Source: Fischerella sp. PCC 9431 (GTDB taxonomy: Bacteria > Cyanobacteriota > Cyanobacteriia > Cyanobacteriales > Nostocaceae). Taken from it: DNA of 64,000 bases. Of the stretch, positions 1 to 64,000 are shown piece by piece (within the stretch, counting starts at the first letter, position 1; the number at the start of each line of letters is the position of its first letter). The notes below the pieces were generated by a model. It saw nothing but the letters and a program-made list of their open reading frames with translations, was not told the origin of the DNA and searched no databases. The position numbers and the translations under genes were made by a program. The stretch spans positions 4,230,282 to 4,294,281 of the forward strand of contig NZ_KE650771.1 of the NCBI RefSeq assembly GCF_000447295.1. The letters run 5' to 3'.

Positions 1-420
1 AAATGGCCCTTCTTCAAGATGGTAATTTCCAAAGCAGAAATGACTTTGGCAAAAGTAGACTTGCAAATGGCGCAGCGTTACGTCGAAGAGTTATCTGATC
101 CACAAGATAAACCCCGTTTCGAGAAATTATTTGAACAAATAGCTAACGAATACTATCTCACACGGGAATTGGTATTAAATATCACTGAACATCAACGACT
201 TTTAGATGGCGATCCTGTCTTACAGCGATCAGTACAGTTACGTAATGGTACAATTGTACCATTAGGTTTTATTCAAGTTTCCCTCTTGAAGCGCCTACGC
301 CAATCTAAGAATATAGCCACATCTGGAGTGATTCACTCACGATATAGTAAAGGCGAATTGCTACGCGGCGCACTGTTAACAATTAATGGTATTGCTGCTG
401 GTATGAGAAATACGGGTTGA
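1..420 (+). CDS. ppc: phosphoenolpyruvate carboxylase, C-terminal part (cut by window edge)
   Basis: The reading frame is open from base 1 and encodes the last 139 residues of PEP carboxylase, which carboxylates PEP to oxaloacetate to refill the TCA cycle in the cytoplasm. Seen: an opening KWPFF stretch, a helical region containing REL and LLDGDP, and the terminal AGMRNTG, which is the invariant C-terminus of the family and lies in the active site. The 5' part, including the catalytic His and the PEP-binding residues, lies outside the window. The ATG at 19 is internal, not a start. A stem-loop follows at 577-597. Confidence 0.95.
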
Positions 421-576
421 TGTATTAGGATTTTGTCAACAATATTTAGGGCTTACATTCCCCGATTCTCGGTTAAATTTGAGCGCGATCGCAGCTTTAG
501 TCAAAACTTTGGTTCAGCCAAGAAACTGATAAATCTGCTTAATTATCAGTCTACTAAAAGTAGACTTGCGCTCTTA

Positions 577-597
577 GCCCGCAGTTTACTTGCGGGC
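577..597 (+). terminator. stem-loop downstream of ppc
   Basis: GCCCGCA (577-583) pairs with TGCGGGC (591-597) around a 7-base loop, and is followed by CTTCC and a second GGGC-TTTT stretch. It is a possible factor-independent terminator for ppc, about 160 bases after its stop; the T-run is weak. The rest of 421-710 shows no convincing gene. Confidence 0.4.
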
Positions 598-710
598 TTC
601 CGGGCTTTTGGATTTGCAAACAACTAAATACTTAATCTGATAATATTTATCAAAATCACGTTCAGTACTGTATGGGCGCAAAGCTTTGCGCTGCTACCAA
701 CAAATAAAAA

Positions 711-962
711 ATGGCTAAAAACCGAATTTTAATTTGCACCTTTTTTGCTTTACTATCTGGCTTTTTGAGTGGTTATATTGGAGGTCAAATCAGCTTAAGT
801 CTTCATAGCCAAAAATGTCAAAATCAAGCCTGGGGTTTCAAGCAAGCATGTAGTGCTTGGGTAACACCAGGTGCGATCTGGCAAGGTAGTACAACAGGAT
901 TATGGACTGGTACAATTTTAGGGGCGTTTTTCGGTGGTTTGGTGACACGCCCCCAAAGATGA
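711..962 (+). CDS. small conserved membrane protein
   Basis: An 83-residue protein of unknown function. Residues about 6-30 form a hydrophobic glycine-rich segment (SGFLSGYIGG), and residues about 60-77 a second one (GTILGAFFGG), so two membrane helices joined by a loop with two cysteines (residues about 36 and 47) are likely. Glycine zippers suggest tight helix packing. The gene stands alone between ppc and a repeat tract beginning right after its stop. I do not recognise a named family, but the composition and single-copy setting look like a genuine small gene. Confidence 0.6.
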   Translation: MAKNRILICTFFALLSGFLSGYIGGQISLSLHSQKCQNQAWGFKQACSAWVTPGAIWQGSTTGLWTGTILGAFFGGLVTRPQR

Positions 963-1105
963 GAAATAAGGGATAGGGGATCAGGGATAGGGGATCGGGA
1001 ATTGGGCATGGGGCATTGGTTATTCTCCCCGCACCCTGCACCCTGCACCCTGCACCCTGCTCCCTTGTCTCCCTTGTCCCTCTTGTTTTCCTTGTCTTCC
1101 TTCCC
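963..1105. repeat. short tandemly repeated repetitive (STRR) tract
   Basis: Heptamer-like GGGGATC/GGGATAG units (about 966-1005), then a GGGCATGGGGCATT stretch, CACCCTG units (1030-1060) and CTCCCTTGT units (1062-1100). The same families recur at 16224-16262, 21107-21143, 31173-31301, 52621-52675, 58490-58640 and 61550-61605. ORFs predicted across it are artefacts. Confidence 0.8.
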
Positions 1106-1489
1106 TTATCCTTCTGCTTCCTGTCTCCTGGTTCTTGGTTTTAAGTCAGTCCAAGCATTAATACTAGTGTCAAAGCAGCGCCAAGATCCGTCTTTGTTTT
1201 CTTGATAACAAAATAAGCAGCGATCGCTAGCATTAAAATCATCTGTTAAATAATATACCATACCTCGAAAAGGGTAGGTTTTACGACTCAATCGCTTGGC
1301 TACGGCTTGATTAGGACATTCGACCATAAATACAGGTTGTCCATCAAGATGAGCCAAAGAGAAGATGCACATCCGCAAAATTGCTCTTAGCCAGCTTTCT
1401 GAGTTTTCAAAATAATCATCAATAATTTTATTGGTCAGAGCTTTTTCTAGGGTACGGTCTTTTTTTTGAGGAGTATGAGGGTCAGACAT
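1106..1489 (-). CDS. conserved hypothetical protein
   Basis: About 127 residues, function not recognised. The start is placed at the ATG at 1489 because AGGTGG lies a few bases upstream; an in-frame ATG at 1507 would add six residues without a site. The protein has a charged N-terminus, a central region with LFCYQENKDGSWRCFD containing two cysteines, and a basic C-terminus (KPRTRRQEAEG). No signal peptide or membrane segment is visible. It has the look of a cytoplasmic cyanobacterial orphan and sits alone, convergent with the upstream membrane gene. Confidence 0.6.
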   Translation of the reverse strand: MSDPHTPQKKDRTLEKALTNKIIDDYFENSESWLRAILRMCIFSLAHLDGQPVFMVECPNQAVAKRLSRKTYPFRGMVYYLTDDFNASDRCLFCYQENKDGSWRCFDTSINAWTDLKPRTRRQEAEG

Positions 1490-1815
1490 TGCACCACCTA
1501 TGACCAAAACAGTTGTGAATTTCGGTATTCGGAATTTAGAACTTAGAACTAACTTCCAAAATTCCGAATAGTCAATTTTAAACTAGATTGACTATACCTT
1601 TGGTTAGAGATTAAACCAAAATTTATATATATACAAGCGTATACGAAAATATACGGCAATAGCTTAGATATTATTATCTAGTTTTTGTTGATTCTTCTAC
1701 ATCAAATCTGTTTGGGAACAGGCTTTTCCAAAAATCAGGTGTCTGAAAAAAGTAACTACTACTGAGTGTCCTTATACTTGCTAAAATCCAAGTGTAACGA
1801 TAAAGTGATATAGTC
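1490..1815. other. intergenic, AT-rich
   Basis: Divergent gap between two small genes. It contains a TATATATATACAAG stretch and two GTATACG/ATATACG words near 1625-1655. No gene or clear promoter pair stands out. Confidence 0.4.
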
Positions 1816-2121
1816 ATGACTACCGGAAGCAACGAAGTTCAGCCAACGACCAAGGGTGCTGATGCTATTGATGAGGCGATCGCCCAAGGAATTGATTTTG
1901 ACGGTACTCCCATCCCACCTGCCAAGTTGGAACTTTATCATCAAGTCATGGGATTAGAGGCAAACAGACAACGTAGTGGCGTCAGTAATACCATGCGATC
2001 GCGCATAGTCCGGATCGGTGCTAAACATATCCGCCAAAATGAACTCAACCAAAAGCTAGTAGATGCTGGCTTTGCACCTCTCAAAGAAAAAGAAATAGCC
2101 TTTTTCTACGGTAGCAAATAA
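1816..2121 (+). CDS. small conserved cyanobacterial protein
   Basis: A 101-residue soluble protein with no recognised function. The N-terminal 35 residues are acidic (GADAIDEAIAQGIDFDGTPI); the middle and C-terminus are mixed and basic (MRSRIVRIGAKHIRQNELNQ), ending IAFFYGSK. No membrane segment. It is followed 45 bases later by a good terminator and then a tRNA gene, so it is a single-gene transcript. The start is the first ATG of the frame. Confidence 0.7.
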   Translation: MTTGSNEVQPTTKGADAIDEAIAQGIDFDGTPIPPAKLELYHQVMGLEANRQRSGVSNTMRSRIVRIGAKHIRQNELNQKLVDAGFAPLKEKEIAFFYGSK

Positions 2122-2165
2122 AAATACTTGCATTATGACAACAAGACATATATAATTAACACGCT

Positions 2166-2187
2166 GGCTTTATCTAAAGCCTTTTTT
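2166..2187 (+). terminator. factor-independent terminator
   Basis: GGCTTTA (2166-2172), a 2-base loop, TAAAGCC (2175-2181) and six T residues. It ends the 101-residue gene just before the tRNA. Confidence 0.75.
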
Positions 2188-2192
2188 AATGT

Positions 2193-2265
2193 GGGCGCGT
2201 AGCTCAGTGGATAGAGCCACGGATTTCTAATCCGTTGGTCGCAGGTTCGAATCCTGCCGCGCTCG
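2193..2265 (+). tRNA. trnR-UCU: tRNA-Arg (anticodon UCU)
   Basis: A full 73-base cloverleaf: acceptor GGGCGCG/CGCGCTC, D-arm GCTC...GAGC, anticodon stem ACGGA/TCCGT with loop TTTCTAA (anticodon TCT), and T-arm GCAGG-TTCGAATC-CTGC. CCA is not encoded. It reads AGA codons. A short element with inverted ends begins 67 bases downstream. Confidence 0.95.
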
Positions 2266-2332
2266 TTGTAAGTGACAACAAATCATCAAAAGTTAAGGTA
2301 TGGTAGGTTAATTTCCAACATAAAAAGGATTT

Positions 2333-2626
2333 GTGACAAGTTAAGGATTTTTTGGTTCAACGGAGTTTTGATTGATTTGGCGGATTTTTGCGGAAGCGCT
2401 TTCCCCACAATATTGAGCGTATTTTTCTATAAATGGTGTAACGCTAGTCTTATCATTGTGATCATGTATCTTCCAAGGGAAAAGCCAGTAATCCAGTTCT
2501 CTTTTTTGCTACTCCAGAAAATAAGAACCTTGATGTTGTAAAGAAGAGAAGTAAAAAGCCTCAAACTCTTGCTTGATCAGCTTTTCCTCTACCCTTGACA
2601 AATATTGTTTTTCCTTAACTTGTCAC
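2333..2626. mobile_element. MITE-like element with 15-bp inverted ends
   Basis: GTGACAAGTTAAGGA at 2333-2347 is repeated exactly in inverse at 2612-2626, bounding 294 bp between the tRNA-Arg and the end of accD. A reading frame at 2272-2541 crosses the left end and looks like noise. No target duplication is evident. It may be a non-autonomous element or the remnant of a larger transposon inserted next to the tRNA. Confidence 0.55.
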
Positions 2627-2637
2627 GAATCAATTCA

Positions 2638-3597
2638 CTATTCTGCAAGTGTAGAACTCAAACTCATAGTTTTCTCCCACAACACTACATTATGGGTGTT
2701 GGTTGTAGCGGGGGACTGATGTAGAGCTATCAACTGAGTTAAAGTATTTTTTAACTGGGTACGCGGTACAATCTCATCAACAAAGCCGTGTTTTAGTAAA
2801 TCTTCGGCAGTTTGGAAATCATCAGGCAGTTTTTCTCGTAAGGTTTGCTCAATCACTCGCCGACCTGCAAAACCAATCGTTGCTTTGGGTTCTGCTATGA
2901 TAATATCACCTAACATTGCAAAACTAGCTGTAACTCCGCCTGTGGTGGGGTTAGTTAATATCGGCATATACAATAAACGTGCTTCTTTATGTCGTTCTAA
3001 AGCTGCGGATATTTTTGCCATCTGCATAAGTGAGAGCATTCCTTCTTGCATCCTTGCTCCACCAGATGTACACACAATGACTACAGCATATCGCCTTTGA
3101 GTAGCTTGTTCAATTAAGCGGGTGAGTTTTTCGCCTACTACTGACCCCATGCTTCCACCCATGAAGCGAAAATCCATTACTCCAAGGGCGATTGGTAGGC
3201 CGTTGATTTCACCCAAACCTGTTTTGACAGCATCTACCAAACCAAGTTTTTCTTGTGTTTCCCGGAGGCGATCGCTATAGGCTTTGCGATCGCGAAATCC
3301 CAAAGGATCACCAGGACGCAGATGTTCATCAAGCGGTCTCCAGGTATTAGAATCTATCAACTGGCGGATGCGCTCATCACTATCTACCCGATTATGATGT
3401 CCGCATTCGGTGCATACCATTAAATTTGCTTTCAAATCTTTGGCATAACTTAATACACCACATTTAGGACACTTGTTCCAGAGTCCATCTGCGATTTCAC
3501 GTTCTTGGCGTTCTAGACTGATAGGTCCTGATTTACGTCGGTTTGCAAACCAATCAAACAGAGATTTTAAACCACGTGATTCTTCGTTGTTTGCCAT
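2638..3597 (-). CDS. accD: acetyl-CoA carboxylase carboxyltransferase subunit beta
   Basis: A 319-residue beta subunit of the carboxyltransferase that moves CO2 from carboxybiotin to acetyl-CoA, giving malonyl-CoA for fatty acid synthesis. Seen: the N-terminal four-cysteine zinc ribbon (CPKC at about 43-46, CTEC at about 62-65), then the crotonase-like core with [14 protein letters not shown], the glycine loop [11 protein letters not shown] and the [14 protein letters not shown] stretch. The length is usual for bacteria. The alpha partner accA is in this window at 60554-61534. The gene ends only 12 bases from the inverted-end element at 2333-2626. Confidence 0.96.
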
Positions 3598-4331
3598 TTG
3601 TTTCTTATGCCAGTAGAGTATATCAAAAACAGCTTAATTTCTTTGGTGCAATCATTGTCATTGGTGAGCAACGACTCAATCACTTATGACTACACAACAA
3701 ATTTTGTCTTTTGTGCAATGTTTCACATCTAGTTTTGCATCTTTGCTTGTCAGCTTAACGAAAATAAGTAAACCAGTTCAAGTGTGTTGTTCTAGATGCC
3801 AAGAAGTTTATAACTTTTTAGGTATGAATAATATACAGTTAGTTATTAGAAATGGTAAATTTCAGAGTGATATCAGGGGAAATATTGTTTGGTTTTCATC
3901 TTTCATATCCAAAAGTTACCTATAAAGCCATGAATATACCATCCCTGAGATATAATTTCACCCCCAGACCAATAATAAACGGTTGATATGCCGCAAGCAG
4001 CTATATATTGCTGTATCAGTTTAGTTTTGACACGATTAATTTTGTAAAGAAGGTTATCCATCGTTACAGGATTAATCTTAACAGAAGTTAAATACTATTA
4101 AGGGTAATGAAGTTTACAGTTGAAGGTTGATAAGTAATGAGTCCTAAAATAGGGTACTTTTTCTTTCATAGGTGTAGGTTTTTTACGCTTTGCCCAAAAA
4201 ATACTGCTTTAAGGGTTTGACATTCTCCCACAAAAGACCCGTGGGAATATAAAGATCACTGCGTAAAGTCATGTTTGTGCTGTCTGCAAAGAATATATGT
4301 GCAAATATTCCATGCAAGTCCCTCTTCCCTT
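3598..4331. other. long intergenic region with possible IS end
   Basis: A 734-bp gap. An ATG frame at 3686-3925 (79 codons) lacks a ribosome site and a recognisable product. Near 4222-4248 an ATTCTCCCAC / GTGGGAAT hairpin preceded by TTGAC resembles ends of IS200/IS605-type elements in cyanobacteria; no tnpA or tnpB is present, so at most it is a remnant. Confidence 0.3.
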
Positions 4332-5153
4332 TTACCTTCCATGTATAAACAACCGTAAGTAGCTAGACAAAATTGTTTCGCCACCAAACAAAGTCACTAC
4401 AGATCCCAGGGCTAGAAACGGGCCGAAAGGCATTTTATATCCCCATCTTCGCCGCGATAAGATAATCATACCGCCACCAACAGATACTCCCAACAAACAA
4501 GCAACAAAAGCAGCCAAGAGTAAATACTTCCAACCTAACCAGGCTCCCATCATGGCTGCTAACTTGGCATCACCTCCACCCATTACAGTTTTACCAAAAA
4601 TTATTGAACCAACTGTAGCGATCGCATCAAACAGCCACAATCCTAATACTATTCCCAAGCTCGCTGTCATCAAGTTACTAGCTACTCTTGCCCAGCTACC
4701 ATCAGGCAAAAAACCAACGACTGCTTGAAACACTATCCCGATAATTAATCCTGATTGAGTTAGTTGGTTTGGTAAAGTCATCGTATCTAAATCAATCAGT
4801 GACAGTGCCAGTAACCAACTACAAAATACCCAGTAGCTAATAGTTAATAAAGATACATTAAAATTCAAAAAAATTAGTAAAAATAACAATCCTGTGACTG
4901 CTTCTACCACTGGATAACGCAGAGCAATTTTACCTTGGCAATAACGACAACAGCCTTTTAACCATAGCCAGCCTAGCACTGGTACATTATCGTATGGCTT
5001 AAGTTTGGTTAAGCAATGAGGACAGCGAGAAGGAGGAAAAAGCAGGGATAAACCAGCAGGAAGCCGATAAACCACAACATTAATAAAACTGCCAATAGAA
5101 ATACCCAAGGCAAATACGATTAAATTTGCCAGGATGAGCATCAAAGTATCCAT
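4332..5153 (-). CDS. pilD: prepilin peptidase / N-methyltransferase (A24 family)
   Basis: A 273-residue inner-membrane aspartic peptidase that cleaves and N-methylates type IV prepilins. Seen: first helix with GSFINVVVYRLP; cytoplasmic zinc module with CPHC (about 44-47) and CRYC (about 69-72); helices; the catalytic Asp in SLIDLDTMTLPN; and the second catalytic Asp in the GGGDAKL motif near residue 195. About eight hydrophobic segments. The complete N-terminal methylase part means it should be bifunctional. It is a lone gene, while the pilBTC motor genes lie at 16333-20853; the pair fits a functional pilus system. Confidence 0.93.
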   Translation of the reverse strand: MDTLMLILANLIVFALGISIGSFINVVVYRLPAGLSLLFPPSRCPHCLTKLKPYDNVPVLGWLWLKGCCRYCQGKIALRYPVVEAVTGLLFLLIFLNFNVSLLTISYWVFCSWLLALSLIDLDTMTLPNQLTQSGLIIGIVFQAVVGFLPDGSWARVASNLMTASLGIVLGLWLFDAIATVGSIIFGKTVMGGGDAKLAAMMGAWLGWKYLLLAAFVACLLGVSVGGGMIILSRRRWGYKMPFGPFLALGSVVTLFGGETILSSYLRLFIHGR

Positions 5154-5311
5154 AATCAGTGCTTTGTCATTTGTCTATTGTCTTACCCTGCGGGTAGACG
5201 CTTGCGCGTCTATGTTATTTGTATAACACCAATGACTAATGACCAATGACTATTGTACAGACGCGTAGACGCTCGTAAGAGCGGCTTCAAGGTAAGAGTA
5301 TCATCGCGTCT
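5154..5311. repeat. palindromic repeat patch
   Basis: Contains TAGACGCTTGCGCGTCTA (about 5194-5211) and ACGCGTAGACGCTCGTAAGAGCGG (5262-5285), members of the dispersed GACGC...GCGTC palindromes of this genome, plus the ATGACTAATGACC word common here. Confidence 0.6.
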
Positions 5312-5572
5312 CTAATACATATGTGATTCAATTTGATTTAAAGGTACAAAACATTCTGCGGGCAAGAGGGCTGGTTGACCATTAAAAATCACCTTTCCCC
5401 GATGAGTATCGCGGTTAATTGCTACACCAGATGCTTGTCCAGCCATTTCAGGGTGTACTTCGCAGTAAGTGTAGTAGATTTTCCCAGCTGCTCTGATGAG
5501 GGCAGGATCAATCAAAGGCGGCTGGTTCTTAGAGTTAGTATAGTTTACTTGTTCTTGTCGTAAAGCGTACAC
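5312..5572 (-). CDS. small conserved hypothetical protein
   Basis: 86 residues starting at GTG (5572); no in-frame ATG exists near the N-terminus and the ribosome site is weak, so the start is uncertain. The protein has AGKIYYTYCEVHPEMAGQ in the middle and ends NQIESHMY. It is soluble, with one cysteine and no recognised domain. It lies 94 bases downstream of leuB on the same strand but behind a hairpin, so it is probably transcribed separately. Confidence 0.55.
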   Translation of the reverse strand: MYALRQEQVNYTNSKNQPPLIDPALIRAAGKIYYTYCEVHPEMAGQASGVAINRDTHRGKVIFNGQPALLPAECFVPLNQIESHMY

Positions 5573-5622
5573 GACTTATTGGGTATAGTTATGAGGTTTT
5601 GTGTTAATAGTGTATACGAAAG

Positions 5623-5643
5623 TTTTAGCAATGATTGCTAAAA
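5623..5643 (-). terminator. hairpin after leuB
   Basis: TTTTAGCAA (5623-5631), 3-base loop, TTGCTAAAA (5635-5643): a perfect 9-bp stem just past the leuB stop. The T-run is short, so termination strength is uncertain. Confidence 0.5.
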
Positions 5644-5666
5644 TTTCCGTTTGCTACTAAGGCAGA

Positions 5667-6752
5667 TTATTCTTCCAAAACTTGAATTAAAGCTTCACCC
5701 ATCGCACGGCAACCCAATAGTTGCATATCCGGAGACATGATATCTCCAGTTCGAGCGCCGTTTGCTAAAACTTGCAACACACCTTTTTCAATGTAGTCTG
5801 CGGCAGCACTTTGGTTTAAACCATAGCGTAGCATCATGGCTGTACTCAAAACTTGAGCTAGGGGATTAGCTTTATCAAGTCCAGCAATATCAGGGGCAGA
5901 ACCGTGAACAGGTTCAAACACTCCTAAACCGGAAGCACCTAAACTAGCAGAAGGCAACATACCAATGCTACCAGTGAGCATAGCAGCAGCATCGGAGAGG
6001 ATATCACCAAATAGGTTTCCTGTGACAATAGTATCAAACTGTTTAGGAGCGCGCACTAACTGCATAGCAGCATTATCTACATACAGATGAGTAAGTTCCA
6101 CATCCGGATATTCGGCTGCTAACTTTGTCATGCGATCGCGCCAAAGTTGTGATACTTCTAAAACATTTGCTTTATCTACTGAACAGAGTTTGCTTTGGCG
6201 TTTGCGTGCTGTTTCAAATGCAACTCTACCAATGCGATCAATTTCAGACTCGGTGTACGCCATTGTGTTGATACCACGCTTTTCACCAGTTTCCATGTCA
6301 AAAATTCCTTTGGGTTTGCCAAAGTAAATTCCACCAGTGAGTTCGCGCACCACCATAATATCAACGCCTTCCACGATTTCCCGTTTCAAAGTAGAAGCAT
6401 CAATTAATTGAGGTATTATTTTCGCCGGACGTAAATTAGCAAATAATTCCAAACCTGCACGTAGTCCAAGTAAACCTGCTTCTGGACGTAAATGAGATGG
6501 CAAAGAATCCCACTTGTAACCACCAATCGCTGCTAATAAGACTGCATCGCTGTTGCGGCACATATCTAAAGTGGCTGCTGGTAGAGGTTCACCTGTGGCA
6601 TCAATTGCTGCACCACCGATCAGTGCTTCTTGGAATTCAAACTGAAGATCAAATTTTTTTTCCAGGACTTTAAGCACGTCTACCGCCACAGCCATAATTT
6701 CAGGACCAATGCCATCGCCAGGAAGTAAGGTAATGCGGTATTGCTGTGCCAT
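5667..6752 (-). CDS. leuB: 3-isopropylmalate dehydrogenase
   Basis: A 361-residue NAD-dependent enzyme oxidising 3-isopropylmalate to 2-oxoisocaproate in leucine synthesis. Seen: N-terminal [10 protein letters not shown]; substrate loop with [22 protein letters not shown] split over residues about 87-108; [10 protein letters not shown]; the VDNAAMQLV segment; [16 protein letters not shown]; and HGSAPDIAG for cofactor binding. Full family length. Single gene, with leuCD elsewhere. Confidence 0.96.
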
Positions 6753-6893
6753 AGTTAGTTTTAATTGATGAGTATTTAAGCTTGCAGAAAAATATCATAT
6801 CGAGCAATGGCACCAATGACATGGAAAATATATCTTGAGCAACAAAGATACCTAAGTTAATCATCAAAAATAGCGTTTTACTTAAACACAAAA

Positions 6894-6936
6894 AATGCAC
6901 ACAAATAATATCATTGAGTGTTTCTCTGTGTGCATT
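6894..6936 (-). terminator. terminator of the GH57 gene
   Basis: On the minus strand AATGCACACA (6936-6927) pairs with TGTGTGCATT (6903-6894), followed at once by a run of six T. It lies about 20 bases after the GH57 stop. Confidence 0.65.
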
Positions 6937-6954
6937 CGTGGTCGTATTTTTGAA

Positions 6955-8544
6955 TTACAATGGACGGTAGACGCGATAGTTGATGCTGGGGAATATGTTA
7001 TCCATAAACTCGACTTTTTCTAGCCAACCGCTATCGATTTTGCCGATATTAATATCTTCATAGAGTTTGTTAAACCGCATGAGATGCGATCGCGTCCTTC
7101 TTACAGCATAAGGAACCATTGTTCCTGTCCGCATAATAAATGCCCAGTCAGAAGATTGTGCTAAAAGTAACTCTCTTGCTGCTTGGTTAAGTGCTTTCCA
7201 TTCCAGTTCATCTGCTGCTTCTCTTCTAGATAACTCAATCATACGTTCAGCAGCTTTATGTAAATGTGGGTAGATCCATGCATTTGTCTCATTCAACCAA
7301 TACTCGTGGAAACCCTTAAAACCCCAGCTTGATTGAGATGGACGACAAACTTGCTGATTTGGTTGGGCGCGCAGATAATCTGCTAAATGAGTCATTTGAT
7401 ACGTTTGTTGGTCGTACCATGACTTACGGAATAAATAATCAATGAACCAAGGTCCTTCATACCACCAATGTCCAAATAATTCCGCGTCATAAGGGGAAAC
7501 CACAATTGGCGGACGCTGCATAATACCGTAGAGATGCCCTACTTGCTGCTCACGGTTATACATAAAATTTCCTGCGTGTTCAGCAGCTTTTTCCCTTGCC
7601 CAATAGGGATCATAGAGGGCTTTATCTGCTAAACCGAGACCCCGACCAGTGATTTTATGATATTTGATCCCCGTGTTTTTTCGTTGACCATTGGGCATAA
7701 TGTAGGGCTTGATGTATTCATATTCAGCTTCCCAACCCAAGTCTTTGTAAAACTCTCGATATTCTGGCGCACCAGGATAACCTACCTCAGAAGACCATAC
7801 TTGTTGAGAGGATTCATGATCACGTCCAAAGGCAGCCACACCAGTTTCTGTAAAAATAGGAGCATAGGTGCCAAAGCGGGGACGAGGACGTGCATAGAGG
7901 ATACCATGTCCATCAATTAGAAAATAGCGCAACCCAACATCTGCCAGCATCCGCTCTAAGCCTTCATAGTAGGCACATTCAGGTAGCCAAATTCCTCTAG
8001 GCGGAACTCCAAAATTTTCCTCATAGTGTTCACAGGCTACTTTTAACTGCGCCCAAACAGCTTGTGGATACATTTTCATCAGTGGTAGATAACCGTGGGT
8101 AGCACCACATGTGATGATTTCGAGATTATTTGTATCTTGGAACTGCTTAAAAGCTGTTACTAAATCACCTTTATATTGCTCCCAGATTTTTCGTGTAGAG
8201 TTAAATTCACTGGCGTAATGTTCGGCTAAATATTTGATATGACCGTTATGAGTATTATGCTCAATTTCTAGTTCTACAAGTTCTTCCAACTTTGCTAAGT
8301 GTTCGTTATAGCGTTCTTGTAGCAACGGATCACGCAGCATCGACACCAAAGGCGGTGTCATACTCATAGTGATTTTAAAGTCTATACCGTCTTGCTTTAA
8401 ACCTTCAAAAACTCTTAGTAAAGGGATATAAGTTTCTGTAATCGCTTCATAAAGCCATTCTTCTTCCAGTACATAGTCACTTTCTGGATGCCGCACAAAG
8501 GGGAGATGTGCATGAAGTACTAGCGCAACGTAGCCGATAGCCAT
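6955..8544 (-). CDS. GH57 1,4-alpha-glucan branching enzyme
   Basis: A 529-residue glycoside hydrolase family 57 protein with the C-terminal DUF1957-type helical domain; such enzymes create alpha-1,6 branches in glycogen. Seen: HAHLPFVRHPE at residues about 12-22 (region 1); a GATHGYLPL stretch near 150; GIWLPECAYYEG near 185, carrying the glutamate nucleophile; and SPYDAELFGHWWYEGP near 350, with the catalytic aspartate. The C-terminal tryptophan-rich helices include WGFKGFHEYWL. No signal peptide, so cytoplasmic. Branching is inferred from family; a related amylase or transferase activity cannot be excluded. A single gene with its own terminator. Confidence 0.88.
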   Translation of the reverse strand: MAIGYVALVLHAHLPFVRHPESDYVLEEEWLYEAITETYIPLLRVFEGLKQDGIDFKITMSMTPPLVSMLRDPLLQERYNEHLAKLEELVELEIEHNTHNGHIKYLAEHYASEFNSTRKIWEQYKGDLVTAFKQFQDTNNLEIITCGATHGYLPLMKMYPQAVWAQLKVACEHYEENFGVPPRGIWLPECAYYEGLERMLADVGLRYFLIDGHGILYARPRPRFGTYAPIFTETGVAAFGRDHESSQQVWSSEVGYPGAPEYREFYKDLGWEAEYEYIKPYIMPNGQRKNTGIKYHKITGRGLGLADKALYDPYWAREKAAEHAGNFMYNREQQVGHLYGIMQRPPIVVSPYDAELFGHWWYEGPWFIDYLFRKSWYDQQTYQMTHLADYLRAQPNQQVCRPSQSSWGFKGFHEYWLNETNAWIYPHLHKAAERMIELSRREAADELEWKALNQAARELLLAQSSDWAFIMRTGTMVPYAVRRTRSHLMRFNKLYEDINIGKIDSGWLEKVEFMDNIFPSINYRVYRPL

Positions 8545-8610
8545 AATGATTTCGCGGTGGTATTAATATATCGAAGGTTGGGGATTTGGCAGAAGTTAAC
8601 AATATTTTAA

Positions 8611-8889
8611 GACTTTCTGGGGATCGTAACAGGCTTTAGGCAATTCTTTTATGATGACTGGCGCTCTATACTCGCAAAAAGCAGCTATGCTGGAGCAATT
8701 GCCCTCAAATTACTACAAAACAGCGAATTTGTGCAAATCTGGCAGGAGATAGAAGATGCAGAAAGTTTCTCAACTAGTTTTTACAAAAATTTAAATAATA
8801 AGGTAGAAAAGTTAAGGTGTTTCTTGTTTACCTATGAAATTATTACAACTGAAAAAGCAAATTGCTTCAATTTTATCCATCTTCACTAG
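8611..8889 (+). pseudogene. possible gene remnant without start codon
   Basis: This frame is open from the stop at 8608-8610 to a TAG at 8887-8889 (92 codons) but has no ATG, GTG or TTG near its beginning. The translation looks protein-like before 8780 (QFFYDDWRSILAKSSY, then IALKLLQNSEFVQIWQEIED). It overlaps the start of the next gene in another frame. It could be the tail of a decayed gene or chance; I do not recognise the family. Confidence 0.2.
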
Positions 8890-9547
8890 TGCTGTTTTTG
8901 TGGCTATTCCAGTTCAAGCAGTTCCTTCTGTTGATACACCTAAAGAGCCAAGTTCCCCAGTCTTAGAAAAAAAAGCACCCACACAAATAACTACACTTAC
9001 ACTTCAAGATTTACCATCTGGCTATAAAGAACTTCCACCCGAACTCAAAGAAGCGATCGCTACTCAGTTGGAGCCTTTTAAACAGCTCATTGCTAAAGAA
9101 AATCTGCCATTAAATAACTTTTTCGCCTTTATCGACCCCAAAAAAATGGAAGTTGTTATGGGCTTTACGGGAATGCTAGCAAATCAAACCCAACAAACTC
9201 AATTTGATGCTGCTTTACAGCAAGTACAAAAACCGGAGTTTGAGAAAGAAATCAAAAAACTACAACAAAAATTGCCATCAGATCAGCAAGTTCAATTGTT
9301 AGCTTACAAAACTCTCCCAGAAGCGAATAAACTTGCTGACAACTCTACTGGATTTAGTTTAGGTGCAAAGGTACAAGACCTACCAGTAAATTTTGATGTC
9401 ATCGGCTTCCGTCGTAGTAATTTTGGATCATTTACTACAATTATGTATTTAACTGAAAAACAACCTTCTATATCTGTCAAAGATATTGTCGCCAAGCTAG
9501 ATGGACGTTTTTTGCAATCATCTTCCACAACAAATATACCAAAATAA
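8834..9547 (+). CDS. secreted conserved hypothetical protein
   Basis: 237 residues with a basic N-terminus and hydrophobic core (residues about 8-27) ending PVQA, a likely signal peptidase I site, so exported to the periplasm or beyond. The mature part is rich in Gln, Lys and Pro; the segment from residue about 57 (DLPSGYKELPPELKEAI) to the end could form one mixed alpha/beta domain. No catalytic motif is seen. The function is unknown. No operon partner. Confidence 0.7.
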   Translation: MKLLQLKKQIASILSIFTSAVFVAIPVQAVPSVDTPKEPSSPVLEKKAPTQITTLTLQDLPSGYKELPPELKEAIATQLEPFKQLIAKENLPLNNFFAFIDPKKMEVVMGFTGMLANQTQQTQFDAALQQVQKPEFEKEIKKLQQKLPSDQQVQLLAYKTLPEANKLADNSTGFSLGAKVQDLPVNFDVIGFRRSNFGSFTTIMYLTEKQPSISVKDIVAKLDGRFLQSSSTTNIPK

Positions 9548-9717
9548 ATCAGCACCAAATAAACTTAATTCATTGGTCATTGGTCATTGAGGATTGGGAT
9601 TAGTTTTTCTTTGCATCCAGTCTGTCTCCCTTCTCCCTTGTCTCCCTTGTCTTCCTTGTTCCTCTTACTAATTTTTAATTTTTAATTTTTAATTTTTAAT
9701 TGATAAGTCCCCGATTC
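9548..9717. repeat. low-complexity intergenic repeats
   Basis: ATTGGTCATTGGTCATTG, CTCCCTTGTCTCCCTTG and a fourfold TTTTTAATTTTTAATT tract follow one another between two convergent genes. Confidence 0.7.
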
Positions 9718-10830
9718 CTATTCTTCACTCTCTCGATACAACTCTTGCAACTCTTGTAACTGTGTGCGCCGAGATTTCTGGCGATATTTTTTACTTTCTA
9801 ACTTTGGTTCGTACTTTTGCTTTCCTTTACCTTTTGTTTTGACCTTAACAGTAGATTCTGGATCAGCTTGTTGATTTAGTTGAGATTGACGTGCGATCGC
9901 TTCTTCTAAAAATTCTAAATAATGCTGATAACGCTCCCAATCTCCCCGGACTGCACAATCAGGTTCATCTCGATGCAGACAGTCACTAAAGCGACACCTT
10001 GCAACAGCTAATCTCTGTCTCGCTTCTGGAAAATAAACAGCTAATTCTTCTGGTGAACAATTCAAATCAGGCTGATTAAAACCGGGCGTATCCGCTAACA
10101 AACCACCATTAGGCAAATCAAACAACTCTACGTGGCGGGTAGTGTGACGACCACGGGCAAGTTTCCCAGAAATTTCACCGACTCGCAGGTTGATGTTAGG
10201 AATCAAAGCATTGATTAAACTTGACTTTCCGACACCTGAAGGGCCAGCAACGACGGTAATTTTATCTTTGAGCCGAATTGATAATTTGTCAATATTTATA
10301 CTTTTATATACGCTGATAAAACTTGGCTGATAACCCCATTTGATGAGGTGTTCATTAATTTGATTTTGCTGTTGAGTTGAAATTAAATCACTTTTATTTA
10401 GACATAAAACCACATCTAAACCTGTAGATTCAGCTTTTACTAAAAAGCGGCTGAGTTGATATGGTTCTAAAGGGGGATCGGCGACTGCAAATACTAAAAG
10501 AATTTGATTAACATTGGCGATCGCTGGACGATCCAATTGATTTTTTCTAGGTAAAACATCAGCGATCGCACCTCGTTGACCAGCCCAATCTGGCTCTTCA
10601 ACCAAGACGCGATCGCCTACCATTACCTGCTGGCCAATTTTTTTTAAGCGTGTTCTACGAGTGCAAAGCAGGAGTGGGGGAGTAGCAGACTTAGTCAGTG
10701 AAACAGACAAAGACGCGGAGAGATTGATTAGCTCTGTGTCAGTGATATCTAACTGTACTCGATAAAAATTAGCTTGCACGGCTAACACCGTACCCAATAA
10801 CCTCAAGGAATCTTGTGATACTTCGGTCAT
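9718..10830 (-). CDS. rsgA: ribosome small-subunit biogenesis GTPase RsgA
   Basis: A 370-residue circularly permuted GTPase that assists late 30S assembly. Seen: N-terminal OB-fold (residues about 10-95); NKSD (G4) near 146; GPSGVGKSSLIN (G1, about 196-207); DTPGFNQPD (G3) near 245; and a zinc module with CRFSDCLHRDEPDC near 280-293. The C-terminal 50 residues are strongly basic (KTKGKGKQKYEPK), likely an RNA-binding tail. Its start overlaps the stop of the tusA-like gene by 4 bases (ATGA), so the two are translationally coupled. Confidence 0.95.
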   Translation of the reverse strand: MTEVSQDSLRLLGTVLAVQANFYRVQLDITDTELINLSASLSVSLTKSATPPLLLCTRRTRLKKIGQQVMVGDRVLVEEPDWAGQRGAIADVLPRKNQLDRPAIANVNQILLVFAVADPPLEPYQLSRFLVKAESTGLDVVLCLNKSDLISTQQQNQINEHLIKWGYQPSFISVYKSINIDKLSIRLKDKITVVAGPSGVGKSSLINALIPNINLRVGEISGKLARGRHTTRHVELFDLPNGGLLADTPGFNQPDLNCSPEELAVYFPEARQRLAVARCRFSDCLHRDEPDCAVRGDWERYQHYLEFLEEAIARQSQLNQQADPESTVKVKTKGKGKQKYEPKLESKKYRQKSRRTQLQELQELYRESEE

Positions 10831-11084
10831 GAGGTACTAATGGGACAGCGTACTAACAAAGAAAAATAGCCAGTAAAGTCTGTTATTTTTTCTACCTGAT
10901 AACCCGCCATTGTCAAACTATCAGGAACTTGCTCAATTGGCTCACCAGGATCTAGCCAAACTTCTAATAAAGATCCAGGTTGCATTTGTTCTAAACGAAG
11001 TTTTGTACGTACAAAATTAATCGGGCAAGGGGTGCCGCGCAAGTCCAGTTGAGCATCAGGAGTTGAAACAGAAAATAGACTCAT
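10827..11084 (-). CDS. TusA-family sulfurtransferase-like protein
   Basis: An 85-residue protein of the TusA/SirA fold. Seen: [16 protein letters not shown] with the family cysteine at residue about 20; the usual CPxP motif is CPIN here, so the second proline is replaced. Family members carry persulfide sulfur for tRNA thiolation or cofactor synthesis. It overlaps dnaJ upstream and rsgA downstream by 4 bases each, giving a tight dnaJ-tusA-rsgA unit. Whether it moves sulfur or has another role is not settled by sequence. Confidence 0.85.
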
Positions 11085-12211
11085 CTTTGATGAAAGAAAT
11101 TGCCCAGAAAACCTTCTATACCACCTTTACCAGTGCGGTCTCCTCTAATTTTAGCTAGCTTTTCTAATAATTCTCGTTCCTCTGGAGTTATCTTGTTTGG
11201 AATATCAATCAATACTGTAAGCATGTGGTCGCCCCGACTTACTGGGTTCCCCAAACGTGGTACACCACGATTTTCTAACTTCATTACCGTATTTGGTTGA
11301 GTGCCAGGTGGAATAATGAGTTCCACAGGTCCATCTACCGTATTGACTTCAAAACGAGAACCTAAAATCGCTTGGAGATAACTAATTTTAATTTCCGAAA
11401 GAATATTAATACCTTCTCTCTGGAATTCTTGGTCTTCATTGACGAACAAGTAAACGTACAAATCTCCGGGTGGTCCTCCACGTTGACCAGCATCTCCTTC
11501 TTGAGAGATCCGCAAGCGTGTACCATTATCTACCCCAGCAGGAATAGTAATTTTGAGTTTCTTGGTTACTTGATTTGCACCCTTACCCTCACAAGCATCG
11601 CATTTGTCTTCTATAACCGAACCTGTACCATTACAAGTGGGACAAGTCGATACTTGAGTAAAACTACCAAATGGCGTCCTCGTCACGCGGCGTACTTGAC
11701 CTGAACCACTACAAGTAGAACAAGTGCGGGGGCGAGTACCAGGTTTGGCACCAGAGCCACTACAAGCTTCACAAGTCTCTAAGTGCGAAATGCGAATTTC
11801 TTTTTCACCACCAAATACTGCTTCTCGAAAGTCTAACTTCAGGTCTAGCCGTAGGTCATCTCCCCTAACTGGTCCACTGCGTCGTCTTTGTGTTTGAGTA
11901 CCCATACCGCCAGCAAAGCCACTGAAGATGCTTTCAAAGATATCGGCAAAACCGCCCATATCCACATCTTGGTAGCCTACACCAGCGCCAGCAGAAACTC
12001 CGGCTTCACCAAAGCGGTCATAACGAGCACGAGTTTCGGGTTCTGAGAGTATCTCATAGGCACGGTTAATTTCCTTAAAGCGTTCTTCAGCTCCCGGTTC
12101 CTTGTTCACATCTGGGTGATACTTCCGGGCTAGGCGGCGATAGGCGTGTTTGATTTCTTCTTTATCGGCGTCACGAGAGACACCCAGAATTTCGTAGTAG
12201 TCGCGGGCCAT
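11081..12211 (-). CDS. dnaJ: chaperone DnaJ (type I)
   Basis: A 376-residue Hsp40 co-chaperone that stimulates DnaK ATPase and delivers substrates. Seen: J-domain with YHPDVN near residue 32; Gly-rich linker (SAGAGVGYQ); the four CxxCxGxG zinc repeats ([32 protein letters not shown], residues about 147-213); then the C-terminal beta domains. This is the complete type I architecture. It follows dnaK on the same strand after a 594-bp gap, and leads into tusA and rsgA by overlapping codons. Confidence 0.95.
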
Positions 12212-12805
12212 ATAGCAAAGGTGAAAGTTAAAAGGTAGAAAGCAGCTATGCAGGTATCACTTTGTAGACGCACAAGACTTAAGGCGTCAACTCTATTGAG
12301 TTGCAACTTCCTCTAAAAATCATGAGACGAATATCGCCCCAAGAAGTTTGGGCAGACAGAAGGCAGAAGGCAACAGTTAAATTTTCTTAATAATATAATT
12401 TTACCTTTTACCTTTTATATAAATCACCAGCAAATTGCCAGCAACAGGTACTTTCTTCGTAAAGCAGTGCCAATTGCGGAGCCACTGCGCCCTTAGAGGT
12501 TTCCTAGCCAGTGCATCGGGCGGCTTGCCGCTCCTGTTGCATCTGGGGTTCCGTTGTCGCGATGCCGTGAAAAACGACAAAAGCTTTAGCCTGAAGCTGT
12601 CTCTTTTACAATTGTGCTACGTATGAGAGCAAAACTCTGCCCATTAATTAGATGGGCTAGCCGCACTTATAGGTGTGGAAAACCCCCCATGAGTCTGATG
12701 ACAAAGCAAATCATTTCTATAATCTAGCAAAAAAGGATAGTGGTTAGTTTGTCATTGGTTGTTTGTTGTTTGTTCCAAACAATCAGCAACTACTAACTAC
12801 TAAAA
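12212..12805. other. intergenic gap between dnaK and dnaJ
   Basis: 594 bp without a credible gene; the 63-codon frame at 12435 is not convincing. It holds GGGCGGCTTGCCGCTCC (about 12519-12535), part of a dispersed palindromic repeat. A CTGATGA word at about 12697 has no hammerhead context. The size suggests dnaJ has its own promoter. Confidence 0.4.
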
Positions 12806-14767
12806 CTACTCTATCGCCTCATAATCAGCATGTAGAGTATTTTCATCTTCAAAATCAAAATTCAATTGTGGTGTCAGCGTGCTATGTAATGTTTCAGATT
12901 GTTTAGGAGTGGAAGAACTATCTGCATAGGAAAGAGCATGATCAGTTTGACCATCATTAACATGGTTGTATACTTCAGCCCCAATACTAAATAGAGTTTG
13001 CTGAAAATCTTCTAAGCGCTGTTTGAATTCTGAAACAGAAATGCTTGATTCATAAATTGCTGCTTGGAGATGGGCAAGTTTTTCATCTGCCAAACTTTTG
13101 ATCTGTTCGCCGATCAAGTTGCCATTATCTTTGAGTGTTGATTCGTAACTGTACAACAAATTGTCAGCTTGGTTCTTCAATGCTGCTATTTCTATACGTC
13201 TTCTGTCTTCTTCAGCGAACACTTCAGCCTCTTGTCGCATCCGTTCAATTTCGTTGCTGCTTAAGCCACCTGTGTTGGTGATCCGAATACTTTGCTCTCT
13301 ACCTGTACCTTTGTCTTGGGCAGAGACTTTCATAATACCGTTGACATCGATTTCAAAACTAACTTCGATTTGTGGTACACCACGAGGCGCTGGGGGAATT
13401 CCTGTGAGTAGAAATTTACCCAAGCCTTTGTTATCTTTTGCCATCGCCCGTTCACCTTGAAGGACGTGTATTTCTACAGAGGTTTGTCCATCAACGGCTG
13501 TGGAAAAAATTTGGGATTTACTGGTGGGAATTGTGGTGTTGCGCTCAATGATTTTGGTAAATACTTCTCCTAAAGTTTCAATTCCCAATGACAGAGGTGT
13601 AACATCCAATAAAAGTAGATTATCAACTTCCCCACCCATCACCCCAGCTTGGATAGCGGCTCCGAGTGCTACTGCTTCGTCTGGGTTAATTGAGCGATCT
13701 GGTGTTTTGCCGTTAAAAAATTTAACTAAGGCATTTTGGACAGCAGGAATACGGGTAGAACCCCCTACCAAAATAATTCGATCAATATCTTGTGGTTTGA
13801 GGTCTGCGTCTTTGAGTGCTTGCACCATCGGTTTGATGATAGCTTCTATGAAATGACCCGTCAATTCTTCAAATTTAGTACGGGCGAGTTCCATTTCTAA
13901 ATGCTTTGGACCTGTTTCATCCGCAGTGATAAACGGCAAGTTAATTGAAGTATTCATCATACTTGAGAGTTCAATTTTTGCCTTTTCTGCTGCTTCTCGC
14001 AAGCGTTGCAGAGCCATTTTATCTTGGGAAAGATCGATTTTTTCTTGTTGTAAAAATGTATCTATCATCCAACGGACGATACAGTTATCAAAATCGTCTC
14101 CACCCAAGTGGTTATTACCACTCGTTGCTTTAACTTCAAACACACCATCCCCTAATTGTAGGATGGATACATCGAAAGTACCACCTCCTAAATCAAAGAC
14201 TAAAATTAACTGTTCTTGGTCTTGTTTATCTAAACCAAAAGCTAAAGCGGCTGCGGTTGGCTCGTTGATAATCCGCAATACTTCAAGTCCAGCGATGGTT
14301 CCAGAATCTTTAGTTGCTTGTCTTTGAGCATCTGTAAAATAAGCTGGTACGGTAATGACTGCTTTTGTTACTGGTTCACCCAAAAAATTTTCCGCATCCT
14401 GTTTAAGTTTTTGTAGGATCATGGCGGAAATTTCTTGTGGTGTGTAGTTGCGTCCACGAATTTCAACATCAACAGTATCATCTCGACCTTTGACACAGTT
14501 GTAAGGTACGCGATCGCGTTCTGCATCTGTATCATCCCAACGGCGACCGATGAAGCGTTTTATACTATAGATTGTATTTTCAGCATTTGTGACAGCTTGG
14601 CGCTTTGCTAGTGAACCGACCAAGCGCTCACCGCCTTTGCCAAAGCCCACAATACTTGGAGTAGTTCGTCCGCCTTCTAAATTGGCAATGACAATTGGTT
14701 GACCACCTTCTAAAACTGCAACGCAACTGTTGGTAGTGCCTAAGTCGATCCCAATAACTTTTCCCAT
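12806..14767 (-). CDS. dnaK: Hsp70 chaperone DnaK
   Basis: A 653-residue ATP-dependent chaperone. Seen: [14 protein letters not shown] at the N-terminus (phosphate 1), [16 protein letters not shown], the [15 protein letters not shown] stretch near 192-206, [11 protein letters not shown] near 340, then the substrate-binding beta domain with TPLSLGIET and a helical lid. The C-terminus is a long polar tail ([13 protein letters not shown] ... YEAIE) without the usual EEVD- or EDK-type ending. Cyanobacteria have several DnaK paralogues; the setting next to grpE and divergent from pilBTC matches the DnaK system I recall being linked to pilus activity and polysaccharide secretion. Confidence 0.96.
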
Positions 14768-15067
14768 ATAACGGTATTTTTACTGAGTAATTATCCCTCG
14801 AAGTATAAGCAACAGCTTTTGGGGGACAGTTCAGTGGTGTTTGTCCATTGATAACTGTCCCTCCGTAAGCATTTCCACTAGGGAAGGTGACAAAACTTCG
14901 GGCTTTATATTTCGCGGACTACCTTGTTGCGCGTTTTTATACGCAATGTTCGCCTAGTTAGTCATTGGTCAATTGTTTAGTTGTTAATAGTTGGTAATTA
15001 GTAAGAACTTCTAACACCAAATAACAATTAACTACGAATTGACAAAGGACAAATGACAACTATTGAA
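14768..15067. other. intergenic gap between grpE and dnaK
   Basis: 300 bp. No CIRCE-type (TTAGCACTC...GAGTGCTAA) heat-shock operator is seen. The part nearest grpE is filled with TTAGTTGTTAATAGTTGG-like and TAACAATTAACTACG-like short repeats. Confidence 0.4.
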
Positions 15068-15814
15068 CTATGTCACTGGAGGAGACTGATTTTCCTCTGA
15101 AGATGGCATATCTTCTTTAGGAGCAGCCACCTTCACCATTGCATGACGTAGCACGCGATCGCCCAGGTAATATCCGCGTACTAACTCTTCTAACACTGTT
15201 CCTTCAGGATATTCATCCGTAGGTTCGCGCATTACTGCTTCGTGTAGGTTGGGATCAAAGGGTTGTCCTTCGGGACGCATAGGTGATACACCTAAGCGCT
15301 TCAGGCTATCTACGAGTAATTTGTAAACTCCTTGATAACTTTTGTGAATTCCCATTTCCCCATCATTTTGGGGTTTGATTTGCGATCGCGCCCGCTCGAA
15401 ATTATCAACTACTGGTAGTAATTCATTAATTGCATTCCGTTTTGCTTGCGCTTCTAGATCCTCTTTTTCTTTGTTTGTGCGTTTGCGGTAGTTCTCAAAA
15501 TCTGCCGCAATTCGCATATACTGGCTGCTACGTTCTTCTAACTGAGCTTTGAGAGACTCAATTTGTTGATTCATTTGTACTGATGCAGCCGTATCAACTG
15601 TTGTTGTTTGACTAGCAGTAACCCCATTTTCTTGGCTGGGTGTAACTGTGTTTTCAGGTACGTTAGTTTCGGTTGTCACTTCGTTTGTCACCTCGGTGCC
15701 AGGTTCGTTGGCATTCATTGGAACTGAGGAGTCACTATTCATTGCTTGTTTGACCTCTGTTGGTTCACCCACTTGCTGATTTGTGTTGTTGATCTGTTTA
15801 TATTCGTCCATCAT
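15068..15814 (-). CDS. grpE: nucleotide exchange factor GrpE
   Basis: A 248-residue GrpE, releasing ADP from DnaK. Residues 1-80 are a low-complexity acidic, Thr/Asn-rich extension ([15 protein letters not shown]). A coiled coil follows from about 82 ([19 protein letters not shown]) with the family signature [15 protein letters not shown], and the C-terminal beta domain holds [17 protein letters not shown] and [14 protein letters not shown]. An ATG pair at the start (MMDEY) leaves one residue in doubt. First gene of the chaperone group. Confidence 0.95.
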
Positions 15815-16332
15815 TATGTACTGATCCCAGATACTTGATACGACAATTTATCGCCATATTTGCAGTCATGCATTAAACTTCTTGTAGAAATTGAGAAAAA
15901 GTTAAGGAGTAAAGTTAAAGGTTGAAGAATAAAAAACCTTTGCCTTTAAGCCTTTACCCTTGCTCTACAAGATCGCAACAAGTAGTCTATTGCTAGAAAT
16001 GGCAACAGTAGGCGCATTTTGTTGTCGATGTCTCCTGGAATTGATATCACCGTCATCTATTTTGACAAATGCTGGACATATCAATTCAAAATACCTACGG
16101 TAGGCACGCAAGCGACTTCACAGAAGTAGCCGCTCCGCGTCTACAAAACTCAAAATTGGTAAGAGGGACAAGGGGGGAGACATATCAGTTATCAAATTAA
16201 ACTGGTCATTGTTAACTGTTAATTGTTAACTGATTAATCCCTAATCCCCGATCCCCAATTTTAAGCGGGTATGTAAATTCTTGTTCACAGCTTGGGAATA
16301 CTCTACTCAGAGATTCCCTCAATAGCTGATTT
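15815..16332. other. divergent region between grpE and pilB
   Basis: 518 bp between the chaperone genes (leftward) and pilBTC (rightward). It contains GTAGACGC-type repeat pieces around 16100-16145 and GTTAACTGTTAATTGTTAACTG plus CCCTAATCCCCGATCCCC repeats at 16208-16262. No operator is recognised, but both promoters must lie here. Confidence 0.5.
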
Positions 16333-18345
16333 ATGACTAACTCGTCACCACAACGGCGCAGTACGGCTCTGTCTACCAGAGTAGAATTTTCGCCCTTTGG
16401 CAACAAGCTTGTGCAATCTGGCTTTGTCAATAGTGAACAGATGAGACAAGCGCTGATTGATAGCCGCAAGTCTGGTATCCCTTTAACAGAAGTACTCGAA
16501 TCAATATCGGGACGACAATTATCACCAGAGTTACTAAGACAGTATAAAAAACAACAGTTATTTGAACTTAAAATACTTTACGGCGTAGAATCACTTGATC
16601 CGGAAATTAGTTCAGTAGGCAACACAACAGTAGCCCATCTCATTGATAGTCTCATCCCAATTGATATTTGTCGTCGTCACCGCTTAGTACCACTGTCGAA
16701 AAACGAGGATCAAAACCCACCCTCTGTTTTAGTGGCGATGGTCGATCCAGATAATCTAGAAGCTTCGGATGACTTAAATAGGGTTTTGCGCCCCCAAGGT
16801 TTGGCCTTGCAACGCATGGTAATTACTCAAGAAGACTACCAATCGTTGATTAATTTATACCTTAATGATTTAGCGGTTCGGCAAAAGCACTTAGAACAAG
16901 AAAAATATACAGACATTAATCAAGATTTAGAAAATCTAGACAACCTCAACCTAGACGAAACTCCAGAAGAGTCCGAAGCTGATTTGGGAGCAGCGATGAA
17001 AGGTGCTGAGGATGCTCCTGTAATCAATTTGGTTAACAGAATTTTAGCAAAAGCATTACATGAGAAAGTATCTGACATTCACATAGAACCTCAAGAAGAA
17101 AACCTCCGGATTCGCTTTCGTAAAGACGGGGTGTTACGAGAAGCTTTCGATCCTTTGCCAAAAAAAATCATTCCTGCTGTCACCGCACGGTTTAAGATTA
17201 TCGCCAGTTTAGATATTGCAGAACGACGCTTACCTCAAGACGGACGGATTCGCCGATTGTTCGAGGGACGTAAAGTAGATTTCCGTGTTAATACCCTACC
17301 TAGTCGCTACGGTGAAAAAGTAGTACTGCGAATTTTGGATAACTCTGCAACTCAACTAGGTTTGGATAAGCTAATTACGAATCCAGAGACATTACAGATT
17401 GTCCAGGAAATGGTTAGTCGTCCTTTTGGGTTAATTTTAGTCACTGGACCAACAGGTTCTGGTAAAACAACCTCGCTATATTCGGCACTCGCAGAAAGAA
17501 ACGATCCAGGAATCAATATCAGTACTGTGGAAGACCCTATTGAGTATAGCTTACCGGGAATTACTCAAGTACAAGTGATTCGGGAAAAAGGCTTAGATTT
17601 CGCAACTGCATTACGGGCATTTTTGCGGCAAGATCCAGATGTGCTGCTGGTGGGTGAAACAAGGGATAAGGAAACAGCAAAAACGGCGATTGAAGCAGCA
17701 TTAACAGGTCACTTGGTATTGACTACTTTACATACTAATGACGCCCCTGGTGCGATCGCTCGTTTAGGGGAAATGGGTATAGAACCTTTCATGATTTCCA
17801 GTTCGCTGATCGGCGTTTTAGCACAGCGTTTGGTACGGCGTGTTTGTTCTGAGTGTCGCATTCCCTACACACCCACAGTAGAAGAACTTGCTCGCTATGG
17901 TTTGTCAGCTTCCCAGGAAGTCGGAATAAGCTTTTATAAAGCTAATACTCTGACCCTAGACCAAATTCAAGAAGCCAAAACCCAAGGTCATTTATGTCCA
18001 AACTGTAATGGCGTAGGCTACAAAGGACGTTGTGGCGTCTATGAGGTCATGCGAATCAGCGAAAATTTGCAAACTCTCATTAACGAAGAAGCACCAACAG
18101 AACGCATCAAAGAAGTAGCAGTAGAAGAGGGTATGAAAACCCTACTGGCGTACAGTTTGGACTTAGTACGTCAAGGTTCAACCACTCTAGAAGAAGTAGA
18201 ACGAGTCACATTTACTGACACAGGTTTAGAAGCGGAATTGAAAGCCAAACGCAAAACTAGTCTTACTTGTCGGACTTGTAATGCTGGATTGCAGCCAGAA
18301 TGGTTGGATTGTCCATATTGTCTGACACCTCGTTTTCAAGATTAG
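16333..18345 (+). CDS. pilB: type IV pilus extension ATPase PilB
   Basis: A 670-residue GspE/PilB hexameric ATPase driving pilus extension. Seen: N-terminal MshEN-like region (about 20-160) with GIPLTEVLE; acidic linker; catalytic domain with KVSDIHIEP near 243; Walker A GPTGSGKTTSLYS near 374; STVEDPIEY Asp box; Walker B DPDVLLVGETRD near 434; zinc motif CSEC...CPNC near 515-557. A further C-terminal four-cysteine pair (CRTC, CPYC) closes the protein, giving an extra zinc ribbon beyond the standard one. First gene of pilBTC. Confidence 0.96.
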   Translation: MTNSSPQRRSTALSTRVEFSPFGNKLVQSGFVNSEQMRQALIDSRKSGIPLTEVLESISGRQLSPELLRQYKKQQLFELKILYGVESLDPEISSVGNTTVAHLIDSLIPIDICRRHRLVPLSKNEDQNPPSVLVAMVDPDNLEASDDLNRVLRPQGLALQRMVITQEDYQSLINLYLNDLAVRQKHLEQEKYTDINQDLENLDNLNLDETPEESEADLGAAMKGAEDAPVINLVNRILAKALHEKVSDIHIEPQEENLRIRFRKDGVLREAFDPLPKKIIPAVTARFKIIASLDIAERRLPQDGRIRRLFEGRKVDFRVNTLPSRYGEKVVLRILDNSATQLGLDKLITNPETLQIVQEMVSRPFGLILVTGPTGSGKTTSLYSALAERNDPGINISTVEDPIEYSLPGITQVQVIREKGLDFATALRAFLRQDPDVLLVGETRDKETAKTAIEAALTGHLVLTTLHTNDAPGAIARLGEMGIEPFMISSSLIGVLAQRLVRRVCSECRIPYTPTVEELARYGLSASQEVGISFYKANTLTLDQIQEAKTQGHLCPNCNGVGYKGRCGVYEVMRISENLQTLINEEAPTERIKEVAVEEGMKTLLAYSLDLVRQGSTTLEEVERVTFTDTGLEAELKAKRKTSLTCRTCNAGLQPEWLDCPYCLTPRFQD

Positions 18346-18426
18346 TCACTAGTCATTGGTCATTTGTCATTTGTCATTTGTCATTTGAAAACCATTAACA
18401 AATAACGAACAACAAAGGAAGAAACT

Positions 18427-19554
18427 ATGGAAATGATGATTGAAGATTTAATGGAGCAAATGATTGAAATGGGTGGTTCAGATCTACACTTATCTGCTGG
18501 TTTGCCACCATATTTTCGTATCAGTGGTAAACTGACACCCATCGGAGAAGAGTCATTATCTGGCGACCAATGTCAAAGATTAATTTTTAGTATGCTCAAT
18601 AACTCCCAACGAAAAACATTAGAACAAAACTGGGAGTTAGATTGTTCTTATGGTGTCAAGGGATTAGCACGTTTCCGCGTCAATGTCTATAAAGAACGCG
18701 GTTCTTATGCAGCTTGTTTGCGAGCATTAAGTTCTAAAATACCTAACTTTGATAAATTAGGTTTGCCTGATGTAGTAAGAGAAATGTCGGAAAAACCCAG
18801 AGGATTAATTTTAGTTACAGGGCCTACCGGTTCTGGAAAAACGACAACTCTAGCGGCGATGATTGATTTAATAAATCGCACACGAGCAGAACATATTTTA
18901 ACAGTTGAAGATCCAATAGAGTTTGTTTATGAACCAATCAAAAGTCTTGTTCATCAAAGACAATTAGGCGAAGATACAAAAAGTTTTGCCAATGCTTTAA
19001 AAGCTGCTTTGCGGGAAGACCCAGATATTATTCTTGTGGGAGAAATGCGGGACTTAGAAACTATTTCTTTAGCGATTTCTGCTGCTGAAACTGGGCATTT
19101 AGTATTTGGAACTTTACACACTAGTTCAGCAGCACAGACTGTTGACAGAATTATTGACGTTTTTCCCCATGAAAAACAAACCCAGGTAAGAGTACAGTTA
19201 TCTAACTCGCTAGTAGCAGTCTTTAGCCAAACTTTAGTTCCTAAAAAAAATCCTAAGCCTAGTGAGTTTGGTCGGGTGATGGCACAGGAAATAATGATAG
19301 TAACTCCGGCTATTTCTAACTTGATTCGTGAAGGTAAAACAGCTCAAGTTTACTCAGCTATTCAAACTGGTGGCAAATTGGGTATGCAAACTCTGGAGAA
19401 GGTTTTAGCTGATTTGTATAAAGCAGGAACTATCTCTTTTGAAGCAGCAATGTCTAAAACTTCTAAGCCAGATGAAGTGCAACGTCTCATTGGCCCTGCT
19501 GCATCACCTGCTGGTGGAAAAGTAGGTACTGCTGGAACTGTAAAAGCACATTAA
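18427..19554 (+). CDS. pilT: type IV pilus retraction ATPase PilT
   Basis: A 375-residue PilT ATPase that depolymerises pili. Seen: GGSDLHLSAGLPP near the N-terminus; Walker A GPTGSGKTTTLAAM (about 134-147); VEDPIEFVYE; Walker B DPDIILVGEMRD near 200; and the His box ETGHLVFGTLHTSSA near 220. The C-terminus is Gly/Ala-rich. A GGAAGAAACT site precedes the ATG. It follows pilB by 81 bases that consist of ATTGGTCATTTGTCATTTG repeats. Confidence 0.96.
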   Translation: MEMMIEDLMEQMIEMGGSDLHLSAGLPPYFRISGKLTPIGEESLSGDQCQRLIFSMLNNSQRKTLEQNWELDCSYGVKGLARFRVNVYKERGSYAACLRALSSKIPNFDKLGLPDVVREMSEKPRGLILVTGPTGSGKTTTLAAMIDLINRTRAEHILTVEDPIEFVYEPIKSLVHQRQLGEDTKSFANALKAALREDPDIILVGEMRDLETISLAISAAETGHLVFGTLHTSSAAQTVDRIIDVFPHEKQTQVRVQLSNSLVAVFSQTLVPKKNPKPSEFGRVMAQEIMIVTPAISNLIREGKTAQVYSAIQTGGKLGMQTLEKVLADLYKAGTISFEAAMSKTSKPDEVQRLIGPAASPAGGKVGTAGTVKAH

Positions 19555-19632
19555 AAATTTTGTTGCTTAAGTATTTCTCAAACAATTAACAAGCGAAATT
19601 TCTGATTAATTTCATACGGATAGAGGAAAATT

Positions 19633-20853
19633 ATGCCTGCATTCGTTGCTCGTGTTCGGGATTCACAAGGGCAATCAAAAACTGAAAAATTAATTGCAAA
19701 AAATTTGGCAGAAGCACGTACGAGACTTAGACAGCAAGGATTTGTTGTCCAAGAATTAAAAAAATCTCAAGGTTTGGGAAATTTTGATCTGAAAAAATTT
19801 CAGAATTCATTAGTTAAGGTTTCGGTTAAGGATAAAGCTGTTTTTTCTCGTCAATTTGCTGCTTTGGTAAATGCAGGAGTAGCCATAGTTAGAAGTTTGG
19901 GAGTACTGTCTGAGCAATGTAGTAATCCTAAACTCAAACAATCACTTATGGATATTAGTAGTGATGTTCAAAATGGAATAAATCTCTCGGATGCAATGCG
20001 TAAGCATCCTGATTGTTTCGATGGATTATATGTCAGCATGATTCAGGCTGGCGAAGTTGGCGGTGTCCTAGACGAAGTCCTAAATCGATTAGCTAAATTA
20101 TTAGAAGATGTGGCTCGTTTACAAAACCAAATTAAATCAGCACTTGCTTATCCAGTCGTTGTAGGTGTGTTAGCAAGTGCTATTTTTATTGGTATGACAG
20201 TTTTTCTGATCCCCATCTTTGCCAAAATTTTTCAAGAGTTAGGAACAGAATTACCTGCTTTAACTCAATTTATGTTGTTGTGTAGCGAAATTTTGCGAAG
20301 TTGGCGTATTTTGGTTGTAATTGCCATTATTTTAGGGGTAACATTTGCTTACAAACAGTACTATAAAAGCCGTATTGGCAAGGAAACAATTGATCGTCTT
20401 TCCTTAAAAATGCCGTTATTTGGTGACTTAATTCAAAAGTCATCTGTTGCTCGTTTTAGTCGTACCTTTGGTGCTTTGACTCGTTCAGGTGTACCAATTC
20501 TGACTTCTTTAGAAATTGTACGAGATACTTCTGGTAATCAGGTGGTTTCTAATGCTATTGATGCAGCACGTGCGGAAATTCAACAAGGAGGAATGATTAG
20601 TATTGCATTACAAAAAGAGAAAGTTTTTCCGCCTATGGCAATTCAAATGATCAGTATTGGTGAAGAGACTGGTGAATTAGATGGAATGTTAATGAAAATA
20701 GCTGATTTCTACGAAGATGAAGTAGAACAAGCAGTGAAAGCTCTTACTAGTGTTTTGGAACCAATTATGATTTTGGTTTTAGGTGGGATGGTTGGTACTA
20801 TTTTGTTATCGATGTATTTGCCTATGTTCAAAGTGTTTGACAAGCTGGGCTAA
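19633..20853 (+). CDS. pilC: type IV pilus inner-membrane platform protein PilC
   Basis: A 406-residue GspF/PilC platform protein linking motor ATPases to pilin assembly. Two GspF domains: cytoplasmic (about 62-185) with FSRQFAALVNAGV, and the second (about 265-390) with FSRTFGALTRSGVPI. Hydrophobic segments near 170-195, 222-242 and 375-400 match the family topology. AGAGGAAAATT precedes the ATG. Third gene of pilBTC, 78 bases after pilT. Confidence 0.95.
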   Translation: MPAFVARVRDSQGQSKTEKLIAKNLAEARTRLRQQGFVVQELKKSQGLGNFDLKKFQNSLVKVSVKDKAVFSRQFAALVNAGVAIVRSLGVLSEQCSNPKLKQSLMDISSDVQNGINLSDAMRKHPDCFDGLYVSMIQAGEVGGVLDEVLNRLAKLLEDVARLQNQIKSALAYPVVVGVLASAIFIGMTVFLIPIFAKIFQELGTELPALTQFMLLCSEILRSWRILVVIAIILGVTFAYKQYYKSRIGKETIDRLSLKMPLFGDLIQKSSVARFSRTFGALTRSGVPILTSLEIVRDTSGNQVVSNAIDAARAEIQQGGMISIALQKEKVFPPMAIQMISIGEETGELDGMLMKIADFYEDEVEQAVKALTSVLEPIMILVLGGMVGTILLSMYLPMFKVFDKLG

Positions 20854-20867
20854 AAACATTAAGCATC

Positions 20868-20901
20868 AAGGATGAAAGATACACGTCAATTTTTCATCCT
20901 T
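20868..20901 (+). terminator. hairpin after pilC
   Basis: AAGGATGAAA (20868-20877) pairs with TTTCATCCTT (20892-20901), 15 bases after the pilC stop. A long stem without a strong T-run. Confidence 0.5.
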
Positions 20902-21302
20902 AATTCAAAATGCAAAATCATAATTCATGATTCATAAATTTAAATCATGTTTATAAGAAAATCATATTATGAAAGCAGTTTAACTGAGTACACTAATCAT
21001 ATTGGTGCGATCGCTTTACTCAAGCAACATCCGGGGTATATTAGGGGCTGATTTACCGTTTGTGGTGCAAACAGAATTAATTTTGGATGAGGAAGAAGAG
21101 GAATTGGGGATCGGGGATCAGGGATTAGGGATTGGGGATTAGGTTGTCTTTTGAAGTATCTGAGACTTTATACCTTGAGCTTCATAGCGAAAGTCGTCTT
21201 TATACAACTCAAATAAATTAAACAGTCTGCTTCAGCAATGTGAAGGTTTGTAGTGAGGGCTTTAGCCCTCTAAATTTAAGCACTGAAGTGCTTACTACAA
21301 AC
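20902..21302. repeat. intergenic repeats
   Basis: Holds a GGGGATC/GGGATTA heptamer tract (about 21107-21143) and, at 21246-21302, a copy of the dispersed palindrome GTTTGTAGTGAGGGC ... CTTACTACAAAC that abuts the end of the next gene. No gene seen. Confidence 0.7.
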
Positions 21303-22325
21303 CTATTTTACGAACTGGGGCATGATTTCGGCTGCGGTGAATATTCCGTGAATACCGCGTTGATGTAGCTTTATACCTGCTTTGAGATAGCCGAAAGCTG
21401 GGCCACAAACGTTTGCAGCCATGCTGGTTTCATCTCCTAATGTGAAGGTGTGGGTGGAAATTTTACCTTCAAAAGTCCGCCCTGTGATTTTGACGTTGGT
21501 GCTGAGGGGTTTTTTGGGATTTCTAGTATCGACAACACCGCCAACAGTGACGCGATCGCGTGAACAAATTCCTGCTAACTCTAACATTATGTCATCGGCG
21601 TGTTCCATATTTTCTAATGTCAACACACCATTAGTTTTATCCAAAAGTGCTTCTACTTCTGCATCTGTCATCGCCCTAGCTGTTTCTACATTGTAACCAG
21701 GCATATGGGCAATATCTTCGCGGATAGTGGCGCGGTAAGCTTCCCAATTAGCAATTCCCACCCCAAAGGTAATTACTACTTGATGAATTTCCGCATAACT
21801 TTGAGCTGCGATCGCTGCTGCTGCTGTTAATAGTCCTGGTGTCGCCCCGCATCCTGTCATATAGGTAATACCTGCGGTTTGTAGTTCCTCTTTTAAGGTT
21901 AATAACTGTTCTACTGCACTGGTGCGTTTAATCGCATCTACTAATACCCCACGCCAACCAGAATCAATAAATTGCTTGGTGACAGTGGCGATAAAATCAT
22001 TAGGTAAGTTTGGTAAAGCCAAAAAATAACCATCTACAGGCTGATTACTTTCAATTAAATCCGCAATACTGTGATTGGTTAATGTGCCAAATGGTTCTAA
22101 ATAACCTACTGAACCTTGAGACTGATATGTGGTAATGCACTTTTGGGCATTTAAACCCTCGGTAGCATAAGCATAACCTTTGTTATCTGCTGCTGCTACT
22201 AATATCATTTCTTGTTTCGGGGCTAGGACTTTCGCCGCAGCTTGTCCCAATCCGCCAAAACCCAGTACTCCGATACGTATTTTTTGAGCAAAACTGGTAG
22301 AACCTATTATTTGTTCTGTATGCAT
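21303..22325 (-). CDS. saccharopine-dehydrogenase-like oxidoreductase
   Basis: A 340-residue NAD(P)-binding protein. Seen: Rossmann motif [16 protein letters not shown] at about residues 19-34; [11 protein letters not shown] near 145; a [15 protein letters not shown] segment near 170; and a C-terminal alpha/beta part with [21 protein letters not shown]. Annotators usually place such cyanobacterial proteins in the saccharopine dehydrogenase-like superfamily, but the true substrate is not known and lysine metabolism should not be assumed. No operon partner. Confidence 0.75.
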
Positions 22326-23011
22326 GGTTAATTAGCTCAGTTAAATAGTTAGCTTTCGCAATCAGCCTTAAGTTCTAAGTCTTGTGACTGTAGTTTTTAG
22401 CTAGTCGCGATGAATTTTATCTTGATTTATTATGCTGGGTTGTTGGCTTGGCAGATCGATTTTTTATTTTTAGATACAGATTTTTAGTGTCATATCACCA
22501 CAAAAAAGCCCAAAAGAAAGCGTCGTAGTAGCTGGGGTGGAATCAGTGGTTTTGTGTGCAGGAGTTTTGGAAACACAAATGAAGTGCGATCGCCCCCGGC
22601 GCTGCGCTCCGCGCAATCGCGTAGCGTCTCCTTTGGAGAATCGCTTCTCATCTTGCAAAATTCATCATAATGATAGATTTTTTCAATAAAAATCATTGTT
22701 TTTTAACTAAAATTACTGCCTAACCTAACCATAGTTATGGTTTCGCCGTTTTTAACAAATTTATTGAGAGTTAAATTTTGAGCTTGACTTCTCGATTAGG
22801 TTAAGAGAAACTTACATGTAATAGATGTGTTAACTAATAAGATTAATAACTTTTGTAAATTTTCTGAGATATATATTTTGAGAGATGGAACATTAGTTAA
22901 CAAATAGCTAATTTTGTGGCTAAGGAAAAATGCTGTTCCCTAGAGCTACATTTTTAGCCATTTGCTAGAGCGGTACAATCCAAGCGCACTATTTGTGGTT
23001 AGACCAAAAGC
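22326..23011. other. intergenic region with dispersed repeat
   Basis: 686 bp. Between about 22566 and 22645 lies GCGATCGCCCCCGGCGCTGC followed by GTAGCGTCTCCTTTGGAG, a copy of a common cyanobacterial dispersed repeat; short ORFs here derive from it. A variant of the same family sits inside hypF (48874-48935). A TACAAT box at 22974-22979 may serve the next operon. Confidence 0.6.
22974..22979 (+). promoter_or_regulatory. putative -10 box for the DUF2997-Ycf35-ferredoxin operon
   Basis: TACAAT, 33 bases before the first ATG. No good -35 hexamer at the usual distance. Confidence 0.3.
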
Positions 23012-23221
23012 ATGGAGACATTAGAATTCATCATTTATCCAGATGGTCGGGTACAGGAAAAAGTCACAGGTATTGTAGGTAATTCCTGCGCCGAAGTGAC
23101 TGCGGCTATAGAAGCGCAGCTGGGACAAGTACTCAGTCAAGAGCCAACCTCAGAATTCTTTGCCGCCAAGGTGCAGCAATCTGGAGTGGTGAACACACAA
23201 ACCACTCATAGCGGTTGGTAA
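23012..23221 (+). CDS. DUF2997 family protein
   Basis: A 69-residue protein with the family's opening pattern EFIIYPDGRVQEKVTGIVG and then a conserved CAEVTAAIEAQLG helix. Function unknown. It is the first of three close genes; the DUF1257 (Ycf35) gene follows after 43 bases. DUF2997 and DUF1257 genes are commonly neighbours, which suggests they work together. Confidence 0.85.
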   Translation: METLEFIIYPDGRVQEKVTGIVGNSCAEVTAAIEAQLGQVLSQEPTSEFFAAKVQQSGVVNTQTTHSGW

Positions 23222-23264
23222 ATTTATAAACACAAACACCTAGTTTAGTCGATTCATAACCACC

Positions 23265-23651
23265 ATGTCACACTTTAGCCAAATTAAAACCCAAATTCGT
23301 AACCTTGAGTCTTTGCAAGATGCTCTCTCTGACTTGGGTATAGACTGGAAGCAAGGTCCGCGTCAAGTGCGTGGCTATCGTGGTCAAACTCACAGTGCTG
23401 AGATTACTATTGAGCAAGAAAATGGCTACGATGTTGGTTTCAAATGGAATGGCAAAGAATACGAATTGGTAGCTGATTTACAATATTGGCAACAAGACTT
23501 ATCTGTGGAAGGATTCCTGCGCCAGGTAACACAGCGCTATGCTTATCAAACAGTTATGAAAGAGACAGTCAAAGCAGGCTTTCAAGTTGCTGAACAACAA
23601 AAAAATGAAGATGGTTCAATTCGTCTGGTAGTGCAACGCTGGAGTGCGTAA
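23265..23651 (+). CDS. ycf35: Ycf35 / DUF1257 family protein
   Basis: A 128-residue protein matching the plastid-encoded Ycf35 family: MSHFSQIKTQIRNLESLQ at the start, RQVRGYRGQTHSAEI, and a GYDVGFKWNGKEYELVADL core. The biochemical role is unknown. The stop codon overlaps the start of the ferredoxin gene by one base (TAATG), so the two are translationally coupled. Confidence 0.88.
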   Translation: MSHFSQIKTQIRNLESLQDALSDLGIDWKQGPRQVRGYRGQTHSAEITIEQENGYDVGFKWNGKEYELVADLQYWQQDLSVEGFLRQVTQRYAYQTVMKETVKAGFQVAEQQKNEDGSIRLVVQRWSA

Positions 23652-24112
23652 TGTCTGATTTTTTGCCGTCGCTGGAAGAACAGGAAGATAACCGATCTGG
23701 ACTGGAACCAGAATTAGGCGGCTTTTTGCGGAACGCCCCAGAACGCTCTGGTTTAGAACCAGAGTTAGGGGGGATGCTACGCCAAAAGGGTGTGTATGTT
23801 GATGAAATCACTTGTATTGGCTGTAAGCACTGCGCCTTTGTTGCCCGTAACACTTTCTATATAGAACCAGATTATGGGCGATCGCGTGTGATGCGTCAAG
23901 ATGGTGATTCCGAGGAAATCATTCAAGAGGCAATAGATACTTGTCCTGTAGATTGTATCCATTGGGTTGATTACACCGAAATCAAACGTTTGGAAGAAGA
24001 ACGTAAGTATCAAGTCATACCTGTAGTAGGGTATCCTGTAGAAAGTGCGGTTGCAGCTTCTGAGCGGCGACGCAAAAAGCAAAAGTTAAAACCAAAAAAA
24101 TCCCGTTATTAA
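23651..24112 (+). CDS. bacterial-type ferredoxin with duplicated N-terminal motif
   Basis: A 153-residue ferredoxin. The iron-sulfur part holds CIGCKHC (about 56-62) and CPVDC (about 97-101), giving ligands for one cluster of the 3Fe-4S or 4Fe-4S type. Before it lies a repeated SGLEPELGG motif (about 16-24 and 33-41). The C-terminus is highly basic (ERRRKKQKLKPKKSRY), suggesting binding to nucleic acid or an acidic partner. Similar ferredoxin domains occur in plant chloroplast proteins. The redox partner is unknown; coupling to Ycf35 points to a shared process. Confidence 0.88.
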   Translation: MSDFLPSLEEQEDNRSGLEPELGGFLRNAPERSGLEPELGGMLRQKGVYVDEITCIGCKHCAFVARNTFYIEPDYGRSRVMRQDGDSEEIIQEAIDTCPVDCIHWVDYTEIKRLEEERKYQVIPVVGYPVESAVAASERRRKKQKLKPKKSRY

Positions 24113-24155
24113 ATTAAATACAACTGGTTCCGAAATAATCATAATACAAGGAGAT

Positions 24156-24179
24156 GGCTGGAAATCCAGCCTTTTTATT
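24156..24179 (+). terminator. terminator of the ferredoxin operon
   Basis: GGCTGGA (24156-24162), AA loop, TCCAGCC (24165-24171), then TTTTTATTTT. A strong factor-independent terminator. Confidence 0.8.
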
Positions 24180-25083
24180 TTTTTAAGTTTTTTTAATTTG
24201 TGCTTCATGATTTTTTGATAAAGATTTTATTGAAAAACATGATTTTTTTGTGAATATGCTTAGTTTATAGTGCTGTTTTAGAATTTATTGCTTTAACATT
24301 TTTAATTAATGCTTCACTAAAGAATATATATTTGTGAAACAGTGGGTATGTGCAAACGCTAGCACAACTCTGAAATGAAAAGTCAGAGGATGCTCTTATG
24401 TTTAAGCTAGGTTCAACAAATTCAATCTTCCTGGCTCACATCCAGCAAGTATTGCTAGGGGGTAGTCTTTTCATAGAATATGATCTAGTGCTTCAGAGTG
24501 TCCATGCTGTGAGGATTCCTGGTGGTTTGACTCCACCCTGAGTAAATGATTTTAATGCTTCTGTCTGTAGTTGTAAAAAGTGATAAGAATTCTATTCTCT
24601 TTAATCTTGCTGGAGAGGGATTCTACACAGCAACATAGAAATTTATTCTATATTTACCTTCCTGTACTGCAAATTTACTAGATTAAGCATAATTTTTCGC
24701 CAATAGTTTAGTTAATCTAGAAAAATAAGTGTGTCTACACTTAATCCACATATCACTGAATAGAAAAAGTCAAGAGTTTGCCAAAAATAAAGGGTAAATC
24801 CTGATTTTGGATAATTATTTGAAACTTTTATTTAGTAAAAGTAACTTGAGTAAAATTCAAAGTTGCTTTGGATTAAGTGCCAGTTATTTAGTTGCAAGAA
24901 CGAAGGTTTAGAGTACAGTTGAATGTCTGTCACAAGGGTGAAGTAATAACACTTTGCACCTAGATTATGATCGTGATACAACAGATTTGATCTCTGCAAT
25001 TAGGATATTTAAAACGTAGTTGGTAATTGCTTAACTCTGTTACCGCTCTTCAGAGTAACACAACAAAAAAAATTGAACTTTAT
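24180..25083. other. long AT-rich intergenic region
   Basis: About 900 bp, with one short candidate frame (24398-24541). The remainder is AT-rich with no recognised RNA or repeat. The length suggests extensive upstream regulation of the glycosyltransferase or an unrecognised RNA. Confidence 0.4.
24398..24541 (+). CDS. candidate 47-residue small protein
   Basis: ATG at 24398, eight bases after an AGAGGA site, leads to 47 codons and a TGA at 24539-24541. The translation starts MFKLGSTNSIFLAHIQQ and ends RIPGGLTPP. No family is recognised. The ribosome site and isolation in a large gap favour a real gene, but a chance frame of this size is quite possible. Confidence 0.3.
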   Translation: MFKLGSTNSIFLAHIQQVLLGGSLFIEYDLVLQSVHAVRIPGGLTPP

Positions 25084-26118
25084 ATGACTTCAATGCTAAA
25101 TATTCCCTCAGTTGCCATATGTATTCCTACTTATAATCAAGCCCAATACTTGATTGAGTCCGTAACTAGTGCTTGTCGCCAAACTTATCCAAACGTGGAA
25201 GTATGGGTATCAGACGATCACAGTACTGACGAAACACCCCAAGTGATGGAACAGTTGTGTCAGCAGTTTCCACAAGTGCATTACTATCAGCAACCTAAAA
25301 ATATGGGTATTGCTGGTAATAATTCTTGGTTAATGAGTCAGCCAAAAACTGAGTTTATCGTACGTTTAGACTCAGATGATGCTTTAATGCCAAATTATGT
25401 GGAGAAATTAGTTTCGCTACTACAAAAATATCCAGAAGCGGGCTATGCTCATACTGCTATCCAAGAAATGGATGAGTATGGAAATCATCATTCTATAGGA
25501 AGAGTTGCCAGAAAAAAAGAGTTTCAAAATGCAGATGATGCCCTAATGGCAGCAGTTACTGGCTATAGAGTAGCAGCCAACATCATCATGTTTAGAACCA
25601 AGGCACTGCAAGAATTAAGATATTACGAAAATGGGCCTGAATATGTTGAAGATTATGATTTATCTGTAAGAATCGCTGATGCTGGCTATGGAAATGTTTA
25701 TGCAGATGAAATATTAGCAAAATATCGAGTTTGGACTGATGTGAAGAAAACACGTTCCAAACGTAAACATTTGCAGTTAAAAGGATATATTCGGATTTTT
25801 GAAGAGAGTTTTTTACCTGCTTTTCAACGGCGAGGCTGGGATACGAAAGTGTTAGATAAGCAGAGACGCAAAATGGCAATCATCCACTCAGCCTATTGTT
25901 TTCTGCCTATTTTTAATCAAGAGGAAAGAGCAGAACTTGTTACCTTGTTAAAACAATTGGGTGATTCACCTGTGTTGCAACTGCGAATTTTTGCATTGTC
26001 TTTAGGTTTTGCTCCTTTCTTTGAGTGGCAACACCACACAGAACTGAAATTAAAAGGTTTTGTGAAAGACTGCTTGAGCAAACTGAAAAGTATGACAGCA
26101 GTCAAAGTCGCAGGATGA
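25084..26118 (+). CDS. family 2 glycosyltransferase
   Basis: 344 residues from the ATG at 25084; an upstream in-frame TTG at 25027 would add 19 residues, and an ATG at 25093 is also possible because no clear ribosome site marks the start. GT-A fold: VAICIPTYNQAQYL at the N-terminus, WVSDDHSTDETPQV for nucleotide binding, RLDSDDALMPNY with the DxD-type metal site, and a later EDYDLSVRIADAG acceptor-side motif. It transfers a sugar from a nucleotide donor, probably onto a polysaccharide or glycolipid; the acceptor is unknown. Single gene. Confidence 0.88.
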   Translation: MTSMLNIPSVAICIPTYNQAQYLIESVTSACRQTYPNVEVWVSDDHSTDETPQVMEQLCQQFPQVHYYQQPKNMGIAGNNSWLMSQPKTEFIVRLDSDDALMPNYVEKLVSLLQKYPEAGYAHTAIQEMDEYGNHHSIGRVARKKEFQNADDALMAAVTGYRVAANIIMFRTKALQELRYYENGPEYVEDYDLSVRIADAGYGNVYADEILAKYRVWTDVKKTRSKRKHLQLKGYIRIFEESFLPAFQRRGWDTKVLDKQRRKMAIIHSAYCFLPIFNQEERAELVTLLKQLGDSPVLQLRIFALSLGFAPFFEWQHHTELKLKGFVKDCLSKLKSMTAVKVAG

Positions 26119-26151
26119 ATTTTTCAAGTGTAAGTCTCTAGATTAATTAAT

Positions 26152-26194
26152 GGCTTTAGTCCTGATTTTGAGGACTAAAGTCCTTACTACAAAC
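26152..26194. repeat. dispersed palindrome, family A
   Basis: GGCTTTAGTCC ... GGACTAAAGTCC then TTACTACAAAC; same family as 21246-21302, 35411-35455, 47229-47283 and 49899-49952. Confidence 0.75.
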
Positions 26195-26264
26195 TATCCT
26201 TAAAGTGATATAATCTTTATCTATCTGATTTTGATTATTAAGCTGCCATCTATTGAGCGATCGC

Positions 26265-26549
26265 TCACTTCATCAAATTATCGTGTTGAGACAGTAATCT
26301 TTCTACCTTCGCTTCATCGATCCTAGCTGTCAGCTTTCTAGATTCGTGTAAATCTCTCATTGTTTTTGCTAAAGAGAAAGTAGAACCTATTGAAAAAGCC
26401 ATACCCATACTCATAAAACCTTTCACCCAGTTATCTACGGGTAAGTTGACAATACCGACAGTAGTCATCGAAAGGGAAAGTAGAAAAGCAGCCCATGTTT
26501 GAAAAATCCAAGCAGCACTCTCTTTTTGTTGTGGTGTTTGTGTTTGCAT
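26265..26549 (-). CDS. YiaA/YiaB-type two-helix membrane protein
   Basis: 94 residues from the ATG at 26549 (MQTQTPQQKESAAW). The frame is open much further upstream, but that extension is unlike the family; an ATG at 26564 is an alternative. Two hydrophobic helices (about 15-34 and 41-61) are separated by a short NLPVDNW loop, matching the YiaA/B two-helix domain, and a charged helix closes the protein. Role unknown. Confidence 0.75.
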   Translation of the reverse strand: MQTQTPQQKESAAWIFQTWAAFLLSLSMTTVGIVNLPVDNWVKGFMSMGMAFSIGSTFSLAKTMRDLHESRKLTARIDEAKVERLLSQHDNLMK

Positions 26550-27097
26550 ATTCCCAAATCTCATAGAATACGAATTAATCGTTATTCTATTTATAGATAT
26601 TTTGATCGGAATATATTCAAAAGACAGTTTGATCCCATATTCCGCATGAGTAGATATACTCAAAAATTTGCTCTCCGCAGGTAGCTTCGCCAAAATCTGA
26701 ATTTTCCTAAAACTGCTAAAACTCAACTTCCACAAACACTTCAGGCTTTTTATCATCTATGGGGGGTCATAGAAGTATTCAAGGTCAAACAGACTAAGTT
26801 TATTGACAATAGTGTCAATAAGATTGATTTTGACTCTCAACTCAGTTGCGATCGCAAAATTCAGAATAGAGGTCAAATACCTGAAAGCATTGTTATATCT
26901 GGGTTATGGAAAATCCAAGATTTTTCAACTTACCTGCGGAATGTGGGTTTGATAACTGGACTTAAATGTTGTTAATAGTAAAAATTAAAGGGAAAAGAGA
27001 AAGGACATGATTTTAATCCTTTAAACTTTTCCCTTTACTGTTTTTCCTTTATTTTATTTGTCGCACTTTAGCAACTGGCACAAGAAGTAACAATCAA
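26550..27097. other. intergenic gap
   Basis: About 550 bp without a gene. At about 26989-27042, AAAGGGAAAAG...AAGGA pairs with TCCTT...CTTTTCCCTTT, a long imperfect hairpin downstream of the DUF4335 gene that may terminate it. Confidence 0.4.
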
Positions 27098-28732
27098 TTA
27101 ATCCTTCTCTGCAAAAGTTTGTACCTTGCCATCAGGACTATAAACGGCTCTAATGATCACAGACTGTCCATTGCGATTGGGAGAAATAAAACGTTCACCA
27201 ATTAAAGGCATACCTGTGCGATCAATATATATTCGTGAAGCTTTTCCTAAAGGAAGAATACGTTCAATAGTGCCATCAACACCCACCATCAAACTATACT
27301 CCAATGTTTGGTTCAAGCCAGAAGGCGGTTGCCAGCGCTTTGTTAAAAATTGTTTAGCTTCTGATAATTGAGCAGTTGCGTCCAATACAGTGTTGGTGTT
27401 TCCTGTAGCAACTTTGTTGGAATTACGGTCTTGGCGCAATCTCTCGATTAATTTGGAAGTATCTTCTGCTTCGACTGAGGATGTCGTTGTTGATTGATTT
27501 TGTTGATTCAGAGTACTACCACGGCTATTGGGTGCGGTAGCAATAGGTGGTGGAACAGCAGGAAGAGTCGAAGGAAGACTAGTCTCTGTAGTGGGTGAAT
27601 TTAATGAAATGTCCCCATTTTGGGCAACGACTCCATTTTTTGGAGTCAAAGCGTTGCTGTTAGTTTTTGAGGAATTGGGTTTGGGTTGAATATTAACTTG
27701 CTGCGGTTGTGTTAATGTCAGTGGTGCGGGAAGTTTCGCTGTTGGGGGTATAGTGAATACATTTTTGCTGGGAGAAGGCGAGGAAAACGTAGCTGTAGGA
27801 GATGTTGTTGAAACTGAAGGGGAAACAGCTTGAGAAGGCGCATTGGGTATTAAGGGTGCATTTGCAAACCCTTGGGTTTGAGGAGAAGTTTGGTTGGGTG
27901 GTAGTGTACTTGAACCAGGTACAGATAAATTATTAGAACCAAAAGGTAGGGCTGGTAGTTGGTCGGTAGGGGTAAGTGCGGGTGCTGGTGTTGCCAGATC
28001 CGATGGGGGTGATGGTTCTAAGGCAAGTTTATCTTCAGTTGAACTAGGTTTTTGCTTAGTCTGAATAGCATATTGGTAGGTAAAAGGTACTAAACCAACT
28101 GCTAACACCAGTACTGCTACCGCAGGAACCCAACCAGGGATAGCAAAACGCGATCTGTTTTGATAGAGACTGGGTAAGGCAAGCAAATCATCAGAATATT
28201 GATCTAAAGCAGTTGCCAAATCAAATAACTGTAGCAAATTCAGTTGAACAACAGGCTGAGATGCTTGATATCCTAAAGAACCGAGAAACAAATTATGAGT
28301 TAAACGGCTATTTGGTTTGATGTGTATTTCGGTTTCTGGTAGCTGATTATTAAAAGAATTTAAAGTTTGAGTCGAAACGGAAGCTTGTAATTGTTCTTGT
28401 AATTCTAATTGATCTGATTGATCTTGATCTGATGTTCTGGTTGAGTCCTCTGAATCTGAAAAGTTTGTCCAAAAACTTTCAGGGGACATTTGAAGGAATT
28501 CCTGCACGTAGTTTGTTACTGCTGCACACAAAGCTTCTAGTTGGTCGCGATCGCCCCGAATAACGATCTTCTGTTCTTCACTTAGTCGTGGATCGTCAAG
28601 GCTTAACTCAAAGCGTAGATCCTTCAGAACAGATTTTCCCACCCAACGAGATAGAGATGAGCTTTGTGCCAAAACTTCTAGCGTGCAAGTGGGTGGTGTG
28701 TACCGACGGATGACAGAATTTGTTAGAGGCAT
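27098..28732 (-). CDS. DUF4335 domain protein
   Basis: A 544-residue cyanobacterial protein. N-terminal DUF4335 domain (about 1-190; begins with SVIRRYTPPTCTLEV), one transmembrane helix near 197-216 (WVPAVAVLVLAVGLVPF), then about 200 residues rich in Pro, Ser, Thr and Asn, and a C-terminal domain (about 450-544) with LMVGVDGTIERILPLG. The layout suggests a membrane-anchored protein with an extended linker. It lies 25 bases after the DUF3038 gene and the pair is probably one operon. Function unknown. Confidence 0.85.
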   Translation of the reverse strand: MPLTNSVIRRYTPPTCTLEVLAQSSSLSRWVGKSVLKDLRFELSLDDPRLSEEQKIVIRGDRDQLEALCAAVTNYVQEFLQMSPESFWTNFSDSEDSTRTSDQDQSDQLELQEQLQASVSTQTLNSFNNQLPETEIHIKPNSRLTHNLFLGSLGYQASQPVVQLNLLQLFDLATALDQYSDDLLALPSLYQNRSRFAIPGWVPAVAVLVLAVGLVPFTYQYAIQTKQKPSSTEDKLALEPSPPSDLATPAPALTPTDQLPALPFGSNNLSVPGSSTLPPNQTSPQTQGFANAPLIPNAPSQAVSPSVSTTSPTATFSSPSPSKNVFTIPPTAKLPAPLTLTQPQQVNIQPKPNSSKTNSNALTPKNGVVAQNGDISLNSPTTETSLPSTLPAVPPPIATAPNSRGSTLNQQNQSTTTSSVEAEDTSKLIERLRQDRNSNKVATGNTNTVLDATAQLSEAKQFLTKRWQPPSGLNQTLEYSLMVGVDGTIERILPLGKASRIYIDRTGMPLIGERFISPNRNGQSVIIRAVYSPDGKVQTFAEKD

Positions 28733-28757
28733 GGCAAAAACTGCAAGCAGGATATTT

Positions 28758-29351
28758 TCAAAATTTAGTTGAACGGTCTATTAGTGCTAGCCAGAGGCGG
28801 CGATGTCCACCGGGTCCGCTATAAAAAAGTAAATCTATCAGCAGTTTTAAAGCCAGGTGGGTAAGTTCATCCGTGGAGATTGTCGAGTCTTCCTCCATCC
28901 GTTCTTGGTAAGTATTGCAGAAAGCATCTATATAATCTCCTAACAAAGCAGCTTGATGAGGTTCGCGGTTGTTTTCCGCCATCTGTTCTAACAAGCCAAC
29001 AGCACGCCGAATCAATTCTTGATGCTGCTTGGCAAGATAACAAATAATGAGAACAAGTGCTCGCGCTTCTTCAACATCGAGCTTTTTTCGCCCTCCTTGA
29101 CCTTTGCGTAGCGGGTTAGACTGGCGTAGCCGCCATAGCGCTACACGGTCTGGCACTCTTGACTCTAAATTCAGATTAATAGCCGCAGAAAGCATGGCCT
29201 CGGAACCAATGCCAGTCAGTGTTTCTAATGCCAACAGCACCAAATCTAATTGGGTTTTGATGTTTTCCCATTGAGTTGTATTCGGGGCTGGCAGCTTAAT
29301 TAAATCCTCCCACTGAGGGGTAGGAGTGGGTAAATTGGCGGCAGAGTGCAT
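28758..29351 (-). CDS. DUF3038 domain protein
   Basis: 197 residues from the ATG at 29351 (MHSAANLPTPTPQW); an in-frame start at 29363 would add four. All-helical and soluble: LDLVLLALETLTGIGSEAML, then DRVALWRLRQSNPLRKG and a basic RKKLDVEEARALVL segment. It is characteristic of cyanobacteria and sits directly before the DUF4335 gene, its usual companion. No enzymatic motif seen. Confidence 0.85.
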   Translation of the reverse strand: MHSAANLPTPTPQWEDLIKLPAPNTTQWENIKTQLDLVLLALETLTGIGSEAMLSAAINLNLESRVPDRVALWRLRQSNPLRKGQGGRKKLDVEEARALVLIICYLAKQHQELIRRAVGLLEQMAENNREPHQAALLGDYIDAFCNTYQERMEEDSTISTDELTHLALKLLIDLLFYSGPGGHRRLWLALIDRSTKF

Positions 29352-29999
29352 AACTTTTAGCATAGATGATCGGGCTGGTAGGGGCTGTTGCTGTTACCCA
29401 TTTTGAAACCAGACTTTTACGAAAGAAGATTAGTTTCCTAAAGCTATGAACTGAAATTAGCCTACAGCAAGCTGCTGGGCATTTTTCATCACTGAGATGG
29501 TTGGGTAAACAGCTGCGGTCTTTGTCTTACTCTATGACGAAAACCGATTTTATAAAAATTACAAGCACTATTTATTACGTCTTGTCTGCTAATTGCACCA
29601 ACCTTGGACTTAACTATACTTTTTGCTTCAAATGATACTTTATACGAAATAAATAAATCTTCCTTTAGATAGATATTTACTCCTCGTTAATGGTTAGTTG
29701 TTCATCTGGCTACTTTACTTAACAACCAAAGAATACATAATCAGCCATATTTCAACAAGCAGTTTTTGAGAAAATTGATTATTTTGTTTACGGAATAACA
29801 AGAACTTTTGATGGTTATGGGAAATTATTTGGTTAAAGAATTAGCATACTTTTGTTTTTGCTATTACCCATTTAATTTTTCATCAAACTTTACTTAAATC
29901 ATTAAAATTCTAAATTGTTCTATAAAAATTAGAGACGCAATTCATTGCATCTCTACAGAGTATCAGAACTAAATTTATACAAGTATTTTCTTAAGCATT
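29352..29999. other. intergenic gap before mutS2 end
   Basis: About 650 bp, AT-rich, no gene. Contains a family B palindrome AGAGACGCAATTCATTGC at 29931-29954 close to the mutS2 stop. Confidence 0.5.
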
Positions 30000-32537
30000 T
30001 CAGTCTATATACGCAACTGTGACACCAGTACCGCCATCTGATTGTTCTGCTGCTTCGTAACGATTAACTCTAGGGTGTTGTTGCAAAAAGGCGTGAACAC
30101 CTTGGCGCAGTTTACCAGTTCCATGTCCGTGAATAATCCAGATCGGCCCAGCTGCTTCGGAAATTGCTTTGTCTAAAATAAGTTCCGCATCTGCAACCCT
30201 ACGTCCGCGTATATCTACTGTATTTTTGGATGTGCGAATTGCTGGGGCTGGTTGGGGAGAAGATAAAGGGACATGGTGACGCGGGGACACGGAGACATTC
30301 TCCGCGTCTTTCCTTCTTCGCATCTCCGCGTCTGGTTTAGCAACTGGTTCAGCTTTTTTACCATCTAGAGATTCTACATCTTCGAGTTTGACTGTCATTT
30401 TCATAATCCCAAACCGGACGGTTAACTCACCATCGTCATCGGGTGCAGTCAAGACTTCTGCTGTTTGCCCTAATTTGGGAATGCGGATGCGATCGCCTTC
30501 TTTGGGAATGTATCCTTGTTTCGGTTTTGGTGGTGGTTGGGGTATAAATTTTTCGGCAATCTGATGTAAAGCCTTTGTGGCTTGCTGGGCATCTTGGGCG
30601 GTGGGTGTACCTTGCTGCAAACGGCGAATTACTAGAGCAATTTCGCTTCTCGCTTGGGCGATCGCTTGCTGAACTGCAACTTCTTGAGAAGCACGCAAAG
30701 CTTGTTCTCTTTCCTGTAAATTTGCGGCTTTTGCGGATACTTCTTTGTATAAACGCTCTGCTTGCTGCAACAAATCTTGTGCTTGTGCTGCTTTGGTTTC
30801 TTGGCGGCGACGTTGGGCTTCTAATCCAGCAATTACCTGGTTAACTTCATCTGTTGAACCTCCTAGATTAGTTTTCGCCTGTTCCACAACTTCTGCTTTT
30901 AAACCCAGGCGTCGGGCAATTGCCAAAGCGTTAGAACGCCCAGGAATTCCCCACAATAGACGGTAAGTTGGTGAAAGAGTGGCTTCATCAAACTCTACTG
31001 AGGCGTTCTCAAACCGTTCATCTTGATATTTTAAGGCTTTGAGTTCGCCAAAGTGAGTTGTTGCCATAGTCAATTGTGCATGATCTGCCAGATAACGTAA
31101 TAAGGCGATCGCTAAGGCACTACCTTCGGCTGGATCAGTACCTGCACCAACTTCATCGAGGAGGATCAGGGACAGGGGACAGGGGACTGGGGACAGGGGA
31201 ACGGGGACTGGGGACTGGGGATAAGGAATCCCAATTTCCGATTCCTGATCTCCTATTCCTAATCCCCGATCCTCGTTCCCCGATTCCTGATCCCCGATCC
31301 CCAATGCTTCCAAAATCCGACTAATGCGGCGAATATGCCCAGAAAAAGTAGATAGATTTTGTTGTAGAGATTGTTCGTCACCAATATCTGCTAATACCTG
31401 GTTAAACCAAGGTAATTCTACGGGTTCACGGGCAGGAACAAATAAACCAACTTTGGCCATCAAGGCTGCCAAACCCAAGGTTTTTAAAGTAACTGTTTTG
31501 CCACCTGTGTTTGGTCCAGTAATTGTTACTACTTTAATTTCTGGTTGAATCAGTAAATCTACAGGAACTACTGCTGATCCTTGTTCGTGTTGTTGTTGCC
31601 ACACTAATAACGGATGACGTAATTGCCGTAGAGTGATGTACTCGTTTTCTTGACGATTGATAAAACGGGGTGGGTTGGCTTGTAGCCAGAAACTATAACG
31701 CGCTTTAGCAGTTGCTAAATCTAAAGTAGTGGCGATCGCAAGTAATTCTTCTAAATCAGGTTTTACTTCTGCCACTTGTTGAGTTAAAGCACGACGAATC
31801 GCTTCTTCTTCGGCTTGTTCTCTTCTAACTAACTGACGCAGTTGATTACCCAAGGGAACAATAGAATTTGGTTCTACATAGAGCGTTGCCCCGCTAGCAG
31901 AGGTATCGTGAACTATGCCGGGGATCGCATCTTTTTGGGGTGCTTTTACAGGAATTACATAGCGATCGCCGCGTTGGGTAATAATTTGTTCCTGAACTGC
32001 GTTGGACTTGACTTGGATAATATTATGTAATTTTTGGGTAATTTGGTTACGTAATTTCCGCAAGTCTATACGAATGTCAGCCAGTTTTTGGCTAGCGCGA
32101 TCGCTGACTTGTCCTCGTTCATCAATACAACGATGAATTTCTTGTTCTAGTTCTGGATAAGTTCTTAAATCAGCAACTAATTCGATGAGAATGGGCAAAT
32201 CTGGCTGATTATCGATCACACGACGTAAATTTCTACTTCCCGCAAGCGTGGTAGCAATAGCCAGCAGTTCGTCGCCTGCTAAAACTCCTTGTAGTTCTGC
32301 CCTTTCGAGATAATCACCAATGTCTTGAATTCCGTCAAACGACAGTCCTGTTGTCAAGCGACTTTCAAGTTCATAGACTTCTTTGGTTTGCGTCAACAAA
32401 TACTCACTCTCAGCTTGAGAATCAGGTGGCGTCAAATCACGCGTTGCGATCGCCCCAAGTTTCGTAGCCGCAAAGGTAGATAGATGCTGACAGAGGCGAT
32501 GCCATTCGAGTAGTTCTAGAGTTTCAGATTGAATCAA
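30000..32537 (-). CDS. mutS2: MutS2 (Smr-domain MutS homologue) with two repeat-derived insertions
   Basis: An 845-residue MutS2, acting in suppression of homologous recombination and in ribosome collision rescue. Seen: N-terminal helical core, Walker A GPNTGGKTVTLKT near 340, Walker B LILLDEVGAGTDPAEGS near 457-473, a long coiled coil, and the C-terminal Smr nuclease domain with VDIRG and HGHGTGKLR. It is longer than usual because of two in-frame insertions: about 43 residues (413-455) immediately before Walker B, encoded by a heptamer repeat tract, and about 23 residues in the linker before Smr. All ATPase and Smr motifs remain intact. Confidence 0.95.
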   Translation of the reverse strand: MIQSETLELLEWHRLCQHLSTFAATKLGAIATRDLTPPDSQAESEYLLTQTKEVYELESRLTTGLSFDGIQDIGDYLERAELQGVLAGDELLAIATTLAGSRNLRRVIDNQPDLPILIELVADLRTYPELEQEIHRCIDERGQVSDRASQKLADIRIDLRKLRNQITQKLHNIIQVKSNAVQEQIITQRGDRYVIPVKAPQKDAIPGIVHDTSASGATLYVEPNSIVPLGNQLRQLVRREQAEEEAIRRALTQQVAEVKPDLEELLAIATTLDLATAKARYSFWLQANPPRFINRQENEYITLRQLRHPLLVWQQQHEQGSAVVPVDLLIQPEIKVVTITGPNTGGKTVTLKTLGLAALMAKVGLFVPAREPVELPWFNQVLADIGDEQSLQQNLSTFSGHIRRISRILEALGIGDQESGNEDRGLGIGDQESEIGIPYPQSPVPVPLSPVPCPLSLILLDEVGAGTDPAEGSALAIALLRYLADHAQLTMATTHFGELKALKYQDERFENASVEFDEATLSPTYRLLWGIPGRSNALAIARRLGLKAEVVEQAKTNLGGSTDEVNQVIAGLEAQRRRQETKAAQAQDLLQQAERLYKEVSAKAANLQEREQALRASQEVAVQQAIAQARSEIALVIRRLQQGTPTAQDAQQATKALHQIAEKFIPQPPPKPKQGYIPKEGDRIRIPKLGQTAEVLTAPDDDGELTVRFGIMKMTVKLEDVESLDGKKAEPVAKPDAEMRRRKDAENVSVSPRHHVPLSSPQPAPAIRTSKNTVDIRGRRVADAELILDKAISEAAGPIWIIHGHGTGKLRQGVHAFLQQHPRVNRYEAAEQSDGGTGVTVAYID
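30271..30333. repeat. repeat inserted in mutS2 linker
   Basis: GCGGGGACACGGAGACATTC then CTCCGCGTC words, the same family as the 24-bp array in hypF; it encodes a basic stretch around MRRRKDAENV without breaking the frame. Confidence 0.7.
31173..31301. repeat. STRR heptamer tract inside mutS2
   Basis: GGGGAC/GGGGACT units followed by CCCGATC/TTCCTGA units, 129 bp (43 codons), encoding GIGDQES and PVPVPLSPVP-like stretches. It matches intergenic tracts in this window. Confidence 0.85.
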
Positions 32538-33121
32538 GGTTTTATATATTTACTAACTTGAAAATGGGTGTAGGGGTGTAGAGGTGTAGGGGTGTGGGAG
32601 AAGTTAAATTTTCATTTTCTCGTTGTGTGATTTATCATATGACTGTCTTATTTCTATATTTGATCAATAATTTGATTTGAATAATCTGAAATTTATCGTA
32701 GCAACACAAATCCCTCTATGGGTTACTCTCAAAGGGTGAAATTTCCGTATGGTCAAAAGTTAATAACTAGGAGTGTAGGGGTGTAAGGGTGTAGGAATAT
32801 TTTGTGACTGTGGTGTAAACTTTGGGAGGTATTTTAAAGATATTAATTTACGAAAAATACTTGTTTTTTCTTACACTTTCACATCTTTACACTCATACGC
32901 CCTTCAAACCTCATACACTCGAATCTTTAAAAGCTTTTGTACTCATTAAGTAACACCAACCTTAAGTAAAAAAAGATGCATAAATTGATTATTTAAATTT
33001 GTTTTTTATCTGGATTCTTGTTGACTTTTTTTGTAAACTGGGTAGTCTGTTAAAAAAAATCGCTGCAAATATCCTCACAATTTGATACCCTAGCTTAAAC
33101 AGATTTGGGAACATTAACAGC
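32538..33121. repeat. intergenic GTGTAGGG repeats
   Basis: 584 bp between divergent mutS2 and guaB3. GTGTAGGG/GTGTAGAG units at about 32569-32600 and 32772-32795, with complementary CACTTTCACATC/CACTC units near 32873-32930. Rest AT-rich; no gene. Confidence 0.65.
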
Positions 33122-34285
33122 GTGGAAACTCAAATTGGGCGGGGGAAAACAGCTCGTAGGGCTTACGGTATAGATGAAATAGCTTTAGCACCTGGCAACA
33201 GGACGCTAGATCCGAGTTTAGCAAACACCAAATGGCGTATTGGTAATATTGAGCGAGAAATCCCAATTATTGCCAGCGCGATGGATGGTGTAGTAGACGT
33301 TCGCATGGCCGTGCTTCTGTCAAATTTAGGAGCATTGGGTGTATTGAATTTAGAAGGAATTCAAACTCGTTATGCTGATCCAGAACCGATTTTAGACAAA
33401 ATAGCTGCGGTGGGCAAAGAAGAATTTGTTCCCTTGATGCAAGAGCTTTATGCTGAATCCATTAAACCAGAATTAATTGAACAAAGAATTAGAGAAATTA
33501 AACAACAAGGCGGTATAGCCGCAGTGAGTGCGACTCCCGCAGGAGCAAGTAAATATGGTGCAGTAGTTGCCAAAGCAGGGGCAGATTTATTTTTTGTGCA
33601 AGCAACAGTTGTTTCCACATCACATCTGTCCCCAGAATCTATAGTACCTCTTGACTTAGCTCAATTTTGCCGAGAAATGCCCATACCTGTAATTTTGGGT
33701 AATTGCGTGACTTATGAAGTTACCCTGGACTTAATGAAAGCAGGAGCTGCTGCGGTGCTTGTCGGTATTGGCCCTGGTGCTGCTTGTACTTCCCGTGGTG
33801 TGTTGGGAGTGGGTGTACCACAAGCAACTGCGATCGCAGACTGTGCAGCCGCCCGTGATGAGTATTATCAACAAACAGGTAAATACATTCCCGTCATTGC
33901 TGATGGTGGTCTAATCACTGGAGGTGACATCTGTAAGTGTATTGCTTGTGGTGCGGATGGCGTGATGATTGGTTCTCCTTTTGCAAGGGCTGCTGAAGCG
34001 CCAGGACGTGGTTATCATTGGGGTATGGCAACTCCTAGCCCGGTTTTACCTCGTGGGACGCGCATTCGTGTAGGTACAACTGGTACTTTAGAACAAATTC
34101 TTGTTGGTCCAGCCCAATTAGATGATGGTACTCATAATCTTTTGGGAGCCTTAAAAACTAGTATGGGAACATTAGGAGCAAAAAATCTTAAAGAAATGCA
34201 GCAAGTCGAAGTTGTAATTGCTCCTTCGTTGTTAACTGAGGGCAAAGTATACCAAAAAGCTCAACAATTAGGTATGGGTAAATAA
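33122..34285 (+). CDS. guaB3: GuaB3-type IMP dehydrogenase family protein
   Basis: A 387-residue TIM-barrel protein of the IMP dehydrogenase/GMP reductase superfamily, starting at GTG. It lacks the CBS pair of ordinary GuaB and is correspondingly short. Seen: [11 protein letters not shown] near residue 50, [10 protein letters not shown], the catalytic loop [17 protein letters not shown] with its cysteine near 222, and [12 protein letters not shown]. GuaB3 proteins are widespread in cyanobacteria and I recall IMP dehydrogenase activity being shown for one. It is followed by yfr1 and trxA, the conserved cyanobacterial order. Confidence 0.9.
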
Positions 34286-34422
34286 GACAGGTTGTTGTTA
34301 GTAGAGCAAGTATGGGGAGTAACTATAAAAAAATAACCACTAACCAACAACCACCAACCAACAACTATAAAAAAATTTTTCCAGACTCTTAAACATTTCC
34401 TGGAAAAATCACATATGTCGCC

Positions 34423-34428
34423 TACAAT
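34423..34428 (+). promoter_or_regulatory. -10 box of yfr1
   Basis: TACAAT, seven bases before the likely RNA start. No consensus -35. Confidence 0.5.
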
Positions 34429-34435
34429 AGAAATA

Positions 34436-34507
34436 GCGGAGACGCATGTTTCCGTTCACTCCTCACACCACACTCCGCCCGGACTACTGTTCGGGCGGTT
34501 CCTTTTG
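34436..34507 (+). ncRNA. yfr1: Yfr1 small RNA
   Basis: The ultraconserved single-stranded motif ACTCCTCACAC (34458-34468) lies between a small 5' hairpin (CGGA/TCCG, 34437-34454) and a terminator stem CCGCCCG/CGGGCGG (34475-34498) followed by TTCCTTTTG. This is the known three-part design of Yfr1, and the position between a guaB-type gene and trxA is its known cyanobacterial location. Yfr1 pairs through the motif with mRNAs of outer-membrane porins. The ends are estimated from the -10 box and the T-run. Confidence 0.88.
34475..34507 (+). terminator. terminator of yfr1
   Basis: CCGCCCG (34475-34481) pairs with CGGGCGG (34492-34498), followed by a T-rich end. Confidence 0.8.
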
Positions 34508-34735
34508 TTTATGAAAAAAAGCTAAAACCATATACTTTTTGTCAAAATCTAGAGGTAGGGTGACATAGTAGCGGGTAAATGAAAATAAAAACCCTTAAAC
34601 CTTTCCCCAATTCTTGGAAAAATAACTTTTGCAAAAGATATCATATACAAATCTATCTCTCTGACTCCAAGCAGTGCTTTTTGCTATGGTAGAATTTCAG
34701 CACGATCAAAAATATATAGACAAAGGTTTGTAGCC

Positions 34736-35059
34736 ATGTCAGCAGCCGCACAAGTTACCGACTCCACTTTTAAGCAGGAAGTATTAGACAGCGAAGTTCC
34801 TGTTTTGGTTGACTTTTGGGCACCCTGGTGCGGTCCTTGCCGGATGGTAGCACCAGTTGTAGAAGAAATAGCAGCTCAATATGAAGGTCAACTCAAGGTG
34901 GTTAAGGTCAATACCGATGAGAATCCTAATGTTGCTAGTCAATACGGTATCCGTAGCATTCCCACATTGATGATTTTCAAGGGTGGGCAAAAAGTTGATA
35001 TGGTAGTTGGCGCTGTACCAAAAACTACACTAGCTAATACTTTGGAAAAATATCTTTAA
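34736..35059 (+). CDS. trxA: thioredoxin
   Basis: A 107-residue thioredoxin reducing target disulfides in the cytoplasm. Seen: [11 protein letters not shown] with the WCGPC active site at about residues 32-36, the buried Asp in VLVDFWA, and the cis-proline [10 protein letters not shown] near 74-77. Normal length. Transcribed separately from guaB3, since yfr1 and its terminator lie between. Confidence 0.96.
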
Positions 35060-35080
35060 AGTTTCAGTTACTGCAAATAC

Positions 35081-35105
35081 TTTTGGAGTGTTTTTCACTC
35101 CAAAA
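35081..35105 (+). terminator. hairpin after trxA
   Basis: TTTTGGAGTG (35081-35090), TTTTT loop, CACTCCAAAA (35096-35105): a perfect 10-bp stem 22 bases after the stop, with no T-run behind it. Confidence 0.5.
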
Positions 35106-35370
35106 ACATCTTAAATATTTGCCAGTAAAAATAAAGGAATACTAACCTTGGTTTCCTAAGTCTAATATTTTTCCAACTATGTAGTTTGCACTGTGTTTGA
35201 CTACTAAACACACAATAGCAATAAAGCCTACCCTAAAAAAGTCATCTGTGATTCATTTTTCACCCTTTGTTTGTCCCTTCCCCAGTGGAAAAAACTAGTG
35301 CAAAAAGTAAAAATCAGAGCTGTAAAGCCTGTATAGCAATTTTTTAGCTTATTTTTACTGTTGTAGCTGT

Positions 35371-35527
35371 TAGGACTTACGCAAGTGTCACAAAAAATAA
35401 AATTTTTTTGCTTGTAGTAAGCGGCTTTAGCCCTTATTTTGAGGACTAAAGTCCACCCTTCGGGAAGCCGCTCTTACGAGCGTCTACACTACGAACTTAA
35501 AATAATATGCCAGTTGCGTAAGTCCTA
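35371..35527. mobile_element. 157-bp MITE with 14-bp inverted ends
   Basis: TAGGACTTACGCAA (35371-35384) is mirrored exactly by TTGCGTAAGTCCTA (35514-35527). GGACTTACGC ends are common on small cyanobacterial elements. The interior carries a family A palindrome copy (35411-35455) and a CGCTCTTACGAGCG piece. No coding capacity. The remainder of 35106-35713 shows only AT-rich DNA. Confidence 0.75.
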
Positions 35528-35713
35528 GCCGTTTTTGGCACGCTGCACTAGCTCATAGTGTTGCAAAGTAATTTTTGGTTGGTAAGGAAGTAGTAGCACC
35601 TTAGTTTTTATAAACTGGAGGTGCTTTTTTATTTCTATAAAAGGGTTTTGCCGAGAAATTCCACATTCGAGCAAATTTAGGTAAAATATAGTGCCGCATT
35701 GGCTACAGTTCTC

Positions 35714-36790
35714 ATGACCTCATCTGCGTCGTTTAACATACTAGAGTTAGAGTCTCTCCAAACTGACATCGCCGAATTATTTGAGCGCTTACCAAAGTTA
35801 AAAAATAGACGATATATCCAGCAGGCGCTAGCTACCATAGTGCGTCTGGCTGAGAGTGAAATCGATCGCTTGGATTGGAAAATTATGTCGGCTGCTTTAA
35901 TAGACATGGAGCGTGGTTTCGAGCTATTTCATGATTACCGACATGTCCGAAAAGTGACCATATTTGGCTCGGCTCGTCTATCACCAGAAAGCCCAGAATA
36001 TCATATGGCTGTTGATTTCGCCCGCTATGTTACTCAACTGGGATTCATGGTCATGACTGGTGGTGGTGGCGGAATTATGCAAGCTGGTCACGAAGGTGCT
36101 GGACGAGAAAATTCTTTTGGTCTAAATATTCAACTACCCTTTGAACAGCAAGCCAACCCAATTATTGAGGGTGATCCGAAGTTAATTCATTTTAAATATT
36201 TCTTTACTCGCAAGTTATTTCTTTTAAAAGAAAGTGATGCTGTTGCTTTATTTCCTGGTGGGTTTGGGACTCAAGATGAAGCTTTCGAGTGTATGACTCT
36301 CAGCCAAACAGGTAAGTTTGGGCCAGTACCCGTAGTCTTGATTGACCGTCCTGGTGGAGATTACTGGCGGTCTTGGAGCGAATATATTGATAAACAATTG
36401 GTGCAAAATGGCTTAGTAAGTCCCGAAGACCCAAGTTTATATACAGTCACAGATGATTTAGTAGTGGCTTGTAATGCTATTACCCGCTTTTACCAGGTTT
36501 ATCATTCTAGTCGCTACGTAGGCGATCGCTTGGTAATTCGCCTCAGAACAGAATTATCTGATGCGGAGGTCGAGCAATTAAATGCTGATTTTAAAGATAT
36601 TTTGGTGACAGGACAAATTGAAAAAAGTCAAGCTTTACCTCAAGAAGGACAAGATGAAACTTTAGAACTACCCCGCTTAGTTCTTTACTTCAATCAAAGA
36701 GATTTGGGGCGTCTTTATCAAATGATTGCTGTTATTAATAGTATGGGTGCGCCTTCATTAGAAGATAGAGCGCACCCAGAATTGAAGTGA
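35714..36790 (+). CDS. LOG-family protein (TIGR00730 type)
   Basis: 358 residues from the ATG at 35714; an in-frame TTG at 35699 would add five. The Rossmann-like core has VTIFGSARL near 88, MVMTGGGGGIMQAGHEGA near 118, and the signature PGGFGTQDEAFE near 185, the motif of cytokinin-activating phosphoribohydrolases (LOG) and related proteins once called lysine decarboxylases. The N-terminal about 80 residues and the C-terminal about 90 residues extend the core. The substrate is not determined by sequence; nucleotide 5'-monophosphates are likely. Confidence 0.85.
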   Translation: MTSSASFNILELESLQTDIAELFERLPKLKNRRYIQQALATIVRLAESEIDRLDWKIMSAALIDMERGFELFHDYRHVRKVTIFGSARLSPESPEYHMAVDFARYVTQLGFMVMTGGGGGIMQAGHEGAGRENSFGLNIQLPFEQQANPIIEGDPKLIHFKYFFTRKLFLLKESDAVALFPGGFGTQDEAFECMTLSQTGKFGPVPVVLIDRPGGDYWRSWSEYIDKQLVQNGLVSPEDPSLYTVTDDLVVACNAITRFYQVYHSSRYVGDRLVIRLRTELSDAEVEQLNADFKDILVTGQIEKSQALPQEGQDETLELPRLVLYFNQRDLGRLYQMIAVINSMGAPSLEDRAHPELK

Positions 36791-36809
36791 GATTCGTAGC
36801 AGTTGTAGG

Positions 36810-36839
36810 AAAAAAGATTAAGGGGAATTTTCCCCTTAA
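36810..36839 (-). terminator. terminator of the HTH regulator gene
   Basis: On the minus strand TTAAGGGGAA and TTCCCCTTAA (36839-36818) form a 10-bp stem with a 2-base loop, followed by TCTTTTTT. It also lies just after the LOG gene on the plus strand. Confidence 0.6.
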
Positions 36840-36957
36840 CCCGAAATAGTGCAAAAACGACTTTTCCAAAAAGTCTATTTAGAGCATACACGGTAGCGTG
36901 TAAGAAAGTCAACAAATTTATGATGATTTATTGTAGAGACGTTGCACTGCAACGTCT

Positions 36958-37440
36958 TTATTCTCTTGTTTTGTACTTAAATCCAGTTTTTTCAGCCACC
37001 ATGCTTAAAAGTTTCGATGTGGCGCGAGTTGGTTCATAAACACTTGTTTCCCACTCGCTAACAGTTTGTTGACGAACGCCTAACTCTTCGGCAAATTCTT
37101 TTTGGGAAAGTCCCATTTGCAGGCGTAATTCCTTGATGGTTTCACTGTTCCAGTTGATAGTATTGGTTGCAGTTTGCACCTTGTAGCTACTATTCGCTTT
37201 GCGAAAAGTGACGGTTTCTGTTTCTAAGTTAGGTTCTACCACGTACCCTGCTTTCATCCAAGCTGAGGCTTGGGCTGAACCTGTCTTGCGGTTTCCCCAC
37301 CATCGGCGTTCTTTTTTGGCTGAGTTGGGTAGGGTGTTATTAATTAATTTTTCAATTTCCGTGAAAGAAAGAGTGATTTCCGGGCAATCACTTGTTTGGA
37401 GATATTCTAAAAGTGGTTGATATTTACTTCCTCCTTTCAC
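36958..37440 (-). CDS. HTH transcriptional regulator with N-terminal DUF7662-like domain
   Basis: 160 residues from the GTG at 37440, which is preceded by GGAGTAAGGG; a TTG at 37461 is the other option and no ATG is available. The N-terminal half (KYQPLLEYLQ, LSFTEIEKLI, RRWWGN, SAWMKAGYVVE) resembles the DUF7662 domain found fused to, or next to, DNA-binding modules. Residues about 100-155 form a Cro/C1-type helix-turn-helix (LGVRQQTVSEWETSVYEPTR). A likely DNA-binding regulator; target unknown. Confidence 0.75.
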   Translation of the reverse strand: MKGGSKYQPLLEYLQTSDCPEITLSFTEIEKLINNTLPNSAKKERRWWGNRKTGSAQASAWMKAGYVVEPNLETETVTFRKANSSYKVQTATNTINWNSETIKELRLQMGLSQKEFAEELGVRQQTVSEWETSVYEPTRATSKLLSMVAEKTGFKYKTRE

Positions 37441-37573
37441 GACCCTTACTCCATCTCCCAATTATTTTTACCATCTACAATTTCTCAAAACTATCAAAAA
37501 TATTAGGGTAGGTCTTATCCTACCCCTCGCAAATAAAAGATTAATTTGCTTATTTTAAAAAGGATCGTTGAAT

Positions 37574-39055
37574 TTACGAATAACTCAACACCCAATTTAC
37601 AAGGGTGCGAACACCAAAGCCAGTTGCACCAGGGCCGTTATAACCGTTTTCTTTGTCAGTCCAAACAGGCCCAGCTACATCCAGATGCGCCCAAGCCATA
37701 TTATCTTTGACGAATTGTTTTAAAAATAAGGCAGCAGTAATCGAACCGCCAGGACGAGGTCCTGTGTTTTTCATGTCCGCAATTCCAGATTTTAGTCCTT
37801 CAAAATACTTCTCTTCCATTGGCAGTCGCCAAATTTTTTCGCCTGCACTTTGGGCTGCTGTTTCTAACTCTTGGGCTAAAGTATCATCGGGTGTAAACAA
37901 ACCAGCGATTTCATCACCAAGGGCAATTATACAAGCGCCAGTGAGGGTAGCTAAATCAACGATCGCATCAACTCCGAGTTTTTCAGCAAATACCAAAGCA
38001 TCGGCTAAAGTTAAACGTCCCTCAGCATCGGTGTTATTAACTTCAATTGTTTTACCATTAGATGCTTTGAGAATATCACCAGGATGCATCGCCCGACCGC
38101 TAATCATATTCTCAGTAACGGCGGAGATAAAATGAACCTCCACATCTGGCTTGAGTTGACCAATGGCTTTGGCTGCACCAAAAGTCGCAGCAGCACCACC
38201 CATATCCATTTTCATGGTTTCGATTCCGCTACCCGCACCTTTAATATTGAGTCCGCCAGAATCAAAGGTTAAACCCTTACCAATAATTGCCAATTTGCGT
38301 TTCGGTGTACCATCTGGCTTGTAAGTCAGGTGAATAAATTTTGGTGGTAAATCAGACGCTTTGGCAACTCCCAAAAACGCGCCCATACCCAACCTTTCAC
38401 AGTCTTCCTGTTCCAGAATTTCGATGTGCATTCCTGTTTGGGAAGCGATCGCAGTTGCGGTTTCTGCCATTGTAATTGGTGTGACTTCGTTAGCAGGAGC
38501 CGCTACTAACTCCCTAGCCAAAATTACTCCAGAACTAATTTGATTAGCACGAGCGATCGCAGCTTCTTGTCCACTTAGACCCAGTAATTCTACTGTCTCT
38601 ACTTGTGGCCCTTTATCCTCTGGTTCTGATTTAAAGCGATTATCTTGATATAGTGCCAACTGTACACCCTCAGCCAAGGCTTGGGCTGTTTGGGCAGGAT
38701 CATGATTCCAAACAGGCAAACTTATTCCCAGAGTTTTACATTTTTGTTTTTTGGCTTGGCGAGCGATCGCCGCCGCCGCACGACGCAGAGTATCCAATTT
38801 GACTGCATCCGGTTTCCCTAAACCCACCAAAATAAGTTTACGAACTGGGCTACCACTAGCTAATCTTGTAACAGCAGTGCTACCGACTTTACCCTTAAAT
38901 TCTTCTTCTGTAATTAGTTCTTTTATATACCCGGCAAATTTTTCATCTAAAGTCGCTAGTTCGCCATTTAACTCCGTACCATCCTCAAACAATCCTACTG
39001 CCAGACCATCTCCAGTCCACTCTAAAAGCGAGGTACTACTAGGTATAATTTCCAT
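37574..39055 (-). CDS. pepA: leucyl aminopeptidase (M17)
   Basis: A 493-residue cytosolic zinc/manganese aminopeptidase. The C-terminal catalytic domain shows [10 protein letters not shown] near 253, the MKMDMGGAA metal/catalytic segment near 275, and the family signature NTDAEGRL near 338. The N-terminal macrodomain-like half is complete. Length typical. Single gene. Confidence 0.95.
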
Positions 39056-39193
39056 TTGTTTATTTTGTGCAAAAGTTCTTGTACCAGTATTGCGTAAAAT
39101 TTGAGTTTTATGGATTGGTCAAACAATTTGGATTTTGGATTTTGGAAAATAGAATTGACCCCACAGATAGATAAATCTGGGGGTTGGGAAATT

Positions 39194-39616
39194 TTAAATT
39201 TCTACGCTATGTTTTTTGGCAATTTGACAAAGTTGCTCAAACTGTTCTTGTGATGCTAAGTTTAGCTTCTCATCTGTTGGTAGTTCATTTTTTGGGCCTT
39301 TAGGGACTAAATATTTGACGTAGAGAGAAATAAAATCAACGATCGCGGCTATCCCAGGTAAAGCATGATTGTCAGCTTGCTTACCTGCCACCATAATCGC
39401 CATACTTCCTTCTATCGATTTTCTGGTAGCATCGGCAAATTGACCAACCAGTTCATGAATATAATCTACAGCCTCCAGATTCTTTAACTTCACCAGATCC
39501 GGAGTAAATTCATATCCTGCTGCTGTTGCTTGTTCCAGCACACACCATTGTGTGAACTCTTGCAATACAACTTCAGGAAGACCAGCCAAATGATTGTGTA
39601 ATTCTGAATTAGACAC
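39194..39616 (-). CDS. conserved hypothetical protein
   Basis: A 140-residue soluble, mostly helical protein; segments HNHLAGLPEVVLQEFTQWC and ADATRKSIEGSMAIMVAG are distinctive. No domain recognised. It is 209 bases from the end of hupL and transcribed the same way, but a perfect palindrome (39699-39726) and repeats lie between, so a link to hydrogenase is not implied. Confidence 0.65.
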   Translation of the reverse strand: MSNSELHNHLAGLPEVVLQEFTQWCVLEQATAAGYEFTPDLVKLKNLEAVDYIHELVGQFADATRKSIEGSMAIMVAGKQADNHALPGIAAIVDFISLYVKYLVPKGPKNELPTDEKLNLASQEQFEQLCQIAKKHSVEI

Positions 39617-39698
39617 TAGCTTTCCTTATAAATTTTCAGTTTTCTTCGTGTCTTCGTGCCTTATACCAATTTCCTTTAAAAGTGAAACATATTTTTTT

Positions 39699-39726
39699 GT
39701 AGAGACGTGCCATGGCACGTCTCTAC
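39699..39726. repeat. dispersed palindrome, family B
   Basis: A perfect 28-bp palindrome GTAGAGACGTGCCA/TGGCACGTCTCTAC. Related copies: 29931-29954, 36933-36957, 41448-41500, 45137-45165, 45920-45944, 53000-53025. Confidence 0.85.
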
Positions 39727-39825
39727 ATTATTTATGTGTATCGCGATTAACGTGAAATGGTATTAGTGGTTCAACAATTAATTTTATTAACCACCAAGAC
39801 ACTAAGACTCCAAGTCAAAACGAGA

Positions 39826-41421
39826 TTATGCTGTCCGAAAACGCGCCAGTTCTTCGCCTGTTTTGGCGTCATGGGCGTGAACTGTACACACTAAACAAGA
39901 ATCAAATGATCGGGCGACATGACCTACTTCTATAGGGTCAGCTGGATCAGCGATCGGTGTACCCATTAAAGCTTCCTCAATGGGGCCAAGCTTTTGTTCG
40001 GCGTCACGGGGGCCAATGTTCCAAGTACTAGGGGCGATGACTTGATAGTTCTTGATTTTGCCATCTTCTAGTTCTACCCAGTGACACAGGGAACCCCGCG
40101 CTGCTTCTGTTGCACCCCAACCGCGCCCATCTTTTTGTTTGGGTTTGATGTACCAAGGTTCATTTAATTTGAATTCGCGCAAACAGCGTTCGGCTTGGCG
40201 ATACAACTTGACAATTTCGTGAACCCGTGCTAACTGACGAAGATGAACGCTGGGGCCGCCCATGCGTTTGAAAACATCAAGGATAAATCCATCATAATGT
40301 TGCCAAGATTCGCCGTGTGTACCACCTGCGACCAATTGTCTGGCTAAGGGGCCAGCTTCTAACCGTCCATATTCGGTGTGACGGACTGCACTTGACCAGG
40401 AATAAGCGCCGTTGAAGTCTTTCTGATTTTTGGCAATAGGGTTAGTGGTGCGATCGAAGGGGTGAAAATCTTCTGTTCCTTCTTCGTACCAAGAGTGAGT
40501 TGTATTCTCACGGGCAAAGGTATGATCCATCAAGGTGTGAGTGTCGCTGTAACTGTCGTACACTCCACTTTTCATGATCATGGCAGCATTACGGCTTTCG
40601 ATAGTCGGTTTTTGGTATTTATCTTCATGGGGTAAATATCCCCAAGTGACGTATTTACCTACACCAGCACCAAATTTATCTAAACCGATATCTAAACCCA
40701 TGCGCCAATAAAAACCCAAATCGGACTGGCGATGGTTACGGTTTTCATGCAACCAAGCCATAAAGTCATCATAGGTCTGGATTTCTTCGTAGCGTTCCAA
40801 GGAACAACCCAACCACACAGGTTCTAGCCAATTGGTGCGGAAGTATTCTAGGATTGACCAGGCACGGGTAATATCGGTGAGGGTGGGGGCGCACATGACG
40901 CCACCAGGAACCATATAACTAGAATGGGGCCATTGACCACCCAAAAGAGCATAAATTTCTACTGGTTTCGCAGAAATTGTCACACCGATTTCGTAATGCT
41001 TACCAGTAAAGGCAGCAAAACGGCGGACTGCTTCGCCATAGTAACGGCTATTTTGATATTTTTTATTGGTGAGGTCGATCGCAAATAAACCGTAAAAATA
41101 GCGGGGTATACTTTGAATTGTTTCGACGATTTGACCAAGATTTCTAGCTAAAATCGCATTACGTGGAACTTCGGTTTCCCAGGCGGTATCCAATGCCCAA
41201 GATGCACAGGTGAGGTGAGAACCACCGCAAATTCCACAGATGCGGGGCGTGACAATTAACCCGGCTTGGGGGTCTTTGCCACGTAGAATCACTTCAAATC
41301 CTCGGAAGAGTTCGGCGTGAGTCCAGGCGTTGACTACTTGTCCATCTTCGATTTCCACCCGCACATCTAAATCGCCTTCGACCCTCCCCACGGGTGAGAT
41401 GTCTAATATTTGAGTTCCCAT
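39826..41421 (-). CDS. hupL: uptake [NiFe]-hydrogenase large subunit
   Basis: 531 residues from the ATG at 41421, preceded by AAAGGACAAATC; an upstream in-frame ATG (41445) lies in repeat DNA. It carries the Ni-Fe active site that oxidises H2 released by nitrogenase. Seen: RICGICGGSH (L1) near residue 60 and, near the end, DSCLVCTVHAHD (L2) followed by a tail ending ARFRTA that is removed after nickel insertion. The gene is uninterrupted: an AGTTATATGG word at 40911-40926 (opposite strand) matches the recombination site used by the hupL excision element in Anabaena. The processing protease gene hupW is not in this window. Confidence 0.96.
   Translation of the reverse strand: MGTQILDISPVGRVEGDLDVRVEIEDGQVVNAWTHAELFRGFEVILRGKDPQAGLIVTPRICGICGGSHLTCASWALDTAWETEVPRNAILARNLGQIVETIQSIPRYFYGLFAIDLTNKKYQNSRYYGEAVRRFAAFTGKHYEIGVTISAKPVEIYALLGGQWPHSSYMVPGGVMCAPTLTDITRAWSILEYFRTNWLEPVWLGCSLERYEEIQTYDDFMAWLHENRNHRQSDLGFYWRMGLDIGLDKFGAGVGKYVTWGYLPHEDKYQKPTIESRNAAMIMKSGVYDSYSDTHTLMDHTFARENTTHSWYEEGTEDFHPFDRTTNPIAKNQKDFNGAYSWSSAVRHTEYGRLEAGPLARQLVAGGTHGESWQHYDGFILDVFKRMGGPSVHLRQLARVHEIVKLYRQAERCLREFKLNEPWYIKPKQKDGRGWGATEAARGSLCHWVELEDGKIKNYQVIAPSTWNIGPRDAEQKLGPIEEALMGTPIADPADPIEVGHVARSFDSCLVCTVHAHDAKTGEELARFRTA
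40911..40926 (-). other. empty hupL-element attachment-like site
   Basis: On the minus strand CATTCTAGTTATATGG. The Anabaena hupL element recombines at a 16-bp repeat that I recall as CACAGCAGTTATATGG; ten terminal bases agree, in the same codon context (SYM). Confidence 0.45.
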
Positions 41422-41447
41422 GATTTGTCCTTTGTCATTGGTCATTG

Positions 41448-41500
41448 GAGACGCGATAAATCGCGTCTGTACTTAGAGACGCGATTCATCGCGTCTGTAC
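41448..41500. repeat. two family B hairpins between hupS and hupL
   Basis: GACGCGATAAATCGCGTC and GACGCGATTCATCGCGTC form two adjacent stems in the hupS-hupL spacer. Such hairpins may stabilise the upstream mRNA or adjust the ratio of subunits. Confidence 0.8.
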
Positions 41501-41613
41501 AATGGTCATTTGTTATCAGATATCGATAATTCCTTGATGGACAGAGCAAGCAGATTCCATAAGTGGGGTCAATCCAAAATCTAAAATCCAAAATCCAAAA
41601 TCGGTTGACCTGA

Positions 41614-42576
41614 CTAAACTAAGAAAAAGTCTTCATCTGCCCAAGCTGGGGCGGTGTCTTTAGCGACTATGGTCAGTAAAGCATAGTCTTTTTGTTTGAC
41701 TCCTGGTGGTAATTCTTTGGGAACTCCCATGACAGTTTGAGTTTTAAATACGGTTCCCGGTTTAAGGTCAAAGAAGGGAAATTCTGGTTCGGTACAACCC
41801 AAACAAGGCATTCCCGCACGGGTTTTGGAAGAAACGCGGTTCCACAAGATGCGGTTACAGGAAGAATGGGTCATGGGGCCACGACAACCTAAGTCGTAGA
41901 ACAGACAACCTTTACGTTGACCAAATTCAGCAGTGCTTGCTTTATACGCAAAGTGAATATTGCGGGTACAACCGGTTTGAGTGAAGGTTTTGAAGAAAGT
42001 TTGAGGACGATGGAATTCGTCAAGGGTAATATCGCCAATTCTACCAGTGGCGATCGCCACTAATATCTGCGTTATCCAATCGGGGTGGGCGGGACATCCA
42101 GGAATATTAATTACAGGTACTCCGGCTTTGGAACGGTAATCTGCACCTAAAAAACCACCTTTTTGGCGTTTAAGAAATTGTAAACCTTTAGATTCACTGG
42201 GGTTAGGTTCCATAGCCGGAATTCCACCCCAAGTCGCGCAATCGCCCACCGCTACCACATACTTAGCGACTTTTGCGAGATCGCTAACCCAATTTTTCAT
42301 CGGCCGATGGGCAAAGCGATTCCATTCTCCCGTACCATTGGGGGCATTAACTACACTACCTTCAAATACCAAGATATCTACAGGGATTTTACCTAAAACG
42401 CAATTCCATAGCATCCCTTGCAGATGGTCTCCTAGTTCTTGTCCCAAGGAAGGATGCCATAGTACGTTAATACCAAAGTCGGAAATTAAGTCACAAACAG
42501 TTGGTTCTTCTGCGTTTAAAAATGACATGGTGTTGCCCGAACAAGCACCACCTTGTAGCCATAATACGTTAGTCAT
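41614..42576 (-). CDS. hupS: uptake [NiFe]-hydrogenase small subunit
   Basis: A 320-residue Fe-S electron-transfer subunit partnering HupL. Seen: WLQGGACSGNTMSF at residues 6-19, where the usual CxxC proximal-cluster pair is C12 and N15; VGDCATWGG near 112; PGCPAHPDW near 160; and C-terminal cysteine groups CLFYDLGCRGP and CLGCTEPEFPF. No Tat signal peptide, as is normal for the cyanobacterial enzyme. The spacing to hupL is 192 bases. Transcription starts in the 829-bp gap shared with the hyp series. Confidence 0.96.
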   Translation of the reverse strand: MTNVLWLQGGACSGNTMSFLNAEEPTVCDLISDFGINVLWHPSLGQELGDHLQGMLWNCVLGKIPVDILVFEGSVVNAPNGTGEWNRFAHRPMKNWVSDLAKVAKYVVAVGDCATWGGIPAMEPNPSESKGLQFLKRQKGGFLGADYRSKAGVPVINIPGCPAHPDWITQILVAIATGRIGDITLDEFHRPQTFFKTFTQTGCTRNIHFAYKASTAEFGQRKGCLFYDLGCRGPMTHSSCNRILWNRVSSKTRAGMPCLGCTEPEFPFFDLKPGTVFKTQTVMGVPKELPPGVKQKDYALLTIVAKDTAPAWADEDFFLV

Positions 42577-43405
42577 TGGCTGTGTGTTTGTATTGTTGAC
42601 ATGCTTAAGCGAGTAGTATTGCCTTACCCCTTACGAAAAGGGAGAATAGGGAATAGAAAAAAATACGCGTTGTGGGTTTAAAGCGAGAAATGACAATCCT
42701 CGCCAGTTATCTTTATTTGTGCTGACTTACTTAAAAGACTTGTAGAGTCTCAAGTTTAACAAACAATTTATTTTTCAATATCAAATACATTCAGTTTCTA
42801 TTCTATATTTTTCAATAAAAATTAATGTATTTAATCAATCTAAATCAATAATTAAAATATAGGTTTTCAGTAAAAGTAAATACTTGAATATGATATTTAT
42901 TAACAACATATCATGTCCGCATTTTCTCTATATTATAAATAGATATATTAGTTTCTGTCTCAATAAATTAGGTAGATATATTATTGATTATCTTAAAAAA
43001 GAGACCGTGAAAATATACTCACAAAAGTCATAGAATGTTAATAAACAAACATTTGTGATATTTGATTTTGCAACATAATTAACATTTGTTTTATGTATAG
43101 GCTGCAATTATATATCAATAAAATAGTTATTACTAAATAACAAATAGTTAATAAAAAATTAATAGATTAAGATTGAGATAAATAGTGAACTCCATCTACT
43201 AGATTTTTAGGAACAGCTAATTTATATTAGTGAAGGCTGAGAGTAGTTGTTTCTTTGTTGATTGGAACAAGATAAAACTTACCATTGATCATTACTAGCT
43301 TCAGTCTCCTGCATTATTACCTATGGTTAATAATTCCATGATGTTATAAACCCTCAAATTCATCTATGGAATGAATCCAAAATCCAAACTAAAATCCCAA
43401 ATCGG
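42577..43405. promoter_or_regulatory. divergent AT-rich control region of hupSL and the hyp series
   Basis: 829 bp without a gene, strongly AT-rich between about 42770 and 43150. It contains one perfect GTA-N8-TAC NtcA-type site. No repeat family is seen, unlike most gaps of this window, which suggests selection on the sequence. Confidence 0.6.
42870..42883 (-). promoter_or_regulatory. putative NtcA binding site
   Basis: GTAAAAGTAAATAC fits GTA-N8-TAC exactly, 294 bases before the hupS start. hupSL in Nostoc is NtcA-dependent with a far upstream site, so the placement is sensible; the downstream -10 spacing is not ideal. Confidence 0.45.
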
Positions 43406-44356
43406 ATGACTCCAACTATTAGCGATACCGCAGTCAAAGCAGCAATTGCTGCGATTAATTCTGAATCCGCATCCACAAAAGATAAAATTGAGATGCTGAT
43501 TGAGATGGCACATGGTTTTGTGAAAAAGCCAAAAACTACTCAAGATTTGTGGAATGCGATCGCACTATATCAAGAAGCAGAAAATTTATGTAATGATGAT
43601 GACTTTTTGCTAAAAGCGCGAGCGAAAATAGGAAAAGCTGGAGCGCTAAGATCAATACCGAGTGAGACAGAAGAATTTTTGTTGCAAGCGCAAGTTTTGT
43701 ACACAGAAGCATTACCTGTTTTACAAGAATTCGCCTCACCAGAAGAACTTGCAGAAGCTCAAATGAACTATGGCTTGGTGCTACAGTCTTTAGTACCATT
43801 TAACTTGGTAAGAATTGGAGATAGCATTCAGGTATATCAAGATGCTTTGCGAGTATTTACATGGGAAAAATACCCGCAGGAATATGCAATTTTACATAAT
43901 AATATTGCGATCGCTTACCTTTCTATGTCAGGAGGTTCGCAACAGCAATATTTATTTGAAGGATTGGCGGTACAAACTTTTGAAGCTGCACTGAAACACA
44001 TTCATCTTATCGATCATCCCAGAGAATATGCGATGTTGCAGAATAATTTGGGTAATGCGCTGCAATATTTACCATCATCTCATCCTTTGGATAACTTGAT
44101 ACGAGCGATCGCAGCTTATGATGAAGCCTTAAAAGTGCGTAATTCCAAAGATACACCAATAGAATACGCTAACACTATTGCCAACAAAGCCAATGCTTTA
44201 TTAAACTTACCTGATGACTTAAACCAACCAGAAATCGGTAATCATCAAAATCTGAACCAAGCGCGTCATTACTATCAACAAGCTTGGGAAATTTTTACTC
44301 AGTATGGATATCGAGAACAAGCAGAAGTAGTAGCCCAACTTTTGGAAGAATTATGA
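43406..44356 (+). CDS. TPR-like repeat protein of the extended hyp operon
   Basis: A 316-residue, all-helical protein with several tetratricopeptide-like units (AIALYQEAENL, YTEALPVLQEF, AYLSMSGG, NNLGNALQYL, AIAAYDEALKVRNS, ARHYYQQAWEIF). Such repeats bind partner proteins. A similar gene lies between hup and hyp in Nostoc. It starts the rightward series and is 33 bases from the next gene; assembly of the hydrogenase small subunit is a reasonable guess. Confidence 0.82.
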   Translation: MTPTISDTAVKAAIAAINSESASTKDKIEMLIEMAHGFVKKPKTTQDLWNAIALYQEAENLCNDDDFLLKARAKIGKAGALRSIPSETEEFLLQAQVLYTEALPVLQEFASPEELAEAQMNYGLVLQSLVPFNLVRIGDSIQVYQDALRVFTWEKYPQEYAILHNNIAIAYLSMSGGSQQQYLFEGLAVQTFEAALKHIHLIDHPREYAMLQNNLGNALQYLPSSHPLDNLIRAIAAYDEALKVRNSKDTPIEYANTIANKANALLNLPDDLNQPEIGNHQNLNQARHYYQQAWEIFTQYGYREQAEVVAQLLEEL

Positions 44357-44389
44357 ATTATTAATCATGAATAATAAGGAGAATCAATC

Positions 44390-44629
44390 ATGACAGATAT
44401 ACTTACAACTTTAGCATCTGGTGATGTGAACTTATTCACAGGATTAATATGGTTACTAATAGCAACTGGATTCTCTGTAATCGGCGGTGCAATTGGTGGC
44501 ATACTTTTAGCCGGAGAAGAATTAGGTTATAAATTTGCTGCCACAATTGGTGGATTATTCGCCCCTGCTGGTGTCATTCCAGCCATGTTATTAGGATTAT
44601 TATTACTAAATTTTTGTCCAAAATTTTAG
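44390..44629 (+). CDS. small membrane protein
   Basis: 79 residues with hydrophobic segments at about 17-40 and 50-75 (GLIWLLIATGFSVIGGAIGG, then PAGVIPAMLLGLLLL). AAGGAGAATC before the ATG is a good ribosome site. No named family. Likely an inner-membrane protein co-expressed with the hyp genes. Confidence 0.72.
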   Translation: MTDILTTLASGDVNLFTGLIWLLIATGFSVIGGAIGGILLAGEELGYKFAATIGGLFAPAGVIPAMLLGLLLLNFCPKF

Positions 44630-44637
44630 GAGGTTAT

Positions 44638-44862
44638 ATGTTAGAAATCGGCTGGTTTTCTGCTAAGTTATTTTTTAAGAATAAATTAATCCGTGATCCT
44701 AAATATTTTTGGCAACAAACCGCTATTGGTTCTAGCGTTGGTTTACTTTTATTAATTGTGCCATTATTTTTGCACTTTCCGTTGTGGTTAACAATAATCG
44801 CTTCTAGCATCACAACAGGTACTATTATGCCTTTCTTACTTCAAGATTTCCGCATGAAGTAA
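44638..44862 (+). CDS. second small membrane protein
   Basis: 74 residues. The start is the ATG at 44638 because AGGAGG lies six bases before it; an upstream TTG frame overlaps the previous gene and is unlikely. One or two hydrophobic stretches (SSVGLLLLIVPLFL, then LWLTIIASSIT) and charged ends. It follows the preceding small gene by 8 bases, so the two are probably made together and could form a membrane pair. Confidence 0.72.
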   Translation: MLEIGWFSAKLFFKNKLIRDPKYFWQQTAIGSSVGLLLLIVPLFLHFPLWLTIIASSITTGTIMPFLLQDFRMK

Positions 44863-45416
44863 AGACACAAAATTTCATGTCTCTAGTATTAATTCTTTCA
44901 TTCTATTCATTCTAGACATAAATCGCCCTGAACTAAAGTTCACCGGCTAATAGTTGAAGTCCCTTAATATGGACTAAATTACTAATCAACAGTCGGTTTT
45001 AACCGAGTTTTGCTATTAGCCTCAGAATTAATTCTGAGGCGGGCTGGATGAGAATGAAATAGTCCTGAGATTTTTATCGTATCTCTACACAATCAATACG
45101 GTTCGTTTAATAATTTTTTCGTCATGATTTGGAAATGTAGAGACGTTGCACTGCAACTTCTCTACAGGGTTTAAATGTTCGTATACTGATATCTTACACC
45201 AACCCCATATCCCGCCTCAGAATTAATTCTGAGGCTAATAGCATAAGTCCGTTAAAACGGACTCAAACACCCTCCTAGTCAAATTTATCTGACTTTAGCT
45301 AAAAGCCCTTGAAATTTATTTATTGGCGGTATATGGGGTTGATGCAAGATATGAATATATTTATATTATCCAAACCGTATTATCTACAAAATTATTATTT
45401 ACACCATCACCAACTA
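44863..45416. repeat. intergenic inverted repeats within the hyp series
   Basis: GCCTCAGAATTAATTCTGAGGC occurs at 45018-45040 and again at 45208-45230, each joined to a TAATAGC or GCTATTAG word, in opposite orientation; CAGTCGGTTTTAACCGAG and GTCCGTTAAAACGGAC are further palindromes. A family B copy lies at 45137-45165. Confidence 0.75.
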
Positions 45417-45893
45417 ATGACTAATCTGGAAGAATTAGTACAAGAAATTAGCCGTTTTGAAGCCATAATTTCCGATTGGGAAGAAAGCCACAGATGTGTA
45501 GCAGTAGGATTAAAACGCGCCATTGAGGACTTACATAAAGAAGCGCTAACCCGCTTAATTAAAAGTGTGAAACAAGAATCAATCTCAGCCTTACGTAATG
45601 CTGTGCAAGATGAAGTAGTTTACGGCGTACTGCTTTATCATGAACTAGTCAAATCACCGATACCACCTTTACAACAACGTATTCAACAAGCTTTAGAAGA
45701 AGTTCGTCCTGGTTTAAAAAGCCATAATGGAGATGTTGAATTAGTAGCAATCAAAGCACCGGATGCAGTAGAAGTAAGATTAATCGGTACTTGTAGTAAT
45801 TGTCCAGCTTCGACACTCACTTTATCTCAAGGAATTGAACAAACAATTAAAATATATTGTCCAGAAATCAATCATGTGATTGCGGTAAGTTAA
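45417..45893 (+). CDS. NifU-domain Fe-S scaffold-like protein
   Basis: 158 residues from the ATG at 45417 (MTNLEELVQEISRFE); the open frame upstream (from 45309) gives Tyr/His-rich noise. Residues about 1-70 form a helical N-terminal part; residues about 85-158 form a NifU C-terminal domain with SHNGDVELVAI and CSNCPASTLTL, whose CxxC can hold a transient Fe-S cluster. Its place beside hyp genes suggests delivery of clusters to HupS. No NifU N-terminal domain is present. Confidence 0.85.
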   Translation: MTNLEELVQEISRFEAIISDWEESHRCVAVGLKRAIEDLHKEALTRLIKSVKQESISALRNAVQDEVVYGVLLYHELVKSPIPPLQQRIQQALEEVRPGLKSHNGDVELVAIKAPDAVEVRLIGTCSNCPASTLTLSQGIEQTIKIYCPEINHVIAVS

Positions 45894-46013
45894 TTATGTT
45901 AGTGGTTAATGGATAACTTGTAGAAACGCGATTTATCGCGTCTTTATCAAGGATATGTTGCAATCATTAATTGAATTAGTATTAGTGGTTATTTGTTATT
46001 TATTGGTTTTTAA

Positions 46014-47189
46014 ATGAATTTTGCATCAGCATTACATAATGACAATTTACCATTATCACCTAATGGTGCTGAGGTAATTTTAGGTAAAATCATGCAACCA
46101 GAGGAATTAGCAACTCCTCTTGCACCCAGCGCCATTGAAATGTTCGGGCCTCGTGCAGCTTGTCTAATATCAGAAAATGGGCCTTTGTGGGTTGCAGATA
46201 CGGGACATCATCGTTTATTAGGATGGAAAAATTTACCAACTCAAGATAGTCAACCTGCTGACTGGGTAATTGGACAACCAGACTTTAATTGTGAAGGACA
46301 AAATGCTAAAGGTACACCAGGAAAGACGACTTTGAGTGTACCAACTGGAATTTGTCGCTGTGGTGCAGGAATGGCGATCGCAGATGCATGGAATCACCGC
46401 ATTTTGATTTGGAAAAAAGTACCAGAAGACAGCAATGTCCCAGCAGATTTAGTTTTAGGACAAGTAAATTTTACTGAGAACAAACCAAACCAAGGTAAGC
46501 AAGAAGCAGCAGCAAATTTTCTCAATTGGTGTTATGGGGTTTTCTATCACCAAGGAAGATTATTTGTAGCTGATACAGGTAATCGCCGGGTGTTAGTTTG
46601 GAATCAACTTCCAGAAGAAAATAATCAACCAGCAGATTTAGTTTTGGGACAACCGGATATGACATCACGTAACGAAAATGGTGGTGGTAGTCCTTCTGCT
46701 TCTAGTATGCGTTGGTGTCACGATATTACCTTTTGGGGAGAGAATCTAGTGGTCACAGATGCGGGTAATAATCGTGTGATGATTTGGGAAAAAATGCCTA
46801 CAGAAAATAATACTCCTTGTGCGCTAGTTTTAGGACAGAAAAATTTTGATGTTGTTGAAATTAATCAAGGAGTCTATTTTCCAAACGCCAGTAGTTTAAG
46901 TATGCCTTATGGAGTCGATGCTGTTGATGATTGGTTGTTAGTAGCCGATACTGCTAATTCTCGGTTATTGGGTTGGCAAAAGCCTGAGTCTATTTTATCT
47001 TTACAAGGATCTGCGGCTGATGCGATCGCAGGACAAAATAACTTTACCAGCAAAGGAGAAAACCGCGATTTTGGACAACCAAAGCGAGATAGTTTGAATT
47101 GGTGTTATGGAATTAAAGTTGTTGGGAACACAGCAATAATTGCGGACTCTGGAAATAACCGAATTTTACTGTGGAAAATACATAAATAA
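46014..47189 (+). CDS. NHL-repeat protein of the extended hyp operon
   Basis: A 391-residue beta-propeller protein. Repeated units of about 60 residues show the pattern VADTGHHRLLGW, IADAWNHRILIW, VADTGNRRVLVW, VTDAGNNRVMIW, VADTANSRLLGW and IADSGNNRILLW, six blades in all, each followed by a PADLVLGQ-type stretch. No signal peptide. NHL proteins act as interaction platforms. A homologue is found next to hypF in Nostoc, and a role in small-subunit maturation has been suggested. Confidence 0.88.
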   Translation: MNFASALHNDNLPLSPNGAEVILGKIMQPEELATPLAPSAIEMFGPRAACLISENGPLWVADTGHHRLLGWKNLPTQDSQPADWVIGQPDFNCEGQNAKGTPGKTTLSVPTGICRCGAGMAIADAWNHRILIWKKVPEDSNVPADLVLGQVNFTENKPNQGKQEAAANFLNWCYGVFYHQGRLFVADTGNRRVLVWNQLPEENNQPADLVLGQPDMTSRNENGGGSPSASSMRWCHDITFWGENLVVTDAGNNRVMIWEKMPTENNTPCALVLGQKNFDVVEINQGVYFPNASSLSMPYGVDAVDDWLLVADTANSRLLGWQKPESILSLQGSAADAIAGQNNFTSKGENRDFGQPKRDSLNWCYGIKVVGNTAIIADSGNNRILLWKIHK

Positions 47190-47228
47190 TTAGCAAATTA
47201 CCTTTGCAGAGAAGAGAGACAAATTTTT

Positions 47229-47283
47229 GTTTGTAGTGAGGACTTTAGTCCTCAAAATAAGGACTAAAGTCCTTACTACAAAC
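47229..47283. repeat. dispersed palindrome, family A
   Basis: GTTTGTAGTGAGGACTTTAG ... CTAAAGTCCTTACTACAAAC, in the gap before hypF. Confidence 0.8.
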
Positions 47284-47313
47284 TTAAAATAATATGCTGA
47301 TAACAAATAACAA

Positions 47314-49890
47314 ATGACTACTGAAGAAATAAGGGTACGTGGTACTGTTCAAGGGGTAGGATTCCGCCCGACTGTATATCGATTAGCAAAAGCTTGTGGA
47401 TTACGTGGTGATGTTTGTAATGATGGTGAAGGCGTTTTAATTCGTGCTTCTGGAACTGATGCATCGATAGCAGAATTTATCAACAGATTACAACAAGAAT
47501 GTCCACCTCTGGCAAGAATTAATCAACTCACACGCAAGCGTTATGCAACAGAAATTGTATTTGATGATTTCGTAATTTCTCACAGTATTAATAGTAATGT
47601 AAAAACAGAAATTGCTCCTGATGCTGCTACTTGTCCTCAATGCCAAGCCGAAATTTTTGATTTTTATAGTCGCTGGTATCGTTATCCTTTCACAAATTGT
47701 ACCCATTGCGGCCCCCGCCTGAGTATTATTCGTGCCATTCCTTATGACCGTTGCAACACCAGTATGGCAGCTTTCCCTATGTGTGCAGAGTGTGCCAAAG
47801 AATATAATGATGTTGAAAATCGTCGCTTTCATGCCCAACCTGTAGCTTGTCATGTCTGCGGCCCAAAAGCAACTTTAGAACGTGCTGACGGTAAACCAAT
47901 TACAGCTTCGATGTTTTCCATGTTGGATGATGTTGATGCTGTGTGTACTTTATTGCAGAGAGGCGAAATTGTCGCCATAAAAGGTATAGGCGGAATTCAT
48001 CTTGCTTGCGACGCGACAAATGAAACTGCTGTAAAAAAACTCCGCCAGCGCAAACAACGTTATCACAAACCCTTTGCTTTAATGGCGCGGGATTTAGAAA
48101 TCATTGAGAAATACTGCACCATCAGCGACAAAGAAAGAGAATTACTGCAAAGTCCCGTCGCACCGATTGTATTGTTGCAGGTGAAGAGACTGGGGGAAGA
48201 CAAACAGACACGAGGACACGGAGACGCGGGGATATTTTCTTCTGTGCGTCCCCACGTCTCAAATTCTCCGCGTCCCTGCGTCTCAAGTTCTCCGTATCCC
48301 CGCGTCTCAAGTTCTCCGTATCCCCACGTCTCAAATTCTCCGCGTCCCCGCGTCTCAAATTCTCCGCGTCTTCTTCCCATCTCCCCTGCTGTTGCTCCCG
48401 AACAAAATACTCTGGGTTTCATGCTACCTTACACACCTTTGCATCACTTAATTCTCAAGCGCATGAACCGCCCAATTGTGTTAACTAGCGGTAATATTTC
48501 TGATGAACCACAATGTATAGATAACGATGAAGCGCGAGAAAAACTCAGTCAGATTGCTGATTATTTTCTTTTACATAATCGAGAAATTGTTAACCGTGTA
48601 GATGATTCGGTGGTGCGGGTAGTTGGTAATCAAATACAAACTATTCGTCGCGCTAGGGGATACGCACCAGCAGCGATTAAATTACCACCCGGATTTGAGC
48701 AAACACCAGCAATTTTAGCGATGGGTGGTGAGTTAAAAAATACCTTTTGTTTATTAAAGGATGGACAAGCAATTTTATCTCAACATTTAGGAGATTTAGA
48801 AAATGCAGCCACCTTTACAGCCTATCAAAATACGCTCAACTTATATTTAAATTTATTCGAGCATCAACCAGAAGCGATTCTCTCAAAAGAGAGACGCTAC
48901 GCGATGGTGCAAAGCACCCGCCTTACGGCGATCGCACTCGACAAACACCCTGAATATCTATCTACAAAACTCGGTAAAGAACTAGCATCAGCCAATCAAA
49001 TTCCGATTTATTCTACCCAACATCATCACGCTCATATTGCTGCTTGCATGGCTGAAAATAATCTTCCTCTGGATTCATCACCTGTATTAGGTATCGCCTT
49101 AGACGGTTTAGGTTACGGTGAAGATAATACACTTTGGGGTGGTGAATTTCTCTTAGCAAATTACTGTGATTTTCAAAGATTAGCAACTTTTAAACCAGTA
49201 GCCATGATCGGTGGTGAACAAGCTATATACCAACCTTGGCGTAACACTTACGCTCAATTAATCTCAGCCTTTACCTGGGAAGAAATTGCAAGTAAATATG
49301 GTGATTTAGAAATCATTAAATTCCTGGAAAATAAGCCCCTAAAACTTCTCAATCAACTAGTATCAAAAAATATCAATTCTCCCTTAGCTTCCTCCGTGGG
49401 GCGCTTATTTGATGCCGTAGCTGCTGCTATCGGTATATGCCGAGAATCATGTAATTATGAAGGACAAGCAGCAATCGAAATGGAAGCTTTAGTTGATGGT
49501 AATAACTTAAATAATCATGAAGACAAACTAAAATATCCTTTTAAAATTCATATTTTAGATAATATTTACTGTATAGACTCAAGCTTAATGTGGAAAGCCT
49601 TATTAAATGACCTACAACAACAAACTGATCTAAAAGTCATAGCTACAAAATTTCACATAGGTTTAGCTCAAGCTATAGTCAACATGGTTAATTACCTATC
49701 TCAACAACATGATATTAAGACCGTAGTTTTAAGCGGAGGAGTATTTCAAAACCGTATTCTACTAGAACAAGTGACTAATTACCTTAAAACCTCAGATATT
49801 AACATACTGACTCATAGCCTAACTCCCTGTAACGACGGTGGATTATCACTAGGTCAAGCAATGATCGCAGCAGCTAATATCATCAAATAA
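47314..49890 (+). CDS. hypF: carbamoyltransferase HypF with two repeat-derived insertions
   Basis: An 858-residue HypF, which forms the cyanide ligands of the Fe atom from carbamoyl phosphate with HypE. Domains in order: acylphosphatase (RVRGTVQGVGFRPTVYRLA split near 7-26), two zinc fingers (CPQC...CTHC, CAEC...CHVC, about 108-182), YrdC-like (about 205-400), and Kae1-like (HHHAHIAACM near 570). Longer than the usual 750-780: a tract near residues 293-353 holds five 8-residue units of type VSNSPRPR, and about 20 residues near 521-540 (SKERRYAMVQS) come from a dispersed repeat. Neither breaks the frame. Confidence 0.95.
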   Translation: MTTEEIRVRGTVQGVGFRPTVYRLAKACGLRGDVCNDGEGVLIRASGTDASIAEFINRLQQECPPLARINQLTRKRYATEIVFDDFVISHSINSNVKTEIAPDAATCPQCQAEIFDFYSRWYRYPFTNCTHCGPRLSIIRAIPYDRCNTSMAAFPMCAECAKEYNDVENRRFHAQPVACHVCGPKATLERADGKPITASMFSMLDDVDAVCTLLQRGEIVAIKGIGGIHLACDATNETAVKKLRQRKQRYHKPFALMARDLEIIEKYCTISDKERELLQSPVAPIVLLQVKRLGEDKQTRGHGDAGIFSSVRPHVSNSPRPCVSSSPYPRVSSSPYPHVSNSPRPRVSNSPRLLPISPAVAPEQNTLGFMLPYTPLHHLILKRMNRPIVLTSGNISDEPQCIDNDEAREKLSQIADYFLLHNREIVNRVDDSVVRVVGNQIQTIRRARGYAPAAIKLPPGFEQTPAILAMGGELKNTFCLLKDGQAILSQHLGDLENAATFTAYQNTLNLYLNLFEHQPEAILSKERRYAMVQSTRLTAIALDKHPEYLSTKLGKELASANQIPIYSTQHHHAHIAACMAENNLPLDSSPVLGIALDGLGYGEDNTLWGGEFLLANYCDFQRLATFKPVAMIGGEQAIYQPWRNTYAQLISAFTWEEIASKYGDLEIIKFLENKPLKLLNQLVSKNINSPLASSVGRLFDAVAAAIGICRESCNYEGQAAIEMEALVDGNNLNNHEDKLKYPFKIHILDNIYCIDSSLMWKALLNDLQQQTDLKVIATKFHIGLAQAIVNMVNYLSQQHDIKTVVLSGGVFQNRILLEQVTNYLKTSDINILTHSLTPCNDGGLSLGQAMIAAANIIK
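48255..48373. repeat. 24-bp tandem array inside hypF
   Basis: Five units of CGTCTCAAATTCTCCGCGTC plus a 4-base end (48255, 48279, 48303, 48327, 48351). 24 is divisible by three, so the frame is kept, giving an 8-residue repeat. Confidence 0.9.
48874..48935. repeat. dispersed repeat bounded by a HIP1 half-site inside hypF
   Basis: Begins GCGATTCTCTCAAAAGAG, includes GACGCTACGCGATGG and ends with GCGATCGC. The same family lies at 22566-22645. It adds about 20 codons between residues that normally read EAI and A. Confidence 0.75.
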
Positions 49891-49992
49891 GTAGAACAGT
49901 TTGTAGTAAGGACTTTAGTCCTTATTTGAGGACTAAAGTCCTTACTACGAACTATTAATTCACATAGTTTGTTTTTTCAAACCGTTCTACTT
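49889..49992. repeat. nested inverted repeat overlapping the hypF stop
   Basis: Outer arms AAGTAGAACAGTTTG (49889-49903) and CAAACCGTTCTACTT (49978-49992) enclose a family A palindrome (49899-49952). The left arm shares the last two bases of the hypF stop codon. Confidence 0.75.
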
Positions 49993-50072
49993 AATAAGTA
50001 TATTATTTATTGTCTAAATCTTACTATTTTTTATTTGTTATTTTTTTAGTTACTTAAACAGGAAAACAAAAA

Positions 50073-50327
50073 ATGTGCTTAGGTATCCCTGGTCAAATCA
50101 TCGAAATAACAGATCAAAATAACAAATTAGCTATTGTCAATGTCGCTGGTGTCAAACGTCAAATTAACATTGCTTGTATAATTGATGAGCAACATCCTCC
50201 TGAATCTTGCATTGGTGAGTGGGTATTAGTTCATGTCGGTTTTGCTATGAACCGTATTAATGAACAAGAAGCAAAAGAGACATTACAAATCTTACAAGAG
50301 ATTTCAGAAATTATGGTTAAAACTTAG
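50073..50327 (+). CDS. hypC: hydrogenase assembly chaperone HypC
   Basis: An 84-residue HypC/HupF protein that works with HypD to carry the Fe(CN)2CO unit to HupL. Seen: the essential N-terminal MCLGIPGQI, with Cys2, and a beta-barrel segment GEWVLVHVGFAMNRI. The ATG sits after AACAGGAAAAC. It is 48 bases from hypD. Confidence 0.95.
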   Translation: MCLGIPGQIIEITDQNNKLAIVNVAGVKRQINIACIIDEQHPPESCIGEWVLVHVGFAMNRINEQEAKETLQILQEISEIMVKT

Positions 50328-50374
50328 GTGCAACTAATTATTAATAATATTATCTACTAACCACTAAAATTTAT

Positions 50375-51502
50375 ATGAAATATGTAGATGAGTTTCGTGA
50401 TTCTCAAAAAGCAAAAGCGCTAGTATGGCAAATAGAAAAATTATCTTGCCTGCTAGATAAAGATATTAAAATTATGGAAGTATGCGGCGGTCATACCCAT
50501 TCTATTTTTAAATATGGCATCGAAGCAGTCCTACCCAAGGCAATAGAATTAATTCATGGGCCTGGTTGTCCGGTGTGTGTTATGCCAAGAGGTAGGTTAG
50601 ATGATGCGATCGCGATCGCCCAAAATTCTCACGTCATCTTTACTACCTTTGGCGATGCAATGCGGGTTCCTGGTTCTAAAAAAAGTCTGCTACAAGCGAA
50701 AGCCACAGGTGCAGATATCCGCATGGTTTACTCACCCTTAGATAGCCTCAAAATTGCCAAAGAAAACCCCAACAAAGAAGTTGTATTTTTTGCTTTAGGT
50801 TTTGAAACTACAGCCCCTAGTACTGCTTTTACAATCCTCCAAGCAGCAGCAGAAAATATTCATAACTTCAGCATGTTTTGTAATCACGTCCTCGTGATTC
50901 CGGCGCTACAAGCCTTATTAGATAATCCTGATTTGCAACTTGATGGATTTGTCGGGCCTGGTCATGTCAGTATGGTAATTGGTACTGAGCCTTATCAGTT
51001 TATTTCTCAAAATTATCACAAGCCAATTGTCATTTCTGGATTTGAACCTTTAGATATTCTCCAATCAGTTTGGATGTTAGTACAGCAATTAGTAGAAAAT
51101 CGCTGTGAAGTGGAAAATCAATATCGCCGCTTAGTAGATAATAAGGGTAATCAATTGGCATTAACTGCCATGAATACAGTGTTTGAAACCCGACAAGATT
51201 TTGAGTGGCGTGGTTTGGGTGATATACCCTATTCTGGGTTAAAAATTCGTTCGGAATATGCCCAATTTGATGCAGAATTAAAGTTTACAATTCCTAATTT
51301 AAAAGTTGCCGATCATAAAGCTTGTCAGTGTGGAGAAATTCTCAAAGGTGTAATGAAGCCTTGGGAATGTAAGGTATTTGGTACTGCTTGTACACCTGAA
51401 ACACCAATAGGAACTTGTATGGTGTCTTCGGAAGGTGCATGTGCAGCTTATTACAAATATGGTCGTTTTTCTGTGTTTGGGAAAGAAGGAGTAGGGGTTT
51501 AG
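50375..51502 (+). CDS. hypD: hydrogenase maturation protein HypD
   Basis: A 375-residue Fe-S protein that assembles the Fe(CN)2CO group. Seen: MEVCGGHTHSIFKYG near 36-50 (active cysteine), HGPGCPVCVMP near 62-72, GFETTAPST, GFVGPGHVSMVIG, and the C-terminal cluster ligands with CQCGEILKG and FGTACTPE...CMVSSEGACAAYY. Full length. Confidence 0.96.
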   Translation: MKYVDEFRDSQKAKALVWQIEKLSCLLDKDIKIMEVCGGHTHSIFKYGIEAVLPKAIELIHGPGCPVCVMPRGRLDDAIAIAQNSHVIFTTFGDAMRVPGSKKSLLQAKATGADIRMVYSPLDSLKIAKENPNKEVVFFALGFETTAPSTAFTILQAAAENIHNFSMFCNHVLVIPALQALLDNPDLQLDGFVGPGHVSMVIGTEPYQFISQNYHKPIVISGFEPLDILQSVWMLVQQLVENRCEVENQYRRLVDNKGNQLALTAMNTVFETRQDFEWRGLGDIPYSGLKIRSEYAQFDAELKFTIPNLKVADHKACQCGEILKGVMKPWECKVFGTACTPETPIGTCMVSSEGACAAYYKYGRFSVFGKEGVGV

Positions 51503-51572
51503 TTTATTTAACAATATATTTGATTAACTAAATGCCAATAAGCCAATAAGTTAAGAATAATAGGAGATGTTT

Positions 51573-51788
51573 ATGCCATTTGTTACTGTTCAAATTGCTA
51601 AGGGTCATTCTATTGAAAAGAAGCGACAATTAGCCAAAGCGATTACTGATGCTTTGGTTGCGACTATGGGTACTAAGCCAGAATGGGTGACAGTACATAT
51701 TGATGAATTTGAAAGAGAAAATTGGGCTGTAGGTGGTGTTTTACATGTTGATAAACATGCTGGGCGACATGTAGAGAAGGGCGTATAA
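51573..51788 (+). CDS. 4-oxalocrotonate tautomerase family protein
   Basis: 71 residues, start moved to the ATG at 51573 so that, after Met removal, Pro1 is the catalytic base (MPFVTVQIAKG); the ATG at 51567 would bury it. Tautomerase fold with KKRQLAKAITDALVATMG and a C-terminal GGVLHVDKHAGRH. AATAGGAGATG lies before the start. Its place between hypD and the SDR gene is shared with some Nostoc genomes as I recall; no role in hydrogenase is known. Confidence 0.82.
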   Translation: MPFVTVQIAKGHSIEKKRQLAKAITDALVATMGTKPEWVTVHIDEFERENWAVGGVLHVDKHAGRHVEKGV

Positions 51789-51847
51789 ATTTAAGTCAAA
51801 AGTTCAAGGAAAGATGATTAACTTTTGGCTTGATTTGGTGAGGGTGT

Positions 51848-52621
51848 ATGCACAAAAATCTATTTGATTTGTCCGAAAAAGTAGCCATTGTCACTGGTTC
51901 TGGACGCGGTTTAGGCAAAGTAATGGCTGTGGGTTTGGCGGAATTGGGTGTGAAAGTAATTGTCGGCGATCGCAATTTTGAGGAAGCCAAACAAACCGCC
52001 CAAGCGATCGCAGCTTCTGGAGGAGTTGCAAGTGCAACTTTTGTGGATATTTCTGAAAGTGACAGTTGTAATGATTTAATTCAGTTTGCAGTTAATGAGT
52101 TTGGACAAGTTAATATTCTGGTGAATAATGCTGGAATTGACATTATCAAACCCGCAGAAGCAGTTTGTGAATCTGAATGGGATGAAATTTTGAATGTGAA
52201 TTTGAAGGGACATTTTCACTGTTCGCAATTTGCTGCTGTTCAGATGATGAAGCAAAATACGGGTGGTTCAATTATTAATATTTCCTCAATTGCTTCTGTT
52301 GTCGGTATTCCTGGTTTAGTTGCTTATAGTGCTGCGAAAGGTGGAATTAACCAACTAACACGGGTAATGGCGGTAGAATGGGCTGCAAAAAATATCCGCG
52401 TGAATGCGATCGCACCTGGTTACTTTGAAAATATCATGCTCGGTGCAAATGCAGAGCATGAAAAACTCGAAAAGCAAAAACAAATTATCACTTTTACACC
52501 AATGGCGCGTCGTGGAAAACCAGAAGAATTAATTGGTCCATTAGTTTTTCTAGCTTCCGATGCATCTTCTTATATGACTGGTGCTGTTTTATTTGTAGAT
52601 GGTGGATACACAGCAGCTTGA
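51848..52621 (+). CDS. short-chain dehydrogenase/reductase
   Basis: A 257-residue SDR. Seen: TGSGRGLGKVMAVG (NAD(P) loop, about 15-28), NNAGID, catalytic Ser in ISSIASVVG, and YSAAKGG (YxxxK near 160). An acidic residue after the second strand (GDRN) suggests NAD preference. C-terminal VLFVDGGYTAA. Substrate unknown. It sits between the tautomerase and the 21-bp array, 59 bases after the tautomerase gene, so those two may be one function inserted in the hyp series. Confidence 0.9.
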   Translation: MHKNLFDLSEKVAIVTGSGRGLGKVMAVGLAELGVKVIVGDRNFEEAKQTAQAIAASGGVASATFVDISESDSCNDLIQFAVNEFGQVNILVNNAGIDIIKPAEAVCESEWDEILNVNLKGHFHCSQFAAVQMMKQNTGGSIINISSIASVVGIPGLVAYSAAKGGINQLTRVMAVEWAAKNIRVNAIAPGYFENIMLGANAEHEKLEKQKQIITFTPMARRGKPEELIGPLVFLASDASSYMTGAVLFVDGGYTAA

Positions 52622-52678
52622 GAGGACGCGGGAAGGGGAACAAGGGAAGGGGGACAAGGGAGACAAGGGAGAAGAAAT

Positions 52679-52972
52679 CGCCTTGAAACCAGAATGTTGG
52701 GGTTTGAAACTAGAATTTTCAGGTTTAAAACGACAACGTTGAGGTTTAAAACCAGAATTTTCAGGTTTAAAACGACAACGTTGAGGTTTAAAACCAGAAT
52801 TTTCAGGTTTAAAACGACAACGTTGAGGTTTAAAACCAAAATTTTCAGGTTTAAAACGACAACGTTGAGGTTTAAAACTAGAATTTTCAGGTTTAAAACG
52901 AGAACGTTGGGGTCTGAAACCAGAACTTTCAGGTTTAAAACGAGAAGTTTCAGGTCTGAAACTAGAATGTTG
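52679..52972. repeat. 14-unit 21-bp tandem array
   Basis: Units alternate between AGGTTTAAAACGACAACGTTG and AGGTTTAAAACCAGAATTTTC, giving a 42-bp higher period; outer units are diverged. Because 21 is divisible by three, both strands stay open and give spurious proteins rich in FKTRIFR or VLNLNVV. It differs from CRISPR, since the variable part is two fixed types rather than unique spacers. STRR repeats precede it (52621-52675) and a family B copy follows. Confidence 0.9.
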
Positions 52973-53033
52973 GAGTTTAACTCTTGACCAATGACCATTG
53001 TACAGACGCGATGAATCGCGTCTCTAATAACCA

Positions 53034-54119
53034 ATGACCAATGACAAAAATTCTCTGTTTCAAAAAATTGAATCAGTTCGTCGTCGCAGCAAAATCCAGG
53101 ATACTCACATCACTCTCGCACATGGTAGTGGTGGGAAAGCAATGCGCGATTTAATTGATGATGTTTTTGTTAATAAGTTTGATAATCCGATTCTTTCACA
53201 ACTAGAAGATCAAGCAACTTTTGATTTAGCAAGTCTCATTCAACAAGGAAATAAACTCGCTTTTACTACTGATTCTTATGTTGTCGATCCTTTGTTTTTT
53301 CCTGGAAGTAACATTGGAGAATTAGCTGTTAATGGTACTATCAATGATTTAGCAGTGAGTGGTGCAAAACCTTTATATCTTAGCTGTAGCGTTATTTTAG
53401 AAGAAGGCTTATCAATAGAAACATTACGCCGTGTTGTTGCTAGTATGAAAATTGCAGCTAATCAAGCTGGCGTACAAATTGTCACTGGTGACACCAAAGT
53501 TGTTCATCGTGGCGCGGCTGATAAATTATTTATTAATACAACAGGTATTGGTGTAATTCGTGCAGGTGTTTCTATTTCTGCCCATAATATTCAACCTGGA
53601 GATGTAGTCATAGTTAATGGTGAAATCGGTAATCATGGTACAGCCATTCTCATCGCCCGTGGAGAATTAGCACTAGAAACTAATATAGAAAGTGACTGTC
53701 AGCCATTACATGATTTAGTCAAAACAATCCTTGATGTTTGTCCCGAAATTCATGCAATGCGGGATGCTACACGCGGCGGTTTAGCTACTGTCTTAAATGA
53801 ATTTTCCCTTAGTTCAAATGTCGCAATTCGCCTTGACGAAAAATCAATTCCCATTCGAGAAGAAGTCAAAGGAGTTTGCGAAATCTTAGGTTTAGACCCG
53901 TTGTATTTAGCAAATGAAGGAAAATTAGTTGTAGTAGTCAAAAATGAACATGCTGACACAGTTTTATCAGCCATGAAATCCCACCCAGCCGGGAAAGATG
54001 CTTGTATCATCGGCGAAGTCATTCCCTCACCAGCAGGAATTGTTTTATTAAAAACTTTCTTTGGTACTGAACGAATTGTTGATATGCTTGTCGGCGATCA
54101 ACTACCAAGAATTTGTTAA
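53034..54119 (+). CDS. hypE: hydrogenase maturation protein HypE
   Basis: A 361-residue HypE, which dehydrates its C-terminal thiocarboxamide to thiocyanate, donating CN to iron. Seen: LAHGSGGKAMRDLIDDVF near 28-45, FTTDSYVVDPLFFPGSNIGELAVNGT spanning about 82-108, the PurM-like core, and the essential C-terminal PRIC cysteine. The first residues (MTNDKN) are encoded by ATGACCAATGAC repeat DNA, so the true start is uncertain though no other Met is near. Confidence 0.95.
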   Translation: MTNDKNSLFQKIESVRRRSKIQDTHITLAHGSGGKAMRDLIDDVFVNKFDNPILSQLEDQATFDLASLIQQGNKLAFTTDSYVVDPLFFPGSNIGELAVNGTINDLAVSGAKPLYLSCSVILEEGLSIETLRRVVASMKIAANQAGVQIVTGDTKVVHRGAADKLFINTTGIGVIRAGVSISAHNIQPGDVVIVNGEIGNHGTAILIARGELALETNIESDCQPLHDLVKTILDVCPEIHAMRDATRGGLATVLNEFSLSSNVAIRLDEKSIPIREEVKGVCEILGLDPLYLANEGKLVVVVKNEHADTVLSAMKSHPAGKDACIIGEVIPSPAGIVLLKTFFGTERIVDMLVGDQLPRIC

Positions 54120-54366
54120 TTATATTTATATTATGTAGGGTGCTTATGTTATGTAGGGTGCGTTATGGCTTTAGCCTAACGCACCATATGATCGGCGGTG
54201 CGTTAGGCGCTTAAATCATGTTTTTCATAAAAAATAATCTTCAAGTACGCGCCTAACACACCCTACAATAAAATTTTTTATTTTATCAATAACTTCTAAA
54301 TAATTCATCTGTATTTATTGATATGCATCGGTGATCAACAAATTATAAAATCTAAGCAAAATAAAC
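54120..54366. repeat. palindromic repeat between hypE and hypA
   Basis: GTAGGGTGCGTTATGGC and GCCTAACGCACC, then GGTGCGTTAGGCGC and GCGCCTAACACACCCTAC (54247-54266): two hairpins of a further dispersed family. Confidence 0.75.
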
Positions 54367-54708
54367 ATGCACGAACTAGGAATTACCCAAAATATTGTAG
54401 CCATTGTATCCGAACATGCCCACGGCTCAAAAGTAAAACGAGTACTATTAGAAATAGGCAAACTTTCAGCCATTATGCCAGATGCAATTAGATTTTGTTT
54501 TGATATTTGTTCCCAAGGAACAGTTTTAGAAAAAGCAAAACTAGAAATTTTAGAAATTTCGGGCTTAGGTAAATGTCGCCAATGTGATGCCGAAATTCCT
54601 CTAGAACAACCCTTTGGCGAATGTCAATGTGGTAGTAAATACATAGATTTAATCGCTGGTCAAGAACTAAAAATAAAAGAAATTGAGATCGAGGAAATAT
54701 GTGTGTAA
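54367..54708 (+). CDS. hypA: hydrogenase nickel incorporation protein HypA
   Basis: A 113-residue HypA. N-terminal MHELGITQNI holds the nickel ligand His2; the zinc ribbon has CRQC (about 74-77) and CQC (about 90-92). It passes nickel to HupL with HypB. It overlaps hypB by 10 bases, so the two are co-translated. Confidence 0.95.
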   Translation: MHELGITQNIVAIVSEHAHGSKVKRVLLEIGKLSAIMPDAIRFCFDICSQGTVLEKAKLEILEISGLGKCRQCDAEIPLEQPFGECQCGSKYIDLIAGQELKIKEIEIEEICV

Positions 54709-55559
54709 CTTGCGGTTGTTCTGATGATAATGACGCCAAAATCTCTAATTTAGAAATAGGTACAGTCACATCAATTGATATTAACGGGCATAATCATCAT
54801 CATGATCATCACACCCATACTTTGCCAGATGGCACTGTCATTACTCATTCTCACAGTCGCGATCGCACTCACCAAACAGCATCACATCTTCATGCCAAAA
54901 TTCATAGCACAACAATATCATTAGAACAAGAAATTTTAGCTAAAAATAACTTAATAGCTGCCCAAAATCGAGGATGGTTTAAAGGTAGAAATATCCTCGC
55001 ATTAAATCTCATGAGTTCACCGGGTGCTGGTAAAACTACTCTCTTAACTCGCACCATCAATGATTTAAAAACACAGTTAAATATTAGTGTTATAGAAGGC
55101 GATCAAGAAACTATCAACGATGCTCAAAAAATTCAAGAAACAGGCTGTAAAGTTGTCCAAATTAACACAGGTGCAGGCTGTCATCTTGATGCAGCCATGA
55201 TCGAAAAAGGACTGCAACAACTTAATCCGCCACTAGATTCAGTTGTGATGATAGAAAATGTAGGTAATTTGGTTTGTCCAGCTTTATTTGATTTAGGAGA
55301 AAACCTCAAAGTCGTAATTCTCTCTGTAACAGAAGGAGAAGATAAACCAATTAAATATCCTCACATGTTTCGCGCCAGTGAAGTTATGATTCTCACTAAA
55401 ATTGACTTGCTGCCTTACATCCAATTTGATGTCCAAAAATGTATAGAATATGCCCAGCAGGTCAATCCTCACATGCAAATCTTTCAAGTTTCAGCATTAA
55501 CCGGAACTGGGCTAGAAAATTGGTATGAATGGCTGACTAAAAAAGCAATTAATCTTTAA
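54699..55559 (+). CDS. hypB: hydrogenase nickel incorporation GTPase HypB
   Basis: A 286-residue SIMIBI GTPase. Seen: N-terminal MCVTCGC metal motif; a His-rich nickel-storage stretch (HNHHHDHHTH near 28-37); Walker A MSSPGAGKTTLL near 106; EGDQETINDA; ENVGNLVCPALFDLGE; and the LTKIDLLPY guanine motif. It loads Ni into HupL under GTP hydrolysis. Last gene of the hyp series. Confidence 0.96.
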   Translation: MCVTCGCSDDNDAKISNLEIGTVTSIDINGHNHHHDHHTHTLPDGTVITHSHSRDRTHQTASHLHAKIHSTTISLEQEILAKNNLIAAQNRGWFKGRNILALNLMSSPGAGKTTLLTRTINDLKTQLNISVIEGDQETINDAQKIQETGCKVVQINTGAGCHLDAAMIEKGLQQLNPPLDSVVMIENVGNLVCPALFDLGENLKVVILSVTEGEDKPIKYPHMFRASEVMILTKIDLLPYIQFDVQKCIEYAQQVNPHMQIFQVSALTGTGLENWYEWLTKKAINL

Positions 55560-55631
55560 AGAGGGAACAGGGAACAGGGAACGGGGAACAGGGAATAATT
55601 ATCTAACTGATTACTGATTACTGATTACTGA
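55560..55631. repeat. short repeats
   Basis: GGGAACAGGGAAC units then ACTGATTACTGATTACTG units between hypB and the convergent protease. Confidence 0.7.
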
Positions 55632-56840
55632 TTACTGTGAATTCGTGGTTGATTTCGCGATCGCTTGCAACTGCAAACCCTGTGGATAACTTCCTTCTTC
55701 TTTAATTCGCTTAATTTCAGCATCGGCGATCCGCAAACCTAGATTTTGCGCTAGTGTGCGGACAATATCCCCTCGGTCAATGACACCCGCAACAGCACCC
55801 GCAGGCGAAAGCACAGTAACGCGGGGTAACTGTTCATTTTCCAGCTTGTTAATAATTTCCGCGATATTAGTTGACTCTTCAACATTGGGAATTTCCGTCA
55901 AGGGATGGACGATCGCATTCACAGTCTTGGTTTCCCATTCACTTCTTTCTACTGTTCGCAAGTCATCAATAGCGACCATACCCCGATAACGTCCATCAGA
56001 TTCAGCAAAATAAACCTGCACAGGAGTTGTTTCTAATAAATATAAATCGGCGAATGAACGTAAAGTCTGGTTAGCATCGACTATGCGAAAATCGCGAGTC
56101 ATGGCGTCAGTTGCTTTTAGCTTGAGCAAGGTTTCTTGTAAAATCGTGACGCGATCATACGTCGTAGCGTTGCGGATAGCAAACCAACCCAACAAAGCAA
56201 TCCACAAGCCCGTAACTAGTTCACCAGTAAAATAGTCTACTGCCAAGCCGAGGGCGATCGCAGCATAACCTAAAATTTGTCCTGTTTTTGCTGCCCAATG
56301 CACAGCCTGAAAGCGATTACCTGTAGCTTTCCATACTGCTGCTTTTAACACCTGACCTCCATCTAAAGGTAAGCCAGGAATCAGATTAAATAAGGCTAAA
56401 ACTAAATTTATTCTCGCCAAATCTCCAATCATTATTCGCAATTGGCTAGATTCAGGCAATAAATTATACCCTAAATACAGTAGCAAAAATAAGGCAATAC
56501 TAACTGCTGGACCAGCGATCGCCACTTGAAAGGCTTTACCAGGGGTTTTCGATTCTTCTTCAATCGCAGCAATTCCACCAAACAGAAACAAAGTAATAGA
56601 ATTTACTTTAATTCCTTGCGATCGCGCCACTAAGCTGTGACCCAACTCGTGTAACAACACCGAAGCAAACAACAGTAGTGCCATGAATACTCCTGCACTC
56701 CAAGCCCAAACACCCCCTAATTCCTGGTAAGCTACACCAAAGTTGAGGGTTGCCAACCCTAAAATCACAAACCACAAGGGATCTAAAAATAGAGGAATTC
56801 CAAATAAGGACCCTATGCGCCAATTTGTATTTGTTTGCAT
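55632..56840 (-). CDS. site-2 protease family membrane metalloprotease with CBS pair
   Basis: A 402-residue intramembrane zinc protease of family M50. Seen: HELGHSLVA near 65-73 with the zinc histidines, the FNLIPGLPLDGGQVLKA second motif near 150-166 with the metal aspartate, about six hydrophobic segments, and a C-terminal pair of CBS domains (about 235-385) that likely sense an adenine nucleotide. The substrate is unknown; homologues cleave anti-sigma factors or similar. Convergent with hypB. Confidence 0.92.
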   Translation of the reverse strand: MQTNTNWRIGSLFGIPLFLDPLWFVILGLATLNFGVAYQELGGVWAWSAGVFMALLLFASVLLHELGHSLVARSQGIKVNSITLFLFGGIAAIEEESKTPGKAFQVAIAGPAVSIALFLLLYLGYNLLPESSQLRIMIGDLARINLVLALFNLIPGLPLDGGQVLKAAVWKATGNRFQAVHWAAKTGQILGYAAIALGLAVDYFTGELVTGLWIALLGWFAIRNATTYDRVTILQETLLKLKATDAMTRDFRIVDANQTLRSFADLYLLETTPVQVYFAESDGRYRGMVAIDDLRTVERSEWETKTVNAIVHPLTEIPNVEESTNIAEIINKLENEQLPRVTVLSPAGAVAGVIDRGDIVRTLAQNLGLRIADAEIKRIKEEGSYPQGLQLQAIAKSTTNSQ

Positions 56841-57085
56841 TTTTATTTCCTAAAATATTAAGATTTGTTAGTAGATAGTTGTTAGTTATTAGTTGTTGGT
56901 TATTTTCCACTAACCACTAACACTCACCACGAGAAATACATCGCATTTATGCCCAACAGTCTATATTTCTAGAATAGACAATTACAGCCAAGCACATAAA
57001 CTCACAAAACAAAAACAGCAGACACAACCCATCCCAAGGCTTAAAGATCTACTGCTTTTGTGTTATTAAAGTGTCAAATTACTTG

Positions 57086-57364
57086 TCAAATAACGCCCAA
57101 GTTGGTCAATCCTAAAACAGCACCAACACCAAGAATGTGACCCGCAGCCATCGCAGCGAGGAATGTAGCAACACTAGGATTATTGAAAACCGAAGGGAAA
57201 GGTAATGGCATCTTCGGGCCTACATGAGGATACCAAACTACGCGGGGAATAATCACTAGACACAACAGACAAGCGCCGGTAATATACAAAAATTCCGTAA
57301 AACCCCATGTGGTGTAAGTATTGGGGACAGTGCTTTGAACTGCTAATAAAATTGATGAAATCAC
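57086..57364 (-). CDS. psaK: photosystem I subunit PsaK-like protein (copy 2)
   Basis: 92 residues from the GTG at 57364, which has GCAGGAGAAGCAATT before it; the upstream ATG frame (57439) adds a stretch foreign to PsaK. Two membrane helices (about 18-40 and 68-90) with the [11 protein letters not shown] loop and [14 protein letters not shown], matching PsaK, a peripheral antenna subunit of PSI. It lies 153 bases after another psaK copy, and differs in loop sequence, so paralogues with different expression are likely. Confidence 0.88.
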
Positions 57365-57517
57365 AATTGCTTCTCCTGCTTGAATCAAAAGATTTAGCTG
57401 TGGAAATACGAAATTTCCGATGAAACCTCGCATCTCCACAGCTATTCCATGCTCTATCCGATCAAGCGGTATATCCTCATTCCTGGGAGAGGTTAGATCC
57501 TCTTTCCTGGGTTAGCT

Positions 57518-57769
57518 CTAGATTTTACCGATATTTGTTAATCCCAAAACAATAGCAACGCCGATCACATGACCAAAAGCCATAGCAGCGATAAAGGTGG
57601 GAACACTCAAAGGTAGTCCAGGCATTTTTGGCCCAACTTTGGGCTTTTCAATTCTGAAACTTAGCAAAACAACGACTAAACAGCTGATGCTAATGATCAG
57701 TGCCACTGTAGGACTCCATTCGGGTGTTGGAGGAACTGTGGCTGCGGCTGCTAGTAAGATTGATGACAT
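57518..57769 (-). CDS. psaK: photosystem I subunit PsaK (copy 1)
   Basis: 83 residues from the ATG at 57769 ([18 protein letters not shown]), preceded by AGGAGACAAAAGCTTG; the frame upstream to 57814 is not needed. PsaK signature: two transmembrane helices linked by [15 protein letters not shown], then [19 protein letters not shown]. Binds chlorophyll and carotenoid at the edge of PSI. First of a tandem pair, divergent from trpF. Confidence 0.92.
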
Positions 57770-57873
57770 CAAGCTTTTGTCTCCTATAGAAAAAAATTGA
57801 TGTAGACCACACAAATTATAAGATTGCCAGGGAAAAACTAACTTTTTGTATTGGAAAAATCTCGGAAATTTTT

Positions 57874-58509
57874 ATGCGAATTAAAATTTGCGGTATCACT
57901 CAACCACAACAAGGAAAAGCGATCGCTGATTTGGGTGCCACAGCATTGGGATTTATTTGTGTTGAAACTTCACCCCGCTATGTTAATAGCGACCAAATTC
58001 GGGCTGTAGTAGAAAACCTGCCAAAGCAAATTGACACCATAGGTGTATTTGCTAACACGTCCGTAGAACAAATCAGTCAAACTGTTGTTGATGGTGGTTT
58101 AACAGGGGTGCAGTTGCATGGAGATGAATCACCAGAATTTTGTCAACAATTGCGTGACTCTGTACCCCAGATAGAAATTATTAAAGCCTTGAGAATACGC
58201 ACAGCCCCAGATTTAGACAAAGCAGCTATCTACAATTCCTACGTAAATACACTTTTACTTGATGCCTATCATCCTCAGCAGCTGGGTGGTACTGGTAAAA
58301 CTTTAGATTGGCAGATATTACAACAATTTCATCCCCCTTGCCCCTGGTTTTTAGCAGGAGGACTGACACCCAAAAACATTTTAGAAGCTCTAAATCAAAT
58401 AAATCCCAATGGCATTGATCTATCCAGTGGAGTAGAACGCGCACCAGGAGACAAAGATTTAGAAAAAGTCGCTGAGTTATTTGAGATATTAGGGATCGGG
58501 GATAGGTGA
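57874..58509 (+). CDS. trpF: phosphoribosylanthranilate isomerase
   Basis: A 211-residue TIM-barrel isomerase for the third step of tryptophan synthesis. Seen: RIKICGITQ at the start with the active cysteine, [39 protein letters not shown] near 128-147 and [12 protein letters not shown]. The last residues (ILGIGDR) and the stop come from a GGGGATC repeat tract that runs on downstream, so the C-terminus has been rewritten by the repeat. Confidence 0.94.
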
Positions 58510-58633
58510 TCGGGGATAGGGGATTGGGCATGGGGCATTGGGCATGGGGCATTGGGCATTGGTTATTCTTCCTTGTCTCCCTTGTCCCCCTTGTCTCCCT
58601 TGTCCCCGATCCCCGATCCCCGATCCCCGATCC
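58495..58633. repeat. STRR tract between trpF and folE
   Basis: GGGGATA/GGGGATC units, GGGCATGGGGCATT units, CTCCCTTGTCCCCC units and CCGATCC units in turn, running from the trpF stop to the folE stop. Confidence 0.85.
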
Positions 58634-59341
58634 CTAAAATATCGCCGCTTGGTGACGAATCAAATTGAAGAATTCTTCACGGGTTTTGTGTTCTTCCTCG
58701 AATACACCAACCATTGCACTAGTGACAGTCCATGAACCTGGCTTTTGTACACCCCGCATCACCATGCACATATGGGTGGCTTCGATGACAACAGCAACAC
58801 CTTGGGGTTCTAAGATAGTTTGAACCGCTTCGGCTATTTGGCGAGTTAATCTTTCTTGTACTTGCAAGCGGCGAGAATACATCTCGACAATCCGAGCAAG
58901 CTTACTCAATCCTACGACTTTTTGATTCGGGATATAAGCAACATGAGCTTTGCCCATAAATGGCAGCATGTGGTGTTCGCACAAGCTAAAAACACCAATA
59001 TCTCGGACTAACACCATCTCGCTATGTCCCTCGTCAAAAATCGCTCCATTGACGATTTCTTCCAAGGACTGGTTGTAGCCACTGGTTAAAAACCGCATGG
59101 CTTCTGCCACCCGCTTTGGTGTTTTCAGTAGTCCTTCGCGTTCTGGATCTTCTCCTACGCCCAACAGTAGTGTCCGTACAGCTTCCACCATCTGCTCCAT
59201 TTGTTCTTCTTGCGGAGGATGCAATTCTGCTTGTCGCCCATCATGAGTATTGCGATCGGGTCTAGTGGTAATGGCTTCTGTGAAATCGGGAACTAAAGGA
59301 GATTGAAAACGATTGGAACCGTTGGAGCTAGCAATAGTCAT
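58634..59341 (-). CDS. folE: GTP cyclohydrolase I
   Basis: A 235-residue enzyme converting GTP to dihydroneopterin triphosphate, for folate and pterins. Seen: [18 protein letters not shown] near 125-142 with zinc Cys and His residues, [23 protein letters not shown], and [13 protein letters not shown] near the end. Residues about 1-45 are a variable extension. Last gene of the leftward ado-aar-accA-SDR-folE series, a common cyanobacterial order. Confidence 0.95.
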
Positions 59342-59452
59342 GGTATGAGTCTTGAATAAGTTTGGAATTATGAATGACTGTGCGATGAAAATAGTTATCA
59401 GTTATCAGTCATCAGTGTTTACCGAAAACTGATAACTGATAACTGATAACTG
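59342..59452. repeat. TTATCAGT repeats
   Basis: GTTATCAGTTATCAGTCATC and AACTGATAACTGATAACTG face each other around a short loop; the same family is at 61616-61680. Confidence 0.8.
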
Positions 59453-60172
59453 TTAAAGGACGCCAACACTAGGCATCAGGGTCAACTCATCAATCACTGC
59501 CTGCTGTGGCAACAATGCAGTGTGTACAATCGACTGGGCAACAATTTCTGGAGATAGCATTTTTGAGCGGTCAAAGTCAGCGCCGACAGTATCCCAGAGC
59601 TCGGTATTGACTGCACCAGGACATACAGCAGTGACGCGGATACCGTGGGGGCGCTCTTCTTGTGCCAAAGTTTGAGAAAGAGCTAGAAGACCTGCTTTGC
59701 TAGCGCAGTATGCTCCCCAATTGGGAAACGCTTGTTTGCCGGCAATTGATACAACGTTGATGATGGTGCCTGTTTGGCGATCGCGCATTCCCGGCAAGAT
59801 TCCCATAATACACTGAAACACACTGGTGAGATTTAAATCTAGCACCCTTTGCCAGTCAGATAGGGAAGTTTGGCTCAGACTAGCAACATAACCCATGCCA
59901 GCATTATTTACCAAAATATCTATATCACCAAAGTCATAAGCGATCGCCTGAATTTGTGCTTGCACTTGGTCTACACAAGCTAAATCCACAGAATAAGCTT
60001 TTGCATTAACTCCTGTGTGCTGCACTGCTTCTGCTACTACAGCTAACTTCTCAACAGAACGGCTCACCAAGGCAACATCAACTCCTGCTTTTGCAAAGGC
60101 CAAAGCAGTCGCTTTACCAATACCACTACTTGCCCCGGTAATCAGGGCGCGTTGTTTCTGCTCAAAACTCAT
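59453..60172 (-). CDS. short-chain dehydrogenase/reductase
   Basis: A 239-residue SDR. Seen: TGASSGIGKATALA (about 13-26), VSRS after strand two (NADP preference), NNAGMGYV, INVVSIAGKQAF with the catalytic Ser, and YCASKAG (YxxxK near 156). C-terminal PGAVNTELW. An SDR gene in this spot beside accA and the alkane genes is conserved in many cyanobacteria; a role in fatty aldehyde or acyl metabolism is inferred only from position. Confidence 0.9.
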   Translation of the reverse strand: MSFEQKQRALITGASSGIGKATALAFAKAGVDVALVSRSVEKLAVVAEAVQHTGVNAKAYSVDLACVDQVQAQIQAIAYDFGDIDILVNNAGMGYVASLSQTSLSDWQRVLDLNLTSVFQCIMGILPGMRDRQTGTIINVVSIAGKQAFPNWGAYCASKAGLLALSQTLAQEERPHGIRVTAVCPGAVNTELWDTVGADFDRSKMLSPEIVAQSIVHTALLPQQAVIDELTLMPSVGVL

Positions 60173-60553
60173 GCTATGAATCCCAAATTCTTTGGCAGAT
60201 GAAATTACATTGCCAATTAACTTTATTCAAATCTTTAGATTTACTCATAAGATTAAGCAAATCTAAAAATTTGATTAATTATGCCTGACAAATGCTACTA
60301 TTCATTGCCAGTACGGGTATATACTTGGTCTATTTTTCCAGAAAAAGTCAGGATATTTTGTGGGAATTGGAGTCACACCCTTTTTTTTGCTTATTGGCAA
60401 CAACACAAACAAAAACAATGCAAATCACTCTTGATAAACTGAGTTGATTTGCCAATAGCGTAAATGCCTACGGTTAAAAAGATTGTTAAAAATCTTTAAG
60501 AACCATAGGCAATTATAGCATTGCTGTTATGCTAATCAAAAATTTCAGTATCC
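60173..60553. other. intergenic gap between accA and SDR
   Basis: 381 bp. It has one strong nested hairpin at 60465-60511 (see separate entry); the rest is AT-rich with no gene. Confidence 0.5.
60465..60511 (-). terminator. nested hairpin after accA
   Basis: TGCCTA/TAGGCA, GGTT/AACC and AAAGATT/AATCTTT arms fit one inside another. It lies 43 bases past the accA stop and could end that transcript or protect its 3' end; it is symmetric, so either strand may use it. Confidence 0.5.
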
Positions 60554-61534
60554 TTAGTGGGAAACTTCAGTAAAAACACCAATTTTGCGGAATTTGTCAT
60601 AACGTAGTTGCCGACGTTCAGCAGCACTGAGACGACCTAATTCATCTAGATTGTTTAATAAAGCACTTTTGAGAATTTGAGCAGTCTTGAGGGGGTCAGA
60701 ATGAGCGCCACCAACTGGTTCTGATAAAATTTGGTCAATAATGCCCAAGTTTTTCAGATCGTGGGAAGTCATTTTGAGAACTGCTGCTGCTTGGGGAGCT
60801 TTGCTAGCATCTTTCCAAAGAATAGCAGCACAAGCTTCTGGGGTGATCACAGTATAAACCGAGTGTTCAAACATAAGGACGCGATCGCCAACACCAATAC
60901 CGAGCGCTCCACCAGAACCACCTTCACCAATCACCGTGCAGAGAATTGGTACATCCAGGCTAAACATCTCGCGCAAATTATAAGCGATCGCTTCTCCTGC
61001 CCCCTGTCGTTCAGCTACCACAGTGGGTAAGGCTCCTGGAGTATCGATAAAAGTTAGAATGGGCATCCCAAACTTATTGGCGTGTTCCATTAATCGCATT
61101 GCCTTGCGATAGCCCCCAGGGGTTGCCATACCAAAATTACGGGCAATATTATCTTTTGTATCACGTCCTTTTTGATGACCCAACATTACTACAGGTTGAC
61201 CTCCCAAACGAGCAACACCACCAATTAAAGCTGGATCATCAGAACCACAGCGATCGCCATGCAACTCCATCCACTCATCAGTAATCGCCTGAATGTAATC
61301 AAGAGTACTGGGGCGACGGGGATGACGAGCAACTTGCAGGCGCTGCGATGGCGATAGGCTAGTAAAAATCTCCTCACGTAATTGCATAGCACGTGTTTCC
61401 AGTTGACGAATTTGACTAGAAACATCGACGCCATTTTCTTCTGCAAGTTGACGGATCTGATCAATCCGGTTTGCTAATTCTGCTAAAGGCTTTTCAAAAT
61501 CCAACAATAACGGTTTGCGTTCAGTAGTTGCCAT
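60554..61534 (-). CDS. accA: acetyl-CoA carboxylase carboxyltransferase subunit alpha
   Basis: A 326-residue alpha subunit pairing with AccD (2638-3597). Seen: [80 protein letters not shown] near 165 and [15 protein letters not shown] near 205, the carboxybiotin and CoA-binding loops. Full length. Near the alkane genes, which use the fatty acyl-ACP it helps to make. Confidence 0.96.
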
Positions 61535-61700
61535 ATTTTAGGAATAGAGATGAGGGATTAGCGATCGGGGATTGGGAATCAGGGATTGGGGATTGGGGAC
61601 AAGGAGGACAACTAATCAGTTATCAGTTCACAGTTAACAGTAACCAGTTTAATTTTGATAACTGATAACTGATAACTGATGAATGCCCAATCCCCAATCC
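61535..61700. repeat. STRR and TTATCAGT repeats
   Basis: GGGGATTGGGAATCAGGGATT units (61568-61600) then AATCAGTTATCAGTTCAC and GATAACTGATAACTGATAAC words, between aar and accA. Confidence 0.8.
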
Positions 61701-62720
61701 CTACACCAAAAGCGGCCTAAATCCGTGTTTTACCGAGACTTGACCAATCTGCTCCATCTTTTCTACGGTAATCTGATTACGTCCCCAAGAGAAGTTCGTA
61801 TGCAACTTCTCAAATTCCAATAGCATTGATTCTGCAAAACAAGCAAATAGCTGCCGTTCTGGAACATCCATATTGACAATTTTCATGATTTTCCAGTCAA
61901 TATCAAGAGAATGTTCCACAATGCCACCATTAAGAACATACACATCAGGATGCTGGATCTTAGTAGCTAAATTTTTTGGATAGCCGCCATCAATCAACAA
62001 ACAGGGTTTTTTCAACTCGGTCGGATCGATTTCCATACCTTTGGGCATACTAGCAACCCAAACTATAATGTCAGCAAGGGGTAAGGCTTCTTCCAAAGCT
62101 AAGATTTTTCCCCGTCCTAATTCTGCTTGCAAGTTTGTCAGGCGTTCTTGGTTACGGGCAATTAGCAGTAAGTCCTTGACATCTGTTTTCGCATCTAACC
62201 AACGACAAACGGCACTACCAATATCTCCAGTAGCCCCACACACAGCAACAGTAGCATTCGACAGTTCAATTCCTAATTGCTTTGATGCCTGTTCTACCTG
62301 TCTACAAATAATGTAAGCGGTGTGTGTATTACCTGTGGTGAAGCGTTCAAACTCTAGTTCGATGTTGCGGACTTGCTTGAACTGCTCTAAATTAAAATTT
62401 TCAAAAATTATCGAGGAAAATCCGCCCAAAGCCGTAATATCTATATCATGCTTTTGAGCAAGAGCCATAGCATTCAGGACTTTACGTGTGGCTGCTTTGA
62501 TCCGACGGGTTGCCAGCATTTCTGGCAAAAAGCACGATTCTACGTACTTTCCTTCTATTTTCTGACCAGTGACGCTGGTTACAGTGATGTGATCAACAAT
62601 CTGGGGCGGGGCGCTGCACCAAAAATCTAGACCTTGATCTGCGTACTCTGGATAGCCTAAGTCTCTGGCTACCGCTTGTGCGTGTTCCAAACTAGTAAGA
62701 TGTCCGATTAGACCAAACAT
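61701..62720 (-). CDS. aar: long-chain acyl-ACP reductase (aldehyde-forming)
   Basis: A 339-residue NADPH-dependent enzyme that reduces fatty acyl-ACP to the aldehyde. Seen: N-terminal [30 protein letters not shown], Rossmann motif [15 protein letters not shown] near 161-175, and the catalytic cysteine at residue 294 in LFACFAESM, the position used by characterised enzymes. It provides the substrate for the oxygenase encoded 566 bases upstream. Confidence 0.95.
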
Positions 62721-63286
62721 GAACTGTTTTATTAGGCGTATGCTTTTTTAAAAGCGTGGTGGCAGTGAATTTTGGATTTTGGATTTTAGATTTTGGATTT
62801 TAGATTTTGGAGCCACTGCATCCTTGGAGGTACTTACCATTCGGGAACCCTTTGGTGGGAATAGAAACCCCTACGCGTCTACCCTCCGTTGTAGCATGTG
62901 GCATAATTTTGCGAAAAGTTTGTAGATGCAAAGCGTCTTCCCGTGAGGGTACGGAGGTTTCCTCCGAATCAAAGCTTTTCAACAAGGATTTTGGATTTTA
63001 GATTTGGAATTTGTGACCTAAATTGGAAACAGCAAAATGGTCTAATACCAAAAAAACAATCTTCAATCACTCATCTAAAATCAGAGCGGTTAGTGAAAGT
63101 GAAAAAGAAATTACTAACCCTTGAAAATTCTGGATAGCGATTCATACCAAGACCAGATAAAAGTTAAAAGGCCAATGGGCATTTAGATGTTAGATTTGCG
63201 ATCGCGATGTTGACCTCAATCTAAAATCCACACATCCAAAATTGGGTCAAAGTCTTAACCTTTTTCCTTTTAACTTTTACTCTGGA
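62721..63286. repeat. intergenic region between ado and aar with repeats
   Basis: 566 bp. TTTTGGATTTTAGATTTTGG units at about 62770-62812 and 62985-63008 flank a GC-richer patch (62820-62985) with CTACGCGTCTACCCTCCG and GAGGGTACGGAGG, a dispersed palindrome. Two overlapping small ORFs there are by-products of it. The gap is large enough for aar to have its own promoter. Confidence 0.65.
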
Positions 63287-63982
63287 TTATGCAGCTCTAA
63301 GTCCGTAGGCAGATAGACGCATGATATCACGGGTATTGAAGCCAATATTACTTAATGCTTCTCCGTACTGAATCATAAAATCTTCTACCAAGGCTTCTTT
63401 TTCCATTGCCAATACTTCGGCATCATCAGCGACTTGGTTAAGCATTTGCCAAACAATAGGAAGATTTTGACGATTTGCTTCTTCTAATTCAGCTTTTGAT
63501 TCTTCAAAGTGTTCTTTTAACCAAACTTCTCCAAAATTGAGGTGACTGTATTCATCTTTGACAACACCTTCAGTAATTTTACGAGCAAAATCATCAGCTA
63601 CAGGGATATAGATGTTATATGCTGCGATCGCAAAACATTCGATAATTAAAGATTGAATTAGCAAACAAGTAACGATTTTGCCTTCTTGGGCTGCTATTTG
63701 AAAATTTTGATGCAATTGGGCAAAAAATTGTTTAGCAAACTCCAAATCTGGCGTTACCTGAAGATTACGTCCACAGGCTTCAAATCCCTTTTTGTGACGG
63801 CTTTCCATTTTGGAAAGACGAATTAGATCATCTTTGTGTTCACTCAGCAGTTCAGCAAGTTTGAGGTAATTTTCATGGGCTTCTTGTTCGCCTTCAATCA
63901 CGATTGCATTAACCCGACTATAGGCGTCTTTGTAGGTTTCGCTCTTGAAATCGATATCAGGTTGATTTGCTAGCTGCTGCAT
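63287..63982 (-). CDS. ado: aldehyde-deformylating oxygenase
   Basis: A 231-residue ferritin-like di-iron enzyme turning fatty aldehydes to alkanes plus formate. All metal ligands are at the family's positions: E32 ([10 protein letters not shown]), E60 and H63 (KMESRHKKG), E115 (LIIECFAIA), E144 and H147 (KDEYSHLNF). Full length from the ATG at 63982. First gene of the leftward ado-aar-accA-SDR-folE series. Its promoter lies outside the window. Confidence 0.97.
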
Positions 63983-64000
63983 TGTACGTCCACTCCTGAA

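Follow-up and report, generated by a model that had tools for sequence, protein, structure and literature searches.

HupSL, the uptake hydrogenase, has been described as membrane-bound without possessing transmembrane domains, and a third, membrane-embedded subunit has been named as one possibility (PMC6616624). Its membrane attachment and the hand-over of its electrons to the quinone pool were both described as open in 2019 (PMC6616624, PMC6883350). In Nostoc sp. PCC 7120 (asr0689-alr0693) and N. punctiforme (Npun_R0367-R0363), five gene families precede hypF and point away from hupSL, and in two Nostoc strains this extended set is cotranscribed with the hyp genes and its transcript rises after nitrogen depletion (PMC2408588, PMC3126725). 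The arrangement and the idea of HupS maturation were published in 2008 and 2011 in these two papers, where the statement in an earlier note on the DNA studied here, of a Nostoc set transcribed with hyp genes and proposed to mature the small subunit, is indeed found. The hupGHIJ genes of Rhizobium leguminosarum are alike in their position between structural and hyp genes and in their proposed role in small-subunit maturation, but their orthologues are absent from cyanobacterial genomes according to PMC2408588. Ties of the NHL protein and of the NifU-like protein (HucE) to group-2a hydrogenases were likewise published in 2019-2020, and the core of the module idea is not new.

For the mycobacterial enzymes, strains without HucE or HhyE had zero hydrogenase activity in amperometric and zymographic assays, and a dye was unable to make up for the loss of HucE; the authors favour electron transfer for HucE while leaving an assembly role open, and truncated HucE forms are on record (PMC6883350). 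HucM, described from M. smegmatis, has been proposed to act as the menaquinone stalk of Huc (PMC10017518), and another DUF1641-type subunit, ForE, is required for formate:menadione activity (PMC8808070). In the open-access literature we found neither mutants of asr0689, asr0690, alr0691 or alr0693 nor an earlier proposal of any of them as a membrane subunit. What we add here is the multi-phylum gene order, the tracking and co-retention of two small membrane protein genes (MP1 and MP2) with hupS, their lack of overlap with HucM in the loci scanned, and a proposed split of the module into two jobs.

Results and discussion

Layout of the locus

The window, a stretch of 64,000 nucleotides from Fischerella sp. 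PCC 9431, carries the same five families in the N. punctiforme order, with the TPR gene first (PMC2408588, PMC3126725), pointing away from hupSL and with hypF next in line:

39826..41445, minus strand: hupL, large subunit of a group-2a-type [NiFe] hydrogenase, 539 aa (HupL profile match)
41614..42576, minus strand: hupS, small subunit, 320 aa (phmmer 1.6e-159 to the Huc small subunit 7uur_D)
43406..44356, plus strand: TPR-like protein gene of the alr0691 / Npun_R0367 type, 316 aa (ORF list, profile searches)
44390..44629, plus strand: MP1, asr0689 family, 79 aa (NCBIfam NF052670 match, hydropathy)
44638..44862, plus strand: MP2, asr0690-type predicted membrane hairpin with basic termini, 74 aa (AlphaFold2 model, charge distribution)
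44945..45266, no strand: palindromic repeat element with arms of 53 nt (92% complementary), lying between the MP2 and NifU-like genes
45417..45893, plus strand: NifU-like gene, HucE-type without Rieske domain, 158 aa (Pfam NifU, alignment)
46014..47189, plus strand: NHL propeller gene, 391 aa, six blades in the model (Pfam NHL, AlphaFold2)
47314..49890, plus strand: hypF, carbamoyltransferase of [NiFe]-site assembly (HypF profile match)

The ORF list and translations bear out the five non-hyp genes that had been noted ahead of hypF, all of which are real and correctly placed. Two lengths depend on the start chosen: the 74 aa of MP2 are counted from an ATG, the listed ORF starting earlier at a TTG at 44614, and the NifU-like ORF is listed with 194 aa from a TTG, while alignment with its relatives begins at the ATG at 45417 (MTNLEEL..), for a length of 158 aa. 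Compared with the extended hyp operon of Nostoc, the window differs in a NifU-like protein without Rieske domain and in the repeat element that separates its gene from MP2. Hydropathy revealed no transmembrane segment in the window HupS.

Gene order across hydrogenase loci

The order TPR-MP1-MP2-NifU-NHL-hypF, with no interruption by any other of the 13 gene families included in the search, occurred identically in 57 of 120 scanned hydrogenase loci, 35 of the 57 being non-cyanobacterial. Such a recurrence of six genes is beyond chance, and the five-gene set goes with group-2a hydrogenases in several phyla, beyond Nostoc-like diazotrophs. Together with the joined transcripts of the two Nostoc strains (PMC2408588, PMC3126725) and the loss of activity in both assays in HucE-less strains (PMC6883350), this order speaks for a reading in which all five proteins form one assembly module, with the MP pair tethering the assembly of HupS or HupSL to the membrane; we regard this as possible but lean against it for reasons that emerge from the HucM-type loci and from the genomes with lost neighbours. 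The authors of the 2008 study held a similar all-assembly view, minus the tether (PMC2408588). MP1 and MP2 usually lie inside a TPR-NifU-NHL-hyp cluster, which would also suit a role in assembly.

Co-occurrence with hupS in cyanobacteria

Our main sample comprised 214 cyanobacterial genomes, 30 of them hupS-positive (HupS at ≥80% identity) and 184 hupS-negative. MP1 was detected in 30/30 of the former and 0/184 of the latter, as was MP2, and the genomes with both are the same 30 of 214, exactly the hupS-positive ones; the NHL protein was found in 28/30 versus 0/184 at E ≤ 1e-20. The proposed link to hupSL thus holds in Cyanobacteria, where MP1, MP2 and NHL are not widespread without hupSL. In a second sample, which overlaps the first, MP1 was present in all 17 hupS-positive genomes, and one of 130 hupS-negative genomes gave a borderline MP1 match (3.6e-4, inside a 564-aa frame) that we take as chance. 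Four families of this sample (f5, f6, f10 and f44) each contain both states, with MP1 concordant with hupS.

The TPR-like, NifU-like and NHL proteins

The NifU-like protein matches Pfam NifU (3.5e-23) and contains CSNCPAS, as had been read from the sequence. The N-terminal region and the NifU domain with CxxC of HucE-type proteins, including HucE of M. smegmatis (PMC6883350), align over it, but it stops after the NifU domain and lacks the C-terminal Rieske domain (CxH..CxxC) in the alignment. We considered an electron-acceptor role for this protein and rejected it, given the missing Rieske domain and the failure of dye to rescue HucE loss; on the same two grounds assembly fits it better, and by analogy a maturation role is consistent with its homologue HucE (PMC6883350).

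The NHL protein carries Pfam NHL repeats (6.8e-17), and a manual strand count in its AlphaFold2 model (mean pLDDT 93.0) agrees with the six blades noted previously; a Foldseek search with this model returned generic NHL propellers only and no functional lead. The TPR label fared less well, as the best Pfam TPR match of the window protein, TPR-S, is below cut-off (0.049), whereas its relatives carry tetratricopeptide annotation and its profile matches TPR-like stretches in other proteins. We infer that the TPR and NHL proteins are group-2a assembly factors.

Sequence and predicted structure of MP1 and MP2

Both are indeed the tiny membrane proteins they were taken for: MP1 (79 aa) has two hydrophobic segments by hydropathy (22-40 and 55-73), and MP2 (74 aa) is modelled by AlphaFold2 as a short N-terminal helix followed by a helical hairpin (helices 2-13, 21-44 and 49-67; mean pLDDT 90.5). 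They had been called essentially undescribed; neither matches a Pfam family, but MP1 already belongs to a named NCBIfam family (NF052670, asr0689_fam; 3.8e-32, 110.2 bits against a curated cut-off of 95). The MP2 model had no significant Foldseek fold match. Among 85 MP1 and 85 MP2 matches, all of which stop near their family's own end, no C-terminal MP1-MP2 fusion was seen, in a check that covers the C-terminal side with ORFs trimmed to the nearest start.

As a point against a coupling role, the alignments contain no conserved His or Cys in MP1 or MP2, and nothing in the pair thus looks like a haem or metal site; quinone would have to take electrons straight from HupS. Two small hydrophobic proteins, for which ABC-transporter relatives were guessed in 2008 (PMC2408588), would also be compatible with a small transporter for metals or ions that supplies nickel or iron to the hydrogenase. 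We consider this improbable, as neither protein has a Pfam family and, at positions conserved in at least 70% of rows, metal-capable side chains are limited to one Asp of MP2 (D70, conserved at 77-80%; D20 reaches 72% in one alignment). None of the 184 hupS-negative genomes carries MP1 or MP2, although Hox hydrogenases, which are present in many such cyanobacteria, also need nickel.

The MP pair versus HucM

Across the 120 loci, MP1 and MP2 occurred together in 84 and HucM in seven, with no locus containing both. The seven HucM loci (Mycobacterium intracellulare plasmid L035, Thermus L033, Sulfobacillus L034 and Bacillota L100, L109, L133 and L141) share with the window a group-2a-type HupSL, TPR and NifU-like neighbours (NHL in 6/7) and a membrane-related partner, but this partner is a HucM (DUF1641) gene near hupS, and MP1/MP2 are absent. 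In mycobacteria the DUF1641 protein is HucM (match to 7uus_Q at 2.9e-34). At the genome level, MP1 was found in 0/4 HucM genomes, and DUF1641 in 0/24 tested non-HucM genomes (19 with MP1, five without), in 0/30 hupS-positive cyanobacteria and in no protein of the Fischerella genome itself. We also tried MP1 and MP2 as HucM relatives and rejected this, as they have no Pfam match (DUF1641 is in Pfam), their own genome is DUF1641-free and the sizes differ. On the HupS tree one change suffices for the MP/HucM split, which thus represents a single evolutionary contrast.

Since TPR and NifU-like are kept in all seven HucM-type loci, and NHL in six, these putative assembly factors work there without the MP pair, which argues against a single module with a tether. 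Against a coupling role of the pair, some hydrogenase loci have neither MP1 nor HucM: L106 (Rhodospirillaceae) and L121 (Steroidobacter), of one proteobacterial clade, have hupSL in genomes without MP1 or DUF1641; three MAGs (L091, L118 and L136), which may be incomplete, have neither; and the Bacteroidota plasmid loci L036 and L037, seen as plasmid records only, carry neither MP nor HucM, nor comparable small membrane proteins on the plus strand.

Retention of MP1 and MP2 where neighbours are lost or distant

In G141 both the TPR and the NifU-like genes are broken, and in G046 the TPR gene is a remnant and the NHL and HucE-type proteins were not found in the genome, but both genomes keep hupS, hupL, MP1 and MP2 open. 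The dN/dS values, rough for such short genes, were 0.134 (G141/G177) and 0.135 (G046/G022) for MP2 and 0.261 (G141/G177) for MP1, pointing to purifying selection despite the loss of the supposed co-workers. More broadly, among 38 hupS-positive cyanobacteria 24 have an intact HucE-type NifU protein, and in the other 14 it is broken, fragmentary or not found, while MP1 is present in 38/38. Because the membrane proteins are kept where TPR, NifU-like or NHL is lost, we consider a structural or electron-transfer partner likelier than the assembly tether suggested in the earlier note. The single HupS maturation module proposed there holds in part: maturation, whether of HupS, of HupL or of the complex, would fit the NifU-like protein by analogy with HucE and fits the membrane pair less well.

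Most of the MP1/MP2 copies seen show linkage to hup or hyp genes, as would be expected of mere passengers of hupSL in a mobile or ancestral cluster, with no part in H2 uptake. However, five genomes (G046, G137, G141, G168 and G177) keep the pair open and adjacent at a distance of at least 100 kb from hupS on the same contig, and 0/184 hupS-negative genomes carry it, which makes such hitchhiking very improbable.

Proposed roles

Gene content, order, co-occurrence, co-retention, HucM complementarity and a predicted hairpin form the basis for a module with two jobs, a reading whose chances we judge to be evenly poised. TPR, NifU-like and NHL would act as group-2a-specific assembly factors beside the Hyp proteins, and MP1 and MP2 would together make up a single small unit in the membrane that keeps the soluble HupSL dimer at the cytoplasmic membrane face and gives its electrons access to the quinone pool, taking the slot held by HucM (DUF1641) in mycobacterial Huc. 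We infer HupSL binding, anchoring and quinone coupling by MP1/MP2, reading binding and quinone delivery from gene distribution, and the pair is a probable membrane/quinone-coupling subunit of HupSL. More tentatively, and somewhat short of an even chance, we suggest that it is the postulated third HupSL subunit, a haem- and metal-free two-protein gateway through which electrons enter plastoquinone (or, elsewhere, other quinones) and which replaces the HucM stalk across a group-2a branch spanning Cyanobacteriota, Pseudomonadota, Nitrospirota and Myxococcota. If true, the membrane and quinone question of HupSL becomes testable via two genes of ~75 codons, group-2a hydrogenases have at least two unrelated solutions for quinone coupling (HucM stalk and MP pair), and, for H2 production, the uptake of H2 in heterocysts could be cleanly decoupled from respiration.

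In G085, which is not counted among the genomes with an unlinked pair, hupS is split and its start fragment adjoins the MP pair. On plasmids, a TPR search gave 17 records, three of them CHAT/TPR proteins and the others hup plasmids (14 out of 17); tblastn with MP2 gave eight records, all group-2a hup plasmids, at a poor sensitivity that missed four other hup plasmids (Sphingopyxis, Novosphingobium, Octadecabacter and Roseovarius), among which L032 and L039 do carry MP2.

Gene set in the window

The plus strand of the window carries, in this order, genes for a TPR-like protein, a pair of very small membrane proteins (MP1, 79 aa, asr0689 family; MP2, 74 aa, asr0690 type), a NifU-domain protein and an NHL protein, followed by hypF, in a cyanobacterial genome of 7.17 Mb. 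The HupS of this genome shares 99% identity with its Fischerella muscicola SAG 1427-1 counterpart. The hydrogenase genes lie divergently from this set:

39826-41445, minus strand, hupL
41614-42576, minus strand, hupS

The earlier note had recognized five genes ahead of hypF (43406-47189); this observation was confirmed and the coordinates are correct. For the NifU-like gene, 45417 is the likeliest start (158 aa), the point from which its relatives align. Pfam backs the NifU and NHL labels, and no Pfam support was found for the TPR label. The AlphaFold2 model predicts six blades for the NHL protein (by a count of its strands), with NHL propellers from other proteins as its top PDB matches. MP1 belongs to NCBIfam asr0689_fam, and no family was found for MP2 in Pfam or NCBIfam. 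Repeats were also noticed in this region:

44945-45266, palindromic repeat element separating MP2 from the NifU-like gene; arms of 53 nt, 92% complementary; a 22-nt palindrome occurs twice, both copies exact, and allowing up to two mismatches revealed no third one in the window
48246-48370, 24-nt tandem repeat (5.2 copies) in hypF, which keeps its frame open and adds a Ser/Pro-rich stretch to HypF

This set of five genes is on record from Nostoc sp. PCC 7120 (PMC2408588, 2008) and N. punctiforme (PMC3126725, 2011), where it can be cotranscribed with hyp genes and yields transcripts that increase after nitrogen depletion along with hupS and nifD. A role in small-subunit maturation was already proposed there, and the maturation idea of the earlier note is therefore the published one. 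Earlier work noted NHL-repeat proteins and HucE, a NifU-like protein with a Rieske domain, adjoining group-2a hydrogenases in several phyla (PMC7784904) and recognized HucE-type proteins in Cyanobacteria (PMC6883350); in a Parageobacillus table, genes for TPR, hypothetical, NifU and NHL proteins appear consecutively beside huc genes (PMC12976888). No mutant study of the five genes was found in the open-access literature searched.

Co-occurrence with hupS in Cyanobacteria

HupS matches were obtained in 31 of 214 cyanobacterial genomes, 30 of them at ≥80% identity; the match in genome G007 (43% identity) represents a different hydrogenase and was dropped, leaving 30. MP1 and MP2 were each found in 30 of the 214 genomes, precisely those with hupS, which bears out the proposed tie of the gene set to hupSL. 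The NHL protein (E ≤ 1e-20) occurred in 28 genomes, all with hupS, and was not found at this threshold in the hupS-containing genomes G046 and G168. At E ≤ 1e-20 the TPR profile matched 56 genomes. Strong matches (E ≤ 1e-120) were obtained in 28 of them, all with hupS; G141, with a broken copy, is a further one, and the other 27, all without hupS, gave partial matches only (1.4e-34 or weaker), taken as generic TPR proteins. In an order-level sample, which overlaps with the first, HupS was present in 17 of 147 genomes from eight families, and MP1 in 17/17. Among the 130 genomes without hupS there was one borderline MP1 match (3.6e-4, within a 564-aa frame), which we took as chance; in G284 a hit of this kind appears as the second match. 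Four families (f5, f6, f10 and f44) each contain members with both hupS and MP1 and members with neither, so the concordance is not due to one clade.

Retention of MP1 and MP2

Within the module, MP1 and MP2 follow hupS most faithfully. They adjoin each other in all 30 hupS-containing genomes, and in five of these (G046, G137, G141, G168 and G177) the pair lies at least 100 kb from hupS on the same contig, with both frames open. G141 has broken TPR and NifU-like genes, G177 a broken NifU-like gene and G046 a 50-aa TPR remnant, while hupS, hupL, MP1 and MP2 are open in all three. For these short genes dN/dS is rough; between G141 and G177 it was 0.26 for MP1, 0.13 for MP2, 0.05 for HupS and 0.08 for HupL. 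Neither an NHL nor a HucE-type NifU protein was found in the G046 genome, whose gene content resembles that of Cylindrospermopsis CS-505, where hupSL, hupW and an asr0689 homologue are reported as present and alr0692 and alr0693 as absent (PMC2821919).

The HucE-type protein is the least conserved member. Among 38 hupS-containing cyanobacteria, the match spans the Rieske region in 20, ends ahead of it in four (the window included), is broken or fragmentary in four (G040, G085, G141 and G177) and was not found in ten; nor was it found in the genomes of loci L108, L111 and L112. Some of the genomes searched are drafts.

Distribution across group-2a loci

The five-gene module is a property of group-2a hydrogenases beyond Cyanobacteria alone. 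In a plasmid collection, 124 records matched HupS, 17 of them at 60-80% identity; all 17 carried an NHL relative, and an NHL match occurred in just one further record. Nine of these 17 loci were inspected (Alphaproteobacteria, Thermus, Sulfobacillus, Mycobacterium, Bacteroidota). They were combined with 30 cyanobacterial regions, the window and the best 80 of at least 581 confirmed stretches from a species-genome scan with a HupS profile, a choice biased towards the consensus probe. The resulting 120 loci include one that is not group 2a (L070, HupS 43% identical) and at least one genome present twice (L041 and L134). Searching for 13 gene families, we found the order TPR-MP1-MP2-NifU-NHL-hypF unbroken in 57 loci (22 cyanobacterial, 31 Pseudomonadota, two Nitrospirota, one Myxococcota and one Bosea MAG), several of the remaining 63 being truncated by contig ends or the 10-kb flank.

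MP pair and HucM

Seven loci, those of Thermus, Sulfobacillus, Mycobacterium and four more Bacillota, lack the MP pair and have a DUF1641 gene near hupS and hypA. The mycobacterial protein is HucM (phmmer 2.9e-34 to 7uus_Q), which forms a membrane stalk and is proposed to provide a menaquinone route to the hydrogenase Huc; without HucM, Huc keeps its activity and does not form its oligomer (PMC10017518). Among the 120 loci, MP1 and MP2 were present in 84, HucM in seven and both in none, a split that corresponds to one change on the HupS tree and therefore to a single evolutionary contrast. The HucM-type loci share the TPR and NifU-like genes (7/7) and mostly the NHL gene (6/7).

MP1 was then searched genome-wide in 20 genomes without the pair at the locus and in three positive-control genomes. 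It was found in 11 of the 20 and not in nine: four HucM genomes, G313 and G314 (the genomes of L106 and L121) and three MAGs (L091, L118 and L136). DUF1641 was present in all four HucM genomes and not found in 24/24 others (19 with MP1, five without); it was also not found in 30/30 hupS-containing cyanobacteria, being rare in Cyanobacteria regardless of hupS (3/214 genomes, all lacking hupS). Neither the MP pair nor HucM was found in two Bacteroidota plasmid loci, and neither MP1 nor DUF1641 genome-wide for L106, L121 and the three MAGs. L106 and L121 form a two-member clade (98 SH-aLRT) with hupSL, TPR, NifU-like, NHL and hypF present, a promising spot in which to seek a third coupling solution.

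Proposed roles

MP2 is predicted to fold as a short N-terminal helix and a hairpin. Its N- and C-termini are basic and its loop is almost uncharged (mean K+R 4.4, 2.6 and 0.4; 25 rows), so that, under the positive-inside rule, both ends would face the cytoplasm, the side of HupSL. MP1 consists of two Gly-rich hydrophobic segments, with G33 and G54 invariant in 25 rows. We propose that the pair binds HupSL and takes part in quinone reduction: it would anchor the enzyme and shape a quinone site beside the distal Fe-S cluster of HupS. This resembles the role proposed for HucM in Huc (PMC10017518) and that of ForE, another DUF1641-type subunit, in formate dehydrogenase (PMC8808070). MP1 and MP2 are candidates for the membrane/quinone subunit missing so far from HupSL, a reading that differs from the published maturation role and is the more interesting one.

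The maturation reading itself was supported in part; it seems likelier for the TPR, NifU-like and NHL proteins than for MP1 and MP2. Since the former are common to MP- and HucM-type loci, they may well be group-2a assembly factors, acting at steps that we can only infer. Hydrogenase activity disappears in both the amperometric and the zymographic assay when mycobacteria lack HucE (PMC6883350), which suits an assembly role of the NifU-like protein; against it, HucE-type genes are missing in several hupS-containing cyanobacteria.

Further observations at hup loci

Genome G068 (L043) carries hupSL twice, at a spacing of ~6.6 kb, and each copy is accompanied by a separate TPR-MP1-MP2 set. In G085 (L069, L177), hupS seems split: residues 16-320 are encoded at C3:485038-485952, and a fragment matching residues 1-23 lies at C3:589930-589998, adjoining TPR-MP1-MP2 and ~104 kb from the remainder. 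This looks like an interruption by an element such as those known to split hupS and hupL, which are excised in heterocysts. Five loci have full-length hupS and short or split hupL frames (177-378 aa); hupL may be cut by the contig end in L056, and L054, L058, L060 and L064 may hold a hupL-interrupting element.

Small Cys-containing proteins, X12, are encoded 3′ of hupL in loci from Pseudomonadota and Nitrospirota (for example L032, 11790-12499). Their profile matched 51/120 loci; they are often doubled, with a C-terminus resembling CRLWRI, and are possible Fe-S or electron-transfer partners. Two of them were compared with Pfam and matched no family convincingly. X3, a protein of ~100 aa, is encoded 3′ of hupW (L032, 12976-13287; L036, 16103-16414; L037, 13195-13500), and its profile matched 57/120 loci, Bacteroidota and some HucM-type loci among them. 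Of the cyanobacterial loci, L098 alone (Cyanobacteria bacterium SZAS-4) gave matches to X12 and X3; it also has HupW, unlike the remaining ones. Together with the clustering of its HupS with proteobacterial sequences on the tree, this gene content suggests that the L098 locus was acquired by horizontal transfer.
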